Assembly: GCF_002287075.1 (NCBI RefSeq) | Contig: NZ_NSKE01000001.1 | Span: 434,001 to 498,000 of the forward strand | Direction of reading: 5' to 3' | Origin: Fodinibius salipaludis | Lineage (GTDB): Bacteria; Bacteroidota; Rhodothermia; Balneolales; Balneolaceae | DNA: 64,000 nt | Shown: piece after piece, positions 1 to 64,000 of the stretch | Numbering within the stretch: position 1 is the first letter of the stretch | Layout: each line of letters opens with the position of its first letter | Translations under genes and position numbers: made by a program | Notes under the pieces: generated by a model | What the model saw: only the letters and a program-made list of their open reading frames with translations | Database searches by the model: none | What the model was told of the DNA's origin: nothing

Positions 1-61
1 GGTTCATCCGCAAGGAATATCAATTATACGATAATCCTAATAACCCGAGCATCACTTGTAT

Positions 62-1831
62 CTAATTGAGATGATGAGCTCCAATACCTTTGACCTGTAC
101 ATTTTCAAAGGTAATTGAGAAATTGGTCCCTTCATCTCCGGAAGCAAAATCTATAGAAGCTTCAAGTTGTTCGATTAGCGATTGTATAATGCGCATTCCC
201 AAGGTGTTTGCATTATCAAAGCCAAAGCTTTCTGGTAATCCAACACCGTTATCTTTGATATTTAAATGGACTATTTCATTCTTTTCTTCAAGGGAAATAG
301 AAATTTTTCCCTTCTTGGCATTTACAAACGCATGTTTCATGGCATTGGTTACTAATTCGTTAATGATCAAAGCACAGGGAATAGCCTGATTGATATTGAG
401 CATTACATTTTCCAGATCATAATCAATCTTAACTGAAGCAGTGGCATTTATCGTTTGTACAATCGTTTTGACTAACTTACTGACATGCTCCTTAAAGTTA
501 AGTTTTGAAAAATTATCACTTTCATATAATAACTCATGGACTAAGGCCATGGATTGAATTCTCAGTTGACTGTCGCTTAACTTGTCTTTTAGGACTTCAT
601 TTGTGCTCTCCATCGCCTGTAATTCCATCATCCCGGAAATAATAGCTAAATTATTTTTCACTCTATGATGAATTTCTTGCAATAAAACTGACTTTTCTTC
701 TAACGATTCCTGTAGCTCTTCCTCATAGGTAACATAGTCTGTAATATCTATGCCAACGAGCTGTGCAGCCAGTTCTTCTCCATATTTAATAGGCATTGCC
801 TGAACCTGCAGGTATCGCTGTTCTCCATCTAACCTTTGCACTTTATAAACGGTGGGTACCGTTTTCTTACCTTCTTCATGTACCTCTTTTACTTGATCAA
901 TGGCCTGATCTGTTTGTGCTTCTTCAATAAACTCATAAATTGACTTTCCGATAAGATCTTCGGAACTCTCTGCTCCAATAATATCGACCCCTCCCGAGTT
1001 TATAAATTGTACTTTGCCTTGAATATGAATCACAATTAGGCTGGGATCTTGTTCAACTAATGTTTCCCATCTTTTTTGATTTTCCTCTGCTTTCTTCCGG
1101 AGTTGTTTTTCATTTTTAATGTGATCCTTCAATTTTTTAGCCATGGCGTTAAATTTATCAGCCAACTGGCTATGCTCATCTGCCCCCTCAATCGTAATTC
1201 GACTTTCAAGATTTCCTTCCCCAATTAATTGTGTACCTTCAAGAAGTGACGACAGTGAATTAATAATTCGTTTGCGGACACTGATAATAAGGTATACGAA
1301 ATATCCAACAATCGGAATTAGGATAAAAAGCTCGAATCGCTGATCATTTTGGAGATCCCGTATCTCTTGCCGCCGGTTCTCCTCCAACCTGTTGGAGACC
1401 GAAAGTAACAATTGAATATCCGATCTAATCCGGGCACGAGCTCGTTCTAAAAGAACCTCCTTGTTCTCTTGATCTTGATAATATTCAGGATCCTCCTTCA
1501 CTTTTTGAATGAGTGTAAAAGCTCGCTTTATTGCGGGAAGCGAATTTGATATAACGTTTCGATCAGGAAGATCCTGAATTTTGGTTCTGGATTTTTCTAA
1601 CTCATCGTACAAGTCGTTCCAGGTAGTCAGATACCGTGTTTCCTCATAAGCCAAATATTGCTCCGTAATAATATTCAATTCTGAAGCCGTTTTAGCAAAG
1701 CTGCTAACTCTTTCAAGAGTATCAAGTTGATCATTTATTTGCACAGTCGTATAAAACAGAAAGCCGAAAAGGATAAAGAATGCTCCTATTGCCAGCAGTG
1801 CAATAATATTTAAGCGTGATTTTATCGTCAT
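62..1831 (-). CDS. Membrane sensor histidine kinase (HAMP-PAS-HisKA_2-HATPase)
   Basis: Probable sensor kinase that autophosphorylates a histidine and signals to an unlinked response regulator; no regulator gene lies nearby. Order in 589 residues: membrane helix about 8-30, helical extracytoplasmic sensor region 31-165, second helix about 168-185, HAMP-like linker 186-240, PAS domain about 253-370, HisKA_2 dimerisation/phosphoacceptor helix with the motif EIHHRVKNN (His388/389), then a HATPase domain with an N box near 491-500 (NELVTNAMKH), DNGVGLP at 528-533 and LGMRII at 544-549. The HHRVKNN box is typical of the HisKA_2/HWE group rather than classical EnvZ-like kinases. It is monocistronic on the minus strand. 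The signal is not identifiable. Confidence 0.9.
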   Translation of the reverse strand: MTIKSRLNIIALLAIGAFFILFGFLFYTTVQINDQLDTLERVSSFAKTASELNIITEQYLAYEETRYLTTWNDLYDELEKSRTKIQDLPDRNVISNSLPAIKRAFTLIQKVKEDPEYYQDQENKEVLLERARARIRSDIQLLLSVSNRLEENRRQEIRDLQNDQRFELFILIPIVGYFVYLIISVRKRIINSLSSLLEGTQLIGEGNLESRITIEGADEHSQLADKFNAMAKKLKDHIKNEKQLRKKAEENQKRWETLVEQDPSLIVIHIQGKVQFINSGGVDIIGAESSEDLIGKSIYEFIEEAQTDQAIDQVKEVHEEGKKTVPTVYKVQRLDGEQRYLQVQAMPIKYGEELAAQLVGIDITDYVTYEEELQESLEEKSVLLQEIHHRVKNNLAIISGMMELQAMESTNEVLKDKLSDSQLRIQSMALVHELLYESDNFSKLNFKEHVSKLVKTIVQTINATASVKIDYDLENVMLNINQAIPCALIINELVTNAMKHAFVNAKKGKISISLEEKNEIVHLNIKDNGVGLPESFGFDNANTLGMRIIQSLIEQLEASIDFASGDEGTNFSITFENVQVKGIGAHHLN

Positions 1832-2405
1832 TATATAACCGTTATACCATTAAGATATATGTTGCGAATCGGCTCAAAATTGACAGTCGGCGTAAAGAAA
1901 ACCCTCTTCATTAACAAGTTCCTGAAAGATTGGCTCCTGGAGTCATTGTTTTTTAAGGAAACATTTATCCCAACAGAGCTTTTAAAAACTGCTCCTTGGC
2001 CGTGAAGACTGCCTGATCACCAAAAAAGCGTTTGTAGTCCTCACTGTAACACCTCTTAATTTTTCCGACCTCTTCTCATTGTTACATGCCGCTAAAATTA
2101 ATAAACGAATAAAAGCAACTAATAAGAAGCCTAAAAGATTGGGCATTCTTAATAGCATGGAAAAATATCCTCTGTGTCATCCCGGTTATATTTACAGTAT
2201 TTAATATACATCAATAGAGGGTAATTTCATTATCAACTATAATCAGGGATCTTGGACAAGGAGCATAATTTAAAATTGGCACGGATCCGTAATGAATGCA
2301 CCTATTTCCATTAAAAAAATATTTGCCCTTTTAATGATTAATAGGGTAGCTTAACAGCGCTAATCAATTTGTTCAATTTTACAACTGTCATTCAACTTGT
2401 AAACT
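1832..2405. other. Intergenic region with no intact gene
   Basis: Between the kinase start and the next plus-strand gene there is no complete reading frame. On the minus strand an open stretch of 36 codons (1965-2075) ends in TAA and has a protein-like composition (for example YSEDYKRFFGDQ), but it has no start codon and a TGA directly before it; it may be the tail of a decayed gene. A weak imperfect hairpin lies at 2124-2150 and a 10-base perfect palindrome at 2281-2290. None of these can be given a function. Confidence 0.5.
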
Positions 2406-2666
2406 ATGGCTAAATGCAATTTTGACATTGCTTATGAACATGAAGTTCATGAGGCAAAAAAAATTATTACCGAAGAAATCACCGAAAATAACGGCGAAAT
2501 TCGAATTAATGACAATTCAGGGGAGTTTACCATCACAGTACCGGGCGGTGAAATTACCGGAAATGTGACATTTAAAAACAATGCGTTATCAATTAGTATT
2601 ACAGATAAGCCAACTTTGATTCCCTGCAATATTATTGAATCAGTGATACAGAGTTATCTGGAATAA
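2406..2666 (+). CDS. Small protein, possibly polyhydroxyalkanoate-system (PHA_gran_rgn) like
   Basis: An 86-residue cytoplasmic protein with no signal peptide or membrane helix. A short N-terminal strand and an EA-rich helix (about 9-28) are followed by a run of beta strands with GEIRINDNSGEF and GEITGNVTFKNNALSIS, then a C-terminal helix ending in IIESVIQSYLE. This layout (helix, four strands, P..I...I..YL ending) resembles the small proteins annotated as polyhydroxyalkanoic acid system proteins. The resemblance is from memory of the family pattern only, and no other PHA gene is seen nearby. It stands alone, facing away from the kinase. Confidence 0.55.
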   Translation: MAKCNFDIAYEHEVHEAKKIITEEITENNGEIRINDNSGEFTITVPGGEITGNVTFKNNALSISITDKPTLIPCNIIESVIQSYLE

Positions 2667-2742
2667 TTTATAGTACTTTTAATAAACCCGTTCGCTATGT
2701 ATAAAACCGGGCTGCCTTTTAAAATTTCCTGACCAAAAGAAA

Positions 2743-2764
2743 AGGCCCAAAAAAAATCGGGCCT
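2743..2764 (-). terminator. Intrinsic terminator of the Lys/Glu-rich secreted protein gene
   Basis: On the minus strand the sequence AGGCCC, an AT-rich 10-base loop and GGGCCT form a 6-bp stem followed by TTTTCTTTT. It sits about 30 bases after the stop of the gene ending at 2792. Confidence 0.7.
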
Positions 2765-2791
2765 CTAAGAATGTATAACAATATGAGATGA

Positions 2792-3466
2792 CTATTGATC
2801 ACTCTCATCTTTATTGCCCTCACTTTTATTACTCTCCTCATCTTCGTTCTCGTTTTCATCCTCTGACTTGTCTGTATTAGGCTTATCACCTTTTATTTTC
2901 TCAAGCTTTTTACGAGCATTTTGCAGGTTCGCTTTTTCATTTTTGATAGTCTCTTCCAATCCGGAAAGTTGCTGTTTGGCTTTTTCTATCTGTTCCCTTT
3001 TCTCACGTTTTTCTGCTTCATCCACATCGTCTTCTTCCAGCTTTTCTTCTGCCCTTTCTATATCTTCTTCGGCCTTCTCAGCTACAACTTCTGCAGAATC
3101 AACCTTCTGATCTAAACTATCGATCTGACTTTCCAATTTTTGAGCCGCTGCAGCACGGGCTTGTCCAAATTCACGGCCTGACATATCTCCTTTATTTTTT
3201 CCGTAGGCATTGCCTTGTCCATCACTTTTCTTCTGCCCTTTTGCTTTTTCTTGATTGCCTTTGTTTTGCTTCTTACCCTTTGCTTTCCGGTCCACCGAAT
3301 CAGGTTTGGACTGTTGTGCTTTAAGACTATCTGCAACACCTCCCGCTTTTTCAGATTTTCCTTTATTACCCTTATTACCTTTGTTATTGTTTTGTGAAAA
3401 AACAGTACCTACTCCTAAGAATAGCACCAAAATTGTTAGCAGACTTATCTGTGATAATCGTTTCAT
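2792..3466 (-). CDS. Secreted Lys/Glu-rich coiled-coil protein
   Basis: A 224-residue protein with a clear signal peptide (about 1-24, cleavage near VFSQ). After it come an Asn/Gly/Lys-rich low-complexity stretch (25-110, repeated NKGNKG and GKKQNKGN-type units), a long charged coiled coil (about 110-190) and an acidic Asp/Glu/Asn tail. The composition is highly biased and no enzyme motif is visible, so no function is proposed beyond a probable periplasmic or surface-associated structural role. It lies 23 bases downstream of the small lipoprotein gene at 3490-3702 and probably shares its transcript. Confidence 0.8.
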   Translation of the reverse strand: MKRLSQISLLTILVLFLGVGTVFSQNNNKGNKGNKGKSEKAGGVADSLKAQQSKPDSVDRKAKGKKQNKGNQEKAKGQKKSDGQGNAYGKNKGDMSGREFGQARAAAAQKLESQIDSLDQKVDSAEVVAEKAEEDIERAEEKLEEDDVDEAEKREKREQIEKAKQQLSGLEETIKNEKANLQNARKKLEKIKGDKPNTDKSEDENENEDEESNKSEGNKDESDQ

Positions 3467-3489
3467 GATAATATCATCTCGTATTGTAA

Positions 3490-3702
3490 TTAATTATTTA
3501 TATCGTCTAAGGTCGCTTGTAAATCCTTCATCTTTTTATCAACAGAGTCACTGGCCGTCGAAAGTTCATTAGATAGCGAATCTGATTCATTAACCATTTG
3601 GATTTCCACACCACCCTCAGCACTTCCATGTTGGTCTGGTCCATCACATCCGGTAATGAGAAGAAAAGAAAGCAAGACAAACCCTAATTTTAATTTGATC
3701 AT
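3490..3702 (-). CDS. Small lipoprotein
   Basis: A 70-residue protein with a lipoprotein signal peptide: basic N-terminus, hydrophobic core and lipobox LITGC with the modified Cys at residue 19. The mature part is short and rich in Asp, Ser and Glu, with a predicted helix near the C-terminus (SVDKKMKDLQATLDDINN). No family is recognised. It is the first gene of a probable two-gene unit with the Lys/Glu-rich secreted protein downstream; the shared export signals suggest both act outside the cytoplasm. Confidence 0.75.
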   Translation of the reverse strand: MIKLKLGFVLLSFLLITGCDGPDQHGSAEGGVEIQMVNESDSLSNELSTASDSVDKKMKDLQATLDDINN

Positions 3703-3866
3703 AATACCCCAAGTTTAATTGAAAAATGTATTACTTATATAAGAATACCTATTCATTGTTCCGATACTTTTTAGCAAAAAATCTGACCGGACGTATATTG
3801 TTGGAATGAGTTGAGATCCGATATTTGCTGACATACAACTGGAGTCAGCCTGACACAAATAAAAAA

Positions 3867-3886
3867 TGCGAACCTGAAAGGACCAA
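3867..3886. repeat. Degenerate copy of a dispersed hairpin repeat
   Basis: The 20 bases TGCGAACCTGAAAGGACCAA match positions 29663-29683 with a single one-base gap. The second copy is the left part of a perfect hairpin that follows tRNA-Asn. Here the matching right arm is missing, so this copy cannot form the full stem. Confidence 0.6.
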
Positions 3887-3954
3887 TTTTGTAATCTATT
3901 ATGCCTTCCCTTAAATGAAAACCTTTACTCAAAAGTACCTATTTTAGAGGATTT

Positions 3955-6171
3955 TCACTCTTCGATAAACTGTTTGTTAAGCCCATAGAGATAGCGACGG
4001 TTATCATCGGGATCTTTTTTCCGAAGAATTATACTGCCCACGCCGGGATAGTGCTTCTTGAACTTTCTATTGATCTCTTTGAGAATATCGTTCCGAAGCC
4101 TCCGTCGATAGTCATACGATTCGATGTCACTCCACAGTAGCTCTTCGATTTCTTGGGAACCCAAAAATCGATCCTGTTGATGCATATACTCTAATAATTT
4201 TTTCTCCTTACTGTTATACCAGCTGGCCTGTAGAAGTGAGTGATACGATATATTTTTACTTTCCTGCTCTTCCACCTTTCCACCATTAGGTTCTTTTCTG
4301 TAGAACCAAAACAGGAACCCTCCGATTACCACTAACCCAATCAGATAGTAGTATAATTTAGTAGAGAGATAAAAAGGAGGATTACTGATGTTAGCCATCA
4401 GCGAATCAGCGGGCATCCGGTGAACATGTACGGGATAGGTAGTAGTATTTGTAAGATTATCGATTCCTACAAACACCGCTTCATCCTCATTGGGGTTGTA
4501 AAAATAATTTGTGGGCATAAATTTATTAGAACGGTCAAAGTCCGGAGATACAAGTCCCGTTGCATGGTGCGAAGGCAAGTGCACGGCCCTAAAATAGAAA
4601 GCATCATCCAACGGTTCCGGGTCAAATGTGGGGATAAACCACATCTGCTCATCCGGGAGATATAATGAAGATGATTGCTTGTTGATTTCTCCTATCTTAG
4701 AGGGATGTATAACACTGCCCGATCCATTCTCGCGCTGCTCAAGCGTCATTATTTTCTTCCACTTCTGACTGCCGAAAGAAAAGCTCCAGATATCTTGAAA
4801 TTCCTGTGACCTTGAATTCCGATCCTCGGAATATCCCGAGTCAGTGCCCCACCCTCCGAAGATATACAACCGATCCTGCTGCTGATCAAAAATACCGGTT
4901 CTGGGAATCCGTCGGCTGGGGTATGGTGAATTTTGGTCAACGGCCTGTAATCTCCACTCATTCCGTGGATGATTAAAATGAATCATCATATTGTGATAAT
5001 CCCAAAAACCATATCCTCCGAAAGCATAAAGGGTGCTATCCCGATAAAAAGGAAAATGTCCAAACTGGTTCCGGTGTTCAGATGACTGGTCTACTCTTTC
5101 AATTTCATAAGTCTTGGGATCAATATTAAATAACTTACCCATACCCCTCGACCAAAGCTGGATCAAATTGGTGCGTGCATTAAAACCAAATTCATAGGTG
5201 CTGAACGCTCCTTCAAAATCCGCGAGGGCATCAAGGAAACGCCATTTTTTACCAGAAAGATTATACCCCCAAAGACCACTTTGGAGTAACATATAAATAG
5301 TCCCTGATGTGGTATCAATATCTGCATAGATAAATGCCCCCTCTTCCAGCATCGGCTGGAGATTATTTATAGTGAGATCATCTCGCCTCCGAGGCAAAAC
5401 CTGGTAATACATTTCCCCGTTGTAATCAGAGATATAACGGATAAGAATGCCACGGATATGAATCCGTTCTCCGGCTCCAAGTGTATTAAAGTTAAAGTCT
5501 TCATAATCAACATTGGAACGGGACACGAAAATATGAAGAGAGTCATCGGAACCGGTCGTTGGAGCTATTCGAAGCATCTTAATGTCTTTAGGAGTGCTTC
5601 CTCTTTGTATAACAGCTTCACCACTCACCAACAGTCCTCTATAATCATCCGGATTCTTAAAAACACGGCTCAACGGTTTTGCTTCGGGAACACGATTGCC
5701 TGATTTTAAGATTTTTAGATCTTCAACCACAATCTCCGGTTTGCTGGCATGTAGCTTAAGAGTACCGGTAACCTGCAGGCTATCACCTTTTGACACAGGG
5801 ACATCCAGCATATCAGAAAAAACCATTATACCTGCCGTTTGGTCCTGTACATATAGAATGAGGTATTCGTCATCAAAAACATTGTCCCCTACCGTTGCTC
5901 TTCCTCTCACTGTTACCTGTTCACCCAGCCGATCGATACGCCCGTCACCATCGCGATCTGCCAACAGATCCTCTATCATACTTATCTTCTTACTGTCTGA
6001 AGCAATAGCTCCTGATCCCATTAGAGGCATTAGTACGAATAAAAGCACGACGGCAATTGCCAATAACCTCGAAAAAATCCTGTACCCTTTTTTAAAACCA
6101 ACTCCATTCCTACCTTTACAAAATATCATCTCGCGTAGCACAACGTTTTTACTCATATAGTGTAATAGCAA
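3955..6171 (-). CDS. Transmembrane protein: OB-fold/Kelch-like outside, winged-helix-like inside
   Basis: A 738-residue protein with an unusual build. Residues 34-57 form a signal sequence or anchor. Residues 61-80 contain a DRDGDGRID calcium-loop-like motif. About 85-155 and 180-265 look like two OB-fold modules (VTVRGRATVG; LYVQDQTAGI; DSLQVTGTLKL). About 280-570 contains Kelch-like blades (LYAFGGYG at 381, LYIFGGWG at 435). A membrane helix lies at about 606-624, and 645-735 is a basic segment with winged-helix pattern (RRRLRNDILKEINRKFKKHY, then IILRKKDPDD and RRYLYGLN). I infer a ToxR-like one-component regulator sensing an extracytoplasmic ligand. The start is uncertain; Met6 or Met15 is also possible. 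It is monocistronic. Confidence 0.8.
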   Translation of the reverse strand: MLLHYMSKNVVLREMIFCKGRNGVGFKKGYRIFSRLLAIAVVLLFVLMPLMGSGAIASDSKKISMIEDLLADRDGDGRIDRLGEQVTVRGRATVGDNVFDDEYLILYVQDQTAGIMVFSDMLDVPVSKGDSLQVTGTLKLHASKPEIVVEDLKILKSGNRVPEAKPLSRVFKNPDDYRGLLVSGEAVIQRGSTPKDIKMLRIAPTTGSDDSLHIFVSRSNVDYEDFNFNTLGAGERIHIRGILIRYISDYNGEMYYQVLPRRRDDLTINNLQPMLEEGAFIYADIDTTSGTIYMLLQSGLWGYNLSGKKWRFLDALADFEGAFSTYEFGFNARTNLIQLWSRGMGKLFNIDPKTYEIERVDQSSEHRNQFGHFPFYRDSTLYAFGGYGFWDYHNMMIHFNHPRNEWRLQAVDQNSPYPSRRIPRTGIFDQQQDRLYIFGGWGTDSGYSEDRNSRSQEFQDIWSFSFGSQKWKKIMTLEQRENGSGSVIHPSKIGEINKQSSSLYLPDEQMWFIPTFDPEPLDDAFYFRAVHLPSHHATGLVSPDFDRSNKFMPTNYFYNPNEDEAVFVGIDNLTNTTTYPVHVHRMPADSLMANISNPPFYLSTKLYYYLIGLVVIGGFLFWFYRKEPNGGKVEEQESKNISYHSLLQASWYNSKEKKLLEYMHQQDRFLGSQEIEELLWSDIESYDYRRRLRNDILKEINRKFKKHYPGVGSIILRKKDPDDNRRYLYGLNKQFIEE

Positions 6172-6535
6172 TTATATATAACACGAACAGTTTCGATGAT
6201 TTACATAGCCGTACTATTTTACATAATTAACCCAAAAGACTTTTTTTGCGATAATACCCCTACCCCAACACCAAACTTCGCTTTATTAGTTTAAATAGGT
6301 ATTTAAGACTTAGCTTTTCCTTAAAACCTCGTACATATCGACCCTTACAGACCTCAGGTTCCGAACTGGTTCATAAATGTTCTTCTTATCTAATAATTTA
6401 TGCTGTATAATCCCGAGTAACAAAAGGTAATAAAACTATTTAATTGTTAATTACTAAATAATAAAAGTAGATCATACGGTAATAATATAATCATCGGATA
6501 ACGCAATACTTCAGCGTCATCAAAAGAGAAGCTCA

Positions 6536-6574
6536 ATGAGTGCAAATCAATGGTGGGATTACCATTATCAATAA
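6536..6574 (+). CDS. Possible leader peptide MSANQWWDYHYQ
   Basis: A 12-codon ORF encodes MSANQWWDYHYQ, with two tandem Trp, two Tyr and one His codon. A terminator-type hairpin starts 38 bases after its stop. This resembles the arrangement of an amino-acid attenuator. TCAAG at 6591-6595 could pair with CTTGA at 6625-6629 in the terminator stem region, a weak antiterminator candidate. No biosynthetic gene follows on the plus strand, because the next gene is convergent, so it would be an orphan or relic. It could also be chance. Confidence 0.3.
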   Translation: MSANQWWDYHYQ

Positions 6575-6611
6575 CAAACATTATTGTCCGTCAAGAGGAT
6601 ATAATCCCAAG

Positions 6612-6648
6612 AAAAAGATTCCCGCTTGAAACAGAGCGGGGCCTTTTT
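6612..6648. terminator. Bidirectional intrinsic terminator
   Basis: CCCGCT and AGCGGG form a 6-bp GC stem around an 8-base loop, flanked by AAAAAG on the left and CTTTTT on the right, so U-tracts exist in both directions. It could end a short plus-strand transcript carrying the micro-ORF, or a minus-strand transcript. Confidence 0.65.
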
Positions 6649-6823
6649 CTATAATAAGACTTGCTTTACGTGTAAGCTGTGTATATATCAAGAGGATAAT
6701 TATTTACGTATAACTTCATAGCATCTCCTTTTTTCTTGGCCTGAAGGTTTAAAAAAGACTGACAAACCCCTATCAATCTTAATAACACACTCCAGCATAA
6801 TCACGCTCTTCTGTCAATGTATT

Positions 6824-8311
6824 CTACACTTCGGATGTCAATGTCATTTTAATACGTTCAATTTCACGCCGAATGTTATCCTTTTCCATTGCCTTGTCGA
6901 ATCGCTGCCCATTAATAAATAGATTATTGGTATCGCTCACTCCACTACGAACTCCGGAGCGCCGGTCCTCCAGCACGCGCTCCCTGTTTTCTTCGGCGAA
7001 CATTTCTTTCTCAAACCGATCGGTGTCCAAGTTTACGTGACGAGCACATTTAATGAGGTTTTCATCTTCCAGATGATTTTGATGATCAAATAGTTCGTCA
7101 TGCATTTCCCAAAATTTACCTTGGTTGGCGGCGGCCTCTGCAGCCATGCCCGCGTTTTCGGCATGCGGATGTCGACGGCTAAGCGGAAGATGACGATAAA
7201 CATATCGGATATGCTTATCCTCCTGCATTATTTCATCTACCATCTTGTAGATTCGACGACTGGTTACACATTCATAGTCCCCATACTGCAAGAGCGTAAT
7301 TTCTGCATCACCGTTTCCACGCCGATGGTCTTCGTCAATGACAGGGGGCTGTAATGTATCATCCGTTTCTTCTTCTTGGTTCTCATTGGAATGCGGACGA
7401 CGAATAAAATCCGGCAGCGTTGTATTACGACCAAACAGCCATTCTTTCCATGTAAGCTCAAGCTGGCCACAATCCCGATCGGGAAAGCGACTCTGCCGTG
7501 TTTGCGAATAATTAAGCATAGCCACCAATATTACCCCACCCACTGTATTCCCCAGCGTAACTGCAGAAAAGAAATATCCAAAATGACTCCATCCAGCTAA
7601 CCCCTGAAAAATCAAATAAAGCACCTCACAAGCGCCGATAATACAGTGGAATAAATCAGCTATAGGAATGAGATACATCAGTATAAATACAATAGCGATA
7701 CGAGCCATAGCATCTCTTACGGCGTGGGTCAACCATACCATCGAGGCTACGATCCATCCGGCCAATACCCCCTTCCAAAACAGATCATTCCAAGAAACAC
7801 TTAGGGCATGTTCTCCAAAGCCCCGAGCCACTTCGGCTGTTTCAGGTGCAAAAATACCTGTATTGGCCAACACATACGCCAAGGCCCCAGCACCAACTAC
7901 ATTTGCAAATAGTACAATACCCCAAACTCGCAATAGCGCGGGTATACTGGCAATCCGTGTGAGCACGTGCGTAACAGGAGTAAGGGTATTTTCGGTAAAC
8001 AGCTGATATTTACCGGCTACAATCAGTATAAATCCCAGTGGATATAACATATTTCCAAGGAACAAAGAGGACTCTGGCCCTACAGCACTTGTCATCGCAG
8101 AACGGGCTACAAACGTAAGACCGATAGAGAGTCCCGCAGCTATACCGCTTAAAAAAAGAAGCCGTGCAGAACGGCTAAAATCTTCATCGGCTGTGGCTAC
8201 AATGCGATGGAAAATTTCATCCGTTGAAAATATATCACGAACAGCTCGTCCTCCTGCCGGAGCACCACTTTGAGACTGGTCAATTTGTTCCTTGATATCG
8301 TCTTCCTTCAT
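6824..8311 (-). CDS. Formate/nitrite-type channel fused to a degenerate DsbA-like domain
   Basis: A 495-residue fusion. Residues about 25-285 match the formate/nitrite transporter (FNT, YfdC-like) fold with six hydrophobic helices (for example GNMLYPLGFILIVAGKYQLF and GNTVGGVILVAML). After a charged linker (about 286-330), residues 335-490 match the DsbA-like thioredoxin domains fused to some NhaA antiporters (LLQYGDYEC, RHLPLSRRHPHAENAG, QGKFWEMHDELF, LFINGQRF). The expected CxxC reads CVTS (348-351), and the cis-Pro position reads Asn462, so disulfide chemistry is unlikely. I infer a regulatory or binding role for the tail on a channel for a small anion. An 8-bp hairpin sits just upstream (8340-8367). 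Monocistronic. Confidence 0.88.
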   Translation of the reverse strand: MKEDDIKEQIDQSQSGAPAGGRAVRDIFSTDEIFHRIVATADEDFSRSARLLFLSGIAAGLSIGLTFVARSAMTSAVGPESSLFLGNMLYPLGFILIVAGKYQLFTENTLTPVTHVLTRIASIPALLRVWGIVLFANVVGAGALAYVLANTGIFAPETAEVARGFGEHALSVSWNDLFWKGVLAGWIVASMVWLTHAVRDAMARIAIVFILMYLIPIADLFHCIIGACEVLYLIFQGLAGWSHFGYFFSAVTLGNTVGGVILVAMLNYSQTRQSRFPDRDCGQLELTWKEWLFGRNTTLPDFIRRPHSNENQEEETDDTLQPPVIDEDHRRGNGDAEITLLQYGDYECVTSRRIYKMVDEIMQEDKHIRYVYRHLPLSRRHPHAENAGMAAEAAANQGKFWEMHDELFDHQNHLEDENLIKCARHVNLDTDRFEKEMFAEENRERVLEDRRSGVRSGVSDTNNLFINGQRFDKAMEKDNIRREIERIKMTLTSEV

Positions 8312-8790
8312 GCCATTTTCTTATAGTATTAATCGAGAAAAAAGAGACTCTATATCATCTCTCTTTTATATTAAACGATTTTAAGTATTGATTTAGAATC
8401 TAATATCTCGAGGGAGGGCTATTTAATCATATACACCTAAAGATATCGCTAATCTGATGCAGGTGCAATTAGCATTCGGTTACATCAAATGCGCGAACAA
8501 CCCAATATAATCTGCAAAGAAGTACTCTTGATAATCAGAGGCAGAATATCAGGTTAAATCCAAGTAAGGTTTTACCATTCCATTTACTTTCCACAAGGAA
8601 TTGTTTTACAAACATTAGTTTCCTTTAATAAATTTATATACGTATTTTTTACAAAGCTTATTACAAGCAAACCATATATAGTATATAAGAAGGGTATCAT
8701 TTATTTGTATTCAAAGAACATCAGCACTCATAAATTACAGATATCCTTTCCCTAATTACAGTATAAATATCACACTGAGGACAACATAGG
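8312..8790. other. Intergenic region between divergent genes
   Basis: This 480-base AT-rich spacer separates the channel-fusion gene (minus) from a small plus-strand gene and must carry both promoters. An 8-bp stem (AAAAGAGA at 8340-8347 with TCTCTTTT at 8360-8367) lies in the 5' leader of the channel gene. No reading frame, known operator or repeat is recognised. Confidence 0.5.
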
Positions 8791-9030
8791 ATGAACACAG
8801 CTCAAAGCTTCAGAAAATATTATCAAACAGATCGGTACAAAGGATTTTATAAGGTTAAAGAACGCTTTGGACAATTCTCAAGAACGACGGTCCTCATTTT
8901 TTCAAATGGGAAGAAAAATATTTACGCCAGCGGGATGTATACCGAAGAAGCGATGTTTAAAGCCTTTAAGGCTATAGACCGATATTATGCAGAAAAGAAA
9001 CGTTCCGATAACGAACTTGTAGAAGCCTAA
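8791..9030 (+). CDS. Small basic protein of unknown function
   Basis: A 79-residue soluble protein, rich in Lys, Tyr and Phe. Its pattern is a short amphipathic N-terminus, then what look like two beta strands (RTTVLIFSNGKKNIYASG) and a C-terminal helix (EEAMFKAFKAIDRYYAEKK). No signal peptide, metal site or family motif is visible. It is preceded by a long AT-rich leader and stands alone. The protein-like composition supports a real gene, but I do not recognise it. Confidence 0.6.
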   Translation: MNTAQSFRKYYQTDRYKGFYKVKERFGQFSRTTVLIFSNGKKNIYASGMYTEEAMFKAFKAIDRYYAEKKRSDNELVEA

Positions 9031-9588
9031 CAGCAATTCTTATAATTCTTCAATTCATATTTTCGGACGGCTGCCAAGGTTGCCAAAAGCAATAATTTCA
9101 GACAAGCCAACAAGTCGGTAGTCAATGGTATACTTTGCCGGAGCCAGATCAAGCGTAGGCTCTGAACTTTCTCAGGATATCAGCACTGATGGGCCATCCA
9201 AAAGCATTACCCAATCGGGATACCCTCCCATTCTTGTCCATGTATTGCACATTAATTCGCCGTAAGTATATCCACCAGAAACTTACATTTGTCCGGCATT
9301 GTGGGGGAACACACCCAATACGAAAGGTGGTTAGCTATGAACAAGTAGAATCCGGCACATCCAAAACGTAGAGTTAAGTAAGGAAAAGGTGGTTCAAATA
9401 GAAAACTCGACTCCTTAAATCATAAAACCTCTTACATACTATATGTCACCCCCATTTCTCAATCCCTTTTATAGCATTTTAATTGCTCCCACATATCTTT
9501 ATCTACCTTTTGAATACTAAATACAGCACAATTATGTTGAGAATAACTAATTGCTATTAGTATAATTCTCAAACATAATCTCAATGTT
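9031..9588. other. Intergenic region with a strong hairpin at its end
   Basis: Reading frames across this 560-base stretch are broken by stops, and a short ORF at 9189-9371 has no family-like features. The only clear structure is the long inverted repeat at 9534-9576, directly before the GIY-YIG gene. Confidence 0.45.
9534..9576. repeat. Long hairpin upstream of the GIY-YIG gene
   Basis: TTGAGAAT (9537-9544) pairs with ATTCTCAA (9565-9572) and ACTAAT (9546-9551) with ATTAGT (9556-9561) around a TGCT loop. Outer ATG/CAT pairs add three more, giving about 17 bp. It ends 12 bases before the ATG at 9589. It has no U-tract, so it may be an operator, a mobile-element end or a leader structure rather than a terminator. 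Confidence 0.6.
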
Positions 9589-9852
9589 ATGAAAACATGG
9601 TTTGTATATATGATACGCTGCAAAGACGGTAGTCTTTATACCGGTAGTACAAATCATGTTATCCACCGTTGGCACCAGCACAGGAAAGGCAAGGGGGCTA
9701 AATACCTACAGGCCCATACACCAAAAGCCGTCGTATTTGTTGAAAAACACCCGGATCGCTCCCAAGCATGCAAACGTGAGTATGAGATCAAGCAATACTC
9801 AAAACAAGAAAAGGAGTTCCTGATTACAGAGTCCTATAAGACCGTCGTATGA
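9589..9852 (+). CDS. GIY-YIG nuclease-domain protein (UPF0213/YhbQ-like)
   Basis: An 87-residue single-domain GIY-YIG protein. The motif appears as VYMIRC (residues 6-11) and SLYTGSTN (15-22), followed by the conserved Arg-containing helix (HRWHQHRKGKGAKY) and a Glu-bearing segment (KREYEIKQYSKQEKEFLI). Full-length YhbQ/UPF0213 proteins are of similar size and act as small structure-specific or genotoxic-stress nucleases. The gene follows a long hairpin by 12 bases. A decayed paralogue of its last 41 codons lies 3 kb downstream at 12624-12749, so this family has been duplicated locally. Confidence 0.88.
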   Translation: MKTWFVYMIRCKDGSLYTGSTNHVIHRWHQHRKGKGAKYLQAHTPKAVVFVEKHPDRSQACKREYEIKQYSKQEKEFLITESYKTVV

Positions 9853-10104
9853 GGAGACATACCTCGTCTACTTATTATCATTTCCTTCTCCCCTTTGCAT
9901 CTTAGGGATTAGAAATCTACCATGGGTTATAAAATGAGTACATTGAGGCTAACCACATTTTTTCCTTTAAGATTTATCGAATTATAATAGCCTTTTATTT
10001 GTAACAATATCCAAGAGTATTATATATACCGGCTAAGCATTGAACGTTTGATACATACATTCGGACGATTACTCCTAAATTTAAAATCATATAATCAATA
10101 AATC

Positions 10105-11241
10105 GTGATTTCCAAGACATCGCTAACTCTCATTGCTGTCTCAATAGTTCTGTGTATCTCCTGTACTGCAGAAAAAAACGAAGCAGTATTTTCTGTGAAA
10201 GGAAAACTAAATAACATCGATACCGAGCAGGTGCTGTTGTATCAAGCGAAAGGTTTGAACGCTAATCAGTTCGATGTCATGGATACCCTGTCGATAGATG
10301 CTGATAGTACATTTTCATCATCCTATAGTCTTGAGCCTCATTATTACCGTTTAAGTATTCACGACTCCCTGCATGTGCCCTTTATTGCTGATTCCGGGCA
10401 ACAAATTACAATGAATATTCCCGCTGAAGGTGAGTATGAAGTATCTGGTTCCCCAGACACAGAACTTTTTGAGGAGTATGAAAAATTTCGCATGGAGGTT
10501 TTGAGAGAAACGGTGTACCCGGTAAGAGGACAATTGGATGATTTACGGGAAGAAAATAACCCGGAAGATGCCGAACGTATTGAAAAGCTTGGGGAACGTG
10601 TGCTAAAGGCAGAAGAAAGTTATCGGGATACCCTCATACACGCGGTAAAAAAAATGGGTACATCTATCGCCATTTATCCGACCATGGTTCGTTGGAAAGG
10701 CGATAAACATATAGATTACTATGAAGGACTGGCCGCTGATTTCTCAGAACAACATAAAGGGCTTGAGGTGGCTGAATTGGTATCAGAGAAAATCAGAACA
10801 TTAAAGCAGGTTTCCATCGGCGACAAAGTTTCAGAAATAGTCGCTCCGGATACGTCCGGTGTGGAGCGGTCTCTTTATAATAATCTCGGCAAGTACACAT
10901 TGATAGATTTCTTTGGTAGTTGGTGTGGCCCCTGCCGGTCAGAAAGTGACCATCTGGGAAAAATGTATGACCAATACAATAGCTCGGGATTCGAGATTTT
11001 CGGCTTTGGCATTGAGTATGAAAAAGACAGATGGATCCGAGCGATTAACAAGGACAACAGAACCTGGATAAATGTATCTACAGTTGACGGTTATTCAAAT
11101 GACATTGCTGAAGCCTATTCCATAACGGCGATCCCCAAAAATTTTCTTGTCGATGAGAACGGAATCATAATCGCTAAAGATATTCATGGCCAAGAACTTA
11201 AAGAGAAACTTGAGGAGTTGTTTTCTGAACAATCACAATGA
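10105..11241 (+). CDS. TlpA-like thioredoxin-fold lipoprotein
   Basis: A 378-residue exported protein starting at GTG. The lipobox is CISC with Cys20. Residues about 26-130 form a beta-rich DUF4369-like domain, 140-235 are helical, and 238-375 form an AhpC/TlpA-type thioredoxin domain with the redox motif WCGPC (Cys274, Cys277) in FFGSWCGPCRSE and a cis-Pro at 344 (AIPKNF). It probably acts as a thiol:disulfide oxidoreductase at the membrane, reducing or reshuffling disulfides in exported proteins, as in other Bacteroidota DUF4369-TlpA proteins. Its substrate is unknown. It is not linked to the ccm operon at 30.7-34.5 kb. Monocistronic. Confidence 0.92.
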   Translation: MISKTSLTLIAVSIVLCISCTAEKNEAVFSVKGKLNNIDTEQVLLYQAKGLNANQFDVMDTLSIDADSTFSSSYSLEPHYYRLSIHDSLHVPFIADSGQQITMNIPAEGEYEVSGSPDTELFEEYEKFRMEVLRETVYPVRGQLDDLREENNPEDAERIEKLGERVLKAEESYRDTLIHAVKKMGTSIAIYPTMVRWKGDKHIDYYEGLAADFSEQHKGLEVAELVSEKIRTLKQVSIGDKVSEIVAPDTSGVERSLYNNLGKYTLIDFFGSWCGPCRSESDHLGKMYDQYNSSGFEIFGFGIEYEKDRWIRAINKDNRTWINVSTVDGYSNDIAEAYSITAIPKNFLVDENGIIIAKDIHGQELKEKLEELFSEQSQ

Positions 11242-11596
11242 CTACTCCTCAATGCGGCGCAAAAAGAGTTTATGGGCTAATGTAATAATTGATGGTAGCC
11301 TACCCTCCTTCGACGATCCCACCTCCACTGTAATCTTGCTCTCACTTATCAAAAAAAACTGCAGGTTAACCACTACAAAGAAAACATCAAGTAGACAGTT
11401 CTTACCTACATCTTAGTTATAGCATTATAGCATTTCTAAGGGACACACCTCACCATCTCCTTGCCCTCCTTCCATTTATTAGTTAATCTTTCATTTAGTT
11501 ATTTCAATACTCTTGCACCTGCCGGTTATGTGCATTGTCGTTATCCACCCAAATATTTCATTAAATTAGTAGTGAATATTAATAAGGAAAGGGAAG
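11242..11596. other. Intergenic region, no recognisable feature
   Basis: An open frame runs to 11416 but its predicted protein is low-quality and has no family features. The remainder is AT-rich with frequent stops. No terminator with a clear stem and U-tract follows the thioredoxin gene. Confidence 0.4.
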
Positions 11597-12034
11597 ATGG
11601 AATCGTTTGAATTAAAAGTTGACACAAATACTACATTCATAAGAATTATTCGGTTTTTAGGAACTCTTGCGCTGGGATTTTTTATTGGTGTTATATCCAT
11701 CAAATATAAATATGAAGGTACAATCGATTGGATGAACGCATTCGTTGGCATTGTTTGCAGTCTCTCATTTGCTTTCTTCCCGGGGGCAGCCAAGAAACAA
11801 TCTCTCAAAATCAGTGAAGATGGTATCTCTCAGAATACCTTTTGGGGGAGGAAAAAACAGTATGATTGGTCTAAGATTAAAGCTGTTGAAGTAAAAAAGA
11901 ACAGAATTGAATTAACAAAAAGTATTGGCTCTACTGAAAGAATTAAACTTCCTATACATACAAAAGACCAAGTTAAAAACTTAAAAAATTACCTCCAGCA
12001 AGTAACCGATACTAAAGAAATTGCGTATAAATAG
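11597..12034 (+). CDS. Two-helix membrane protein with PH-like tail
   Basis: A 145-residue protein with two membrane helices (about 16-37 and 46-64) and a cytoplasmic C-terminal domain (about 68-140) whose strand pattern (LKISEDGISQNTFWGRKKQY, then WSKIKAVEVKKNRIEL) fits a bacterial PH-like domain. Such proteins are common hypothetical membrane proteins and sometimes sit among toxin-immunity genes. A decayed Imm8-like gene lies 0.9 kb downstream, but any link is speculative. It is monocistronic; start ATG at 11597 follows a purine-rich stretch. Confidence 0.75.
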   Translation: MESFELKVDTNTTFIRIIRFLGTLALGFFIGVISIKYKYEGTIDWMNAFVGIVCSLSFAFFPGAAKKQSLKISEDGISQNTFWGRKKQYDWSKIKAVEVKKNRIELTKSIGSTERIKLPIHTKDQVKNLKNYLQQVTDTKEIAYK

Positions 12035-12398
12035 TAATTTGGGAGCATAGCCCTCGCTTTTATAAACTTTTCTTTCAAACCTATCGCTGGCAATCGTCGT
12101 TGGTCAAGCTGAGCTAATCGAGATCCTTAAAATTCTCACAGCCCCCGTTATTTTCAAGCCCGGGTAAGTAATAACAGATTTACTTTCTTATTTTTTTAAA
12201 AGTCGTAGGATTAAGATTATATCTTTTACTACTGGCAAAGACTTGTTTATACACCAGTTTACAGATATTGCCCTCAGCCCCATTCGAAAATTATTTTAGT
12301 TTTCTGGAAACTTAATTGGATATATGGGGATAATAGCCTGTATACCTGCGTTTAAAAATCGGTAAGTTCATTAGTCAGTACTACCCTAAATAAAATAA

Positions 12399-12425
12399 GC
12401 CCTCACAAGTATCAGTTGTGAGGGC
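12399..12425 (-). repeat. Perfect 10-bp hairpin, possible minus-strand terminator
   Basis: GCCCTCACAA (12399-12408) and TTGTGAGGGC (12416-12425) pair perfectly around a 7-base loop. On the minus strand the stem is followed by TTATTTTATTT, so it could stop minus-strand transcription, although no minus-strand gene precedes it. Confidence 0.6.
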
Positions 12426-12623
12426 CTAACTATTCATCAAGAGAGACGCCCTGGGTAAGGGCGCGGACAATTATAAAGAAACGGGTAACTTTATCCAAGT
12501 GTTTTCGGCTAAAAAGGGCAAATTAGGCCTATAAGCCTATGCTTATTTTATAACCACTTTGGTCTTATAGGCTTATTCACCTACGGGAAGAAGGGCAATC
12601 CCTACAAGCCTAAATTCGCTTCT

Positions 12624-12749
12624 CATTTTATAGCAGATTGCCCCGGTCGCTCCAAGGCATCCAAGCGTAAGTACCGGGTCAAGCAATACGCAAAGCAGGA
12701 AAAGGAATCACTGATTAAGAGTCCTACTACCTATAAAACCGTCGTATGA
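12624..12749 (+). pseudogene. 3' fragment of a GIY-YIG gene paralogue
   Basis: The 41 codons before the TGA at 12747-12749 read HFIADCPGRSKASKRKYRVK and then QYAKQEKESLIKSPTTYKTV V, which align with the C-terminus of the GIY-YIG protein at 9589-9852 (HPDRSQACKREYEIKQYSKQ, then EKEFLITESYKTVV). DNA identity continues through the stop codon (ACCGTCGTATGAG in both). The GIY-YIG motif half is missing or unrecognisable upstream, so it is a truncated, inactive duplicate. Confidence 0.85.
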
Positions 12750-12869
12750 GCGGACGCGCCTCACCGTTAGCTGCTGATTTCGATTTATCAATTGCTATAG
12801 TACATTTTGAAACGAATTCAGCACTATTTTGCACGCCCCTTACATGCAATTTAGTTAGCATTCAGAATG

Positions 12870-13125
12870 TAACCAGAACCAAAATATCTTTTGATATATA
12901 GAACATGAGGATGTGGAATTACCAAAAAATCCTGAAATTATACAATTATCGTTGAAGCTAATATTGATTTAAAGAGTAAAGAAGAACCAAATGTTTTTTC
13001 ATTTTATGTAGGTACTCCCAAAACTTTTCCAAATGAAATAGCGAGATGGAGTCATGGTTTATTGATTGCTGAACACTTCACATGAAATTATTGAGGCTTC
13101 AATCAACAAATTGCTTCAGAAGTAA
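12870..13125 (+). pseudogene. Decayed Imm8-like immunity protein gene
   Basis: Joining three frames gives an Imm8-like protein: EHEDVELPKNPE (from 12901), then after a one-base shift NYTIIVEANIDLKSKEEP and FSFYVGTPKTF, then ARWSHGLLIAEHF, and after a second shift SHEIIEASINKLLQK ending in TAA at 13123-13125. The core FSFYVGTPK and the HGLLI segment fit Imm8 (FDF.VCTP..L and HLLIV), an immunity family for polymorphic toxins and contact-dependent inhibition effectors. Two frameshifts and lack of a good start make it a pseudogene. No cognate toxin is seen in the window. Confidence 0.65.
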
Positions 13126-13278
13126 ATACAAGAATACACTGGAATGCGATAATTACAAAGAGCATGAAACCTGAAAAAACGCTATTCTGTGCTATCCAAA
13201 TATATTGCTGAGGATGTGATATATTATGCCAGACATTGCAAAAGCTGCAATTCATTTTTAAAAACAACTAATAAAATA

Positions 13279-14562
13279 ATGAATCAGATTGAAGAGTGGA
13301 TTGAATCACTACTGGTAAATACGGGAATTGCTGAAGAGTGGGCAGTGTATCTGCGGCTTATACTTTTTATCCTGATTCTGATCCTTCTTTCTGGAATTGC
13401 TTATGTCACAACAAAACGGATTATCATCCACTATCTCTATAAGTTTGTAAAGATGTCATCCCTAACCTGGGATGATGCCCTGGCCGATCACAAGGTATTC
13501 AACAATGTAGCCCATATCATTCCTGCCATTTTAGTCCGTATCACGGCACCTGTTATCTTCGCCGACTTTGAACAAGCCCTTCCGTTCATTATTAAGATAA
13601 CAGATAGTTATCTGCTGATTGTAGGCATGACCATCATCTTTGCTTTTCTCAGGGTTGCCCAATACGGACTTGTTTCTCATCCCATCTTCAAAGATAAACC
13701 GATCGCAAGCTATTTTCAGCTTGCAAGAATTATCCTGTATATCGTTACGGGTATCTTGGTTCTTTCCCTGATCCTGGAGCGGTCTCCCGTATATTTCCTC
13801 AGTGCATTCGGCGCGATGACAGCAATTGTTTTGCTGATCTTTAAAGATACTATTCTCGGGCTGGTAGCCAGTGTGCAGATGTGGTCCAATGATATGGTAC
13901 GGGTAGGCGACTGGGTGGAGATGCCGAAGTACAACGCGGATGGGGATGTGATTGAAATTAATCTAAATACGGTCAAAATTCAGAACTGGGACCGAACTAT
14001 TACCTCCATTCCGACCTATTATTTTATCACCGACAGTTTTAAAAACTGGAGAGGCATGCAGCAGAGCGGTGGACGGAGGATTAAGAGGGCGATCTATATC
14101 GATGCCCAAACAGTAAAATTTGTGAATCCGGAGATGCGTGAGGAACTCAAAAAATACCACCTGCTCAAAGAATACCTGGAAACGAGGCAGAAAGAGATTG
14201 AAGACTACAATAAGAAACACAACTTGGATACGTCCGTATTGATCAATGGGCGTCGAATGACCAATCTCGGAGTGTTCAGAAAGTATGTTGAGTTTTACCT
14301 GAAAAACCATCCTCAAATCAAACAGGATATGACCGTGATGGTTCGCCAACTCGGAACGGAAAGCCGGGGCATTCCCTTGGAGATCTACTGTTTTACCGCG
14401 ACCACCGCTTGGTTGGAATATGAAACTATACAGGCAGATATTTTCGATCACCTCTATGCTACTGTAGCATTCTTTGATCTTGATTTGTTCCAGGAACCCA
14501 GCGGCAGGAATTTTTCTAATGCTTACCAGGCCATGGAGAAAAATAGTTTAACTGAAAATTGA
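13279..14562 (+). CDS. ybdG: YbdG-like mechanosensitive channel (MscS family)
   Basis: Inner-membrane MscS-family channel that opens under membrane tension during osmotic downshock. From Met at 13279 the protein is about 427 residues, close to E. coli YbdG, and key blocks match it: GAMTAIVLLIFKDTILGLVA (pore-lining region), GDWVEMPKYNADGDVIEI, NWDRTITSIPTYYF, SFKNWRGMQQSGGRRIKR, RRMTNLGVFRKYVEFYL and MTVMVRQLG. Five hydrophobic helices precede the beta domain. The frame is open from 13189, but those 30 residues are not hydrophobic and do not fit the family, so I prefer the internal start. A frameshifted HTH gene follows at 14586. Confidence 0.92.
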   Translation: MNQIEEWIESLLVNTGIAEEWAVYLRLILFILILILLSGIAYVTTKRIIIHYLYKFVKMSSLTWDDALADHKVFNNVAHIIPAILVRITAPVIFADFEQALPFIIKITDSYLLIVGMTIIFAFLRVAQYGLVSHPIFKDKPIASYFQLARIILYIVTGILVLSLILERSPVYFLSAFGAMTAIVLLIFKDTILGLVASVQMWSNDMVRVGDWVEMPKYNADGDVIEINLNTVKIQNWDRTITSIPTYYFITDSFKNWRGMQQSGGRRIKRAIYIDAQTVKFVNPEMREELKKYHLLKEYLETRQKEIEDYNKKHNLDTSVLINGRRMTNLGVFRKYVEFYLKNHPQIKQDMTVMVRQLGTESRGIPLEIYCFTATTAWLEYETIQADIFDHLYATVAFFDLDLFQEPSGRNFSNAYQAMEKNSLTEN

Positions 14563-14585
14563 CCGCTAAGTACCGAATTGGGACA

Positions 14586-14766
14586 ATGCTAACAAATACA
14601 AAAAGGGTAATTCTATTAACCAAAAACCCAGAAAAAGAGCAAAAGCAGAGAAGAACAAAGAGAAATATTTCAGGAGCTTCTTGCCTCCAAAGAGGTTGAC
14701 ACACAAGCTGTTATTGCTCGAAAGTTTGATGTTAGTCTGGCTTGGGTATCAAAAGTACTTTCATAG
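14586..14766 (+). pseudogene. Frameshifted small HTH gene (copy 1)
   Basis: This stretch aligns with the intact small HTH gene at 22409-22591 along its whole length. It begins MLTNTKRVILLTKNPE, then a single-base deletion near 14628 shifts the frame; restoring it gives SKSREEQREIFQELL, then EVDTQAVIARKFDVS and LAWVSKVLS, ending in TAG at 14764. The second half is a helix-turn-helix. The two copies lie in direct orientation on either side of metal-efflux cluster 1. Confidence 0.8.
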
Positions 14767-14816
14767 ATTTGAATTTTTGCCATTAAAATAATATCAATTT
14801 CAAAACCTTAGTATTT

Positions 14817-17800
14817 TTAGTTTGCAATGTTAACATCACTGCTCTCGAATTGTGCCAGTAAGGCGGGTATCACAATCATGTTAAGCAAAGTGGAACTAAT
14901 GAGTCCACCCAGGATTACCTGTGCCATAGGCGACTGTATCTCGTTGCCCGGTTCACCGGCGGCCAGTGCCAACGGAATCAATGCAAGCCCAGCAGTGAGG
15001 GCTGTCATAAGAATCGGATTAAGTCGCTCCATGGCACCTTGTCGAATGGCTTTCATAAAAGACTTGCCTTCTTCCCACCGCAGATATTGGTAGTGGGAAA
15101 CGATCAATATTCCGTTTCGGGTGGCAATACCGAAGAGCGTAATAAAACCAACCAGGGAGGCAATGGAAACGATACCGCTGGTAAACCAGACGATAAATAT
15201 ACCACCGATCAGGGCAAAGGGCAGGTTTACCATTACGAGGAGTGCTGTTTTCAGGGAGCTGAACTCCAGGTACAGCAGCATGTAAATGAGCAAGATGGCA
15301 ACTATACTTAGCAGCGAGATAGTGCGGGTTGCTTGCGCCTGACTCTCAAACTGCCCACCGTATTCCACAAAATAGCCCTGTGGAAAGCTGATGTTTTTAG
15401 AAATATTGTCACTGATCGCATTAACGGTACCGCGCAAATCCCGCCCGGCCACGTTGGCCGAAACGACAATTTTACGCTGCACATTTTCGCGGCTGATGGT
15501 ATTAGGACCACTGCGCGATTTGATACTGGCCAACTCTGAAAGCGGAACCACTGTTCCGTCATCAAGCGTCAGGTCGGCATTGCGCACGGCCTTGATACTG
15601 CCTCGGTGGGCTTCGTCGTAGCGGACCATCAGATCAAATAACCGGTCGCCTTCGATAATCTGCGAAACGGTCTCACCGGCAAAAGCCACATCTACCTTTT
15701 CCGACAGGTCGTTGATACTCATTCCATAGCGCGCCAAGGCATGGCGGTCAGGACGTATCTGGATTTGCGGGACGTTCTGCTGCTGTTCGACCGAGAGATC
15801 CACAACCCCTTCAACGCCCTCCATCTGGCCTCGAACCTCCTCAGCCAGAGTTCGCAGTCGATACAAATCAGGCCCAAATATTTTCACGGCAATATTAGCA
15901 CGCGTTCCCGAGAGCATGTGGTCAATACGGTGGCCAAGGGGCTGCCCTATCGTGATATTGGTCCCGGAAACGACGCTCAGGTCGGAACGCAGCTCTTCCA
16001 AGACCTGCTCCTTGGTCGTACCTTCCGGGATATCCAGATCGGCATTAATCTCCGAGGCATTAACGCCCTGGGCATGTTCAGACATTTCCGCTCGACCTGT
16101 TCGGCGGGCCGTACCGGTAACCGCCGGATGGTCAAGAAGAATGTTCTCAATTCGCTTTCCAATTTCGTTGGACTCATCCAGCCCGGTACCGGGAATGGTC
16201 ACTGCGCTGATCACCAGCGTACCTTCATTAAACTCGGGCAAAAAAGAACTTCCCAGGTACGGTACCATCACCAAGGTCCCCAGGAATAGAACCAGCGTGC
16301 CGGTCAGCACACTTTTCTTGTAGTATAGGACGCTATCTAATATCTGGTCGTAGCCTAATTTAAGCTTTTTAGTAAACCAGCTTTCTTCCAGCTTTCCTTT
16401 CGCCGCTTGTGCCGGCAACAGGTAATAACACAGCACGGGTGTTACCGTCATCGCAATAACCAGGGAGGCCCCGATGGATACAATATAAGACAGTCCCAGC
16501 GGCTGGAGCATGCGTCCCTGCAGCCCACTTAAAAAGAAGAGCGGAATAAAGACGATCATGATGATCAGCGTAGCATTAATGATGGAGGTCCGTATTTCTT
16601 TGGATCCTTCAAAAACCACCTGTATGGCCGATTTTTGCTCGGACTCCGTCAGCTTGGCGTTTTCCCGAAGCCGCCTGAACACGTTCTCCACATCGATGAT
16701 CGCATCATCCACAATCACCCCAATGGCAATAGCCATCCCTCCCAAGGTCATGGTGTTTATGGTGATATCGAAAAACTCCAGTACAAAAACTGAGCTAATA
16801 AGTGCCAGCGGTATGGCCGTGAGGGAAATCATCGTCGTACGGATATTAGCCAGGAAAAGCAGCAGAATAATGACCACCAGAATAGCTCCATCGCGCAGGG
16901 CGTCAATAACGTTGTCAATAGCAAGATCGATAAAGTCTGCCTGACGAAAAATGTGGCTGTTGATCGTAAACCCTTCGGGTAGATTTTGCTCAATCTGTGC
17001 CAGCGTTTCATCGACCCGCTCCGTTAATTCAAGAGTATTGGTATCCGGCTGCTTTTTGATAGAGATAATCACGGCCTGGTCACCGTTGACAGAAGCATCG
17101 CCTATCTTTTGAGCGGCATCAATTGTTACATTTGCGATATCGCCAATAGTGATCGGCTGGTTATTGCGTTTGGCCACCACCGATTGCCTGATATCCTCCA
17201 GCGAATGAGTCCGACCAATACCACGAATGGTATATTGCTGACTGTATTCCTGGAAGAAGCCTCCCGAAAAGTTTTTATTAGAGGATTCGGTGGCCTCCAT
17301 CACTTGGTCCAGTGTTATATTGTAGGCTTCCAGCTTATCGGGATCCACACGAACCTGGTATTGTTTTACTCCTCCGCCTATCGGCACCACCTGGGCCACC
17401 CCAGGGATCGCCAGCAGGCGCCGCCGGATCTCCCAATCGGCTGCCGTGCGTATTTCCAGCTCCGAATGCCGGTCGCTTTCCACACTCACCAGCATAATTT
17501 CACCCATAATGGAAGTGATCGGCGCCATAACGGGTGGGGGTACTTCTTCCGGCAGTTGGCTGCTCACCATTGAGAGTTTTTCATTGACAATCTGGCGGGC
17601 CTGGTAGATGTCAGTGCCCCATTCGAATTCTACCCAGACGATGGAAAATCCTTTGGAGGTAGCCGAGCGCACCCGCCGCACGCCACTGGCACCATTGGTA
17701 GCTGTTTCAATCGGCAGGGTTACCAGCTGTTCCACTTCCTCCGGTGCCATACCGTGCGCTTCGGTCATTACCGTAACCGTTGGGGCCGTAAGATCGGGGA

Positions 17801-17915
17801 ATACATCCACGGGCATGTTGATAACCACGTACGCGCCGGCAAAGAATAACACGATGGAGGTCACCACAACAACAAGCCGGTGCCTCAATGATCCTTTAAT
17901 AATTGCATCTAACAT
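14817..17915 (-). CDS. RND heavy-metal/cation efflux pump, cluster 1
   Basis: A 1032-residue inner-membrane RND permease that exports a substrate from periplasm and cytoplasm through a tripartite complex, driven by protons. It shows the typical N-terminal helix (RHRLVVVVTSIVLFF), PVDVFPDLTAPTV, the first periplasmic loop (LVTLPIETATNG, GTDIYQARQIVNEKL), and transmembrane helix 4 motif GMAIAIGVIVDDAIIDVENV with acidic residues for proton relay. Length and neighbours (adaptor, TolC channel, His-rich proteins) place it in the heavy-metal (CusA/CzcA) group, though the DDA pattern differs from canonical CzcA. Last gene of a minus-strand operon, 38 bases after the adaptor. The metal cannot be named from sequence. 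Confidence 0.93.
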   Translation of the reverse strand: MLDAIIKGSLRHRLVVVVTSIVLFFAGAYVVINMPVDVFPDLTAPTVTVMTEAHGMAPEEVEQLVTLPIETATNGASGVRRVRSATSKGFSIVWVEFEWGTDIYQARQIVNEKLSMVSSQLPEEVPPPVMAPITSIMGEIMLVSVESDRHSELEIRTAADWEIRRRLLAIPGVAQVVPIGGGVKQYQVRVDPDKLEAYNITLDQVMEATESSNKNFSGGFFQEYSQQYTIRGIGRTHSLEDIRQSVVAKRNNQPITIGDIANVTIDAAQKIGDASVNGDQAVIISIKKQPDTNTLELTERVDETLAQIEQNLPEGFTINSHIFRQADFIDLAIDNVIDALRDGAILVVIILLLFLANIRTTMISLTAIPLALISSVFVLEFFDITINTMTLGGMAIAIGVIVDDAIIDVENVFRRLRENAKLTESEQKSAIQVVFEGSKEIRTSIINATLIIMIVFIPLFFLSGLQGRMLQPLGLSYIVSIGASLVIAMTVTPVLCYYLLPAQAAKGKLEESWFTKKLKLGYDQILDSVLYYKKSVLTGTLVLFLGTLVMVPYLGSSFLPEFNEGTLVISAVTIPGTGLDESNEIGKRIENILLDHPAVTGTARRTGRAEMSEHAQGVNASEINADLDIPEGTTKEQVLEELRSDLSVVSGTNITIGQPLGHRIDHMLSGTRANIAVKIFGPDLYRLRTLAEEVRGQMEGVEGVVDLSVEQQQNVPQIQIRPDRHALARYGMSINDLSEKVDVAFAGETVSQIIEGDRLFDLMVRYDEAHRGSIKAVRNADLTLDDGTVVPLSELASIKSRSGPNTISRENVQRKIVVSANVAGRDLRGTVNAISDNISKNISFPQGYFVEYGGQFESQAQATRTISLLSIVAILLIYMLLYLEFSSLKTALLVMVNLPFALIGGIFIVWFTSGIVSIASLVGFITLFGIATRNGILIVSHYQYLRWEEGKSFMKAIRQGAMERLNPILMTALTAGLALIPLALAAGEPGNEIQSPMAQVILGGLISSTLLNMIVIPALLAQFESSDVNIAN

Positions 17916-17953
17916 ATCAGTAAGATTAAACTAATTTGAATTTCAGAGCGTAT

Positions 17954-19621
17954 TTAGTGCGTATGACCGTGGGATGGCGCCTCGGACGAAAGCGAAGCCA
18001 GTTTTACCTGGTAGGCATTTTCAGTCACCACATGTTCTCCCCCCTGCAGCCCGGAGGTAATCTCCACCCATCCACGATATTCAATGCCCGTTGTAACACG
18101 CTGCTTGCGGAAGGATTCACCGGAGACATGGACATAGACGTTGTAATTTCCTTCCTCCTCAATTAACGCCGACTGTGGGATCGCCAGCACATTCTCTTTG
18201 GTATCCGTATTGATATGCACCATCGAAAACATGCCCAGTGGAAGTCCGTTTTGGGTGTTATCGAGCTCGTAAATCAAAGACAGAGTTCTGGTCTGTGGGT
18301 CAACGCTGTTGGCCCGGCTAATTAACCGTCCATCCAGCTCACCAACTTCATATAGTCGGTCATCGCCCTGCACCCGAAAGGCGGCCTGCCCGGCATTGGC
18401 AATACGACGTTGCCTGGCGGCCGGGACATTGGCCTTAAGCCACACTTTGGAAACATCGGCTATGCGGTACAATGGCTGACCGGCTTCAACCTGCATGCCC
18501 GGGGTGACGAAAGATTCAATGATCGTACCATTAATCGGAGCTTTGAGTGCAAATCGATAGGATTCAGCTGATTTCCCGTAGCCTTCGATAGTCGTCGTAT
18601 CCACCTGAATTACCTCATTGATGGTCTGATAACGCGTCAACGCCTGACGGTACTCAATGCGGGCTTTTTGAAGCTCATTTTGCGGGATGGCTTCCTTTTC
18701 ATACAAACGCTTGGACCGCTCCAGGTTGCCCTTGGCCAGCTCGAGTTCAGACTGGGCATTAATAAACTGCTGGGCATAATTGTCTCCACCACCCGACTGA
18801 ATTGCAGGATTCAATACCGCCATCGACATTCCTTTTGACAGCTGCTGCCCTACAACCGGCAGGTTGCCGTTTTGGCTGGACAGGATGATGCCTGAAAAAG
18901 GAGCGGAAACAATGGCCTGACTATTCTGTGCGGCCATGATTTCCCCGGTGGCATCTACGGTTTGCGTAAGCGTTCGCTGTTGTACCTCTTGAGTAGCAAA
19001 GGGGATATCCCACTGCTGCTCCTTTAAAAAGGTTATTAAATTAGGATCCTCCTCAGCATGTGTTTGTGGGATTTCATCAGCCGAATTATAGACTGGGATG
19101 CCATCTACCTGAATGGTGTCATTCACCATACCGTAAATTTCGATGGTTAAATCATAGCGACCGGCTTGCTCAAACGTAATATCCGGACCATAAATGCCGG
19201 GGACCTGCACCTCGGTTTCCCGGGCTGATATCTCCGTACCATTGTCGGAACGGAAAGTGAAATACACCTCGGAATTGGCAATAGGACTGAAATCAGAGAG
19301 TCGGGTTAGATGCACTGCAAAGGTGGCCTGCCGGCCGACAGCGATTTCCGGGTATTCCATAAAGAGTTCGGTCTCGTCGGTCCATTGGGTGACGGTACCG
19401 CTGCCCTCCCGCTGGGAACTGCTGCTCTGAGAAGTAGCTTCCTCACTGTGTTGGTGCTGACCTTCCTCTTGCCCGTGGGTATGTTCTTGCTGGGTCTGCT
19501 CGGTCGGCTGCTGATGACTGTGATCAGCTCCTTCGCCATGACTGTGACCTTCATCAGCGGAACTACACCCGGCAATCAAAAGTCCCGTTGTTATAAATAA
19601 GAGTATGATTAAGCGTTTCAT
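17954..19621 (-). CDS. Periplasmic adaptor (CusB/CzcB type) with His-rich N-terminus, cluster 1
   Basis: A 555-residue lipoprotein adaptor linking the RND pump to the outer-membrane channel. Lipobox LIAGC puts the lipid on Cys19. Residues 25-65 are a His-rich stretch (repeated HSH, HTH, HQH), a likely metal scavenger. About 75-165 looks like an Ig-like YtkA/FixH-type domain (AVHLTRLSDFSPIANSEVYF), and 205-545 is the HlyD-type adaptor: barrel-sandwich hybrid, alpha hairpin (QSELELAKGNLERSKRLYEK), beta barrel and membrane-proximal domain. It is longer than standard CzcB because of the extra N-terminal domains. Regulation is not visible. Confidence 0.92.
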   Translation of the reverse strand: MKRLIILLFITTGLLIAGCSSADEGHSHGEGADHSHQQPTEQTQQEHTHGQEEGQHQHSEEATSQSSSSQREGSGTVTQWTDETELFMEYPEIAVGRQATFAVHLTRLSDFSPIANSEVYFTFRSDNGTEISARETEVQVPGIYGPDITFEQAGRYDLTIEIYGMVNDTIQVDGIPVYNSADEIPQTHAEEDPNLITFLKEQQWDIPFATQEVQQRTLTQTVDATGEIMAAQNSQAIVSAPFSGIILSSQNGNLPVVGQQLSKGMSMAVLNPAIQSGGGDNYAQQFINAQSELELAKGNLERSKRLYEKEAIPQNELQKARIEYRQALTRYQTINEVIQVDTTTIEGYGKSAESYRFALKAPINGTIIESFVTPGMQVEAGQPLYRIADVSKVWLKANVPAARQRRIANAGQAAFRVQGDDRLYEVGELDGRLISRANSVDPQTRTLSLIYELDNTQNGLPLGMFSMVHINTDTKENVLAIPQSALIEEEGNYNVYVHVSGESFRKQRVTTGIEYRGWVEITSGLQGGEHVVTENAYQVKLASLSSEAPSHGHTH

Positions 19622-19672
19622 TGGTTGTAAGTATTTTAAGTTGTATAAATGCTGTCTTTGAACCCATTATCG

Positions 19673-19734
19673 AACACGGATAACACAGATTATTCCGTTC
19701 AGCACGGAGATCTGCAATATCCGTGTTATCTGCG
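19673..19734. repeat. REP-like inverted repeat between adaptor and lipoprotein genes
   Basis: AACACGGAT (19673-19681) pairs with ATCCGTGTT (19719-19727), and the flanking GATAACAC-type words recur in both arms. The imperfect mirror layout and its intergenic place fit a small palindromic repeat; family unknown. Confidence 0.5.
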
Positions 19735-19757
19735 TTCCATTTTACCCGCCCTTGAGT

Positions 19758-20324
19758 CTAATGCTCATGATCGGCATCTTCACCGTGGCTATGCCCGCTG
19801 CTTCCCATTTCGGATTGGGCGCTCCAGCTGTCGAATGTTTCTCCGGCGGCATCCAGTTCAATAGAATGGCTTTCACCGGCTGCAAGATCCACCGGACTGG
19901 TAGCACCAAGCTCGGATCCGTTTGATAATGTAACCTCAACCGATACTGCCGGCAGGGCATCTTGGGTGGTGTTCTCAATGGTGCCACTGAAAGATTCAGA
20001 TTTGCTGTCATACGACAACGTCAGGCGGACTCCTTTTCGGACTTGCTCGTAGGTTTCATCAACTCCCATCATTGCCTCAGAGGTTTCTCCATCATGGCTA
20101 TGGGCTTCTTCACCGGAGTGAGAATGCTCTTCTTCCGTCTCAGAGTGATCATGCCCCTCCTCTCCTTCATGCTGGTGAACTTCTTCTGTGCCCTCATCAT
20201 GGGCAGTCTGTTCGGTTTCGTGGGTATGTGTTTCATCGCCGTGGGGGTGTTCCGAATCATCCGAGCCACATCCTGTTATCGTTAGTCCTGCTGCAATTAA
20301 AAGAATAAGAAGTAAGCGTTTCAT
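19758..20324 (-). CDS. His-rich lipoprotein of cluster 1
   Basis: A 188-residue lipoprotein when started at Met at 20324 (lipobox TITGC, Cys19); the frame is open to 20381, but the extra 19 residues lack signal features and would overlap the upstream gene, which ends at 20329. Residues 22-85 are packed with His, Asp and Glu (HPHGDETHTHE, HSHSGEEAHSHDG), a probable periplasmic metal buffer. Residues 90-170 form a beta-rich domain (GTIENTTQDALPAVSVEVTL) resembling FxLYD-type modules, followed by a second His cluster. It lies 4 bases after the TolC gene. Likely role: metal binding or hand-over to the pump. Confidence 0.85.
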   Translation of the reverse strand: MKRLLLILLIAAGLTITGCGSDDSEHPHGDETHTHETEQTAHDEGTEEVHQHEGEEGHDHSETEEEHSHSGEEAHSHDGETSEAMMGVDETYEQVRKGVRLTLSYDSKSESFSGTIENTTQDALPAVSVEVTLSNGSELGATSPVDLAAGESHSIELDAAGETFDSWSAQSEMGSSGHSHGEDADHEH

Positions 20325-20328
20325 GGTA

Positions 20329-21567
20329 TTAGTTGTTTTGAGAGTTAGAAATTCGTCCTGCGGATTGTACGTCCAGTTCAAAAAGTGCTTGGTTATAGTC
20401 AGCTATAGTTTCATAAATCATGGTCTGTCCATCGACATAAGCCTGGGTGGCATCGAGCAGTTCAACCAACGAATACCGCCCCTGTTGGTAGGCTGCACGG
20501 GTTGCTCCCAACATCGATTGGTCCATCCCGTCATCTTGCATCGACCTCCACTGCTCCAATATCAGCTTCACTCGTTCGTAAGCCGTTGAAACCTGGTTGC
20601 GTACTGCCTGCTGCTTTAAGGTTAGTTCAGTCTGCTGCGAACGGCTTTGGGCTCGGGTAGTGGTTATATTGCCTCGATTTTGATTAAAGATGGGAAGCTT
20701 TATGGAACCGCCTATGACAAATCCCTCAGCACCATCCGACTGCTCTTTGTATCCAACATTTAGATTCAGATCGGGCAAGCGATCCCGTTTTTCAACCTTG
20801 TATTGTAGCTCAGAGGCATCAACCATCTGCTCCAAAGCAATAAGATCTGCCCGATTAGCCAATGCATATTGAATGAGGAGCTGCTCCTTCATATTGATGG
20901 GCTCTACCGACAGGCTATCTGAAAGCTGGATTTCGGTATCCAGCTCTCCTCCCGGAAACAAATAGGTGGCCAATCGATTGCCTGTCTGCTTACGGTTCAG
21001 CTGAATCTGATCCCGTTGTTTGCGGTACCGGCTGAGCTCCACGTTAAACCGCTGCAGCTGTAGGGCCGAGAAGGTGCCCTCCGACTGTCGTGATTTAGCT
21101 GCTGAACGGGCTTTGCGAATAACGTCCAGCGCCCGATTATAGATTTCCAGCTTCTCCGACAACTGCCAATATTCGGCATACAGGGATTTTAGCTGCCGGA
21201 TCAACTGGAGCCGATCGTATTCAAATTGTAGTTCAGCCGCCTTTTGTGACTTGGAAGCACTACGACTGCGCAAAAAAGGTTGCCCCAATAGCTCAATGGG
21301 TTGCGATAGCATGTAGGTCGTCTCCTCGTAATCGACCGTTCCGGCATTTAGCTGCTCCCGGCTGACGCTGATCTCGGGATTGGGATAGGCTTTGTACCGG
21401 CTCGCTTCTCCCTGCTTGCGCAGCTGTTCATACCGGGCCAGCTCCTGCTGAAGACTGTTCTGCTTAAAAAGCTCGACGGCTTCATCAAGTGAAATAGATG
21501 TTGATTGGGCATGGACCAATGCCGGAAATAATACCAGTAATAGGGTCCACCGGATATACCTTATCAT
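20329..21567 (-). CDS. TolC-family outer-membrane channel, cluster 1
   Basis: A 412-residue outer-membrane efflux protein with a signal peptide (about 1-20, cleavage after VHA). Two OEP repeats are visible, each with long helices and short strands: SISLDEAVELFKQNSLQQEL and GGSIKLPIFNQNRGNITTTR, and a late segment AAYQQGRYSLVELLDATQAY that is typical of CusC/CzcC proteins. It should form the trimeric exit duct for the cluster 1 RND pump. It is the second gene of the minus-strand operon, 58 bases downstream of the His-rich small protein. Confidence 0.92.
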   Translation of the reverse strand: MIRYIRWTLLLVLFPALVHAQSTSISLDEAVELFKQNSLQQELARYEQLRKQGEASRYKAYPNPEISVSREQLNAGTVDYEETTYMLSQPIELLGQPFLRSRSASKSQKAAELQFEYDRLQLIRQLKSLYAEYWQLSEKLEIYNRALDVIRKARSAAKSRQSEGTFSALQLQRFNVELSRYRKQRDQIQLNRKQTGNRLATYLFPGGELDTEIQLSDSLSVEPINMKEQLLIQYALANRADLIALEQMVDASELQYKVEKRDRLPDLNLNVGYKEQSDGAEGFVIGGSIKLPIFNQNRGNITTTRAQSRSQQTELTLKQQAVRNQVSTAYERVKLILEQWRSMQDDGMDQSMLGATRAAYQQGRYSLVELLDATQAYVDGQTMIYETIADYNQALFELDVQSAGRISNSQNN

Positions 21568-21625
21568 GGTGGTTGAATTGTAATTAATTGATACGGTTTG
21601 GAAAGGAATCTCTAAAAAGGAAAAA

Positions 21626-22063
21626 CTAAGCTATAGGAGGGCCGCGACGGGAAAAAGAAGAGAGGTGATATTGGTTCGGTACTGGTCTTGGGGGTGGCAG
21701 ATCAAGCAACACTGGAACCCGCTGAAGCGCTAAATTAGAAGCATCAGATCCGGCATCCAGGCTAAGAGCAATAACTGGCTGTAAGTCTGGACTCAACTGA
21801 TAGGGGGAAGTTAACGTCCCAATAATATCACTGGCTGTGCTTACCTCATGCCGGTGGGGATCGCCTTCACTGTCATTAGCTTGCACGGGCTCATCATGAC
21901 TTTCATGAGCGTGAACATGAGCATGAACATCAAGATGGCTGCTAATGTGAATGTCTAAATCATGAAGATGAGCCCCTTGTCCAAATAGTACGCAGAAAAA
22001 GGTTGCCGCCACAATCAGCAGGCCGGTAATAATTTTGACGATATGCTTATTGCTTTTAAACAC
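21626..22063 (-). CDS. Small His-rich membrane-anchored protein heading cluster 1
   Basis: A 145-residue protein with one N-terminal membrane helix or signal peptide (about 10-29, IITGLLIVAATFFCVLF) followed by a His-rich stretch (HLHDLDIHISSHLDVHAHVH and HAHESHDEP). The C-terminal half is Pro-rich and lacks motifs. Small proteins of this kind often head czc-type operons in Bacteroidota and are thought to bind metal in the periplasm; that role is inference here. It is the first gene of cluster 1, transcribed away from cluster 2. Confidence 0.75.
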   Translation of the reverse strand: MFKSNKHIVKIITGLLIVAATFFCVLFGQGAHLHDLDIHISSHLDVHAHVHAHESHDEPVQANDSEGDPHRHEVSTASDIIGTLTSPYQLSPDLQPVIALSLDAGSDASNLALQRVPVLLDLPPPRPVPNQYHLSSFSRRGPPIA

Positions 22064-22241
22064 CCTAAAGGATAGGTAGAAAGGGTGTTAATATCAAAGT
22101 AAGATACTATCCATACTTTCTAAATTGTCATTACGCCGACACTTAGGTCTCTAAATATGCTATAAAACCTAAAATCAAAACATTTTCGACATTTTCATAT
22201 ATCGCCCGATAAGTAGCTGGCAGTGAAGTGGTATAAAAATA

Positions 22242-22275
22242 AAAAAGGCTTCATCCGCAAAGATGAAGCCTTTTT
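22242..22275. terminator. Strong bidirectional terminator between the two efflux clusters
   Basis: A perfect 14-bp stem (AAAAAGGCTTCATC with GATGAAGCCTTTTT) around a 6-base loop carries A/T tracts on both sides. It lies between cluster 1's first gene and the small HTH gene, and insulates the two transcription units. Confidence 0.85.
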
Positions 22276-22408
22276 CTCCCCGCGAGTCCCTGGAATGCGA
22301 ACACTTTTTCCCGCGAAAGTGCTCCTTAGAGCTATTAACAGGGGTCCAAAAGGAATTGAGTACCAAATTCAGTACGAAAATTGGCCGAAGAGTACCCAAA
22401 ATGGAGTA

Positions 22409-22591
22409 ATGCGAACTTTTACAAAACGGGTAATTCTGTTAACTGAAAGCCTAAGAAAAAGAAGCAAACGCAGAGAGGAACAAAGAGAAATATTCCAGGA
22501 TTTATTGGCCTTCGGAGAGGTGGATTCGCAAGCTGATATAGATCGAAAATTTGATTGTTCTCGGGCATGGGTTTCCAAGGTATTGAAATAG
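22409..22591 (+). CDS. Small helix-turn-helix protein (copy 2)
   Basis: A 60-residue basic protein from the ATG at 22409. The frame is open further upstream (22223), but that part runs through a terminator hairpin and is not plausible coding sequence. Residues 1-20 are basic (MRTFTKRVILLTESLRKRSK), 21-36 form a helix (RREEQREIFQDLLAFG) and 37-60 a helix-turn-helix (SQADIDRKFDCSRAWVSKVL), similar to DNA-binding segments near site-specific recombinases and KorB/ParB-type proteins. It is the only DNA-binding candidate in the efflux island. A frameshifted copy lies at 14586-14766. It could be a regulator or a remnant of a mobile element. Confidence 0.65.
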   Translation: MRTFTKRVILLTESLRKRSKRREEQREIFQDLLAFGEVDSQADIDRKFDCSRAWVSKVLK

Positions 22592-22664
22592 ATCTTCTGT
22601 AAAACGTAGCTTTTTTAGCTCCTATCTATTCCCTAACTTTAGGCTTAATTTAAAATATTTTCCA

Positions 22665-23135
22665 ATGGAACAGATCCGATCCACATACAAGAAAAGCCTG
22701 AAGGGAATAACCCTTGCCCTTCTGTTTCTGTTTGGGCTGCATTTTCTTAGCATTCACGGATTTGTTGACAGTCTCGTCTATTGCTTTGAAGAAGATGGGC
22801 AAATCAATATCGAGTCTGAAGCCGGCAGTATTTTTTCCATCCCCTCGGAAGATGTCATACATACTAAAGACGCCCATCAACATACTACTCCTACCCTGAA
22901 GGCGGACCTGGACAACCATCACGATGTACCGTTGTCGCTGAACTGTGCCAAAGAGGAACAAACAACACGTTTCGATCAAGAACGCATGCTTAAGCTTCTT
23001 GATGGAATGCTTTACAGTATGGTTGAAACCCTCCCGCAATCACGGGCCTTTCAACTAATTTCTTACCCCCCTCTTTTGATTGAGGATACGATAACTGCTT
23101 CGCTCAAAACAGTTGTCCGCATTCTCTACAACTAA
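22665..23135 (+). CDS. Membrane-anchored small protein heading cluster 2
   Basis: A 156-residue protein with one N-terminal membrane helix (about 14-36, ITLALLFLFGLHFLSIHGF). The exported part contains two Cys (VYCFEED; SLNCAKEE) and several His (HTKDAHQHTT, NHHDVPL), followed by a helical segment and a hydrophobic C-terminus. No family is recognised. By place it is the counterpart of the His-rich protein heading cluster 1 and may bind metal. It precedes the TolC-type gene by 120 bases. Confidence 0.7.
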   Translation: MEQIRSTYKKSLKGITLALLFLFGLHFLSIHGFVDSLVYCFEEDGQINIESEAGSIFSIPSEDVIHTKDAHQHTTPTLKADLDNHHDVPLSLNCAKEEQTTRFDQERMLKLLDGMLYSMVETLPQSRAFQLISYPPLLIEDTITASLKTVVRILYN

Positions 23136-23255
23136 GTAGTTCCAGCCCTTTCCATATCACCATTTCACTTGCAAGTAATGTAATCAGGTAAGGAACTATT
23201 ATATCCTGCCGGTGCTACTTACCCCTCTATAACAGCAAAATTTGGCTGGAAACAG

Positions 23256-24623
23256 ATGAAATTATTTAAACCCCTACTGGCCCTCGGCATGCTTGTGCTT
23301 GCTGCCGGTTGTGCCACAGAAGAAACCGTTATCGAACCACCTTCAGAAAGCACGCTGGGAGACCAAACCTATGAGACGTCTCCCGCACTAAATCAGAATG
23401 TTAACCCACAGGATACCGTATCCAAGGTCACTATTTCCGATACACTGGCCTTCTCGGATGCGCTGTCCAAAGCCCTGCTCGAAAATCCCCGGCTGCAAAG
23501 CTATGGCTGGCAGGTGCGGGTGAGAGAAGCCGAACGCATTCAGGCTTCCCTGCTTCCCAATCCACAACTGAATGCCGAAATGGAAAATTTTGGCGGCACG
23601 GGCCCCTTTGAAGGCTACGAAGGGCGAGAAGTGACCGTCAAATTGGGACAGAAAATCCTGCTGGGTGCTGATCGACTCAAGCGCAAAAGATTGGCCGGAA
23701 CCACCAAAGAACTGGCCGGCTGGGATTATGAAGCCCAACGGCTGGACGTGCTCACCGGCGTTACCAAAGCTTATATATCAGCACTGGAAGCGCAACGACA
23801 GTGGCAGCAGCAAAAAGAGCTGGTCGATGTGGCGCAAAACCTGTACGACTCCATATCTGCGCAGGTGAAGGCCGGTAAAGTTTCCAAGCTGGCCCAGACG
23901 AAAGCACAGGTTGAGCTTTCCCGCGCAAAAATTGACTTGAAAAATGCCCGCAACCAATGGGAATCCGCTCGTAGCTCGCTGGCCTCTTACTGGGGAAGCG
24001 AACAACCACAGTTCGAGCAGTTAAAAGGCCAGCTGAGCATGCCTTCTACTGTTCCCGAGTACGCTAAGGTGCAAACCTATATACAGCGCAATCCGGATGT
24101 GGCGCGCTGGGCTACCGAATTGCAGCAGCGCGAATCAGCTCTTGACCTTGCACAAGCCAGAGGCATTCCCGATATCATCGTGAGCGGGGGATATAAACGA
24201 GCGGAGAATTTAGGAGCCAGTGCCGCCATCGTGGGCGTTTCCATTCCACTGCCTTTCTTTGATCGCAACCAGGGCAACATTAAGGCGGCGAAGTATCAGC
24301 TAAGTCGCGTAGAAACCCAGCGGGAAGCGGCCGTCTCCCAAACCTACAAGGCCCTGCAAACAGCATACAACCGGCTGAATGCAGCTGCCCACGAAGTCAA
24401 TCAGCTGCAAGAGCAGGTTTTACCCGGTGCCAAAACGGCTTTTGAGGCCGCCCAAACCGGCTATCGGCAGGGCAAGTTCGATTACCTGGAAGTACTGGAT
24501 GCCCAGCGCACGCTCTTTTCGACGCGCACTCGCTACATCCAGGCCCTGGCCGAATACAACCGGGCCGTAGCCGAAGTAGAACGACTCATCGGCACGCCCC
24601 TCTCTGAAATTTCTGCAAACTAA
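23256..24623 (+). CDS. TolC-family outer-membrane lipoprotein (CzcC type), cluster 2
   Basis: A 455-residue outer-membrane efflux protein with lipobox LAAGC (Cys19). After a variable 40-residue linker come two OEP repeats: ALSKALLENPRLQSYGWQVR and the second near GVSIPLPFFDRNQGNIKAAK, then AAQTGYRQGKFDYLEVLDAQ, all typical of CzcC/CusC. It would form the outer-membrane exit of the cluster 2 pump. It is followed after 29 bases by the adaptor (from its preferred start). Codons are markedly GC-rich relative to genes outside the island. Confidence 0.92.
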   Translation: MKLFKPLLALGMLVLAAGCATEETVIEPPSESTLGDQTYETSPALNQNVNPQDTVSKVTISDTLAFSDALSKALLENPRLQSYGWQVRVREAERIQASLLPNPQLNAEMENFGGTGPFEGYEGREVTVKLGQKILLGADRLKRKRLAGTTKELAGWDYEAQRLDVLTGVTKAYISALEAQRQWQQQKELVDVAQNLYDSISAQVKAGKVSKLAQTKAQVELSRAKIDLKNARNQWESARSSLASYWGSEQPQFEQLKGQLSMPSTVPEYAKVQTYIQRNPDVARWATELQQRESALDLAQARGIPDIIVSGGYKRAENLGASAAIVGVSIPLPFFDRNQGNIKAAKYQLSRVETQREAAVSQTYKALQTAYNRLNAAAHEVNQLQEQVLPGAKTAFEAAQTGYRQGKFDYLEVLDAQRTLFSTRTRYIQALAEYNRAVAEVERLIGTPLSEISAN

Positions 24624-24652
24624 TTTTTTGAATGAATATGGAATCACCACTC

Positions 24653-25894
24653 ATGAAGAATCTAACTGTATTATCGATTATCGGACTTCTTTTGGGAAGT
24701 TTCTTAACAGGCTGTGGATCTGATTCAGATTCCCAAACCAACACGCAAACCGAACAGCATCAACAAGAATCGCAACATAGTGAAGAATCCGAACAGCAAC
24801 ATACCGAAGAGTCGGGGCAACAGGCGCGCGAAGTGCACCTGACTGAGCAGCAAGAAGATAATCTCGGCATTAAAGTGGAAACACTGTCTGAAGGAAGCGC
24901 TTCCTCAACCATTTCACGTCCGGCCAGCGTTGGATACGATCTGGATCAAATTGCCAAAGTCGGTCCTCGTATCGAAGCAAAGGTAGTGAAGGTCATAAAA
25001 GACCTGGGAGACCGAGTTAAGAAGGATGAACCGATTGCGCTGATGAGCAGCGTAGGCTTGGGCAAAGCCAAGGCTGAATATATTCGGCTTCGGGCCCGAC
25101 TCAAAGCCGAACAAGCGCGGTATGAACGCGAACAGACGCTGTATGATCAGGACATATCTTCACAAGCCGAGTTGCTCGATGCCGAAGCCAACTACCAAGA
25201 GGCCAAAGCCGAACTGAACTCTGCGGCCGAAGCGTTGCGCCTTTACGGTATGACGCAAAACGACATTAAAAATATTGAAGCAGGCAGCGATCAGCCCTTA
25301 TCCCATTTCTACCTGACAAGCCCACTCGACGGGGTAATTCAAGAGCGAGATATTTCGCCGGGACAAACCATCAGTCCCAACGAGACGCCCATTCACGTAG
25401 CAAACCTCTCCAACATGTGGGTGATGATCGATGCCTACGAGCAGGATATCCGGTATCTGGATAAAGGACAAGGCGTACGCCTTTCGGTTCGAAGCATACC
25501 CGGGGAAACCTTTGAGGGAAAAACAGACTGGGTCTCATATAGCCTCGAAAAACAGACGCGTACCATGCCGGTTCGCGCGATTGTTGCAAACCCAGATCGA
25601 AAGCTACGGGCAGGAATGTTCGGCACCGCTCGCATATCAACAGGGAAAGAACGGAACGTTGCGATGATTCCCATTGACGCGGTACAAACCATCGAGGGTA
25701 AGCAAGTGGTCTTTATCCCCGGCAAAGAGGATGGCAGCTACAGGCCCGTCGAGGTGATGTTGGGCAGCGAGAATGAGGGCTACGTGGAAATTGCGTCAGG
25801 CCTGAAACCCGGCCAGCAAGCCGTAATCGCCGGAGCCTTTGACCTGAAGTCCGCCCTTACCGCTCAGGGACGAAGCGCATCCCACGGACATTAA
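24653..25894 (+). CDS. Periplasmic adaptor (CzcB type), cluster 2
   Basis: A lipoprotein adaptor of about 413 residues. The frame opens at 24632, but the Met at 24653 begins a proper signal peptide (LLGSFLTGC, Cys21). An acidic, Gln/His-rich linker (TEQHQQESQHSEESEQQH) precedes the adaptor body: barrel-sandwich hybrid (VGPRIEAKVVKVIKDLGDRV), alpha hairpin (KAEQARYEREQTLYDQ), beta barrel (LDGVIQERDISPGQTISPNE) and membrane-proximal domain, ending in SHGH. It bridges the CzcC-type channel and the CzcA-type pump. Confidence 0.92.
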   Translation: MKNLTVLSIIGLLLGSFLTGCGSDSDSQTNTQTEQHQQESQHSEESEQQHTEESGQQAREVHLTEQQEDNLGIKVETLSEGSASSTISRPASVGYDLDQIAKVGPRIEAKVVKVIKDLGDRVKKDEPIALMSSVGLGKAKAEYIRLRARLKAEQARYEREQTLYDQDISSQAELLDAEANYQEAKAELNSAAEALRLYGMTQNDIKNIEAGSDQPLSHFYLTSPLDGVIQERDISPGQTISPNETPIHVANLSNMWVMIDAYEQDIRYLDKGQGVRLSVRSIPGETFEGKTDWVSYSLEKQTRTMPVRAIVANPDRKLRAGMFGTARISTGKERNVAMIPIDAVQTIEGKQVVFIPGKEDGSYRPVEVMLGSENEGYVEIASGLKPGQQAVIAGAFDLKSALTAQGRSASHGH

Positions 25895-25910
25895 TCCCAT
25901 TTACTCTCGT

Positions 25911-25999
25911 GTCATGCTGAACCATCGTGCTGAGCTTGTCTCAGTATCTCTTTCAGCATCTAACAACCTGAATTATAGACCCTGAAATAAATTCAGGGT
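25911..25999. repeat. REP-like palindromic repeat inside the cluster 2 operon
   Basis: Two stem-loops lie in the adaptor-pump gap. ATGCTGAA (25914-25921) pairs with TTCAGCAT (25952-25959), with an inner GCTGAG/CTCAG stem; ACCCTGAA (25979-25986) pairs with TTCAGGGT (25992-25999). Words of the type GTCATGCTGA and TTTCAGCATC recall intergenic REP-like repeats I know from Bacteroidota genomes. Neither stem has a U-tract. Confidence 0.6.
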
Positions 26000-26038
26000 G
26001 ACAGATGATGTATTTAAAGACTAAAGAATTTTTGACTT

Positions 26039-29000
26039 ATGCTTCAACAGATTATTGACAAGGTATTAAAGAATCGTTTGACGATCCTCATTCTGGTGGC
26101 GGCCGTTGGCGTCTATGGATACTTCTCCTTTGAGGATGTCCCTATCGACTCCTTTCCGGACGTATCGCCCACCATGGTGCAGGTGTTTACCTCCAGTCCT
26201 GGCCTTTCCCCGGTGGATGTGGAGACACAAATTAGCTATCCCATTGAAATCTCGATGTACGGGCTTCCCAAACTGGATCGCGTGCAGAGTACGTCCATCT
26301 TCGGGCTTTCGCGCGTAAACATTTACTTCGAAGACGGCACCGATATCTATTTTGCCCGACGGCTGGTTATGGAACGGTTATCCAAAGCCAGGGAGTCTAT
26401 TCCCGATGGGCTGGGACAACCACAACTGGGGCCCATTACCACAGGACTGGGAACGATCATGATGTACGAAGTAACCAACACCGATACCGCCGACCACTCC
26501 CTGATGGAACTCCGTACGGCACAGGACTGGATCGTAAAGCCGCAACTGCGAACAGTGCCCGGGGTTACAGGCGTCCTTTCTCTCGGTGGGGATGTCCGCC
26601 AGTTCCAGGTCAATGCCGATATGAACGCCCTGATTTCACGGGGACTTACCTTGAAAGATCTGGAAAAAGCCATCAACAGCAATAATCGCAATGTAGGTGC
26701 TTCCTTTTTGGAGCGAGGCGGTGAAGAATACCTCGTCCGCGGCTACGGCTGGATTAAACCGGACAAAGAAGGCCTGCAGGATATCCGCAACATTATTGTC
26801 AAAAACTCTGATGGTACGCCCATTTACGTCAAGGATGTCGCCAAAGTGGAGTTCGGCTCAGAGATTAAGCGGGGGACCCTTATTAAAGACCAAGAGGAAT
26901 CCGTGGGTGGGTTTGTGCTAAAACTCATTGGCACGAATACCCAGGACCTGCTGACCCAGGTGGATCAAAAGGTCGATGCCATCAACAAAACGCTGCCGGA
27001 TGGCATAGTTATGAAACCTTTCTACTCGCAGGGGCAGCTCGTCAGCAAAGCTGTGGGTACGGTCAGCAACGCCTTGTATATCGGGGCCATTCTCGTGCTG
27101 GTGATCCTCTACTTTTTTATGGGGGACCTTCGATCAACGCTTATCATTATATCAACTGTTCCCATTGCGTTTCTCATGGCCTTTATTGGGATGAACATCA
27201 TGGGCATATCGGCCAACCTAATGAGTCTGGGGGGACTGGCGATCAGCATTGGGATGATCGGGGACAGTGCCACCGTGATCGTGGAAAATACCTACCGCCT
27301 GCTGGAAGAACGGGATACCGAAAATGTCTCCCTGGTGCGTGTGGTAGGCGAAGCGGCTCGGGAAGTCATACGTCCCGTGATCTTCGCCACCAGCATTATC
27401 ATTATCGTATTTATTCCCCTCTTTTCGCTGGAAGGCGTCGAGGGTAAAATGTTTAAGCCGCTGGCCTATACGATTACCTTTGCACTGGCCGGCGCCATAT
27501 TTCTGGCCTTGACCTACATCCCGGTCATTTCTAGTTATATCCTGCCGGATAAGGGGATGGACAAAGAGCCGTGGTTGGTCCGCAAGGTAAAAGGATTCAG
27601 CCGCCCGCTCATTGAAAAAGCTACGAAATTTCCCAAGATGGTCTTTGGCGGAGCCTTGCTGCTGTTTGCCGCAAGTATGGCGGTGTTTCCGTTTCTGGGA
27701 ACCGAGTTTCAGCCAACGCTGCGTGAAGGCACCTTTGCCGTACGCTCTGTGCTGCCTCCGGGCGCTAACCTTCCCACCACCCAAAAATACACGAAGCGTA
27801 TTCAGGAGTCGATGCAAACCTTCCCCGAAGTCCAGGGCATCTTTTCCCGTGTGGGGCGTGCCGAAGTGGGCGGTGATCCCGAGCCGGTGAACGTGGTCTT
27901 CAATGTGGTGAACCTGAAGCCGCTTGATGAGTGGGACGCCGGACGCAGCTATGAAGAACTGCAGTCGGCCATGGCTGTAAAATTGCAGGAAGATCTGCCG
28001 GGTGTGGCTTCTAACTTTTCTCAGCCTATCCAGCTTCGTACCGATGAGCTGCTCAGCGGCGTACGCGCCCAGGTGGTTGCCAGTCTGTATGGGGATGACC
28101 TTGATACCCTGGCTCAAAAAGCCCAGGAGATTGCCGAGGTCGCCAAAAGCGTAGAAGGAGCTGTGGATGTCCGCGCCCAGCAACAGGGCGGGAAACCGCA
28201 AATCCTGGTGCGCCCTGATCGGGAGCAGCTGGCGCGACTGGGCATCAGTATCGATGACTTTCTGAATACAGTAGAAACCGGTATCGGGGGCTCGGTAGCC
28301 GGACAGGTCTTCGAGGGCATTCGACGCTTCGATATCTTCGTGCGCCTACAGGAAAACCAGCGCAAACGCATTGAACAAATTCGGGAACTGCCTGTCCGTA
28401 CGGCTAAAGGCTCGCTGGTACCCCTCTCCCAGATTGCAGATGTAGAAGTCTTTACTGGTCCAAAACAAATATCCCGCAACAAAGCAAGCCGACGTACTTA
28501 CGTACAGCTAAACGTGCGTGGACGGGATATGGGAAGCGTCGTTAACGAGATCCGCCAGAAAGTAGAACAGCAAGTAGATCTGCCGGCCGGGTACTTTACC
28601 GAATACGGCGGACAGTTTGAAAACCAACAACGAGCGATGAACCGGCTGATGGTGGTCGTACCCATTACCCTGGGACTGATCTTCTTTATGCTGTTCTCCA
28701 CCTTCGGCAGCTGGCGCTATGCGGTGCTCATCTTCCTTAACATCCCCTTTGCAACCATCGGGGGAATCTTTGCCCTCTGGATATCCGGGCTGTACCTGTC
28801 GGTACCGGCTGCGGTAGGCTTTATCGCGATCTTCGGTATTGCCGTACTCAACGGACTGGTGATTGTATCCTACATCAATCAGCTGCGGGAGGAAGGCATG
28901 TCCACCGAGAAGTCGGTCGTACGGGCTTCGCTGCTCCGCCTGCGTCCCGTACTGATGACGGCCTTGACCACGGGACTCGGACTACTGCCGCTACTGCTGG

Positions 29001-29143
29001 CTAATGATATCGGCTCCAACGTGCAGCGCCCACTCGCCGCTGTGGTTGTAGGGGGCCTATTTACCTCCACGCTGCTTACGTTGGTGGTACTGCCGACCAT
29101 CTACAAGTGGTTTGCCGAACCGGTCACACATGCCGAACTTTAA
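26039..29143 (+). CDS. RND heavy-metal efflux pump (CzcA type), cluster 2
   Basis: A 1034-residue RND permease of the heavy-metal group. Features: N-terminal helix, DVPIDSFPDVSPTMVQVFT, GLSPVDVETQISYPIE, the loop FEDGTDIYFARRLVMERL, helix 4 with GGLAISIGMIGDSATVIVEN (one acidic residue, unlike DD in cluster 1), and a C-terminal half with the second set of helices (GFIAIFGIAVLNGLVIVSYI). It resembles CzcA/CusA more closely than multidrug RND pumps. The differing helix 4 motifs of the two pumps in this window suggest different metals. A hairpin at 29157-29187 separates it from the PII-like gene. Confidence 0.94.
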   Translation: MLQQIIDKVLKNRLTILILVAAVGVYGYFSFEDVPIDSFPDVSPTMVQVFTSSPGLSPVDVETQISYPIEISMYGLPKLDRVQSTSIFGLSRVNIYFEDGTDIYFARRLVMERLSKARESIPDGLGQPQLGPITTGLGTIMMYEVTNTDTADHSLMELRTAQDWIVKPQLRTVPGVTGVLSLGGDVRQFQVNADMNALISRGLTLKDLEKAINSNNRNVGASFLERGGEEYLVRGYGWIKPDKEGLQDIRNIIVKNSDGTPIYVKDVAKVEFGSEIKRGTLIKDQEESVGGFVLKLIGTNTQDLLTQVDQKVDAINKTLPDGIVMKPFYSQGQLVSKAVGTVSNALYIGAILVLVILYFFMGDLRSTLIIISTVPIAFLMAFIGMNIMGISANLMSLGGLAISIGMIGDSATVIVENTYRLLEERDTENVSLVRVVGEAAREVIRPVIFATSIIIIVFIPLFSLEGVEGKMFKPLAYTITFALAGAIFLALTYIPVISSYILPDKGMDKEPWLVRKVKGFSRPLIEKATKFPKMVFGGALLLFAASMAVFPFLGTEFQPTLREGTFAVRSVLPPGANLPTTQKYTKRIQESMQTFPEVQGIFSRVGRAEVGGDPEPVNVVFNVVNLKPLDEWDAGRSYEELQSAMAVKLQEDLPGVASNFSQPIQLRTDELLSGVRAQVVASLYGDDLDTLAQKAQEIAEVAKSVEGAVDVRAQQQGGKPQILVRPDREQLARLGISIDDFLNTVETGIGGSVAGQVFEGIRRFDIFVRLQENQRKRIEQIRELPVRTAKGSLVPLSQIADVEVFTGPKQISRNKASRRTYVQLNVRGRDMGSVVNEIRQKVEQQVDLPAGYFTEYGGQFENQQRAMNRLMVVVPITLGLIFFMLFSTFGSWRYAVLIFLNIPFATIGGIFALWISGLYLSVPAAVGFIAIFGIAVLNGLVIVSYINQLREEGMSTEKSVVRASLLRLRPVLMTALTTGLGLLPLLLANDIGSNVQRPLAAVVVGGLFTSTLLTLVVLPTIYKWFAEPVTHAEL

Positions 29144-29156
29144 ATTTTAACCAACA

Positions 29157-29187
29157 GACCTGTTAGGTTTTCGAGACCTGGCAGGTC
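29157..29187. repeat. Hairpin repeat between pump and PII-like genes
   Basis: GACCTG (29157-29162) pairs with CAGGTC (29182-29187) and AGGT with ACCT inside. The words CCTGTTAGGTTTT and ACCTGGCAGGTC match a common intergenic repeat type of Bacteroidota. It could tune expression of the last gene in the operon. Confidence 0.6.
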
Positions 29188-29207
29188 CAATTAAACCATC
29201 TAGTATT

Positions 29208-29528
29208 ATGAAAGAGATCAAAGCTTTTATTCGAACCAACATGATTGATTATGTTATTGACGCCCTTGAAAATCTTGAGGATGCCCCTGGTATTACACTC
29301 AGTGACGTACGGGGCTGGGGCCATGCCCAAGAAAAAGAAGCGGCCCAACTGGTTGAGCGTATTAAGTTGGAAACAGTTGTACCTACCCACCGGGTAGATG
29401 AAATTATCTCCGTAATTGTTAAAAAGGGACAGACGGGTAACTACGGGGATGGCAAGATATTTGTATCCGATGTCGAACGAGGCGTACGCATCCGAACCGG
29501 GGAAACCGATGAGGATGTGATACAATAA
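29208..29528 (+). CDS. PII-like protein with short T-loop, linked to metal efflux
   Basis: A 106-residue PII-superfamily protein. The ferredoxin-like fold and nucleotide-site motifs are present: GWG near 36-38, VVP near 57-59, GQTGNYGDGKIFV at 74-86 and RIRTGE at 94-99. Compared with GlnB the T-loop is about eight residues shorter and lacks the uridylylated Tyr51, and the B-loop Lys of TGK reads Asn. PII proteins encoded beside RND metal pumps form a known separate group (PII-NG), so the likely role is to bind a nucleotide or metal and regulate or sense the efflux complex rather than nitrogen. Last gene of cluster 2. Confidence 0.85.
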   Translation: MKEIKAFIRTNMIDYVIDALENLEDAPGITLSDVRGWGHAQEKEAAQLVERIKLETVVPTHRVDEIISVIVKKGQTGNYGDGKIFVSDVERGVRIRTGETDEDVIQ

Positions 29529-29659
29529 GCACTGTTTGACGGTAGAAGCAGTATTTTTAACTAAGCTATCTCTAAATTAGATCAGTATTGTGAAGGGCAA
29601 CATTGCGGTAAAATGTATTACTTATAAATAACTTACTGCTGAATGGCACTGAAATAAGA

Positions 29660-29693
29660 AAGTGCGAACCTGGAAAGGACCAAGTTCGCACTT
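29660..29693 (-). terminator. Terminator of tRNA-Asn, full copy of a dispersed repeat
   Basis: AAGTGCGAAC (29660-29669) pairs perfectly with GTTCGCACTT (29684-29693), with an inner TGG/CCA pairing. On the minus strand the stem is followed by TCTTATTTC, fitting termination downstream of the tRNA. A partial copy occurs at 3867-3886. Confidence 0.7.
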
Positions 29694-29706
29694 CAGGGAT
29701 GCCTGG

Positions 29707-29778
29707 CTCCCCGGGTAGGATTCGAACCTACGACCCATCGGTTAACAGCCGATTGCTCTGCCGCTGAGCTACCGAGGA
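29707..29778 (-). tRNA. tRNA-Asn (anticodon GTT)
   Basis: The minus strand folds into a 72-nt cloverleaf. The acceptor stem pairs TCCTCGG with CCGGGGA, the discriminator is G (an Asn identity base), the D-arm contains AGCTCAGC...GGCAGAGC, the anticodon loop reads CTGTTAA with anticodon GTT, and the T-arm contains GGTTCGAATCC. CCA is not encoded. Confidence 0.97.
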
Positions 29779-29792
29779 ATGTAACTCGTTTG

Positions 29793-29825
29793 AAAATCTA
29801 TCAACCGTTTCAAAGAGAGGACAAA
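29793..29825 (-). promoter_or_regulatory. Possible Bacteroidota-type promoter of tRNA-Asn
   Basis: On the minus strand TTTG (29822-29825) is followed after 21 bases by TAGATTTT (29793-29800), one base from the -7 pattern TAnnTTTG, about 14 bases before the tRNA 5' end. Spacing is slightly long. Confidence 0.4.
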
Positions 29826-29861
29826 TATAATAGATTCAGGTAACTCAAGTCAAGAATTTTT

Positions 29862-30599
29862 TTAGCTTTTTTCGAACTTAACTTTTTCCAAAACAAGACC
29901 CTGTGCCGGGGCCCCGTGGCCATTCTTCCTTTTACTTGCATTATCGATCATATCCTCAAATTTCTCTACCGTTCGCTTGCCCTTCCCCACCTCTATCATC
30001 GTGCCTACCAGTCTGCGAACCATATGGCGGACAAATCGGTTGGCTTCCACATGATAACAAAGCAGATACTCATCTTCAGTAAATGACGAATGCAGAACTT
30101 CACAAACCGAATCCGGATTTTGATTATCAGGCTTCGTAAAACTGTCAAAGTTGTGCGTTCCTTGTACTTTTTGTGCGCAGTGATGCATCTTATCCAAATC
30201 CAGCTCATCAAGCACCATCTCTGATACAGATCGTATCAGGGGCGCCGGTCGGCGTATTATTTGATACCGATAGCGGCGTGCTACAGCATCAAATCGGGCA
30301 TGAAAATCATCATCCACTTGTTGCATATCCCAAACTGCTATATCGTGCGGTAACACACCCAAGAGCGCATAGAGAATTCTGTCCGCATCAAGCTCATCAG
30401 GAAAATCAAAATGAGCTATCTGCTCCTCTGCATGCACTCCGCTGTCGGTACGCCCCTGTCCGATTACATCTACCGGCTGAGGCAAGATTCGGGATAGTGC
30501 AGACTCGATCTCCTCCTCGACGGTATCACTATTCGGCTGCTTTTGCCAGCCACTGTATCGGGTACCGTCAAATTCTATCGAAATTTTATATCGGGGCAT
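29862..30599 (-). CDS. truA: tRNA pseudouridine synthase TruA (positions 38-40)
   Basis: A 245-residue TruA, which converts uridines 38-40 in tRNA anticodon arms to pseudouridine. The catalytic motif GQGRTDSGVHA (residues 48-58) carries Asp52. Family landmarks follow: SGWQKQP near 16, FHARFDAVARRYRY, HNFDSFTKP and FVRHMVRRLVG. Length matches the family. It lies 57 bases downstream of ccmF on the same strand and may be cotranscribed. Confidence 0.96.
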   Translation of the reverse strand: MPRYKISIEFDGTRYSGWQKQPNSDTVEEEIESALSRILPQPVDVIGQGRTDSGVHAEEQIAHFDFPDELDADRILYALLGVLPHDIAVWDMQQVDDDFHARFDAVARRYRYQIIRRPAPLIRSVSEMVLDELDLDKMHHCAQKVQGTHNFDSFTKPDNQNPDSVCEVLHSSFTEDEYLLCYHVEANRFVRHMVRRLVGTMIEVGKGKRTVEKFEDMIDNASKRKNGHGAPAQGLVLEKVKFEKS

Positions 30600-30656
30600 T
30601 TGCTAAAATCAAAGCGTTTGATTGGCAATCCATTAGGTATCCGTTCAGTTACTGTA

Positions 30657-33155
30657 TCACCCTTTCTTTCGTTCTCTCCCCCAATGTCGGAAAATGGAAA
30701 CGCTGAATCCGGCCATCAGTAAAAAGGTACCCAGCCACACCACAGAGATAAACGGTTTTTCTTCGGCAACAAGCAGTACCCATTGCTCTTCAACCTGGGT
30801 ATCAATACCGCGAATTTTAAGGTCAATACCGCCATTTGAAGGGTCTACACTTGTAAACTGTATACTCGCATCATCATAACCGGGTATAGAAATAGGAGGA
30901 GCATACGTCCAGTTTTCTTCATCCTGCACGTAAATAGAAAACAGCGGTCGGAGTGGAACCGAAGAATCACTGCCGCGTTGCGTCAGCTTAAGATTAGCCC
31001 GAATTGCTACTATTGTGCTATCTTTCAACTGCTGATCATCTACTTCAACATAATCCTCAAAAGAAAGATCAAATTCTCCCACTTTTATGGTTTCACCGCG
31101 GCCAATACTTACTTCCTGCACTTCGATAGAGTCCTCTTCTGTTGTTGATGTACTGCCATTACTCCTTCGCTTAGCTGCAGTCTCCTTGGCTTCAGCATTC
31201 CGCCGCTCAACAAAGGAGCTGCCAGCTACATATAAATAAATATCACTCACTAATCCGGTACGTACATCAGGATCTACCGACCACTGAATTTCGGATTGCG
31301 AAGAAGATGATAACATCGGATAAACCTGCGGATTTAACACAAATTGTTCCCCATTTCCGTCGGCGGGTTCAATCTTAATGCGATATTCCTGCTGGCCCGG
31401 ACGCTCTTGATTCTTAAGCGTATATCCTTCGTACGTAACTTTATAACGATCATCAATAATTTTGGGCTGATTTAGCTTCAACTCCAGAAATTCCACTTTT
31501 TGCGTCTTTTGAAACCCCTGTTCATCAGTTACTTCTCCACGCTCGATTGCAGCATTATACTTTTTTACGGATTCATCAAGCAACATTTCGTTGTAGGCCG
31601 AGGAAGCCAATATTCCAAGCAGAAGTACACCAAAACCAACATGACTAAGTGTTCCGCCAATGAGTAACGGTTTTTGGCGAACCAGACGATACATAATCAC
31701 AGAATTTCCAATCACAGCAAACCAAGCCGCCAAAAGGTAGACCATATAATAAATATTGCGGACATCCCCTATTATAATTGTAGCCAGTGTTGCGACACAG
31801 CTTATCGCAACCGGCCATAACAAATCAGCAGCCAGCGATTCAGCATCCTGACGCTTCCAGAACAGGAACTGTCCCAAGACTGTCATTATTGCGGCTATAA
31901 TAGCCAGCGGCATTGTCCATTCGTTATAAAAACTAACTTCAGGAGGTGTAGGATTTTCTACAAACAATCGACCGATAATTGGTGAACTCGTTCCCAGTAT
32001 AATGACAAACCCAATAAGGAACAGTACCATGGCCCCGGCAAAAGTCATAAACTCGCGGCTCAATAATTTGGACTCATTCTCCTGGGAAGGCAACTCTTTG
32101 TATCGATAGAAAAACAGTCCCAGACCGATAAGCGTCACCGTAGCCATAAAAACCACGAGCTGATTATAAAGCCCAAGATCAACAAAGCTGTGCACCGAAG
32201 AGTCGGACAGAATTCCCGAACGCGTCAAAAAGGTCTCATAAACGATAGCTACGTAAGCCAATATCGCAAAAATAATAGAGGCCTTTTGCGAGGTCGAACT
32301 TTTGCGCTGGATAATCATCATATGGATGCCTGCAGTACCCAAAAGCCATGGCACAAAGGAGGCATTTTCTACAGGGTCCCAAGCCCAATATCCACCGAAT
32401 GAGAGCGTCACATAAGCCCAATATCCACCTAAGAAAATAGCGGTTAACAATGCAACGTTGGCACCCAATGTCCAGGGAAGGGCGGGATCTACCCACTCAT
32501 TATACTTGCGCTTCCAGAGAGCGGCCATAGCAAAACAGTATGGCACCGTCATCATCGCAAAACCCACAAATAATATGGGGGGATGAATCATCATCCAAGG
32601 ACTTTTAAGCAGATCATTCAACCCTTTACCATCCTGCGGCACAAAATCGGGGTTTGATTGTAAAAATGGGGCATTTGGCATAGCCTCGGCCAGCGACCGG
32701 AATGGAGAAGCTCCCAGTTGAAAGTCACCAATAGAAATACCGGAGACCATCGACAATAAGAAAATCTGCGTGAGCGTCAGAAAAAAGAGCACCGGACCAC
32801 GATAGGGTTCCCGTGTCCATTTCATCAGGCCCAGTCCTATCATGATTGAAAACAAAACCCAAAGCATAAAGCTCCCTTCCTGTCCGCCCCAAAAGGCCGA
32901 TATCAGGTATTTGAGCTGCAGGTCACTGCTGGTATAATTATAGACGTAATAGAAATTAAACTGATGCGTAAGAATGATATAGAGCAGCAATCCCGATGCA
33001 ACAAGCAAAAACAAACCCTGTAAGCCGTATAGCCAGTTGGATATCTTAAAATGCTTATCCGTATCGTTCTGGGCGTATATAAAATATCCAATAGCCGCCA
33101 GTATCGCGCTTACCAATGCAGCATTGATAAAAAGGTCTCCTAAAAATCCAATCAT
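30657..33155 (-). CDS. ccmF: Cytochrome c heme lyase subunit CcmF
   Basis: An 832-residue multi-helix membrane protein of the CcmF/CcsA heme-handling family, which joins heme to apocytochrome c. The tryptophan-rich periplasmic motif reads GYWAWDPVENASFVPW at 255-270, with HPP at 191-193 and further conserved segments (GGQEGSFMLWVL, ILSDSSVHSFVDLGLY). A soluble loop of about 200 residues precedes the last helix, which starts near 800. It is longer than E. coli CcmF (about 650) owing to that C-terminal domain. Last gene of the ccmCDEF unit, 6 bases after ccmE. Confidence 0.95.
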   Translation of the reverse strand: MIGFLGDLFINAALVSAILAAIGYFIYAQNDTDKHFKISNWLYGLQGLFLLVASGLLLYIILTHQFNFYYVYNYTSSDLQLKYLISAFWGGQEGSFMLWVLFSIMIGLGLMKWTREPYRGPVLFFLTLTQIFLLSMVSGISIGDFQLGASPFRSLAEAMPNAPFLQSNPDFVPQDGKGLNDLLKSPWMMIHPPILFVGFAMMTVPYCFAMAALWKRKYNEWVDPALPWTLGANVALLTAIFLGGYWAYVTLSFGGYWAWDPVENASFVPWLLGTAGIHMMIIQRKSSTSQKASIIFAILAYVAIVYETFLTRSGILSDSSVHSFVDLGLYNQLVVFMATVTLIGLGLFFYRYKELPSQENESKLLSREFMTFAGAMVLFLIGFVIILGTSSPIIGRLFVENPTPPEVSFYNEWTMPLAIIAAIMTVLGQFLFWKRQDAESLAADLLWPVAISCVATLATIIIGDVRNIYYMVYLLAAWFAVIGNSVIMYRLVRQKPLLIGGTLSHVGFGVLLLGILASSAYNEMLLDESVKKYNAAIERGEVTDEQGFQKTQKVEFLELKLNQPKIIDDRYKVTYEGYTLKNQERPGQQEYRIKIEPADGNGEQFVLNPQVYPMLSSSSQSEIQWSVDPDVRTGLVSDIYLYVAGSSFVERRNAEAKETAAKRRSNGSTSTTEEDSIEVQEVSIGRGETIKVGEFDLSFEDYVEVDDQQLKDSTIVAIRANLKLTQRGSDSSVPLRPLFSIYVQDEENWTYAPPISIPGYDDASIQFTSVDPSNGGIDLKIRGIDTQVEEQWVLLVAEEKPFISVVWLGTFLLMAGFSVSIFRHWGRERKKG

Positions 33156-33161
33156 GAAATC

Positions 33162-33563
33162 TTAACTCTTTGAGGACATTGCTCTTTCAAATTCAGCTTC
33201 ATCGGCATTGTTATACTTCGAGGGACATTTCATCAACATATCGTTGGCATAAAATACGCCGTTCTGCATCTCCCCGATAACAACCAGCTGATCGGCCTCT
33301 TCGAAATTATTGGGTTTGGGTTTGGGATACACCACTCGCCGTACATTACCATCCTTATCTTCCATATAAAAGGAGAACTGCTTGGTCTCCATAGAAAATC
33401 CATAATCTTGAGAGTCATCCCACTTTCCCACCACATGGGCCCCCTCCATTCCGGAAGCCTGCTCAAAATTTACGTACGTGCTAATGCTGTTTCCAAAGTT
33501 ATACATCAACAGCGATGTAAACCCGACAATAGCAATAATTCCGATGATCAGTTTAGGTTTCAT
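33162..33563 (-). CDS. ccmE: Heme chaperone CcmE, Cys-type (CXXXY)
   Basis: A 133-residue membrane-anchored heme chaperone: one helix at 4-22, then an OB-fold beta barrel (GKWDDSQDYGFSMETKQFSF, VVYPKPKPNNFEEADQLVVI) and a flexible tail. The heme-binding site is CPSKY (Cys113, Tyr117) instead of the HxxxY of E. coli CcmE. CXXXY versions are known from archaea and Desulfovibrio and also hold heme covalently. It overlaps ccmD by 4 bases. Confidence 0.93.
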   Translation of the reverse strand: MKPKLIIGIIAIVGFTSLLMYNFGNSISTYVNFEQASGMEGAHVVGKWDDSQDYGFSMETKQFSFYMEDKDGNVRRVVYPKPKPNNFEEADQLVVIGEMQNGVFYANDMLMKCPSKYNNADEAEFERAMSSKS

Positions 33564-33832
33564 AATGTATCTTCGACGTTAGACTTTTCAATTTCTTCTT
33601 CCAATTTACTCACTTTTTTATCTACCCGGATGATAAAAAACAACAGCACAAACCAAATAATAAGACTTACGCCCAGTACAATAAAAATAAGGTCGTACGA
33701 GGCCGCAGTTTGAATTAACGGACTTGCCTGATCCAATCCGGCTGCTCCATCCCATTTCTGAGAATATTGCTCTGTTAATGTATCAACGGCAGCAACCGTA
33801 TCTTCTTGTGCCTGAATAGGAAAAATTTTCAT
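33560..33832 (-). CDS. ccmD: CcmD-like small membrane protein
   Basis: A 90-residue protein with a single membrane helix (about 47-70, YDLIFIVLGVSLIIWFVLLF) and a charged cytoplasmic tail with a short coiled coil (VDKKVSKLEEEIEK). CcmD helps release holo-CcmE from CcmC. The family is short and weakly conserved; the call rests mainly on place, topology and tail. ATGA overlaps with both neighbours show tight translational coupling. The N-terminal 45 residues are longer than usual. Confidence 0.75.
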   Translation of the reverse strand: MKIFPIQAQEDTVAAVDTLTEQYSQKWDGAAGLDQASPLIQTAASYDLIFIVLGVSLIIWFVLLFFIIRVDKKVSKLEEEIEKSNVEDTL

Positions 33833-34503
33833 GCTCGTTGTTGATCAGTTAAATGCTTTACAGTTTTGTAACGATTAAGAATATCATTCAGCCAAACAGC
33901 CAGTCCAATAAATCCGATTACTGCAGGGTAAAAAATATATCGCAGCTCGGGAGCTGTAATCTCGCTAAAGGCCGGATTGCCATCGGCGCCCGGGTGCAAG
34001 CTTGGCAACTGTCGGGGTATGATATACAGTAAAAATGGAATCGTTGTCGCTGCAAACACATTAAACACTGCGGCAATTTTAGCTCTTTTCTCGGGATTAT
34101 TAAAAGCCGTACGTAACACAAAGTATGCCACATAAATCATCATTCCCAACGCCGAAAGGTTCATGCGCGGTTCAGCAAACGTCCACCATGTTCCCCAGGT
34201 AAAGCGAGCCCAAAGTGACCCGGTTAACAATCCACAAATGCCAAAAATAAGTCCTATCTGTGTTGCAGTCTCCGCTTTTCGATCAAACTTCATAATAGGA
34301 TTGTTCAAATAGCGAATACTGTAATAAAGTCCCGCGGCAAAACAGACTGACATCGTTAGCCACATCGGCACATGCAAAAACAGGTTACGAGCCGATTCTT
34401 TAAGAATGGGGATGTCGGGAATAGGGGTCAAAAATCCGATACTGATAACGGCCGACATCCAAAAAGCAACAATATATTTCCAGGGTTTTAGTCTCATGAA
34501 CAA
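33829..34503 (-). CDS. ccmC: Heme exporter/handling protein CcmC
   Basis: A 224-residue protein with six membrane helices that presents heme to CcmE. Landmarks: LFLHVPMW (His44, an axial heme ligand in the family), the Trp-rich motif WGTWWTFAEPR at 103-113, and a second conserved His in LPSLHPGADG. The Trp-rich motif usually reads WGTWW.WD.R, so the Trp-Asp part is replaced by Phe-Ala-Glu-Pro here. First gene of a ccmCDEF operon on the minus strand; ccmAB and cytochrome genes are not in the window. Confidence 0.93.
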   Translation of the reverse strand: MFMRLKPWKYIVAFWMSAVISIGFLTPIPDIPILKESARNLFLHVPMWLTMSVCFAAGLYYSIRYLNNPIMKFDRKAETATQIGLIFGICGLLTGSLWARFTWGTWWTFAEPRMNLSALGMMIYVAYFVLRTAFNNPEKRAKIAAVFNVFAATTIPFLLYIIPRQLPSLHPGADGNPAFSEITAPELRYIFYPAVIGFIGLAVWLNDILNRYKTVKHLTDQQRA

Positions 34504-34653
34504 AAAAACTTACCTCTACTGGGAGGCGGGTGATTATGAAAGCCTGATAATATACGAAATCTGTTTTGGAAAAATTAGTCTTTTCGCCTTAGTCTTTCCG
34601 GAATTTTACCTAAGTTTACAACAGATTAATAAATGGTATAAAATGCAACTATT

Positions 34654-35181
34654 ATGGCTGATCAAACTTCAGATAAAACCATCACACTGCAGCCCAGCTG
34701 GAAAAATCATCTTATAGGATATATCGTTTCGGTGCTACTTATTCCACTATTTGGAATTGGGTTAGTGGGACTCTATTGGGTTTATAAAAGACAAAAAAAA
34801 CACAGCTACACATTTACCGACACACAGATTTCTTCACGTGATGATAAATATCAGCGTAATATTGATCTGGTTAATATTGAAAACGTGTTGGTACAGCAGG
34901 GCTGGCTGCAAAAGAAAGTTTCTGTTGGAGATATTAAACTTGAGACCACAGCTACTTCAATGACGCTCCAAGGCATAGCTGATCCCTTCGTATTAAAGAA
35001 TATGCTTGAAAAAGCGATATCGGCCCAGAAAGAGCGACAAAACAAAAAACAGGAAACAAAACCCGAACAACCTGACCGTGATCCCGGAACAATGGAGCGC
35101 ATGGATTACCTGACGGGACTATGGCAGCAGGGACTTGTCTCGAATGATGACTTTGATAAGGAGAAAAAACACTTTGAGTAG
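34654..35181 (+). CDS. PH-domain/SHOCT membrane-anchored protein
   Basis: A 175-residue protein with an N-terminal hydrophobic segment (about 19-43, HLIGYIVSVLLIPLFGIGLV), a bacterial PH-like domain (about 50-118, HSYTFTDTQISSRDDKYQRN, then VLVQQGWLQKKVSVGDIKLE), a Lys/Gln-rich linker and a C-terminal SHOCT motif (about 142-175, MDYLTGLWQQGLVSNDDFDK). SHOCT segments usually mediate oligomerisation. Function unknown. It is divergent from ccmC across 150 bases. Confidence 0.8.
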   Translation: MADQTSDKTITLQPSWKNHLIGYIVSVLLIPLFGIGLVGLYWVYKRQKKHSYTFTDTQISSRDDKYQRNIDLVNIENVLVQQGWLQKKVSVGDIKLETTATSMTLQGIADPFVLKNMLEKAISAQKERQNKKQETKPEQPDRDPGTMERMDYLTGLWQQGLVSNDDFDKEKKHFE

Positions 35182-35561
35182 GGATTAAACCACATGAGGC
35201 CACAGTTTAATTAGTAATATATTTGAAACCAAAGAAGATGTACCTTCCCAATCTGCGCAAATCTATCTTCGCCAAGAGGGATTTCATTTATTTGCCCTAA
35301 CAGCATTATAAAAGTTCCTACTTAGAAAAGGAGGATGGGAGAAATAATATTAATATTATTCAGGATAAGCATTGCTTGTTGTTGACTTGTACTAGTAACC
35401 TCAACTCTGCCATAATCTAACTGTTACTTCTCATTCCTGCACTCTCCCTTTTGATTCAGTTAGACACTCTATTTTTACTTTCTTTTACGGTATCATATTT
35501 AGCATTAATAGTTTGTTTTTATAAATATTGATCGAAAATTACAACAGGCACAAATCAAGTT
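35182..35561. other. Intergenic region upstream of the S9 peptidase
   Basis: No gene is visible. An 18-base all-AT perfect palindrome lies at 35343-35360. The stretch before 35562 is AT-rich and probably carries the peptidase promoter, but no clear -33/-7 pair was found. Confidence 0.45.
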
Positions 35562-37913
35562 ATGTTCTCACATCTATCTCGAACGCTATTACTACTTTTA
35601 TTTACTCTCTTCTTTTCAACAGAAGTCTTTGCCCAGCAAGCCAATTTTGAGGCGGCCCAACAATTCACCGAAGATCGCATGGAAAAAATGACCGGCGATA
35701 CCCGGGTAAATCCCCAGTGGATTGAAGACCAAGATCGATTTTGGTACAGCTATGAAAATCCGTCCGGTACGCACTGGTATTTTGTGAATGCCGAAGAAGG
35801 CGAAAAGCGTCCTCTTTTTGATCGTAAAGAAATGGCTGCACAGCTGTCAGAAACATTCAGCAAAACGTTTAACCACAAAAAGCTGGAGCTCAACGAGTTT
35901 GAATATAATGTTAATAAAGGCTTGTTCACCTTTCACGTCGACAGCATCAACTTTGAATACAAACTCGAAAACAACGAGCTCATCAAGGGGGATTCGTTAA
36001 AAGAGGAGTCCGATGAGCGATGGGCTACCTATTCTCCCGACAGCAGCTGGATTTCCTATGCAAAAGATCACGATCTCTATTTGATGAAGGCTGATGATCC
36101 CGATAGCACTGAATATCAGCTTACTGATGACGGCGAACGTTGGTACAGTTTTCAGGCCGATGCCGGAGATACTACCAGTAACGAGAAATTGAGATCGGTA
36201 GCAGAATGGTTCGAGGATTCCAATAAGCTTTATGCCAAACGTATAGATCAGCGCGACGTTGAAGAACTCTGGGTTATTAACTCTCTGAAAGAACGCCCGG
36301 AGCTGGAAACCTATAAATATGCAATGCCCGGTGAAGAAAATGTACCCCAAGACGAAATATGGGTCTATAAGGCCGACCCCCTTCAGGATACCAACGGCGT
36401 TAAATTGGACACCGATAAGCAAGAATGGACGGATGAAGTCATCGGTGGTGCTTACTTTAACAACGGTGGCATCTATACCGGAACGGGATCCGAATATCTC
36501 TACATGCTGCGGCGTAATCGTGAATGGAATAAAATCGATGTTTTAAAATCAAATACCAATACCGGAGAAACCGAGGTCCTCTTTAGCGAAGAAAGTAATC
36601 CCTATTTTAATGTAATGCTGGCAAACTTAGCTATAATTAATGAGGGCGAAGAATTTATATGGTGGTCGGAGCGCACCGGCTGGGGGCAGTTTTATCGCTA
36701 TGATAAAAATGGGAATCTTAAAAACAAGATTACTCATGGGCATTTTGTTGCCGGTGATATTGCAAAAATTGATACGACCGAGCAGACTCTCTATTTCGAA
36801 GGCTACGGCCGTGAAGCTGATATAAATCCTTACTATTCACAGCTTTACAAAGTTAATTTTGATGGCTCTGACATGGAGCGGCTTACGCCCGAAAATGCGA
36901 CCCACGAAATTAGTGCCTCCGACAACGGTAATTATTTTGTCGATAATTATTCACGCGTTGATCTGCCGACACAATCTGTTGTTCGGAATGGTGACGGAGA
37001 TATTATAACCCGACTTGAACAAACGGACGTGAGCAGATTAAAAGAAGCTGGATGGCAAGCTCCGGAAACATTCAAGGTTAAAGCAGGCGATGATGCTACT
37101 GACATTCACGGCGTGATGTGGAAACCGTTTGACTTCGACTCCACCAAAAGTTATCCAATCATCACCTATGTTTATCCCGGCCCACAAGTCGAACCCTTCC
37201 CCATCAGCTTTAGCCACGTCGATGAAACGGCCCTGGCACAGCTGGGGTTTGTGGTCGTAGCTATGGGACAACGGGGCGGAAGTCCTATCCGAAGCAAGTA
37301 TTATCACAATTATGGATACGGTGACTTACGCGATTATCCACTTAAAGACAACAAATATGGATTGGAACAACTGGCGGCTCGGTACTCTTTTATTGATTTA
37401 GACAAAGTAGGTATATACGGACATTCCGGTGGTGGGTTTATGAGTACCGCGGCACTGCTGACGTATCCCAATTTTTATGATGTTGCGGTGTCTTCAGCCG
37501 GGAACCACGATAACAATATTTATAACTTGTGGTGGAGCGAATTCCATCATGGCGTAAAGGGTGTGGAGAAAGAGGTACAGGCCGACAGCACCTCGTCCGA
37601 TTCAGTTAAAACGAAGACTGAGTTCCAGTCGGAAATTGAAACCAATATTGACCTTGCTCAAAATCTTAAAGGACATCTTATGCTGGTTCACGGTACCATC
37701 GACAACAACGTACATCCGGCCAATACCATCCGGTTAGCCGATGCATTAATTAAAAATGGTAAAAAGTTCGACTTTATGATGCTTCCCGGTCAGCGACACG
37801 GTTTTGGAGATTACTCTCCCTACTTTGAACGACTCCGCTGGCGCTATTTTGCTGAACATCTATTAGGTGACTATCGACCCAATAATATTGATTACAACAT
37901 CCCGGAAGATTAA
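35562..37913 (+). CDS. S9 family peptidase, dipeptidyl peptidase IV type
   Basis: A 783-residue secreted serine peptidase that trims N-terminal dipeptides, often with Pro at position 2. A signal peptide (about 1-24, ending FAQQ) precedes a beta-propeller (about 40-500) and an alpha/beta-hydrolase domain (about 520-780). The catalytic triad fits Ser622 in GHSGGGF, Asp714 in GTIDNNVHP and His746 in GQRHGFG. The propeller contains the DPPIV-type WWSERTGWGQFY motif. Length and triad spacing match DPP IV. It is monocistronic. Confidence 0.94.
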   Translation: MFSHLSRTLLLLLFTLFFSTEVFAQQANFEAAQQFTEDRMEKMTGDTRVNPQWIEDQDRFWYSYENPSGTHWYFVNAEEGEKRPLFDRKEMAAQLSETFSKTFNHKKLELNEFEYNVNKGLFTFHVDSINFEYKLENNELIKGDSLKEESDERWATYSPDSSWISYAKDHDLYLMKADDPDSTEYQLTDDGERWYSFQADAGDTTSNEKLRSVAEWFEDSNKLYAKRIDQRDVEELWVINSLKERPELETYKYAMPGEENVPQDEIWVYKADPLQDTNGVKLDTDKQEWTDEVIGGAYFNNGGIYTGTGSEYLYMLRRNREWNKIDVLKSNTNTGETEVLFSEESNPYFNVMLANLAIINEGEEFIWWSERTGWGQFYRYDKNGNLKNKITHGHFVAGDIAKIDTTEQTLYFEGYGREADINPYYSQLYKVNFDGSDMERLTPENATHEISASDNGNYFVDNYSRVDLPTQSVVRNGDGDIITRLEQTDVSRLKEAGWQAPETFKVKAGDDATDIHGVMWKPFDFDSTKSYPIITYVYPGPQVEPFPISFSHVDETALAQLGFVVVAMGQRGGSPIRSKYYHNYGYGDLRDYPLKDNKYGLEQLAARYSFIDLDKVGIYGHSGGGFMSTAALLTYPNFYDVAVSSAGNHDNNIYNLWWSEFHHGVKGVEKEVQADSTSSDSVKTKTEFQSEIETNIDLAQNLKGHLMLVHGTIDNNVHPANTIRLADALIKNGKKFDFMMLPGQRHGFGDYSPYFERLRWRYFAEHLLGDYRPNNIDYNIPED

Positions 37914-38158
37914 AAAAGTCCTTAATATCACTTTAGAACTCTCCAAGATAATTGAAATCTTGAAGGGTTTATTATTTGCACCCATTAATATCTCCTAATT
38001 ACAAATTGTGTCTTTCCTAATGTATATCCGGATAATACATACCCATAAAATTACCGATTAATACATTTTTAAGGGAATGTTTTGGATGATCTTTGAATTT
38101 TAGTTAGCGTATTACTGATAATGAGATAAACTATTTATCTAAATAAAATCAGGGACTC

Positions 38159-39451
38159 ATGTATAGAATAATTCATATTGGAATTGTTTTAGGAATAATT
38201 TTGGCACTCATGTCCTGCACCGCAGAGCCTGATACTGCAGGAAGTCAGCAGCTTGCCTTTGATGAAAATAACGGAGGGCTGGAACTTCCTGATGGGTTTC
38301 AAGTCGTAGTTGTTGCCGAGAATGTTGGCCCTGCTCGCCATATTACTGTTCGTGATAATGGGGATATTTATGTGGCACTGAGCGAAAAACAACAAGAAGG
38401 CGGCACCGCAGCACTGCGTGATACCGATGGCGACGGCGTGGCTGACCAAACGGAATATTTCGGGGAATATACAGGAACCGGTATTGATATTCGCGATGGC
38501 TATCTGTATCGAAGTTCGGATGTGGAAGTTTTTAGATATCCCCTTCCAAATGATGGTCTTGCCCCCACTGGCCAGCCGGAAACAATCGTTACAGGCCTGC
38601 CAGAGCAGAGTCAACACGCCGCCAAGTCATTTACACTTGATCAATCGGAGAATATCTATGTAAACATTGGCGGCCCTTCCAATGCCTGCCAAGAAGAAAT
38701 GCGATCTCCGGGATCACCAGGCCAGGATCCTTGTCCTCAGCTGGAACGACATGGCGGAATCTGGCAGTTCTCCGCAACGCAAACCGAACAAACACAACAG
38801 GAAGACGGTCATCGATACGCAACCGGCATACGTAATGCTGTTGCTCTCGAATGGAATAACTCCATCAACAAACTCTATCTTGTACAACACGGCCGTGATC
38901 AGCTAAATGCGTTATGGCCCGATCGTTTTAGCAAAAAAGAAGGAGTTCAGCTTCCTGCCGAAGAGTTCTTTTCTGTTGAAGACGGCGATAACTTTGGCTG
39001 GCCATATTCCTATTACGATCATTTTCAAGAAAAAAAGGTATTAGCGCCTGAATACGGCGGTGACGGTAATAAAATTGGCCGGGCTGCTGATTTTGAAGAT
39101 CCTACCTACGCATTTCCAGCTCACTGGGCCCCTAATGATTTGCTTTTTTATAACGCAGCTCAATTTCCGGAAAAATATCAAAATGGCGCCTTTGTGGCTT
39201 TCCACGGTTCATGGAATCGAGCACCGGAAACACAAGAAGGGTATCGCATTACTTTTCTGCCCTTTGATGGAGAAAACCCATCTGGTGAACATGAAACATT
39301 TGCAGATAATTTTGCCGGAACGGACGAATTAAAATCTCCGGGTAATGCCGAATACAGACCTACGGGAGTAGCTATCGGCCCCGATGGATCACTTTATGTT
39401 TCTGATTCGATAAAAGGAAAAATTTGGCGTATCGTTTATACCGGAGAATAA
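38159..39451 (+). CDS. Sorbosone-dehydrogenase-like PQQ beta-propeller lipoprotein
   Basis: A 430-residue lipoprotein (lipobox ALMSC, Cys20) with a six-bladed propeller of the PQQ-dependent sugar dehydrogenase/L-sorbosone dehydrogenase group. Seen landmarks: LPDGFQVVVVAENVGPARHI, QHAAKSFTLDQSENIYVNIG, RHGGIWQFSA, YATGIRNAVALEW, VQHGRDQLNALWP, GWPYSYYDH, FVAFHGSWNRAP and YRPTGVAIGPDGSLYVSD. It probably oxidises a sugar or alcohol in the periplasm; the substrate is unknown and no cytochrome domain is attached. A strong terminator follows. Confidence 0.9.
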   Translation: MYRIIHIGIVLGIILALMSCTAEPDTAGSQQLAFDENNGGLELPDGFQVVVVAENVGPARHITVRDNGDIYVALSEKQQEGGTAALRDTDGDGVADQTEYFGEYTGTGIDIRDGYLYRSSDVEVFRYPLPNDGLAPTGQPETIVTGLPEQSQHAAKSFTLDQSENIYVNIGGPSNACQEEMRSPGSPGQDPCPQLERHGGIWQFSATQTEQTQQEDGHRYATGIRNAVALEWNNSINKLYLVQHGRDQLNALWPDRFSKKEGVQLPAEEFFSVEDGDNFGWPYSYYDHFQEKKVLAPEYGGDGNKIGRAADFEDPTYAFPAHWAPNDLLFYNAAQFPEKYQNGAFVAFHGSWNRAPETQEGYRITFLPFDGENPSGEHETFADNFAGTDELKSPGNAEYRPTGVAIGPDGSLYVSDSIKGKIWRIVYTGE

Positions 39452-39480
39452 TATTTTCTCTTTAATTCAACTAATTACTA

Positions 39481-39518
39481 AACCCTCAGGGCCTGTAAAT
39501 CCCTGAGGGTTATTTTTT
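39481..39518 (+). terminator. Intrinsic terminator of the sugar dehydrogenase-like gene
   Basis: AACCCTCAGGG (39481-39491) pairs perfectly with CCCTGAGGGTT (39501-39511), giving an 11-bp stem followed by ATTTTTTT, 30 bases after the stop codon. Confidence 0.92.
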
Positions 39519-39673
39519 TACCAAGACCTTGGATTCTGTACGAAGTGAAAGTGGATGACCGGGATAATTCTGTACCGGTACTATCTGAAAATCACTTCAA
39601 TACGTAACGGACCATCAGAATTATCCAATCCGCTGAATGCAGTGCTTACAGAATCTAAAGTCTTGATCTTTTC

Positions 39674-39701
39674 GTCCCTTTTGCATCAAGGTAAAAGGGA
39701 C
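39674..39701. repeat. Perfect 9-bp hairpin
   Basis: GTCCCTTTT (39674-39682) and AAAAGGGAC (39693-39701) pair around a 10-base loop. It has no U-tract. The neighbouring TTGATCTTTTCGTCCC word recalls intergenic repeats common in Bacteroidota. Confidence 0.55.
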
Positions 39702-39940
39702 ACTGCTTAAATGCATCTAAATTGAGACAGTTTTGATATTTCCAGAAAAACTACCTGACCTGCATCAGCTAAACAAAAGTTCTATCCCTCACTTGTCCAC
39801 GGATGAATCTCCTACATCGCTAAATTTTTGAAGCATCGTTGACCTTCGAAGAGATCATAATTATTGTTTATTTCACAGGATGAAATTAGATATAAGAATT
39901 TTGAGCATAGCCCGAAGGATAGCAACAAGTCCGGAACAAT

Positions 39941-41236
39941 TTACTCTGCCTCTATCCTGTTTGCAGCTGCAAAATGCTCATTATCCTCACGGTTTATTTG
40001 GTAAACCTCCTCCTGTTGAGTAATCGTAAAATGCCAGATCATTCCCGCTGCTGACAGTCCCAGTGCAAATACTACCATCGCTTGCTGAATAGTCAACCAT
40101 TCATTTTCTAAAATCCATGAGGCCATTATTACCGATGCTGATTGAGCCAGCGTAAATAGCAACCATTCAGTGCTAAAAATACGTCCGCGAAACGTATCGG
40201 GGGTTCGACGCTGTAGTAATACCGTACTCATCACCCAGTTGGCTCCGGACGCAGCGTGGGCTATAAAGACAAAAAGTAACATAATGCTTAAGCTGGTCGT
40301 CAGTCCAACCACTGAATACATCAACCCGGCAAATATCATACAAAATCCCATCGCACGCACCCAATCACTTTCCTGGTTGAAAATGCGTCGCCCAATGACA
40401 GGTCCAATACCGGTACCAACGCCTCGTGCCGAATAAAGCAGACCGAGCCCGACACTGCCCATCATCAGCACATCCTCAGAAACCAGAATAAGCATGTAGG
40501 TTAACGCTCCAAGGAACATCGTAAAACACCCTTTCGCCAGCGTGGGGCGCAATACTTTATGCGTTCTAAACAGGTATTGAAAGCCCTCTTTTATTCCCGT
40601 CAGTGGATTACGTGTTCGTTTTCGCTCAGCCACATCCATTTTCTTTTGTGGAATAACAGCTCTATAGATAAACCACGCTGATAACACATAGCTTATGGCA
40701 TTAATGATAAATACCAGGTCGGTACCCAATCCCGCTGTTGCCAGTCCGCCAATACCCATACTAATGGTAAAAATGATGCTCCAACTTGCCGCTGATAACA
40801 CATTCGCATCCACCAGCTCTTTTTCTGTAGTAACATTTGGAATAGATGAAGTTTTGGCGGGCTCAAAGATGGCCGAAAGCATCATTTGTAAAGCGGTTAA
40901 TACATACGCCAGCCAAAGCGTTTCGTAGGATACGACCAATAATAATCCCAGGACGATCATACCCCTCAGCAGATCGCAAATAATCATCAAATGTCGACGA
41001 TTAAAACGGTCAGTAATATAACCTGCAAAGGGAGAAAAGCTGGCCAGGCTCATCATTTTCACTACTATAATAAGTCCCAGTAAAAATTCAGAATCAGAAT
41101 ATTTCGTAATTAGCGCATATACGGCCAATATGCCAAACCAATCACCAAAATTGGATATAATCTGGCTTAGCCACAACCGGCGATAGTTTTGGTTGTTGGA
41201 TACTAAGTCTATATATGGACGTATCTTATCGAGCAA
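39941..41236 (-). CDS. MFS transporter
   Basis: A 431-residue major facilitator with about 12 membrane helices. The loop 2-3 motif FAGYITDRFNRRHLMIICDL near residue 75 is characteristic, and the first half resembles EntS/macrolide-efflux type transporters (NYRRLWLSQIISNFGDWFGI). The substrate cannot be read from sequence; export of a small molecule is more likely than import for this subgroup. It is followed on the same strand by nothing within the unit and preceded by dut in a separate unit. Confidence 0.9.
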   Translation of the reverse strand: MLDKIRPYIDLVSNNQNYRRLWLSQIISNFGDWFGILAVYALITKYSDSEFLLGLIIVVKMMSLASFSPFAGYITDRFNRRHLMIICDLLRGMIVLGLLLVVSYETLWLAYVLTALQMMLSAIFEPAKTSSIPNVTTEKELVDANVLSAASWSIIFTISMGIGGLATAGLGTDLVFIINAISYVLSAWFIYRAVIPQKKMDVAERKRTRNPLTGIKEGFQYLFRTHKVLRPTLAKGCFTMFLGALTYMLILVSEDVLMMGSVGLGLLYSARGVGTGIGPVIGRRIFNQESDWVRAMGFCMIFAGLMYSVVGLTTSLSIMLLFVFIAHAASGANWVMSTVLLQRRTPDTFRGRIFSTEWLLFTLAQSASVIMASWILENEWLTIQQAMVVFALGLSAAGMIWHFTITQQEEVYQINREDNEHFAAANRIEAE

Positions 41237-41305
41237 GCTTCTGGTTTTTACTATCTGTTACTGGTTGATTAGTAGCCCAACAACAAATAATCATTTTACG
41301 ATTAT

Positions 41306-41749
41306 TTACTTTACTCCAGTACTACCAAACCCGCCATCCCCGCGATCAGTTTCAGATAGGGCTTCAACCTCATTTACTTCAGCCTGAATGACGGGTGCAA
41401 TGACCATCTGGGCAATGCGATCCCCATGGTTGATGGTAAATTCTTCATCTCCCAGATTTACCGCCAACATTTTCAGCTCACCCCGATAATCTGCATCGAT
41501 GGTTCCGGGCGTATTCAGCATGGTAATGCCATTTCTGTATGCCAATCCACTTCGCGGACGCATCTGCGCCTCATAACCCTGCGGCATGGCCATCTTTAAC
41601 CCCGATGGAATAAGCTGTCGTTCACCGGACTGCAGGGTGATCGGCTCATCCAGGGCAGCCCGAATATCCATTCCGGCCGCATATTCCGATTCATATGAAG
41701 GGAGTGGTAAATCCTCGGCATGAGGTAATTTCTTAAACTGTATCTTCAT
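41306..41749 (-). CDS. dut: dUTP diphosphatase (dUTPase)
   Basis: A 147-residue trimeric dUTPase that hydrolyses dUTP to dUMP, keeping uracil out of DNA and feeding dTMP synthesis. All five motifs are visible: AGMDIRAAL (1), [10 protein letters not shown] (2), [16 protein letters not shown] (3), [12 protein letters not shown] (4) and [12 protein letters not shown] (5, the Gly-rich C-terminal arm). Length matches the family. It lies 3 bases after the DUF3108 gene upstream and is probably cotranscribed. Confidence 0.97.
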
Positions 41750-41752
41750 TGG

Positions 41753-42580
41753 TTATCTTCGTTCTTTTTTATAATCAATTAGTTGCACTTTAACATTGCC
41801 CAGCCAAACCTTGGCATGAGCTTCGGCGGGGACTCGCAGATCGTCAGCGACATACCACGCCTTATATTTCCCGCGAAATCCAAAGGGGCCGTCAATATTA
41901 GCATCCCCTTCACTAAAATAAGTTTCTACCGGATCTTCAAAAGCATCGTAATCGCGCATCTTAATTTTAGTACTGTTCGTCGCGTTGATATATCCCTTTT
42001 CACGTTCTAAATATACCGGCAGGCGATAATCCTGATTGGTACCTGCAAATAGCCGAGAATAATAGAAAATAAGCTGGCCCGAACTTGAGGGCTCGGTCAA
42101 TGCCAGGGTGTCAACGGGACTCATATTCTCCGATATGTAGACCTTCTCATTCTCGTAATCAAACTCATATAATTCAGCCTCAAACTCGTCCTCATCCACA
42201 TTATCCCGCCAATAAAGCTTCGTGTAAGGCGTACTATCGGTTTCTACCATATAAGTGTTGTAGTGATTTTCTTCTTCCCCGACAAAAGGAATGCCCGAGT
42301 TTGACGTTATTACTGTGCGGAGCCACCATATTTTTTGTCCCTGATAAGTTGTATCCCTGATGATGGTGGTCTTTACTTCGCCGAGCTTGAAGAATCCAAA
42401 CTTTACTTTGTAAGTAAAAACTTCCTTCCACTCCAGCAGCTCTTCCATCGTAGGCGGCCTGTCGGGATGCTCATAAGTCAGCAGTGAGTCCTGTGCCTGC
42501 ACCTCTGACGGAGATCCCAAACCTGCAAACATAAAAATGACAAAAAATCCGGTAATTCCCAGCTGCTTCAATAGTCTCAA
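41753..42580 (-). CDS. Secreted DUF3108 protein
   Basis: A 275-residue exported protein with a signal peptide (about 1-29, cleavage near VQAQ). The mature part matches DUF3108 in pattern: FTYKVKFGFFKLGEVKTTII near the start, SGIPFVGEEENHYNTYM, a central SSSGQLIFYYSRLFA and a C-terminal KAWYVADDLRVPAEAHAKVW. The family is a periplasmic beta-barrel-like domain of unknown function. It is cotranscribed with dut, 3 bases apart, a pairing with no obvious functional logic. Confidence 0.88.
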   Translation of the reverse strand: MRLLKQLGITGFFVIFMFAGLGSPSEVQAQDSLLTYEHPDRPPTMEELLEWKEVFTYKVKFGFFKLGEVKTTIIRDTTYQGQKIWWLRTVITSNSGIPFVGEEENHYNTYMVETDSTPYTKLYWRDNVDEDEFEAELYEFDYENEKVYISENMSPVDTLALTEPSSSGQLIFYYSRLFAGTNQDYRLPVYLEREKGYINATNSTKIKMRDYDAFEDPVETYFSEGDANIDGPFGFRGKYKAWYVADDLRVPAEAHAKVWLGNVKVQLIDYKKERR

Positions 42581-42678
42581 AATAAACTCTTAAATTTGTT
42601 TTAAATAAGCGTCCAAAGTTCCCTATTATATAGGTGAAATTGAAATATTATTAAAAGTATCTTTCAGGAATTTCGTTC

Positions 42679-43215
42679 ATGTTTTCTAATAGATTTTTCC
42701 CATACCAAACTATTTTATTTTTAGCGGGATTCCTGATTGTTGCGGGATGTTCAAAAAGCGACGATCAGCGCGAGTTTGAGAACCAAGCATTAGTCCCTCC
42801 CTTTAAAGGAATAACAGAAATGACTTCACAGGGAGAAAAAACAGAAAATGGAAATATCGATTCTGATGATTGGAATATTTCTCCTCGGTATATACAACGA
42901 ATCAGTGTTCTTACTCCTGCTTATCCAAATCCCATAAATTATGGACAAACTATGCAAATCACGATTGATTTTGGGTATGACAATACCGCAAATGAAATAG
43001 CGTTTTTTGCGAAGTCTCAAAACACCTCTGAAAGCCAACTTCAATTTTTGTTTAGGGAAAGTGATCTTTCAATTATAGATACTTTCTCAATAAATACAGC
43101 TCAATTTGCCCAAGAATCTGGAGTAGGGCTTTCTAACATTTACAGAATTTTCATTTATGATGGGAAAGATAATTTAATCACCTATGGTGATGTTAAAATC
43201 GGAGTGACAAACTAA
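42679..43215 (+). CDS. Hypothetical lipoprotein
   Basis: A 178-residue lipoprotein with a typical signal peptide (lipobox IVAGC, Cys24). The mature protein appears beta-rich and includes LTPAYPNPINYGQTMQITID, a segment like those preceding beta-sandwich domains in FCB-group cell-surface proteins. No catalytic motif is seen. It is divergent from the DUF3108 gene and precedes a short gene cluster leading to murA. Confidence 0.75.
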   Translation: MFSNRFFPYQTILFLAGFLIVAGCSKSDDQREFENQALVPPFKGITEMTSQGEKTENGNIDSDDWNISPRYIQRISVLTPAYPNPINYGQTMQITIDFGYDNTANEIAFFAKSQNTSESQLQFLFRESDLSIIDTFSINTAQFAQESGVGLSNIYRIFIYDGKDNLITYGDVKIGVTN

Positions 43216-43272
43216 GTTGTTAAAAAGCGATCTCCCTCCTATTTTCAAGCTCTCTTTTAGAAACAAAAAGTT

Positions 43273-43542
43273 ATGGGCAAGCATAAAATAACCAAAACCG
43301 AAAAACAAGTTCTCGAACGTCTCATATTCCCAGAAAAATTCCAGGTTATTATGGAAGAAACGGGATTGTTGCAGGGTGAGCTGCGCGACGATCTGATTAA
43401 CCTGTTAAGTTTCGGCTTTGTAGAGGCCTATGAACGCAGCGGCAACAAAATTGCCCTCACCAGTTTTTATGATACTGATAACCTACAGGATTTTACCTTT
43501 CAAGCTACAAGCAAGGGACTGTCAGAAATTAAATCGAACTAA
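43273..43542 (+). CDS. Small protein with winged-helix-like pattern
   Basis: An 89-residue soluble protein. Three helices (KITKTEKQVLERLIFPEKFQ, VIMEETGLLQGELRDDLINL) and a short beta hairpin (GFVEAYERSGNKIALTSFYD) fit a winged-helix layout, but no specific family is recognised. Its stop is 2 bases before the biotin-carrier gene, so the two are probably translated from one message. Confidence 0.7.
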   Translation: MGKHKITKTEKQVLERLIFPEKFQVIMEETGLLQGELRDDLINLLSFGFVEAYERSGNKIALTSFYDTDNLQDFTFQATSKGLSEIKSN

Positions 43543-43544
43543 TT

Positions 43545-44054
43545 ATGAAATTTGAAGCCGTATTTGACGAAACCACGACCGAGCTGGAAATTGTAGAAGA
43601 TGCCAACCAAGTTACCTTCGATGATGATACCCAATCCTATGAGTTACATCGACAAGAAAACGGACGTTACCTGCTCCGGATGGGAACAAAACTCTATAAA
43701 ATCGATAATGTATCATACGACAAACATACGATTACCTTTACCCTGAATGGCAATTGGCACTCGGTAGATATTCGCAATGAGCAGGATCTGTTACTGGACC
43801 GCATGGGCTTTAAAACGGCCGGCGAAATTGGCGAAGGCGAACTCAACGCTCCCATGCCCGGTAAAATTCTGGAAGTACTTGTCGAAGAAGGTGACGAAGT
43901 AGAACTTGGCGATCCTGTTGCTATTCTTGAAGCCATGAAAATGGAAAACGAACTTAAAGCTCCCATCAAAGGCGTAATATCATCTATCGCTGTTGAAAAG
44001 GGAGACTCACTCGAAAAAGACGCTCTAATCTTAGAAATCGAAGCAAGTGGATAA
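43545..44054 (+). CDS. Biotin/lipoyl carrier protein (carboxylase subunit)
   Basis: A 169-residue acyl-carboxylase biotin carrier. The C-terminal 70 residues form the biotinyl domain with the motif EAMKMEN, whose first Lys is the biotinylation site, preceded by INAPMPGKI-like NAPMPGKILEVLVEEGDEVE and followed by APIKGVISSIAVEKGDSLEK. The N-terminal part resembles that of Bacteroidota acetyl-CoA/propionyl-CoA carboxylase carrier subunits. No biotin carboxylase or transferase gene is in the window. It overlaps murA by 8 bases. Confidence 0.92.
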   Translation: MKFEAVFDETTTELEIVEDANQVTFDDDTQSYELHRQENGRYLLRMGTKLYKIDNVSYDKHTITFTLNGNWHSVDIRNEQDLLLDRMGFKTAGEIGEGELNAPMPGKILEVLVEEGDEVELGDPVAILEAMKMENELKAPIKGVISSIAVEKGDSLEKDALILEIEASG

Positions 44055-45318
44055 ATTTGTAATTGAAGGACCTACTCCTCTCCAAGGCACTATTCCAATC
44101 AGCGGATCAAAAAATGCAGCTCTGCCCCTGATGGCAGCGGCGATTTTAGGTGATTCGCCGACAACCATTACCAACATCCCGAAACTGCGCGACATCTATA
44201 CTTTTAACAATGTTATTCGCGTAACGGGCTGCCGTGTGGAATTTAATGAGGATGAAGGCATTCTCACGATCGACCCTAAAAACTTAAATCATTACGAAGC
44301 TCCCTACGAGCTCGTTCGAAAGATGCGGGCTTCTTTCTATATGCTTGGGGCGCTGCTCGGCAAATACGGCGAAGCAAAAGTATCTCTGCCCGGCGGCTGT
44401 GCCTGGGGACCTCGTCCCGTTGACCTACACCTCGACGGTATGCGTGCCATGGGGGCTAATATTGAACTTGAAGAGGGATATGTCATCGCCAACGCTCCCA
44501 AAGAATTAGAGGGCGGCACATTTACCCTTGAACCCAGCAGCGTTGGGGCAACCGTAAATTTAGTGCTGGCAGCGGTACTTCGTGCCAAAGAATTTACGAT
44601 CAAAAATGCTGCCAAAGAACCCGATGTAGTATTGCTTTGCGAAAAACTGGCCGAAATGGGTGCTGATATTGAAGGAATTGGAACGCGCACCTTGACCATC
44701 CGCAAAGTTGACAGCCTGCAGGGTATTTCCGCCCGCAATGCGTCCGACCGGATTGAGACCGGAACTTTTATGATTGCCGCAGCCATGCATCCGCAGTCCA
44801 ATATAACATTGACTAACGTGGATGTGGATGATCTGGGACATTTCCCGGAAACATTTCGCAAAATTGGTGCCGAGATGAATATTAACGGTGATTCTATTCA
44901 CATTAAAGCACCCGATCATATTACTCCCACATCTATAAAAACGAAAGTCTATCCCGGCTTCCCTACCGATCTACAGGCACAATGGGCAACAATGATGACA
45001 CAGGCAAACGGCGAATCAAAAGTGACAGATACCATTTACGATGATCGTTTCAGCTACGTACCCGAGTTGGTGCGACTGGGTGCCGATATCGACGTCAAGA
45101 AAAATACGGCGCATATCAGCGGAAAAACGAAACTTAAAGGGGCTTCGGTAATGAGTACGGATCTGCGAGCCAGCGTAAGCTTGGTTCTGGCCGGAATGGT
45201 GGCCGAAGGAGAAACCGACGTGTTACGTATATATCATCTTGATCGTGGTTATGAAGATCTCGAAGAAAAACTGACAAACGTTGGGGCAAATATCACCCGG
45301 GCTGAGCAAAAGGAGTAA
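44047..45318 (+). CDS. murA: UDP-N-acetylglucosamine 1-carboxyvinyltransferase MurA
   Basis: A 423-residue MurA, catalysing the first committed step of peptidoglycan synthesis: enolpyruvyl transfer from PEP to UDP-GlcNAc. The start is GTG at 44047, overlapping the biotin-carrier gene. The catalytic loop reads LPGGCAWGPRPVDLH with Cys118, the residue targeted by fosfomycin. Other landmarks are SGSKNAALPLMAAAIL near 20 and TDLQAQWATMMTQANG. Length fits the family. Confidence 0.97.
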   Translation: MDKFVIEGPTPLQGTIPISGSKNAALPLMAAAILGDSPTTITNIPKLRDIYTFNNVIRVTGCRVEFNEDEGILTIDPKNLNHYEAPYELVRKMRASFYMLGALLGKYGEAKVSLPGGCAWGPRPVDLHLDGMRAMGANIELEEGYVIANAPKELEGGTFTLEPSSVGATVNLVLAAVLRAKEFTIKNAAKEPDVVLLCEKLAEMGADIEGIGTRTLTIRKVDSLQGISARNASDRIETGTFMIAAAMHPQSNITLTNVDVDDLGHFPETFRKIGAEMNINGDSIHIKAPDHITPTSIKTKVYPGFPTDLQAQWATMMTQANGESKVTDTIYDDRFSYVPELVRLGADIDVKKNTAHISGKTKLKGASVMSTDLRASVSLVLAGMVAEGETDVLRIYHLDRGYEDLEEKLTNVGANITRAEQKE

Positions 45319-45351
45319 ACTTCTCCCAATATTGGCATTTACTATATTGAT

Positions 45352-45708
45352 GTGGAAATCAAAAAAGTATATTTCCTGTTATTAAGTATTAGCTTTACTG
45401 TAGGAGGACTCACACATCTTTTCCACAACTTTGCATATGGATTTTTGCCTTATCATTTTGCACCAATATGGATTAATCTGTATTGGACTATGCTCGATGG
45501 ATTTGATCTTTTAACAGCCTACCTGCTATTCAGGAAAAAACGAAGCGGAATCGTATTAGGTACCGTTATTATTAGCAGTAATGTGCTAATAAATTCCTAC
45601 GCTTATCACATTCTTAAAATAATTGATGATACAATAGCACTACAGCTGCAAACACTTCTATTGGGCATTATGGTTGGTTCAGCAATCTGGTTGTGGTATA
45701 AGGATTAA
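45352..45708 (+). CDS. Small four-helix membrane protein
   Basis: A 118-residue protein, GTG start, with four predicted membrane helices (about 4-24, 35-58, 66-84 and 90-115). Conserved-looking His residues occur in the first loop (GGLTHLFHNFAYG). No family is recognised. It follows murA by 33 bases and may be cotranscribed with it. Confidence 0.65.
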   Translation: MEIKKVYFLLLSISFTVGGLTHLFHNFAYGFLPYHFAPIWINLYWTMLDGFDLLTAYLLFRKKRSGIVLGTVIISSNVLINSYAYHILKIIDDTIALQLQTLLLGIMVGSAIWLWYKD

Positions 45709-46319
45709 AATAGATCCAATATTTATTACCCAACATCTCCACTCAAACATGGAGTTCTAATCAGGCAAATAAAAAAATAACGCATGGATACACAGAGCCA
45801 TATATTGCAGATATATACAGTGAACTTAAAATAAGGAAGCACAAAAATTGTTAATGAGATCCGACTTAAAGGAATATTATCAATTCATGAACTCACTTGA
45901 TCAATTTACCGTTTACATAATAGCAAAACTACTTGTATATTAATGTGATACTATGTACCAAGTATTCAGAGATTTTAAAAAAGTTTAGGTTTACCTTTTG
46001 CAGCATATTATTTACTCACAAGCACTATTTAAGGTTTTATTCACTTTTCGAAAGCATTTGAACATTTTTTTGAAGAATGCGGCGAAGTTTATGAACTCGC
46101 TGATTTCTTGTGATCGTTTCCTGCAATATATACCCTCCTCTGAATACGATCTTATTACACAAACAAATTTTTCTCCTAACAGGAATTTTAATTTAGCGGT
46201 TGCTGGAATCCCGCTAAGACGAACGAACTGTAAGACTGTTGTTACTATGAAAGTTATTGATTTACTGATCAGGATTATACGTCCGGAGGACAGCAACTGC
46301 GTGAAAGAAGAATATTTCA
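45709..46319. other. Intergenic region upstream of the RNase G operon
   Basis: A 610-base AT-rich stretch with no convincing gene. A short open frame enters it at 46248 (MKVIDLLIRIIRPEDSN) but reads into the RNase G start in another frame. The length of the leader before rng may allow post-transcriptional control, since RNase E/G mRNAs are often autoregulated through their 5' leaders; nothing in the sequence shows this directly. Confidence 0.4.
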
Positions 46320-48092
46320 ATGAAAAATCAAATCATTATTCACGCCTCGGGAAAGCAGACCCGGATAGCCCTGCTGGAAAACGGCGAACTTGCCCAACTT
46401 TTTATAGAATCTGATGAAAACCAACGTACGGTAGGTAATATCTACCTGGCGAAGGTCCACAAGGTAATGAGTGGTATCCGTGCAGCTTTTATTGACATGG
46501 GTACCCCGAAGGACGCTTTTCTGCACTTTTCTGACGCCGGTGATCATCTGAAAGAATATGTTCAGATGCTCAACGGACGCGATGCCATTCACAAGAATGT
46601 TCGCAAAGAGCTGAAGAAGACGGACTTCAACCAGATTTCCAATTACGAGAAACAGAACTGGGCGGGAAAAATTTTAAATCCCAGTCAGAAACTGTTGGTT
46701 CAAATTGTTAAAGAACCAATTGGTTCCAAAGGTCCGCGTATCTCTACGGATATCACTGTAGCGGGACGTTTCCTCGTGCTTATTCCCATGGGTGATTATG
46801 TAGCAGTATCCCGGAAAATAAATAACTATAAAGAGCGTCGTCGCCTTAAAAGCATTGTAAGCTCAATGGTTCCCGATGGATTCGGTGTTATCATCCGAAC
46901 GGTTGCCAAAGGACAGGATGAGCAATCTATTGAGGATGATATGCGCGATGTGCTCAAAAAATGGGAACGTATCCTGGAACGGCTTGAAACCGCTGATCCA
47001 CCGGAACTGCTTTATAAAGATCTTGATATGACCGAGAGCTTGGTCCGTGATCTTTTTGCTAAGCAGTATGACCGCGTGCTGGTTGACGATCCCGAGATGC
47101 ACAAAAAGATTAAATCGTATGTAAGCCAGGTCGCGCCGCAAATGCTTCCCAATGTAGAACTTTATAAGGGACGTGAACACATCTTTGACTTCATGAAGGT
47201 GGCCAAAGATGTGGATTCTATCTTTAGTCCACGCGTTCGCATGCCATCCGGCGGGTACCTCATCTTTGAACAAACCGAGGCGATGTATGTGGTAGATGTA
47301 AACTCCGGTCCGTACGCAGCTAAGGAAAAGCAGGAAGACAATTCGCTAAAAACGAATCTTGAAGCTGCGCGTGAAGTAGCGAAACAACTGCGTCTACGAG
47401 ATATCGGGGGAATTATTGTCGTCGACTTTATTGATCTGCGCAATGATAAAAATCGAAAGAAGATTTACGACGAGCTCAAGAAAGAATTCAAGAAAGATCC
47501 CGCCAAGACCAATGTTATTGGAATGAGCGATTTCGGGCTGGTGCAAATTACCCGTCAGCGTATCCGGCCAAGTGTGGTTAATTCTGTATCTAAAGTATGC
47601 CCCACTTGTGGAGGATCGGGTAGCGTAGTTACAAAGAATACTATTATTGCCGATCTTGATGCATGGTTAAGTAAATTCCGTACTACGACTGACTATCGCG
47701 CTGTTGATATTTATATCAATCCATATCTCAAGGCATACTTGGAAAAAGGATTGCTTAGCATTCGTCGGAAATGGATGTTCCGCTACTGGCTGAAAATTAC
47801 GCTTGTTGGCGATGATTCTATTTCCCTGAACGAATATAAGGCTACCATTGCCGGCTCCGATATTGACATTACAGATGTGGTTATGCAGGAAAACAACATC
47901 GATGAGCTTATTGCAAACGAAACGAATGATTTGGACGATCTGGATGACCGTCCGGGCAGAGGTGACCTGGATTATTATAAAAAGGAAAATGGGTCTGATT
48001 CCGGTAAACGTCAAAAACGAGATAAGCGAAAGCCACGTCCGACCCGTTCGGGAGACGGCTCAAAGTCCAAGTACTACAAGTCTGACTCCTAA
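46320..48092 (+). CDS. rng: Ribonuclease G/E family endoribonuclease
   Basis: A 590-residue RNase G/E core: S1 domain near 35-130 (GNIYLAKVHKVMSGIRAAFI), RNase H-like and DNase I-like regions with metal-binding acids in MYVVDVNSGPYA and IIVVDFIDLRNDKNRK, and the zinc-link motif VCPTCGGSG near 428 for dimerisation. It cleaves single-stranded AU-rich RNA for rRNA maturation and mRNA decay. It has a basic C-terminal tail (KRQKRDKRKPRPTRS) that may bind RNA or partners. First gene before hslV, 44 bases apart. Confidence 0.95.
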   Translation: MKNQIIIHASGKQTRIALLENGELAQLFIESDENQRTVGNIYLAKVHKVMSGIRAAFIDMGTPKDAFLHFSDAGDHLKEYVQMLNGRDAIHKNVRKELKKTDFNQISNYEKQNWAGKILNPSQKLLVQIVKEPIGSKGPRISTDITVAGRFLVLIPMGDYVAVSRKINNYKERRRLKSIVSSMVPDGFGVIIRTVAKGQDEQSIEDDMRDVLKKWERILERLETADPPELLYKDLDMTESLVRDLFAKQYDRVLVDDPEMHKKIKSYVSQVAPQMLPNVELYKGREHIFDFMKVAKDVDSIFSPRVRMPSGGYLIFEQTEAMYVVDVNSGPYAAKEKQEDNSLKTNLEAAREVAKQLRLRDIGGIIVVDFIDLRNDKNRKKIYDELKKEFKKDPAKTNVIGMSDFGLVQITRQRIRPSVVNSVSKVCPTCGGSGSVVTKNTIIADLDAWLSKFRTTTDYRAVDIYINPYLKAYLEKGLLSIRRKWMFRYWLKITLVGDDSISLNEYKATIAGSDIDITDVVMQENNIDELIANETNDLDDLDDRPGRGDLDYYKKENGSDSGKRQKRDKRKPRPTRSGDGSKSKYYKSDS

Positions 48093-48136
48093 CCAATACA
48101 TCCTAACCCAAAAGAAATGAAACAGAACAGAATTTA

Positions 48137-48685
48137 ATGAGTTTACCTGAGATAAAAGCAACAACTGTTTTAGGCATTATTCACAATGGAGAGGCTGCCC
48201 TTGGCGGCGACGGACAGGCAACCATGGAAAATACGGTGATGAAAGCTACCGTTAACAAAGTACGGCGCCTGTATGAAGGAAAAATTGCCGCGGGCTTTGC
48301 CGGTTCTACGGCTGATGCCTTTACTCTTTTTGAGAAATACGAGGAAAAACTGAAACAGTATAACGGTAATTTAAAACGCGCTGCCGTTGAGATGGCCAAA
48401 GAGTGGCGGCAGGATAAATTTTTACGAAAACTTGAAGCACTATTGGTCGTAATGAGTAAAGATCAGGCTCTGCTTATTTCGGGTCAGGGTGATGTTATTG
48501 AGCCCGATGATCAAATTTTAGCCATCGGCAGCGGTGGCAGCTATGCACTTGCTGCTGCGCGGGCATTAAAGGAGGATGCTCCCGATTTATCAGCCCGTGA
48601 GATCGTACAAAAAGCACTCGATATTGCAGCAGATATCTGTATCTATACGAATCATAACCTGAGTATATTAGAACTTGAAGATTAA
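48137..48685 (+). CDS. hslV: ATP-dependent protease proteolytic subunit HslV
   Basis: A 182-residue HslV. The N-terminal Thr nucleophile is exposed after removal of a short propeptide (MSLPEIKA, then TTVLGI). Landmarks: [52 protein letters not shown] and [14 protein letters not shown]. It forms a double hexamer with HslU that degrades regulatory and misfolded proteins. The stop TAA overlaps the start of hslU by one base (TAATG), coupling their translation. Confidence 0.97.
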
Positions 48686-50130
48686 TGAGTACTTTACAGA
48701 AGACAGTTACACAGAAGAATCTTACTCCACAACAAGTTGTAGCAGAATTAAATAAATACATTGTTGGACAGGACGACGCTAAGCGATCGGTTGCCATTGC
48801 CTTGCGAAACCGTTGGCGACGTATGAATGCTGATGAAGAAATCAGAGATGAAATCCTGCCCAATAATATTCTCTTGATTGGCCCTACCGGTGTAGGTAAA
48901 ACAGAAATTGCTCGTCGGTTGGCTAAGCTTGCAGAAGCACCTTTTACAAAAGTTGAAGCCAGCAAATTTACTGAAGTTGGCTATGTGGGACGCGATGTAG
49001 AATCGATGATTCGCGACCTTACAGACATTTCCATCAACATGGTGAAAACGGAGATGCGCGATCGCGTAGAAGAGGAAGCTCGAGAAATCGTTGAAGAACG
49101 CATTCTGGATATCCTCATACCTCCCGTTAAGAAAAACCAGAGTGATAATAGCTCTCCGGGATTTGATTCCAATTCAAGCGATCAGGATTTCAACCCACAA
49201 AGTGCTTCTGATGAGGAGCTGAATGAACGTACACGCAAAAAATTTCGCGAGAAGCTTCGTAACGGAGAACTTGATGAACGCGAAATTGAGATTGAAGTTC
49301 AAAAGACCAGTCGCTCACCCATGATGCAGGTTTTTGGTCCACAGGGCGGAATGGATGAAATGGGCATCAACCTGCAGGATATGCTCGGTAATTTAGGGGG
49401 ACAGAAAAAAACCAACCGCAAAGTAACGATTGAAGAAGCCCGTGAAATCCTGCTGGAAGAAGAAGCCGAAAAGCTAATTGATCACGAGTCGGCCGTCCAG
49501 GAAGGACTTGAGCGCGTACAGAAACAAGGCATTATCTTTATTGATGAGATCGACAAAGTCGCCGAATCTTCCAATAACGGCAAAAGCGGTGGCGGCGGTG
49601 GACCCGATGTAAGTCGCCAAGGAGTACAGCGCGACATGCTCCCGATTGTGGAAGGAAGTAATGTTTCTACCAAGCACGGTATGGTGAAAACCGATCACAT
49701 GCTGTTTATCGGTTCAGGGGCTTTTCATGTCTCCAAACCTTCCGATCTTATTCCCGAATTACAGGGACGTTTCCCTATTCGCGTGGAACTTAATTCCCTT
49801 ACAGAAAAGGATTTCTTTGATATTCTAACACAACCCAAAAATGCGTTGACCAAGCAATATCAAGCTATGTTAAAGTCTGAAGGCGTTGAAATAGAATTTA
49901 CGGAAGACGCCCTTAAGGAAGTAGCTTCTATAGCTGCTCAGGTAAACGATCGCGTAGAAAATATCGGTGCTCGAAGACTGCACACGATCTTATCATCACT
50001 GCTGGATGAGCTGTTATTTGCTGTTCCCGATGATATTAGCTCCGGCGACATCACTATCGACAAAGATTATGTGAACAAACAGCTGGACGATCTTGTTAAG
50101 GATAAAGATTTAAGTCAATATATTCTTTAA
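48685..50130 (+). CDS. hslU: ATPase subunit HslU
   Basis: A 481-residue AAA+ unfoldase that feeds substrates into HslV. Walker A is GPTGVGKT at 66-73, Walker B is GIIFIDEID, and the sensor/arginine region includes PELQGRFPIRVEL. The intermediate I domain is large and acidic (about 115-260), which makes the protein somewhat longer than E. coli HslU (443). The C-terminal tail ends LSQYIL; this Tyr-Ile-Leu type ending docks into HslV. Confidence 0.97.
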   Translation: MSTLQKTVTQKNLTPQQVVAELNKYIVGQDDAKRSVAIALRNRWRRMNADEEIRDEILPNNILLIGPTGVGKTEIARRLAKLAEAPFTKVEASKFTEVGYVGRDVESMIRDLTDISINMVKTEMRDRVEEEAREIVEERILDILIPPVKKNQSDNSSPGFDSNSSDQDFNPQSASDEELNERTRKKFREKLRNGELDEREIEIEVQKTSRSPMMQVFGPQGGMDEMGINLQDMLGNLGGQKKTNRKVTIEEAREILLEEEAEKLIDHESAVQEGLERVQKQGIIFIDEIDKVAESSNNGKSGGGGGPDVSRQGVQRDMLPIVEGSNVSTKHGMVKTDHMLFIGSGAFHVSKPSDLIPELQGRFPIRVELNSLTEKDFFDILTQPKNALTKQYQAMLKSEGVEIEFTEDALKEVASIAAQVNDRVENIGARRLHTILSSLLDELLFAVPDDISSGDITIDKDYVNKQLDDLVKDKDLSQYIL

Positions 50131-50272
50131 ATATACGTTGACAAAAATCAAATTAATGAACTACTTACAATTAAAACAGCAAATACCCATTTGTCTACTT
50201 TAATACGTTGTTTCTTTAACAGTATGTTTAGGAAGTAAATTCTGCATATAACCACCAATACCTTTTTGCACC

Positions 50273-52159
50273 ATGAGCATGAAAAAGTTTATCATCCCCA
50301 ACATAATAACACTGTTTGTCCTATCCTCTTTCTGGTTTGCCGGCGTTGAAACCGTGGTTCCCGGAAATGACACACTGCAAAAAAACATCAAAAAATACGT
50401 CCAGACCCAACGACGAATAATCGACAATTATGTTGATGAGGTTAATGTAACAAACCTATATAAAAACAGTGTTAAAGGACTGGTAAAAAACTTATCAGAC
50501 AGCACAGCTAATCTTCAAGGTACCCCCGCCGATACTACATTTGGGGATTTGAAAATTAATGATATTAGCGAATCGGTCAACAAATTTGAAGAAGCATATC
50601 TTTATGTGACTAATAACTATCCCGATGAGGATATGACCAAACGTACCGAAGATGCCCTGGAATCGATGTTTAAGGGATTGGATCCACACTCCGTTTATAT
50701 AGAACCTTCACTGAGTGATGATATCGATGATGAGTTTTCAGGCAAATTTCAAGGTATTGGCGTTCAGTTTAACGTAATCCAAGATACCATTACTGTAATT
50801 ACGGCTATTGCCGGTGGACCCAGTGATGCATTGGGCATTCGCTCAGGAGATCGCATTATCAAAATTGACGGTGAAAGTGCTGTAGGATTTACAAATGAGG
50901 ATGTACGCAATAACCTTCGGGGACCAAAGGGTTCTGAGGTCGATGTCACAATTAAACGACCCAACGTAAAAGATCCTATCCAATTCACCATTGTCCGTGA
51001 TGATATACCTCTCTACTCCATCGGCGCCGCTTATATGATGGACGAAAAGACCGGCTACATCAAAATGGATAAATTTATCCAAACTACCCATGAAGAGTTT
51101 ATGGAGGCCATGAAAGATCTCCAGGATAAAGGTATGGAACGCCTATTGTTAGATTTAAGAGGTAACCCCGGTGGTTATCTTAGTCAGGCCGTTGCTATTA
51201 CCGAAGAATTCTTCCCCCGAGGCACAAAAATTGTTTCAACTAAAAGTCGGCATACCCGATTTACCTCGGCCTATTATTCACGCCGAGATGGTTTCTTCAA
51301 AGACAAACCGCTCATGATTCTCGTTGATGAGGGATCAGCTTCTGCAAGTGAAATTGTAAGTGGCGCAGTCCAAGATCACGATCGCGGATGGATTGTAGGA
51401 CGACGTACTTTCGGCAAGGGATTGGTGCAGCAGCAATACGAACTGGTAGATTCCAGTAAAATTCGTGTTACCATCTCCAAATACTATACCCCCTCCGGAC
51501 GTTTAATACAAAAACCATACAACAAAAAAGGTGGTGAAGAATACGCTTATGAAATATATCAACGTGGGGTCGATGCCAAGGGTGATGCCATGGAATTTGT
51601 ATCTGATGTACCCGACTCCTTGAAGTATTCTACTGATGCCGGACGAACAGTTTACGGCGGCGGCGGCATTGTCCCGGATCATGTTGTACAGCCCGATACA
51701 GCGCAATCCAAGATTGTAGCCAACTATATGCTTCGTAATCGGGTTGGTTTTGATTTTGTAAGAGACTATCTGGATGAAAACGGTGACAGTTTCCGAAAAA
51801 AATGGGAAGATAACTATGATCGCTTTAACAAAGAGTTTGAGTGGTCGGAAGAACAGATGGATGAGGTTTTCAGCCGTCTCAAAGAAAAGAATATGGTCGT
51901 AACCGATACATTGTCAAAACCAGACTTCAAATCTGATACGCTATTCATTCCGAATGGCCATTTAGAAGAAATCGAATGGATGCCCCGTGGACTAATAAAA
52001 GCAGAGCTGGCGCGACAGGTTTGGGGACTTAAAAAGTATTATCCAGTCAGAAATAAACTTGACGAAACTATTGATGAAGCAATGAAGATGTGGCATGAAG
52101 TAGCAAAGTTAGAAGAGTATGCAGCCACGCATACAACGCCTTCTACTGATCGTTACTAA
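50273..52159 (+). CDS. C-terminal processing protease (S41, Ctp/Prc type)
   Basis: A 628-residue membrane-anchored or periplasmic S41 peptidase. N-terminal signal/anchor at 5-24; a PDZ domain about 150-245 (GIGVQFNVIQDTITVITAIA, GGPSDALGIRSGDRIIKIDG); catalytic domain about 250-430 with the nucleophile region EGSASASEIVSG and the Lys-bearing GRRTFGKGLVQ. The C-terminal 190 residues are extra helices. It cleaves hydrophobic C-termini of periplasmic proteins. Terminator follows at 52188. Confidence 0.95.
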   Translation: MSMKKFIIPNIITLFVLSSFWFAGVETVVPGNDTLQKNIKKYVQTQRRIIDNYVDEVNVTNLYKNSVKGLVKNLSDSTANLQGTPADTTFGDLKINDISESVNKFEEAYLYVTNNYPDEDMTKRTEDALESMFKGLDPHSVYIEPSLSDDIDDEFSGKFQGIGVQFNVIQDTITVITAIAGGPSDALGIRSGDRIIKIDGESAVGFTNEDVRNNLRGPKGSEVDVTIKRPNVKDPIQFTIVRDDIPLYSIGAAYMMDEKTGYIKMDKFIQTTHEEFMEAMKDLQDKGMERLLLDLRGNPGGYLSQAVAITEEFFPRGTKIVSTKSRHTRFTSAYYSRRDGFFKDKPLMILVDEGSASASEIVSGAVQDHDRGWIVGRRTFGKGLVQQQYELVDSSKIRVTISKYYTPSGRLIQKPYNKKGGEEYAYEIYQRGVDAKGDAMEFVSDVPDSLKYSTDAGRTVYGGGGIVPDHVVQPDTAQSKIVANYMLRNRVGFDFVRDYLDENGDSFRKKWEDNYDRFNKEFEWSEEQMDEVFSRLKEKNMVVTDTLSKPDFKSDTLFIPNGHLEEIEWMPRGLIKAELARQVWGLKKYYPVRNKLDETIDEAMKMWHEVAKLEEYAATHTTPSTDRY

Positions 52160-52187
52160 CCGTTATGTCCAATTAATAATTTAACAG

Positions 52188-52217
52188 GCCCGACTCAATG
52201 AGTCGGGCTTTTTTATT
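52188..52217 (+). terminator. Intrinsic terminator of the S41 protease gene
   Basis: GCCCGACTC (52188-52196) pairs with GAGTCGGGC (52200-52208) around a 3-base loop, followed by TTTTTTATTT, about 30 bases after the stop. Confidence 0.92.
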
Positions 52218-52255
52218 TAAGACAATTATTTTAGATCCGGTAGGTAACAAAAGTT

Positions 52256-52954
52256 TCACAAAAACTGACTAAGAAATGCCACTACAGCTGTCTCTGCACG
52301 TAATCTGTTTGGCCCAAGAGAGACAAGATCTGCTCCCCTATTGACGAACTCTTCAATTTCATCTTCCGAAAACCCTCCCTCCGGCCCTACTAATAACAGT
52401 GTTCTATCAGAGTTGTGAACACTTTTGTAGTCAATATCTCCGTTGGTTTCGTCAACTTTTTCGTGGGCAACCAATATATTATCAACTGTAACAACATCAA
52501 GCATAATATCCAACGAATGGTAGATCTCTACATTACAAAGATGTGACTGTAAGCTCTGTTTCATCGCTGAGACAGCAATCGATTCCAGACGATCCATGCG
52601 CACATTCTCTTTAATCGTATGCTCACTTCTAAACAGACCTATTTGAGCTGCCCCTAACTCTATGGCTTTCTCTACGGCAAATTCCAGACGATCTCTTTTC
52701 TTGATGATTCCCATCCCTAAAACAAGTTGTGGCTTCGGAGGTAAACTGTGCTGCTCATCTTTAATTTCTACTTGCACCGATTTCTTTGTAATCCGACGGA
52801 CAATTCCCTCATAACGTCCGCCAACCCCGTCTACAATCGTTAACTTGTCTCCTTCCCGAGCCCTCATCACCTTGGAAGCATGAATCGCCTCCTGATCCAA
52901 AAGCTCTGCAAATCCATTATTTATCTGCGCGGGTGGCACATAAAAAATATTCAT
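52256..52954 (-). CDS. rsmE: 16S rRNA m3U1498 methyltransferase RsmE
   Basis: A 232-residue SPOUT methyltransferase that methylates U1498 in the ribosomal decoding centre. The N-terminal PUA-like part contains HASKVMRAREGDKLTIVDGV, and the C-terminal knot carries the SAM-binding segments LLVGPEGGFSEDEIEEF and LGPNRLRAETAVV. Length fits the family. It is the last gene of a dcd / Bfd-like / rsmE minus-strand unit, 3 bases after its neighbour. Confidence 0.96.
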   Translation of the reverse strand: MNIFYVPPAQINNGFAELLDQEAIHASKVMRAREGDKLTIVDGVGGRYEGIVRRITKKSVQVEIKDEQHSLPPKPQLVLGMGIIKKRDRLEFAVEKAIELGAAQIGLFRSEHTIKENVRMDRLESIAVSAMKQSLQSHLCNVEIYHSLDIMLDVVTVDNILVAHEKVDETNGDIDYKSVHNSDRTLLLVGPEGGFSEDEIEEFVNRGADLVSLGPNRLRAETAVVAFLSQFL

Positions 52955-52957
52955 CCC

Positions 52958-53176
52958 TTATCGTTTTTTTCGGAACGGCTCACCGGGCACAAACTCCGTC
53001 TGGCCGGTTTCCAAAACAATTTCAACATACGGAGCACAAAGCCCACAACTGTTACTGCAATAATCCTGATCTTGAAGCTCATCGAGTGAAGTGACATTAT
53101 TTTGATTGGCATACTGCTTTATCTCGATAAACTCCCGATCGTGACAAATACATTCTGTTACATTATTTGGAGCCAT
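52958..53176 (-). CDS. Bfd-like [2Fe-2S] protein
   Basis: A 72-residue protein with ECICH near residue 8 and CSNSCGLC near 40, i.e. Cys-x-Cys ... Cys-x3-Cys-x2-Cys. The CxC ... CxxC spacing of about 30 residues and the helical in-between part resemble bacterioferritin-associated ferredoxin (Bfd-like) domains that bind a [2Fe-2S] cluster. Extra Cys make the exact ligands uncertain. It sits between dcd and rsmE, an arrangement that gives no clue to its partner. Confidence 0.7.
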   Translation of the reverse strand: MAPNNVTECICHDREFIEIKQYANQNNVTSLDELQDQDYCSNSCGLCAPYVEIVLETGQTEFVPGEPFRKKR

Positions 53177-53196
53177 AATAACTCAGCTCTTAACCA

Positions 53197-54408
53197 CTAT
53201 TGTTTAAAATGTTTTCCTAAACGAAGTTCTTGTCCCTGGTAGTTACTCTTAATATCATCACCATAAACAAATTTAGGAACTTCGGTATTCGGTTCAAACT
53301 TCATACTGCAAAACGTTTGTCCATCTTCAATCAAGAATGGTACATCATGCGAACGCACTTCGAGCACAGCTCGTGCTCCTTTATCTTCAACACGTCCGCC
53401 AAATCCACTGTCAAAAAAGCCGGCATAATGCGTACGCAGCTCTCCCGATCCCGTATCGTAGGCAATCATCTCAGCCGCTAAGTATTCCGGAATACGGCAT
53501 CGCTCTTTAGAGGCAAAGATATAAAATGCCTCCGGCTCTAAAATAAGGTGATCATCAGGTTGATGATAAATAGGTTCCCAAAACTCAGAAACCTCATAAT
53601 AGTCGATATTATCGAGATCGATATAATCACGGTGCTTCTTGGCCTTGTATCCTACAATTTTTCCTTCTGAAGCATGTAAATTCACACTCAAAAAGAGTCC
53701 GTTATTAACTTTCAGTTCATCCACATCAACCGGACTCCCGCCTTCGGTAAAAAGCAATGGATCAGAACTGTGGGTCCGCAAAATATCCTGATCGGAAAGC
53801 ACGGTATAGCCGTGACGAATTCTCAGCTGATTCAACCGGTGTCCCGTTTTAATCTTTATCGGAAAAGATTTTGGCACCACTTCTAAATACATTCTTCCTT
53901 TATAGCCCGATCGTATTTCTTCAAAACGGTGCGAATAATCCGTAATTACACGCGTAAATACATCGAGTCGCCCCGTTGTGCTCTTGGGGTTGGCTTTGGC
54001 CGAAAGATGCTCTCCGGATACAATCTGATAGTCAACTCCGTTTTCATTTCCATTGAATAATGTTTTCTGCGGTGAGATATGCGACGGCAAATGTAACTCT
54101 TCGAGCAGCGGAATGATATACACACAGTTCGGTTCCAAGATAGCTCCGTCGGTAATTGAAAACTCGTACTGACTGAGCTTGTCCAGCTTCTGATCTACTG
54201 ACTCATCTTCGGGCAGAAAGCTGCATCTCACCCGGTAAGCCTTCTCCCCTAAACGTAAATCTATTGAATTGGGCTGAAACTGGTCATCCTGCAACGGATA
54301 TCCATCAGCATGAGAAATAATGCCCGCATTCGCTAACACACGCAATTTTTGAACGGGAAGAATACCTTTGGTGCGCAAATGTACTTTTTGAATCTCGCTG
54401 CTCATCAA
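53197..54408 (-). CDS. dcd: 2'-deoxycytidine 5'-triphosphate deaminase, long two-domain type
   Basis: A 403-residue member of the double-domain dCTP deaminase family, twice the size of E. coli Dcd, in which two dUTPase-like folds are fused. The N-terminal half has QPNSIDLRLGEKAYRVRC, and the C-terminal half carries EPEAFYIFASKERCRIPEYL and YAGFFDSGFGGRVEDKGARA, the latter matching the motif that shapes the active site. It converts dCTP to dUTP for dTMP synthesis, complementing dut at 41.3 kb. First gene of its minus-strand unit. Confidence 0.92.
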   Translation of the reverse strand: MMSSEIQKVHLRTKGILPVQKLRVLANAGIISHADGYPLQDDQFQPNSIDLRLGEKAYRVRCSFLPEDESVDQKLDKLSQYEFSITDGAILEPNCVYIIPLLEELHLPSHISPQKTLFNGNENGVDYQIVSGEHLSAKANPKSTTGRLDVFTRVITDYSHRFEEIRSGYKGRMYLEVVPKSFPIKIKTGHRLNQLRIRHGYTVLSDQDILRTHSSDPLLFTEGGSPVDVDELKVNNGLFLSVNLHASEGKIVGYKAKKHRDYIDLDNIDYYEVSEFWEPIYHQPDDHLILEPEAFYIFASKERCRIPEYLAAEMIAYDTGSGELRTHYAGFFDSGFGGRVEDKGARAVLEVRSHDVPFLIEDGQTFCSMKFEPNTEVPKFVYGDDIKSNYQGQELRLGKHFKQ

Positions 54409-54557
54409 AAACTATCTTAAATTAAAACGTTAATGAATATTTTTATCTTACAGAATCTGAACTTGCGCCCTAATATATGAATTCAGTAATCAGAATTCAG
54501 AATCGATCTTACTTTAATTACAAACACTGATTACCTAATTAATTTATTACAAACACA

Positions 54558-55178
54558 ATGAATATTCTTTTTTGGAGCGGCGGCAAAGATGCCTATTTGG
54601 CTCTGCATTTTTTCAGGGAGTCGCAACCGAAGGCGGATCTAAAACTGCTTACAACTTATGATGAGTCCACCGACATTGTACCTCATCAAAACATCCCGCT
54701 CTCCGAAATAGAGGAACAAACAAATTATCTCGACTTGGATCTAATTTCCGTCGGACTTCCTTCCCAATGCCCCAATAAAACCTATTTAGAGCGGATTAAA
54801 AATGCCCTGAATGAATTGGACCAACCGATTGATAATCTCATTTTTGGCGATTGGTACCTGGAAGATATCCGAGAATGGCGAGAAAAAGTGTTCGGAGAAA
54901 TGGGGTATTCCTGCCTTTTCCCCATATGGCAAAAAGAGTTAAATGACTTGCTACCCATATTGCTTCTAAAACCGATAGAAATAAAAATCAGCGCGGTTAA
55001 AGAAGAATTTCAGTCACTGCTAAAAACAGGAGAACCGTTCGATCAGAAGTTGGTCATGCAACTTCAGCGCCTTAATGAAATCGATCCCATGGGTGAAAAC
55101 GGAGAATTCCATACCAAAGTGATATTCAAAGACCCAGAGACACTCGACAATCAACCGTTAATACCAGGTGGTCGATAA
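54558..55178 (+). CDS. Dph6-like ATP pyrophosphatase (diphthine-ammonia ligase family)
   Basis: A 206-residue PP-loop enzyme with the ATP-binding motif WSGGKDAYLALHFF at the N-terminus (the last Ser of SGGKDS is Ala). The family motif GDWYLEDIREWREKVFGEMG and FPIWQKELNDLL matches Dph6/MJ0570-type proteins, which in archaea and eukaryotes amidate diphthine; the bacterial role is unknown. Its end overlaps the convergent cyclophilin gene by 21 bases. Confidence 0.88.
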   Translation: MNILFWSGGKDAYLALHFFRESQPKADLKLLTTYDESTDIVPHQNIPLSEIEEQTNYLDLDLISVGLPSQCPNKTYLERIKNALNELDQPIDNLIFGDWYLEDIREWREKVFGEMGYSCLFPIWQKELNDLLPILLLKPIEIKISAVKEEFQSLLKTGEPFDQKLVMQLQRLNEIDPMGENGEFHTKVIFKDPETLDNQPLIPGGR

Positions 55179-57224
55179 CACCTTATCTCCTTTCAAGATA
55201 CTATCCACCAAATCTTTTCCCTCAGTCACTTTGCCAAAACGTGTATAATCTCCATTTAGATGCGGCTTCCACTGATGCATCATAAAGTATTGGCTGCCCT
55301 CAGTATCGGGACCTGCACTGGCGATACCCACCGCACCCCGCGTAAATCCTTTTTCTGATGCTTCGGTAGGTATCACAAAATCGGGTCCGCCAAATCCATC
55401 CCGTCGTTCAATATCTCCGCCCTGTATTACAAAATTGGGCACCACTCGATGAAACGGTACATCATTGTACTGTGCTGCACTATTTAAACTGTCAATCATT
55501 GCAACTGTAGCGGGAGCACTAAGCGTATTCATCTCAATATGAATTCTCCCTTTCTCGGTTTGCACAAGCAGTGTGGGTTTGGGCCCCAGCTCCCAAAGTC
55601 GAGCCCAGTCAGGTAAACGAAACTCAGTTTTTGAGTCTTCCGGCACCTCAACATCCCATCCGGCATCGGCCAGCGAGCGATTCAACGGCACATAATTTTT
55701 AGAAGCAAGTGAATCGATAACGGGTTTCGCCTGCTCTTCAAATCGTTCTTTAAACAACGAGCCAAACGTTTGATAAACTTCAATGTCTTCGGGCAGCGAA
55801 AAGGCCGCCAAGCTACCGTTTATGCGATCAAAATCATCAGATTCAAATAATGCTTCATTTTCCAATAGCGAACCTGACATATAAGCCACGCCCCGGTCAC
55901 CGAGATCCAGAGCATCAAAAACAATATTGCGAACTTGCTGCCTATGGTCTCCTATATTTTGACCATTCTGTACAAAACTTCCCAAACTTTGCAAAGCATA
56001 CGTTGTCGGCAACTGTTCCCCCTCGCTCACCAAATCCTCAATACGCTGCAGATAATCTTTCGGAGCTTCATATTGCTGATAAATCCCCAACGCTTCGGGC
56101 CATAAATAGGGGTTTTCTTCAGGAATGGTCGCAAGCCGGTCTTGGTGTTCTCCAACAATCTGACTATCCACTTGTTGTACTAACGCTAACGCCTGCAGCC
56201 AAACAGCGTCAGTTAACCGTTCATCGGTCAACATTTCATTATAAATGTATTCATACAGATCTTCCCCTTCTTTAACATTCCCTTGCAAACTTTGCAATGT
56301 TCGAATCTGGACATGCGGATTTTCGTTCGTCAATAAAATTTTAGCTGCCAATGAATGCTTATCATTCAGGGATACTTTACCAATAGAAGTAGCCAACTCA
56401 TACGCCAATTGCACTTCATGGTCCAGCATCTGTTCACCATTATAGAAAATTGTCATGGTATGAGTAGTGCGTTCGGGTAGAATCTTATTTACATACTGAT
56501 CCACATCTCTACTCAAGCCTGTTCCCATCAGCTGCCATCGATTAAACAGGGTATCTTGAGCCGTAGCAGTTAATTGAGACTCATCATCACGATACCAACC
56601 ATATAAATAAGCGCGAGTAGCTTCATAGTTTTCTGTATCAAATGCCTTCTGTATCACCCGGATTTGACGATCCTGAGTAATATCAAACTGCTGCACTAAC
56701 CGCCCTACGGCCAACGCAGACTGATACTCACTATCCGCTAAGTTTTTATCCAACTGGTCAATTAAAAAGGAAAGCGTTTGTTTATCACCCTGTCGACCAA
56801 GTACCCTTGAAATTCCGGGACGTAATTCAGCATGCTCTATCCAGCTTTGTTCGAGCTCTCTCAATTCATTTTTTGCAAGTTCGTGCTTGCTAAGCCCAAA
56901 CCAAGAGGCATCAGAATTCTGTTCTTTAACAATGTTAATGAATGAACCTGCAGAATCTACCGGAGTGTTGGCAAAAGCCCGCCAAGCCTGCTTTCGTACC
57001 TGGGGATGTTGATGAGATAAATATGGCTCGAGGGATTCTGCATCCCGCCGGGTAACAGCTTCATATAAATCCGGGTGCGTTGCAGTAAGCAGTGAATCTG
57101 TAATCGGATTAGCACTTTTATATGGCCCCGAATCACCAGTCGAATAATTGAATAGTATAATAACACCAACTACCAGTGCTATTAAGACTATCCAAGATCG
57201 AAATCGGACATATTTCATTGTCAA
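55158..57224 (-). CDS. HEAT-repeat protein with C-terminal cyclophilin PPIase domain
   Basis: A 688-residue membrane-anchored protein (helix about 9-29). Residues 50-530 are helical HEAT-like repeats (HPQVRKQAWRAFANTP, NPHVQIRTLQSL) and 540-688 form a cyclophilin: VQTEKGRIHIEMN, FHRVVPNFVIQGGD with the catalytic Arg, GSQYFMMHQWKPHLNGDYTR, and FGKVTEGKDLVDSI. It probably folds or scaffolds exported proteins. Such HEAT-cyclophilin fusions are uncommon outside the FCB group. It follows a 68-residue gene by 18 bases. Confidence 0.92.
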   Translation of the reverse strand: MTMKYVRFRSWIVLIALVVGVIILFNYSTGDSGPYKSANPITDSLLTATHPDLYEAVTRRDAESLEPYLSHQHPQVRKQAWRAFANTPVDSAGSFINIVKEQNSDASWFGLSKHELAKNELRELEQSWIEHAELRPGISRVLGRQGDKQTLSFLIDQLDKNLADSEYQSALAVGRLVQQFDITQDRQIRVIQKAFDTENYEATRAYLYGWYRDDESQLTATAQDTLFNRWQLMGTGLSRDVDQYVNKILPERTTHTMTIFYNGEQMLDHEVQLAYELATSIGKVSLNDKHSLAAKILLTNENPHVQIRTLQSLQGNVKEGEDLYEYIYNEMLTDERLTDAVWLQALALVQQVDSQIVGEHQDRLATIPEENPYLWPEALGIYQQYEAPKDYLQRIEDLVSEGEQLPTTYALQSLGSFVQNGQNIGDHRQQVRNIVFDALDLGDRGVAYMSGSLLENEALFESDDFDRINGSLAAFSLPEDIEVYQTFGSLFKERFEEQAKPVIDSLASKNYVPLNRSLADAGWDVEVPEDSKTEFRLPDWARLWELGPKPTLLVQTEKGRIHIEMNTLSAPATVAMIDSLNSAAQYNDVPFHRVVPNFVIQGGDIERRDGFGGPDFVIPTEASEKGFTRGAVGIASAGPDTEGSQYFMMHQWKPHLNGDYTRFGKVTEGKDLVDSILKGDKVLSTTWY

Positions 57225-57242
57225 TAATTGAGTTGCAAAAGA

Positions 57243-57449
57243 TTAGAGAGAAGGCTTATGATCCTCAGCCTCTTCAACGCGATCGGAATCTTTTTCAGGG
57301 TGGATAGTCTTCAATTTGCCGTTCCCATCTTTGCGAGCTTCGTGGAGTTGTGAATCCTTAATCCACGCTCGTCCTCCATCATGTTGTAAACGTTTCTCAT
57401 TTTTGAACATAAAAGCTTGCTCATGCAAATCGGGTAAGTTCTTCTCCAT
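57243..57449 (-). CDS. Small charged protein
   Basis: A 68-residue hydrophilic protein rich in Lys, Asp, Glu and His, with no signal or membrane helix. No family is recognised. The stop lies 18 bases before the cyclophilin gene start, consistent with a two-gene message. Composition is protein-like, but its short length leaves some doubt. Confidence 0.5.
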   Translation of the reverse strand: MEKNLPDLHEQAFMFKNEKRLQHDGGRAWIKDSQLHEARKDGNGKLKTIHPEKDSDRVEEAEDHKPSL

Positions 57450-57526
57450 AACAATTTCTTTTCTGTTGGATGTAATTCATTGACAATAATACAATTTTAA
57501 CAACTATAATTCATAAGATTTTTAGC

Positions 57527-57557
57527 TTTGCTTTAAGCTTCGAAAAGCTTATATTTG
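57527..57557 (+). promoter_or_regulatory. Bacteroidota-type promoter of rplU-rpmA
   Basis: TTTG (57527-57530) and TATATTTG (57550-57557) are separated by 19 bases, an exact fit to the -33 TTTG and -7 TAnnTTTG elements. The pair lies about 46 bases upstream of the L21 start. An AAGCTT...AAGCTT palindrome sits in the spacer. Confidence 0.75.
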
Positions 57558-57603
57558 GCATTCTGTAGCCAAAAGAATTTACAACATAAAATTAGACAAT
57601 TAG

Positions 57604-58119
57604 ATGTACGCAGTAGTAAAGATAGGTGGACATCAATATCGCGTTTCAGAAGGCGATGTCCTGTTTGTTGACAAGCAAAGTGATGAAACAGATCAAAAGC
57701 TTACTTTTGACGAAGTTTTATTAACAAATGATGACGGTAATGTAACAGTAGGTCAACCTGTTGTTGAAGGTGCTGCTGTTGAAGCGACTTTGCTTGATAA
57801 TGTAAAGTCAGACAAAGTTATCGTTTTCAAAAAGAAACGTCGCAAGGGATATCAAGTTAAGCGCGGACACCGCCAACCGATGTCCCAAATCGAGATTAAC
57901 AGCATTTCTACTTCCGGCAGTGGAAGTAAGAAAAAAGCTAAGAAAGCAAAAGATACTTCTGAGTCTGAGGAATCAGGACAAGTATCTACTGATATGACAG
58001 CCAAAGAGGCCATTAGTCATATCCGAAATACTGATCTTGAAGATCTCAAAGGTTTTGTTCCCGATGATGAAGAACGGGTTACCGTTTTGGACGCATGGAA
58101 CAGTAAGCAAGAAGGATAA
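57604..58119 (+). CDS. rplU: 50S ribosomal protein L21 with C-terminal extension
   Basis: A 171-residue L21. Residues 1-103 match the universal protein (MYAVVKIGGHQYRVSEGDVL, ending in KRRKGYQVKRGHRQPMSQIE), which binds 23S rRNA in the large subunit. Residues 104-171 are an added tail: a Lys/Ser-rich linker and a helical segment (AKEAISHIRNTDLEDLKGFV), common in Bacteroidota and relatives. It forms an operon with rpmA, 20 bases apart. Confidence 0.97.
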   Translation: MYAVVKIGGHQYRVSEGDVLFVDKQSDETDQKLTFDEVLLTNDDGNVTVGQPVVEGAAVEATLLDNVKSDKVIVFKKKRRKGYQVKRGHRQPMSQIEINSISTSGSGSKKKAKKAKDTSESEESGQVSTDMTAKEAISHIRNTDLEDLKGFVPDDEERVTVLDAWNSKQEG

Positions 58120-58139
58120 TTCAGAAATTTTAGATTGTT

Positions 58140-58397
58140 ATGGCGCATAAGAAAGGACAAGGTTCTACAAAGAACGGTCGCGATTCGATTTCGAAACGAC
58201 TTGGAGTTAAGAAATACGGTGGAGAAGTTGTTAAAGCCGGTCATATTATCGTACGTCAGCGTGGTACTAAATTCCACCCCGGCGATAATGTAGGCCGTGG
58301 CGGCGATGACACGCTCTTTGCCAAAGCTGACGGACAGGTTACCTTCCGCGTTCGCTCCGGTGGACGTAAATATGTAAGTGTTGAACCTGTTTCATAA
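58140..58397 (+). CDS. rpmA: 50S ribosomal protein L27
   Basis: An 85-residue L27, located near the peptidyl-transferase centre. It starts [20 protein letters not shown] and contains the conserved [10 protein letters not shown] and [20 protein letters not shown]. No cleavable N-terminal leader is present, unlike in Firmicutes. Terminator at 58424. Confidence 0.98.
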
Positions 58398-58423
58398 CAG
58401 CACTTTTTTACCAGATTTTTTTC

Positions 58424-58459
58424 AAGCCTTGGTTTCTTAAGAGACCAAGGCTTTTTTAT
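58424..58459 (+). terminator. Intrinsic terminator of rplU-rpmA
   Basis: AAGCCTTGGT (58424-58433) pairs with ACCAAGGCTT (58444-58453), with three more pairs inside and a TTAA loop, followed by TTTTAT. It ends 11 bases before the next gene. Confidence 0.92.
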
Positions 58460-58469
58460 ATTACGCTCT

Positions 58470-59126
58470 ATGAAAAAGAATAATATCCCGGGACTGCCCC
58501 ATCTACAATTTCGTAATATCTTTTGCATCGGCCGCAACTATGTTGAACACGCTAAAGAACTCAACAATGAAGTCCCGAGTCAGCCGCTTGTTTTTTTAAA
58601 ACCGACCAGTAGCATCATTTTTGATGGTGATAACATTCAGATCCCTCCCCAAAGTGGGAATGTTCATCACGAAGTGGAGTTGGCAGTTGCTATTGATAGG
58701 GCTGGCAAAAATATCCCGAAAGAAAAAGCTTTAAAACATGTCGGGGGATATGGTATCGGAATTGATATTACCGCTCGTGATATTCAACAAAAAGCCAAAG
58801 AAAAAGGTCATCCGTGGACCGTTGCCAAAGGGTTTGATACTTTTGCTCCACTGAGCACGTTCATCGAAAAGGATCGGATCGAAGATCCACAAAATATAGA
58901 TCTGCAAATATCCGTGAATGGCGAAATTCGTCAATCGGACAGTACCAAGCTGATGATTTTTACGGTGGCTGACCTAATCCATTATTTATCGACCATTTTT
59001 ACCCTGCAACCCGGCGACATTATCTTAACCGGTACCCCCAAAGGGGTATCACCCATAACGAAGGGAGATAACATTGAGGCTACGTTGAACAATGGACTGG
59101 CAACAATTTCCGTAACCGTAGATTAA
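58470..59126 (+). CDS. Fumarylacetoacetate hydrolase family protein
   Basis: A 218-residue FAH-fold enzyme of the short (FAHD1/YcgM) type. Metal-binding residues lie in NVHHEVELAVAID, and other landmarks are FCIGRNYVEHAKEL, QPLVFLKPTSSI, GGYGIGIDITARDIQQKAKE and GDIILTGTPKGVSP. Family members act as acylpyruvate hydrolases or oxaloacetate decarboxylases; which applies cannot be decided here. It precedes the M23 peptidase gene by 3 bases. Confidence 0.93.
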   Translation: MKKNNIPGLPHLQFRNIFCIGRNYVEHAKELNNEVPSQPLVFLKPTSSIIFDGDNIQIPPQSGNVHHEVELAVAIDRAGKNIPKEKALKHVGGYGIGIDITARDIQQKAKEKGHPWTVAKGFDTFAPLSTFIEKDRIEDPQNIDLQISVNGEIRQSDSTKLMIFTVADLIHYLSTIFTLQPGDIILTGTPKGVSPITKGDNIEATLNNGLATISVTVD

Positions 59127-59129
59127 CCG

Positions 59130-61061
59130 ATGAATATTCGCCTTCTACTTTTCATTACGCTTTTTACGGGAATTTCTACTCATCCATTATTAGCTCAAGA
59201 ATCGGATACTTTTGGTCCGAGCCAAGCCCACTATGTTTGGCCAACCGAAGCCAGCCGGTATCTTTCCTCTACTTTTGGGGAAACACGAGCAGCGCACTTT
59301 CATGCCGCTTTGGATATCAAAACCTGGGGACGAAAGGGATACGAAGTTTATGCCACCCGCGATGGAACTGTTGATCGTGTTGCTATTGGTCCAAGGGGTT
59401 ACGGCAAAGTAATCTATTTAAAACACGACGATGGATCCTATTCGGTATATGCCCACCTGCTCGCTTTTAATGATGAACTGCAGCAGCTGGCTGATTCCGT
59501 TCGGTTTGCTGACAATTATCAATTTGAAATAGAAAAGTTCTGGGGATGGCGAAATATTGAAGTCGACCAAGGTGACCTCATCGGATACAGCGGCGCTTCG
59601 GGTATTGGTCCGCCCCACCTTCATTTTGAGCTTCGAACGCCCTCACACAAGCCATTTAATCCCCTGCTAACAAACTTATCGGTTAAAGATGACATCCCTC
59701 CGCAAATTAGAGGGCTTTCTGTAGAACCACTTAGTCTCAGATCCACCATTGAAGGCGAAAATGCCATATTTACCAAAAAAGCAAAACTCAAAAATGGATC
59801 TTATAGCTTTGGTACCATTACAACTAAAGGCCCTATTGGCTTAGGGTTAAATGCTTTTGATCAGTCTAACAATGTTCATAACACCTATGCCGTTTATGAG
59901 CTCAAGTTAAATGTAAACGGGGAGCACACTTTCAGCTCCCGAGTCGACAGCTTTTCGTACGGTGAAACTCACCAGATGTTCATCGATCGAGTGTATCCCC
60001 TCTTAAAAAATATGGACAAAGGATTTCAACGACTGTATATAGCGGATGGAAACTCCCTCCCATTTTATAAAACCGACAAACAAAATGGCGTCCTCAATTT
60101 GCCGGTGGGAACACATCATGTTACCATCACAACAAAAGATTATTACGGTAATACTTCTACAGCCAAACTTACTCTAAAAGTTTCCGAAGATCAGCAGCAA
60201 AAAAAGCATCAAATTTTCACAAATCGCAACTCAAATCCCGGCATTGTATCTCCAGATCAGTGGAACTGGTTTTCGGATTGGGTTACCATCCCATACAGTC
60301 AATATGAACATACCACCATTGGTTTGGCAGATGGAGAGGAATTTACTGAACATACCAACGGTATTGCAGTTAATCTAAAAGGACAAAAATCGATCTACGT
60401 CAATACTCCGGAGACGGGTCCACTGCAACTCTACCGGATTAATCCGAAATCTACCTCTTTTATTTCCTCCGCTGATCAAAACCATTTTGCCATATTTCCC
60501 AGGCAAACATTTTATGATACCGTTTCGGTGGGAATGTCTGTTAACAGTTTTACCCAAAATACCTTAACAGTTGATTTAATCCCGAATGCCTATCCGGTTA
60601 AAGAAGAATATGCCTTTTATACCGCTCGTGATAGTACTTTGAGTAATACAGCCAAACTCTCGCTTTATCATTATGATCAAGAGGATAAGGAATGGGAATT
60701 AATTCCTACAAGTTTTACGAACTCTCATATTATTGGCAAAACTGAAACTCTTGGCCATTTTTCTTTAAAAAAGGATCAAAAAGCTCCTGAATTAAGAAAT
60801 CCACGCCTGCGCCAACGTCCCGATGGCAAATGGATTATTTATATAAATATTTTGGATAATCTTTCCGGCATTGATTATTCCAAGTCAAAAATATTCGTTA
60901 ACGATGATCAGGGTATTGCAGAATTTGAGCCGGAAAATAATCGCTTTGTTTATTACCACCCTAATTTTGTGCCCACTCCCTCAATGAAAGTTAAGGTTAT
61001 CGCCTATGATAAGATGGGAAATAAAACAGAACAGATTTTTGAATTAGAAAACAAAGAGTAA
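59130..61061 (+). CDS. M23 family metallopeptidase (peptidoglycan hydrolase)
   Basis: A 643-residue secreted protein with signal peptide about 1-22 (ending LLAQE). The LytM/M23 domain occupies about 48-180, with zinc ligands His58 and Asp62 in HFHAALDI, the active segment SVYAHLLAF, and HLHFEL for the last His pair. It should cut peptide cross-links in peptidoglycan or regulate amidases. The following 450 residues are beta-rich with Ig-like segments and no further catalytic motif; they may position it at the envelope. Confidence 0.92.
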   Translation: MNIRLLLFITLFTGISTHPLLAQESDTFGPSQAHYVWPTEASRYLSSTFGETRAAHFHAALDIKTWGRKGYEVYATRDGTVDRVAIGPRGYGKVIYLKHDDGSYSVYAHLLAFNDELQQLADSVRFADNYQFEIEKFWGWRNIEVDQGDLIGYSGASGIGPPHLHFELRTPSHKPFNPLLTNLSVKDDIPPQIRGLSVEPLSLRSTIEGENAIFTKKAKLKNGSYSFGTITTKGPIGLGLNAFDQSNNVHNTYAVYELKLNVNGEHTFSSRVDSFSYGETHQMFIDRVYPLLKNMDKGFQRLYIADGNSLPFYKTDKQNGVLNLPVGTHHVTITTKDYYGNTSTAKLTLKVSEDQQQKKHQIFTNRNSNPGIVSPDQWNWFSDWVTIPYSQYEHTTIGLADGEEFTEHTNGIAVNLKGQKSIYVNTPETGPLQLYRINPKSTSFISSADQNHFAIFPRQTFYDTVSVGMSVNSFTQNTLTVDLIPNAYPVKEEYAFYTARDSTLSNTAKLSLYHYDQEDKEWELIPTSFTNSHIIGKTETLGHFSLKKDQKAPELRNPRLRQRPDGKWIIYINILDNLSGIDYSKSKIFVNDDQGIAEFEPENNRFVYYHPNFVPTPSMKVKVIAYDKMGNKTEQIFELENKE

Positions 61062-61120
61062 AAATAGGGAGAAACCGGTGTACAGCTTCTCCCCTTTATA
61101 ATAAATATTCTGCTTATTTA

Positions 61121-61498
61121 TTAAAGATGTGCAATACAGCCAATCTCAACCTTACAGTTTTTTGGTAACGTTTTTACTGCAACCGTTTCTCGTGCCGGCG
61201 GATCACTCTCAAAGTAATTGCCGTAAATTTCATTAACTGTTCCAAAGTTATCCATGTCATCCAGAAAAATGCTGCACTTAATAACTTTGTCAAAACCGGA
61301 TCCGGCTTCATCCAAAACGGCTCTTAAGTTTTTCATGACTTGTTTAGCCTGAGAGTTAACATCGTCTCCCACAAACTCCATGTTATCGGGATCCAATCCT
61401 ATTTGTCCTGAACAATAAACCAAATCGTCATGAACAACAGCCTGACTGTAAGGTCCTATGGCTTCCGGTGCATTTGAGGTATGAATAATCTTCTTCAT
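61121..61498 (-). CDS. ridA: RidA family enamine/imine deaminase
   Basis: A 125-residue RidA (YjgF) protein, which hydrolyses reactive enamines/imines from PLP enzymes. Landmarks: APEAIGPYSQAVVHDDLVYC, GQIGLDP, the conserved Arg in ARETVAVKTLPKNCKVEIGC and an acidic ending. Length fits. It lies 12 bases downstream of the alpha/beta hydrolase gene and is probably cotranscribed. Confidence 0.96.
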   Translation of the reverse strand: MKKIIHTSNAPEAIGPYSQAVVHDDLVYCSGQIGLDPDNMEFVGDDVNSQAKQVMKNLRAVLDEAGSGFDKVIKCSIFLDDMDNFGTVNEIYGNYFESDPPARETVAVKTLPKNCKVEIGCIAHL

Positions 61499-61510
61499 GA
61501 TCTGTAAATA

Positions 61511-62314
61511 TTATTTTATTGACGTTGCATTTTTATTTTTCAATTCAATCAAAAACTCATTCAAATAAAAAGCGAATTTCTCGGGATGTTCCATCATGGG
61601 AGCATGGCCGCATTTGCCAATCCATTTAAGTCGAGAATTTGGCAATGCCTTATGAAACTCCTCCGCAACTTCAGGGGGTGTAATCTCATCTTGTTTACCC
61701 CAAATCAACAGAACTTCCTGATCGATATCAGACAAATAATCTTCCATGCTGTACTCGTGTGTCTCCCGGGCAATCGCCAGTACATTCAACAAATTCGATC
61801 GATCATTGATCACGTCCATGATTTCATCCATCAGTTCTTCGGTCACAAAATCATCATCATAAAAAGTAATGGCGGCTTGCTTACGCACATAATCGCGGTC
61901 ATTTCGACGAGGAAATGTGGACCCAAAATCTCTTTCCTGTAATCCGGAACTTCCGGTTAAAATCAACGCTGCCACATTCTCCGGGTGTTGGACAGTATAC
62001 TCAAGAGCGAGATGCCCGCCCATAGAATTACCCAGTAAAATAGGATTTTGAATGTCCAATGCCTCCATAAAAGAATGCAGCCATTTGGCCATATTCGTAA
62101 ATGTCAGCTTTCGGGCCTTAAATTCATAGAGAGGAATAGCTGGCACAAAAACATTATAGTCATCTATATATTCGACCAATGCATCATAATTACTTAACCC
62201 CCCAAACATACCATGCAAAAAAACCAGATTAGCTGAATCCTCTGTTCCCTTTGAAATTTTGAGATATTCAAAACTGTTGTGATGATGACTTTCGAAATGA
62301 CTACTGCCGAACAT
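61511..62314 (-). CDS. Alpha/beta hydrolase
   Basis: A 267-residue alpha/beta-hydrolase. The nucleophile elbow is GNSMGG, the acid is in LLIWGKQDEITPPEVA and the His in GKCGHAPMMEHPEKFA; an oxyanion segment HGMFGG occurs near 34. These fit esterases or C-C hydrolases of the MhpC-like type. Substrate unknown; cotranscription with ridA suggests metabolite repair or catabolism, but this is inference. Confidence 0.92.
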   Translation of the reverse strand: MFGSSHFESHHHNSFEYLKISKGTEDSANLVFLHGMFGGLSNYDALVEYIDDYNVFVPAIPLYEFKARKLTFTNMAKWLHSFMEALDIQNPILLGNSMGGHLALEYTVQHPENVAALILTGSSGLQERDFGSTFPRRNDRDYVRKQAAITFYDDDFVTEELMDEIMDVINDRSNLLNVLAIARETHEYSMEDYLSDIDQEVLLIWGKQDEITPPEVAEEFHKALPNSRLKWIGKCGHAPMMEHPEKFAFYLNEFLIELKNKNATSIK

Positions 62315-62466
62315 ATAAATTGATACCTGGGTTAATAGACTGTTATTTTTAAGTATATAATATAATAAAATTATGCATTAATATTGCAGAAAGGACTATA
62401 TATAGTTACTTTCTTCAATCACAAATGGATATTCTAATAACATTGAATTTATAGCAATCAGAAACC

Positions 62467-63795
62467 ATGTTTATAAAAAAATTACCACATTTACTTGTAA
62501 CATTGCTCGCAGCGATTTTGATAGGATGCGGATCTTCAAATCCGTTAGCTGACGAAGCTCAAAATAATCTTAAAAGTCAGGATTTTGAAGGTGCTATTGC
62601 TTCAGCTGAAAAATCCATTGAAAAGTATCCTGGAGATCCTTTGGGATATTACTATAAAGCCGTTGCACTTGGCGAACTTGCAAGTTCTAAAGAGGATCCA
62701 AGCGAACGACTCGAGTATTATAAAAAAATGGATGAAACATTTGAAACGGCTAAAGCTGTTGCTGATACTTCTGAAAATAAACCGGGAGAAATTGAAAACA
62801 TTTCCGGCGTGAAAGTTGCCGTATGGCAGAATGAATTTCAGAGTGGTGTTAACTACGCTACCGATGACAGCCTTAAGGGTACGGTAGAAAATCCAATGGA
62901 GTATTCATTATACCACTTGCGAAATGCTACCGAAATCCAGCCAGACAGTGCAAGCTCTTGGAATGTCCGTGCACAAATAGCTGCTCAGAATAAGAAATTT
63001 GAAGAAGCTGTTACTTCAAAAGAAAAGTATATGGGTATGATCTCTGAGTCAGAGATTGATACCGTAGATTACATGCACTTGGGGAATTACTACTTCAATG
63101 TAGGAAACGATAAAAAAGTCGTTGAGGTCTTTGAAAAAGGAAAAGAGCGATTCCCCGAAAGTAGACCTATTGTTACAAACCTTGCTGATGCTTATAGCAG
63201 AGCTGGGCAACAAGAAAAAGCAATCGCTACACTTGAAGAGCTTGTTCAGCAAGATCCAGATAATGCCCAATACCGCTTGGTAATGGGTACGAAAATTTAT
63301 CAGCAGGCGCTGGAGCTGCAAGATACATTGGGAACAAACTCTGAAAAAATCATGGAGCTGCAGAGGAAGTTTAAACAGGCTGATCCTTCCAAACAGGAAG
63401 AAATTAAGAGTCAAATTGATAAACTCAGTAATCAAAATGAAAAGCTGTTAGCTGAACAAGAAGAACTCACTAACCGTGCTGAGGAAGTAATTAAAAAAGC
63501 TCTGGAAATTGATCCCGATGAGCCAGCTGCTTACGAAACACTGGGCGTCATTTACCAAAATCGAGCCAAAAATCTTTTCGATCGCCGTAACAGAACTGCC
63601 GATAACAAAAAGGCGGCTAAGCTTGACGAACAAGGTAAAAAAGACATCCGCCAGGCTATGGATTATTATGAAAAAGCCGTCGAACTCGATCCTGATAACA
63701 AAAATTACTGGAGGAGCTTATTCCAGATTTACACCTTCCTCGGTATGGACGAAAAAGCTGAAGAAGCAATGGAAAAAGCGGGCATGGACGGATAA
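62467..63795 (+). CDS. TPR-repeat lipoprotein
   Basis: A 442-residue lipoprotein (lipobox LIGC, Cys21) made of tetratricopeptide repeats: about 30-75 (FEGAIASAEKSIEKYPGDPL), 140-260 (SSWNVRAQIAAQNKKFEEAV; SRAGQQEKAIATLEELVQQD) and 340-440 (EVIKKALEIDPDEPAAYETL). A coiled coil interrupts at about 290-335. Such proteins serve as scaffolds in the periplasm or outer membrane. A second lipoprotein gene starts 42 bases downstream, suggesting an operon. Confidence 0.9.
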   Translation: MFIKKLPHLLVTLLAAILIGCGSSNPLADEAQNNLKSQDFEGAIASAEKSIEKYPGDPLGYYYKAVALGELASSKEDPSERLEYYKKMDETFETAKAVADTSENKPGEIENISGVKVAVWQNEFQSGVNYATDDSLKGTVENPMEYSLYHLRNATEIQPDSASSWNVRAQIAAQNKKFEEAVTSKEKYMGMISESEIDTVDYMHLGNYYFNVGNDKKVVEVFEKGKERFPESRPIVTNLADAYSRAGQQEKAIATLEELVQQDPDNAQYRLVMGTKIYQQALELQDTLGTNSEKIMELQRKFKQADPSKQEEIKSQIDKLSNQNEKLLAEQEELTNRAEEVIKKALEIDPDEPAAYETLGVIYQNRAKNLFDRRNRTADNKKAAKLDEQGKKDIRQAMDYYEKAVELDPDNKNYWRSLFQIYTFLGMDEKAEEAMEKAGMDG

Positions 63796-63837
63796 CATCG
63801 ATCTGATCACTCGCATTAACTAATTTACTACTTATTT

Positions 63838-64000
63838 ATGATTTCCGACTTTACCCGAATAGCAAGCATTGTGCTTGCATTCGGGTTCTTTATTAGTTGT
63901 TCTACATTACAATCATCAACCCAAGAATCTGCTACATCTGAAAACCTTTCCGAACAGCAGATTCAACAACAAATAAATTCCCTCGAAAAGGATATTTCCT
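63838..64000 (+). CDS. Lipoprotein gene, cut by the window's right edge
   Basis: The ATG at 63838 opens a frame that stays open to the last base (54 codons seen). It begins with a lipoprotein signal peptide: basic start (MISDFTR), hydrophobic core and lipobox FISC, with Cys21. The visible mature part is Ser/Gln-rich (STLQSSTQESATSENLSEQQ, then a helical QINSLEK). The function cannot be judged from this piece. It follows the TPR lipoprotein by 42 bases. Confidence 0.8.
   Translation, partial: MISDFTRIASIVLAFGFFISCSTLQSSTQESATSENLSEQQIQQQINSLEKDIS

Follow-up and report, generated by a model that had tools for sequence, protein, structure and literature searches.

The gene at positions 6824..8311 of the window (the whole analysed stretch of 64,000 nucleotides) is an open reading frame on the minus strand, which also carries every feature of the protein described below. 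From its ATG start it encodes 495 amino acids, in which a channel of the formate/nitrite transporter (FNT) family is fused to a thioredoxin-fold (Trx) domain. The channel domain (residues 32–268, 7508..8218) matches the Pfam profile Form_Nir_trans (PF01226) with an E value of 8.5e-50 and 169.8 bits against a cut-off of 34.6, and the match is full-length, covering 1–239 of the 240 profile positions. It is followed by a conserved juxtamembrane tail, RFPDRDCGQLELTWKEWLFG (residues 275–294, 7430..7489), which contains Cys281, by a variable linker (residues 295–318, 7358..7429) and by a DsbA-like domain (residues 319–495, 6827..7357). Within the latter, Thioredoxin_4 (PF13462) matches residues 327–485 with an E value of 4.4e-15, and DSBA (PF01323) matches more weakly (4.4e-7). 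All three profiles score above their curated Pfam cut-offs, while the NhaA domain (PF06965) is absent, PF01226 being the only transporter part. The fusion is the sole FNT gene of its own genome, which is 99% complete. Elsewhere in the window, a protein with DUF4369 and a TlpA/ResA-like thioredoxin domain is encoded at 10105-11241 on the plus strand; it is unrelated to the fusion.

In the PDB, the sequence relatives of the N-terminal half are FNT channels and those of the C-terminal half DsbA-like proteins. An AlphaFold2 model built from a 46-sequence alignment reached a mean pLDDT of 86 and values above 90 over most of both domains; low confidence is found chiefly at the N-terminus and in the linkers 272–283 and 298–315, the latter falling below 50. 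Residues 28–273 superpose on solved FNT channels with a best Z of 32 and an rmsd of 1.7 Å, and HSC (Z 32), FocA (Z 31) and LciA all align at Z 31–32 with an rmsd of 1.7–2.0 Å. Residues 319–491 superpose on the DsbA-like oxidoreductase 3gyk with a Z of 21.4 and an rmsd of 2.3 Å; 3gyk, BdbD and ScsC fit the Trx part of the model at Z 20–21, within a range of Z 17–21 for DsbA-like structures. These sequence and structure matches far exceed chance. The initial annotation, which had proposed an FNT-type channel joined to a thioredoxin fold and suggested structure prediction of the full protein as a check, is thereby borne out: both folds are confidently predicted, the FNT fold is present in the first 285 residues, and the scaffold motifs it had named (LLQYGDYEC, HPHAENAG, KFWEMHDELF and LFING) all occur in the reading frame.

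To define the channel type, FocA-equivalent positions were assigned via the alignment with 3kly. The S-loop His222 (7646..7648) is equivalent to FocA His209 and invariant in the fusions described below. The omega loop, KYQLFTENTLTP (residues 101–112, 7976..8011), places Lys101 at the position of FocA Gly86, Leu104-Phe105-Thr106 at 89–91, Glu107 at Ser92 and Asn108 at Thr93; outside this loop, Tyr90 corresponds to Phe75, Phe94 to Leu79 and Gly185 to Asn172. His222, Leu104 and Thr106 are characteristic of the FNT family as a whole. Glu, Asn, Gly, aromatic and basic residues at those FocA positions are traits of the YfdC subfamily (PMC5525234), and the fusion has Glu at 92, Gly at 172, a basic residue at 86 and an aromatic one at 79. 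By these residues the channel part is a YfdC-type FNT and a predicted anion channel. With the YfdC-type channels (PF01226; YfdC-alpha and YfdC-beta, PMC5525234) it shares the fold, the invariant S-loop His, the omega-loop Leu-Phe-Thr-Glu-Asn, the Gly at the Asn172 position and aromatics at those of Phe75 and Leu79. Known FNTs have short tails, whereas the fusion carries the Trx domain instead. A transporter list of 2024 still has yfdC as uncharacterised (PMC10971958).

The most distinctive part of the protein is the active site of its Trx domain. Here, the CxxC site has become CVTS (residues 348–351, 7259..7270), and the cis-Pro loop reads DTNN (residues 460–463, 6923..6934), with Asn462 at the cis-Pro column. 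Whole-protein rather than motif searches recovered ten full-length C-terminal FNT–Trx fusions from Balneolaceae, the Salinibacter family and one Salinibacter ruber plasmid, spanning two families of one phylum. The window protein (CVTS with N at the cis-Pro column) is joined by G010 (CETS/K), G005 (CETS/N), G073 from another genus (CPTS/N), G390 (CPTS/A) and five proteins with CPTS/S, namely those of G009, G408, G515, G506 and plasmid pSR116 of Salinibacter ruber M1. All ten share the signatures C-(P/E/V)-T-S and (T/S)-(N/K/S/A)-N; none varies at Cys348, Thr350, Ser351 or Asn463, Ser replaces the resolving Cys throughout, and N, K, S or A occupies the cis-Pro column. Compared with a DsbA-like dithiol oxidoreductase, the fusion domain therefore has the fold (by Pfam, AlphaFold2 and structural alignment) and lacks both the CxxC pair and the cis-Pro loop. 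It corresponds instead to a TMX5/ERp44-like monothiol site, in which the nucleophilic Cys348 is kept and the resolving Cys is replaced by Ser351.

The two altered motifs had been correctly placed by the initial annotation, and their conservation in all ten fusions of the same domain order answers its question of whether they are conserved or sporadic. Its description of a domain that has lost its redox residues was, however, overstated: the resolving Cys and cis-Pro are gone, but the first, nucleophilic Cys remains. Likewise, the fold has been kept as claimed, while the chemistry has not simply been lost. The invariance of Cys348, Thr350 and Ser351 indicates a site turned monothiol rather than dead.

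The combination also stands apart within the wider family. Among 141 Trx-domain matches (a table that includes some redundant copies, and to which the fusions L169, L170 and L195 were added afterwards), a residue other than Pro at the cis-Pro column is confined to the fusions. Outside them, CxxS occurs only in CPYS or CPFS proteins of a Kef-linked clade with cis-Pro retained, and CxxT in three entries. L051, L058 and L122 (from Ktedonobacter, a Chloroflexi MAG and Dictyobacter) are standalone Trx proteins with CPYT and an intact cis-Pro; they form a small clade in which the resolving Cys was lost separately.

The Trx domain of the fusions is under purifying selection. Pairwise omega is 0.06–0.17 for this domain compared with 0.03–0.10 for the FNT domain, and in nearly all pairs it is highest in the linker region. 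All ten reading frames are open, 38 Trx residues are invariant, and a surface outside the active site, comprising RHLPL and FWxMH, is conserved throughout. Decay in a single strain was ruled out by the conservation in ten fusions together with these omega values. Retention of the attacking Cys alongside loss of the second Cys and cis-Pro in every fusion argues for a conserved, probably regulatory module and not for a decaying enzyme. Exactly two Cys columns are invariant, 348 and 281. The latter, located just after TM6, is also present in seven of the nine FNT-only orthologues read, so its conservation need not concern the Trx domain.

In a Trx tree computed without the active-site columns, the ten fusion domains form one clade (support 100/98), whose sister, with moderate support (86/90), is a group of cytosolic Kef-linked CPYS proteins (L006–L010, L035–L043). 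Like the fusions these have Ser in place of the resolving Cys; unlike them, they retain cis-Pro and are encoded by a separate gene that generally adjoins an antiporter gene. At the loci read, the CPYS gene mostly overlaps an upstream gene for a Kef-type antiporter (Na_H_Exchanger/TrkA_N, Pfam-checked on one example), and several precede a gene with a cyclic-nucleotide-binding domain (likewise checked on one example); L010 departs from this pattern and has different neighbours. In the Balneolaceae loci L006, L008, L009 and L035–L043 the CPYS gene overlaps the antiporter gene and is followed, where read, by the cNMP-binding gene. These CPYS proteins constitute a conserved transporter-linked monothiol Trx of Balneolaceae.

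The reverse order, Trx–FNT, with CxxC and cis-Pro intact, occurs on haloarchaeal plasmids and in Natrialba. These proteins, from Natrinema, Halostagnicola, Halocatena, Halosolutus and Natrialba, belong to the same FNT subfamily and the same Trx family as the window fusion but differ in their N-terminal, unaltered Trx domain, which forms another clade (98/91). The idea that the haloarchaeal and the bacterial fusions arose independently was dropped as a conclusion from the Trx tree alone, since a joint clade was not rejected (AU p 0.46). Two of the haloarchaeal genes deserve separate mention. Compared with its counterpart in Natrialba taiwanensis (L046), the gene of Natrialba aegyptia (L045:5740-7581) appears to be split by some 110 inserted bases that include a stop. 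In Halocatena salina (L196:3803-5485) the FNT is annotated from 4538, but the sequence immediately upstream encodes, in the same frame, a Trx domain with CPSC; a Trx–FNT fusion has probably been annotated too short.

The same Trx family is also attached to NhaA antiporters in both orders (NhaA–Trx and Trx–NhaA; L055, L047). There the transporter differs, and CPYC or CPHC and cis-Pro are intact. The kinship with the NhaA-linked domain noted at the outset thus finds support in the Trx matches, the fusions and the Trx tree. Taken together, the Kef-linked genes, the reverse haloarchaeal fusions and the NhaA fusions indicate that this Trx domain is a recurrent companion of membrane transporters. 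Compared with DsbA/Thioredoxin_4 oxidoreductases such as 3gyk, BdbD and ScsC, with which it shares the fold and the scaffold motifs, the fused domain has neither resolving Cys nor cis-Pro and would sit on the cytoplasmic end of a channel.

This placement follows from FNT topology. The termini of FNT channels are cytoplasmic (PMC5572259), so a C-terminal Trx domain should lie near the cytoplasmic mouth. In FocA and NitM the C-terminal tail influences or regulates transport, and PflB docks onto the N-terminus of FocA (PMC5572259). CxxS proteins of the Trx fold such as TMX5 are natural trapping mutants; in TMX5 the site, which has no resolving Cys, forms long-lived mixed disulfides (PMC11443168). 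TMX5 and ERp44 resemble the fusion in their CxxS site, and TMX5 also in being membrane-attached (PMC11443168); they are PDI-family proteins of the eukaryotic secretory pathway, unlike the fusion, to which they have no particular kinship. In DsbA, replacement of cis-Pro abolishes efficient turnover and leaves the fold in place (PMC13269488).

A structural, sensing or gating role of the Trx domain, as initially suggested, is conceivable, and our preferred reading, inferred from these precedents with a probability of roughly 0.4, is that of a cytosolic monothiol module that does not turn over but traps or senses a partner and tunes the YfdC-type channel. Its ancestors would be cytosolic dithiol proteins associated with transporters, and it would have been converted to a monothiol form. 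Cys348 may then act as a nucleophile whose mixed disulfides or S-thiol adducts form slowly and persist; the partner might be a low-molecular-weight thiol, a protein of the cytosol, the Trx domain of a neighbouring subunit in the pentamer or, possibly, the protein's own Cys281. Flux through the pore would be adjusted as the Trx domain docks at the cytoplasmic mouth or leaves it. In a more specific and rather doubtful version, the five monothiol domains of a pentamer would capture a thiol partner or their own Cys281 and so open or close the pore as a thiol switch. A Cys281–Cys348 tether, considered as the main claim, was demoted to one option because most of the FNT-only orthologues read keep Cys281 too.

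The chief rival is a purely docking role, in which the Trx fold would be a redox-independent scaffold or binding surface for a protein of the cytosol, with Cys348 retained for reasons of packing. The cis-Pro loop of DsbA anchors the substrate Cys, and P151T DsbA forms no stable mixed disulfide (PMC13269488), so loss of cis-Pro could equally weaken covalent capture instead of prolonging it. Both the missing resolving Cys and the missing cis-Pro would be expected of a scaffold, the conserved RHLPL and FWxMH surface outside the active site could be its interface, and PflB on the FocA N-terminus provides a precedent (PMC5572259). Against it stands the invariance of Cys348 and of the Thr and Ser at +2 and +3 in all ten fusions, where many other positions vary, and we regard docking alone as somewhat unlikely. 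An enzyme resembling monothiol glutaredoxins, with Cys348 turning over at the channel mouth and an external thiol as resolver, appears less probable still: although monothiol glutaredoxins classically show CxxS, the second Cys being Ser, the cis-Pro that is absent here is more strongly conserved than CxxC across Trx folds (PMC2757866), and turnover is impaired by its substitution (PMC13269488). The sister Kef-linked clade, with CPYS and cis-Pro retained, also counts in favour of such an enzyme.

The anion loop of R773 ArsC reads Cys-Gly-Thr-Ser-Arg, with a His four residues ahead of the Cys. By analogy, the C-x-T-S(-R) site at a helix N-terminus might bind the transported or a related oxyanion, making the domain an anion sensor. 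Its host is an anion channel, CxTSR is found in seven of the ten fusions, and E. coli ArsC is listed as a Trx-fold CxxS site (PMC2757866); however, the Arg is absent from L003, L004 and L031, and the ArsC-loop His is Gly in the fusion, which makes this reading improbable. Hardly any weight falls on a metal or Fe-S binding module enabled by loss of the cis-Pro, whose usual effect is to keep metals from binding. Su et al. counts in its favour, but each Trx domain has one invariant Cys and no obvious second ligand was identified. Similarly remote is neutral decay of a once-active domain on its way to loss. In the FNT tree, fused channels as one clade were rejected (AU p 0.003), with FNT-only orthologues nested between the fused ones. 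More than once, then, the Trx domain has either been lost or passed from one FNT gene to another, and its being dispensable or exchangeable over evolution also weighs against the preferred reading. Several FNT-only proteins resemble the fusion into its linker, up to residues 318–339 (tblastn), which favours loss, probably repeated; Trx remnants downstream of FNT-only genes were not found by tblastn. Where the domain is present, though, the low omega, the 38 invariant residues, the ten open frames and a coherent new signature in place of scattered changes all speak against decay.

We found no description of FNT–Trx fusions in the open-access literature, an absence that is in itself weak evidence, and nothing useful on NhaA–Trx fusions in a mainly open-access search. 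The text of the FNT family survey leaves fused domains unmentioned, and annotation pipelines label these proteins simply as “formate/nitrite transporter family protein”. The parts are known; their combination with a conserved monothiol site without cis-Pro appears to be new. The literature treats cis-Pro as universal in catalysis by the Trx fold (PMC13269488); the fusions, in which the attacking Cys persists under purifying selection while cis-Pro has been consistently replaced, offer a natural experiment on the purpose of this residue. They also suggest that YfdC-type channels, as yet uncharacterised, receive a regulatory input, within a wider pattern of one DsbA-like domain repeatedly joined to FNT, NhaA and Kef-type transporters. 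Should the thiol switch prove true, the CxTS/TxN site would be a further use of the Trx fold, with its origin in dithiol companions of transporters.

A conserved gene neighbourhood or operon was not found among the fusion loci examined, which likewise counts against the preferred reading, and deriving the substrate from the neighbourhood was abandoned for that reason. In the genome of the window, formate dehydrogenase gave only weak, partial matches, and the gene adjoining the G009 fusion is one that we take, by eye, to be a cystathionine gamma-synthase/lyase-like gene. Among the reverse fusions, that of Halosolutus stands after redoxin and DsbA genes, and the Halocatena copy, alone in this respect, adjoins two formamidase genes and an AmiS/UreI transporter, a hint at formate in that lineage.

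Further unusual members of the Trx family were encountered. In one genome, a DisA_N-like diadenylate-cyclase domain is fused to an intact DsbA-like Trx domain (CPYC and cis-Pro, Pfam-checked), and a second genome of that genus has an open frame of similar length, matched in its Trx part (L138:1486-2673 and G489:C21:6477-7040). G008, of the same genus as the genome of the window, retains the remnant of a related Trx gene, disrupted by a frameshift (L197:3334-3857). Finally, a single protein (L118:5104-7764) contains four tandem DsbA-like Trx domains, all with CPFC.
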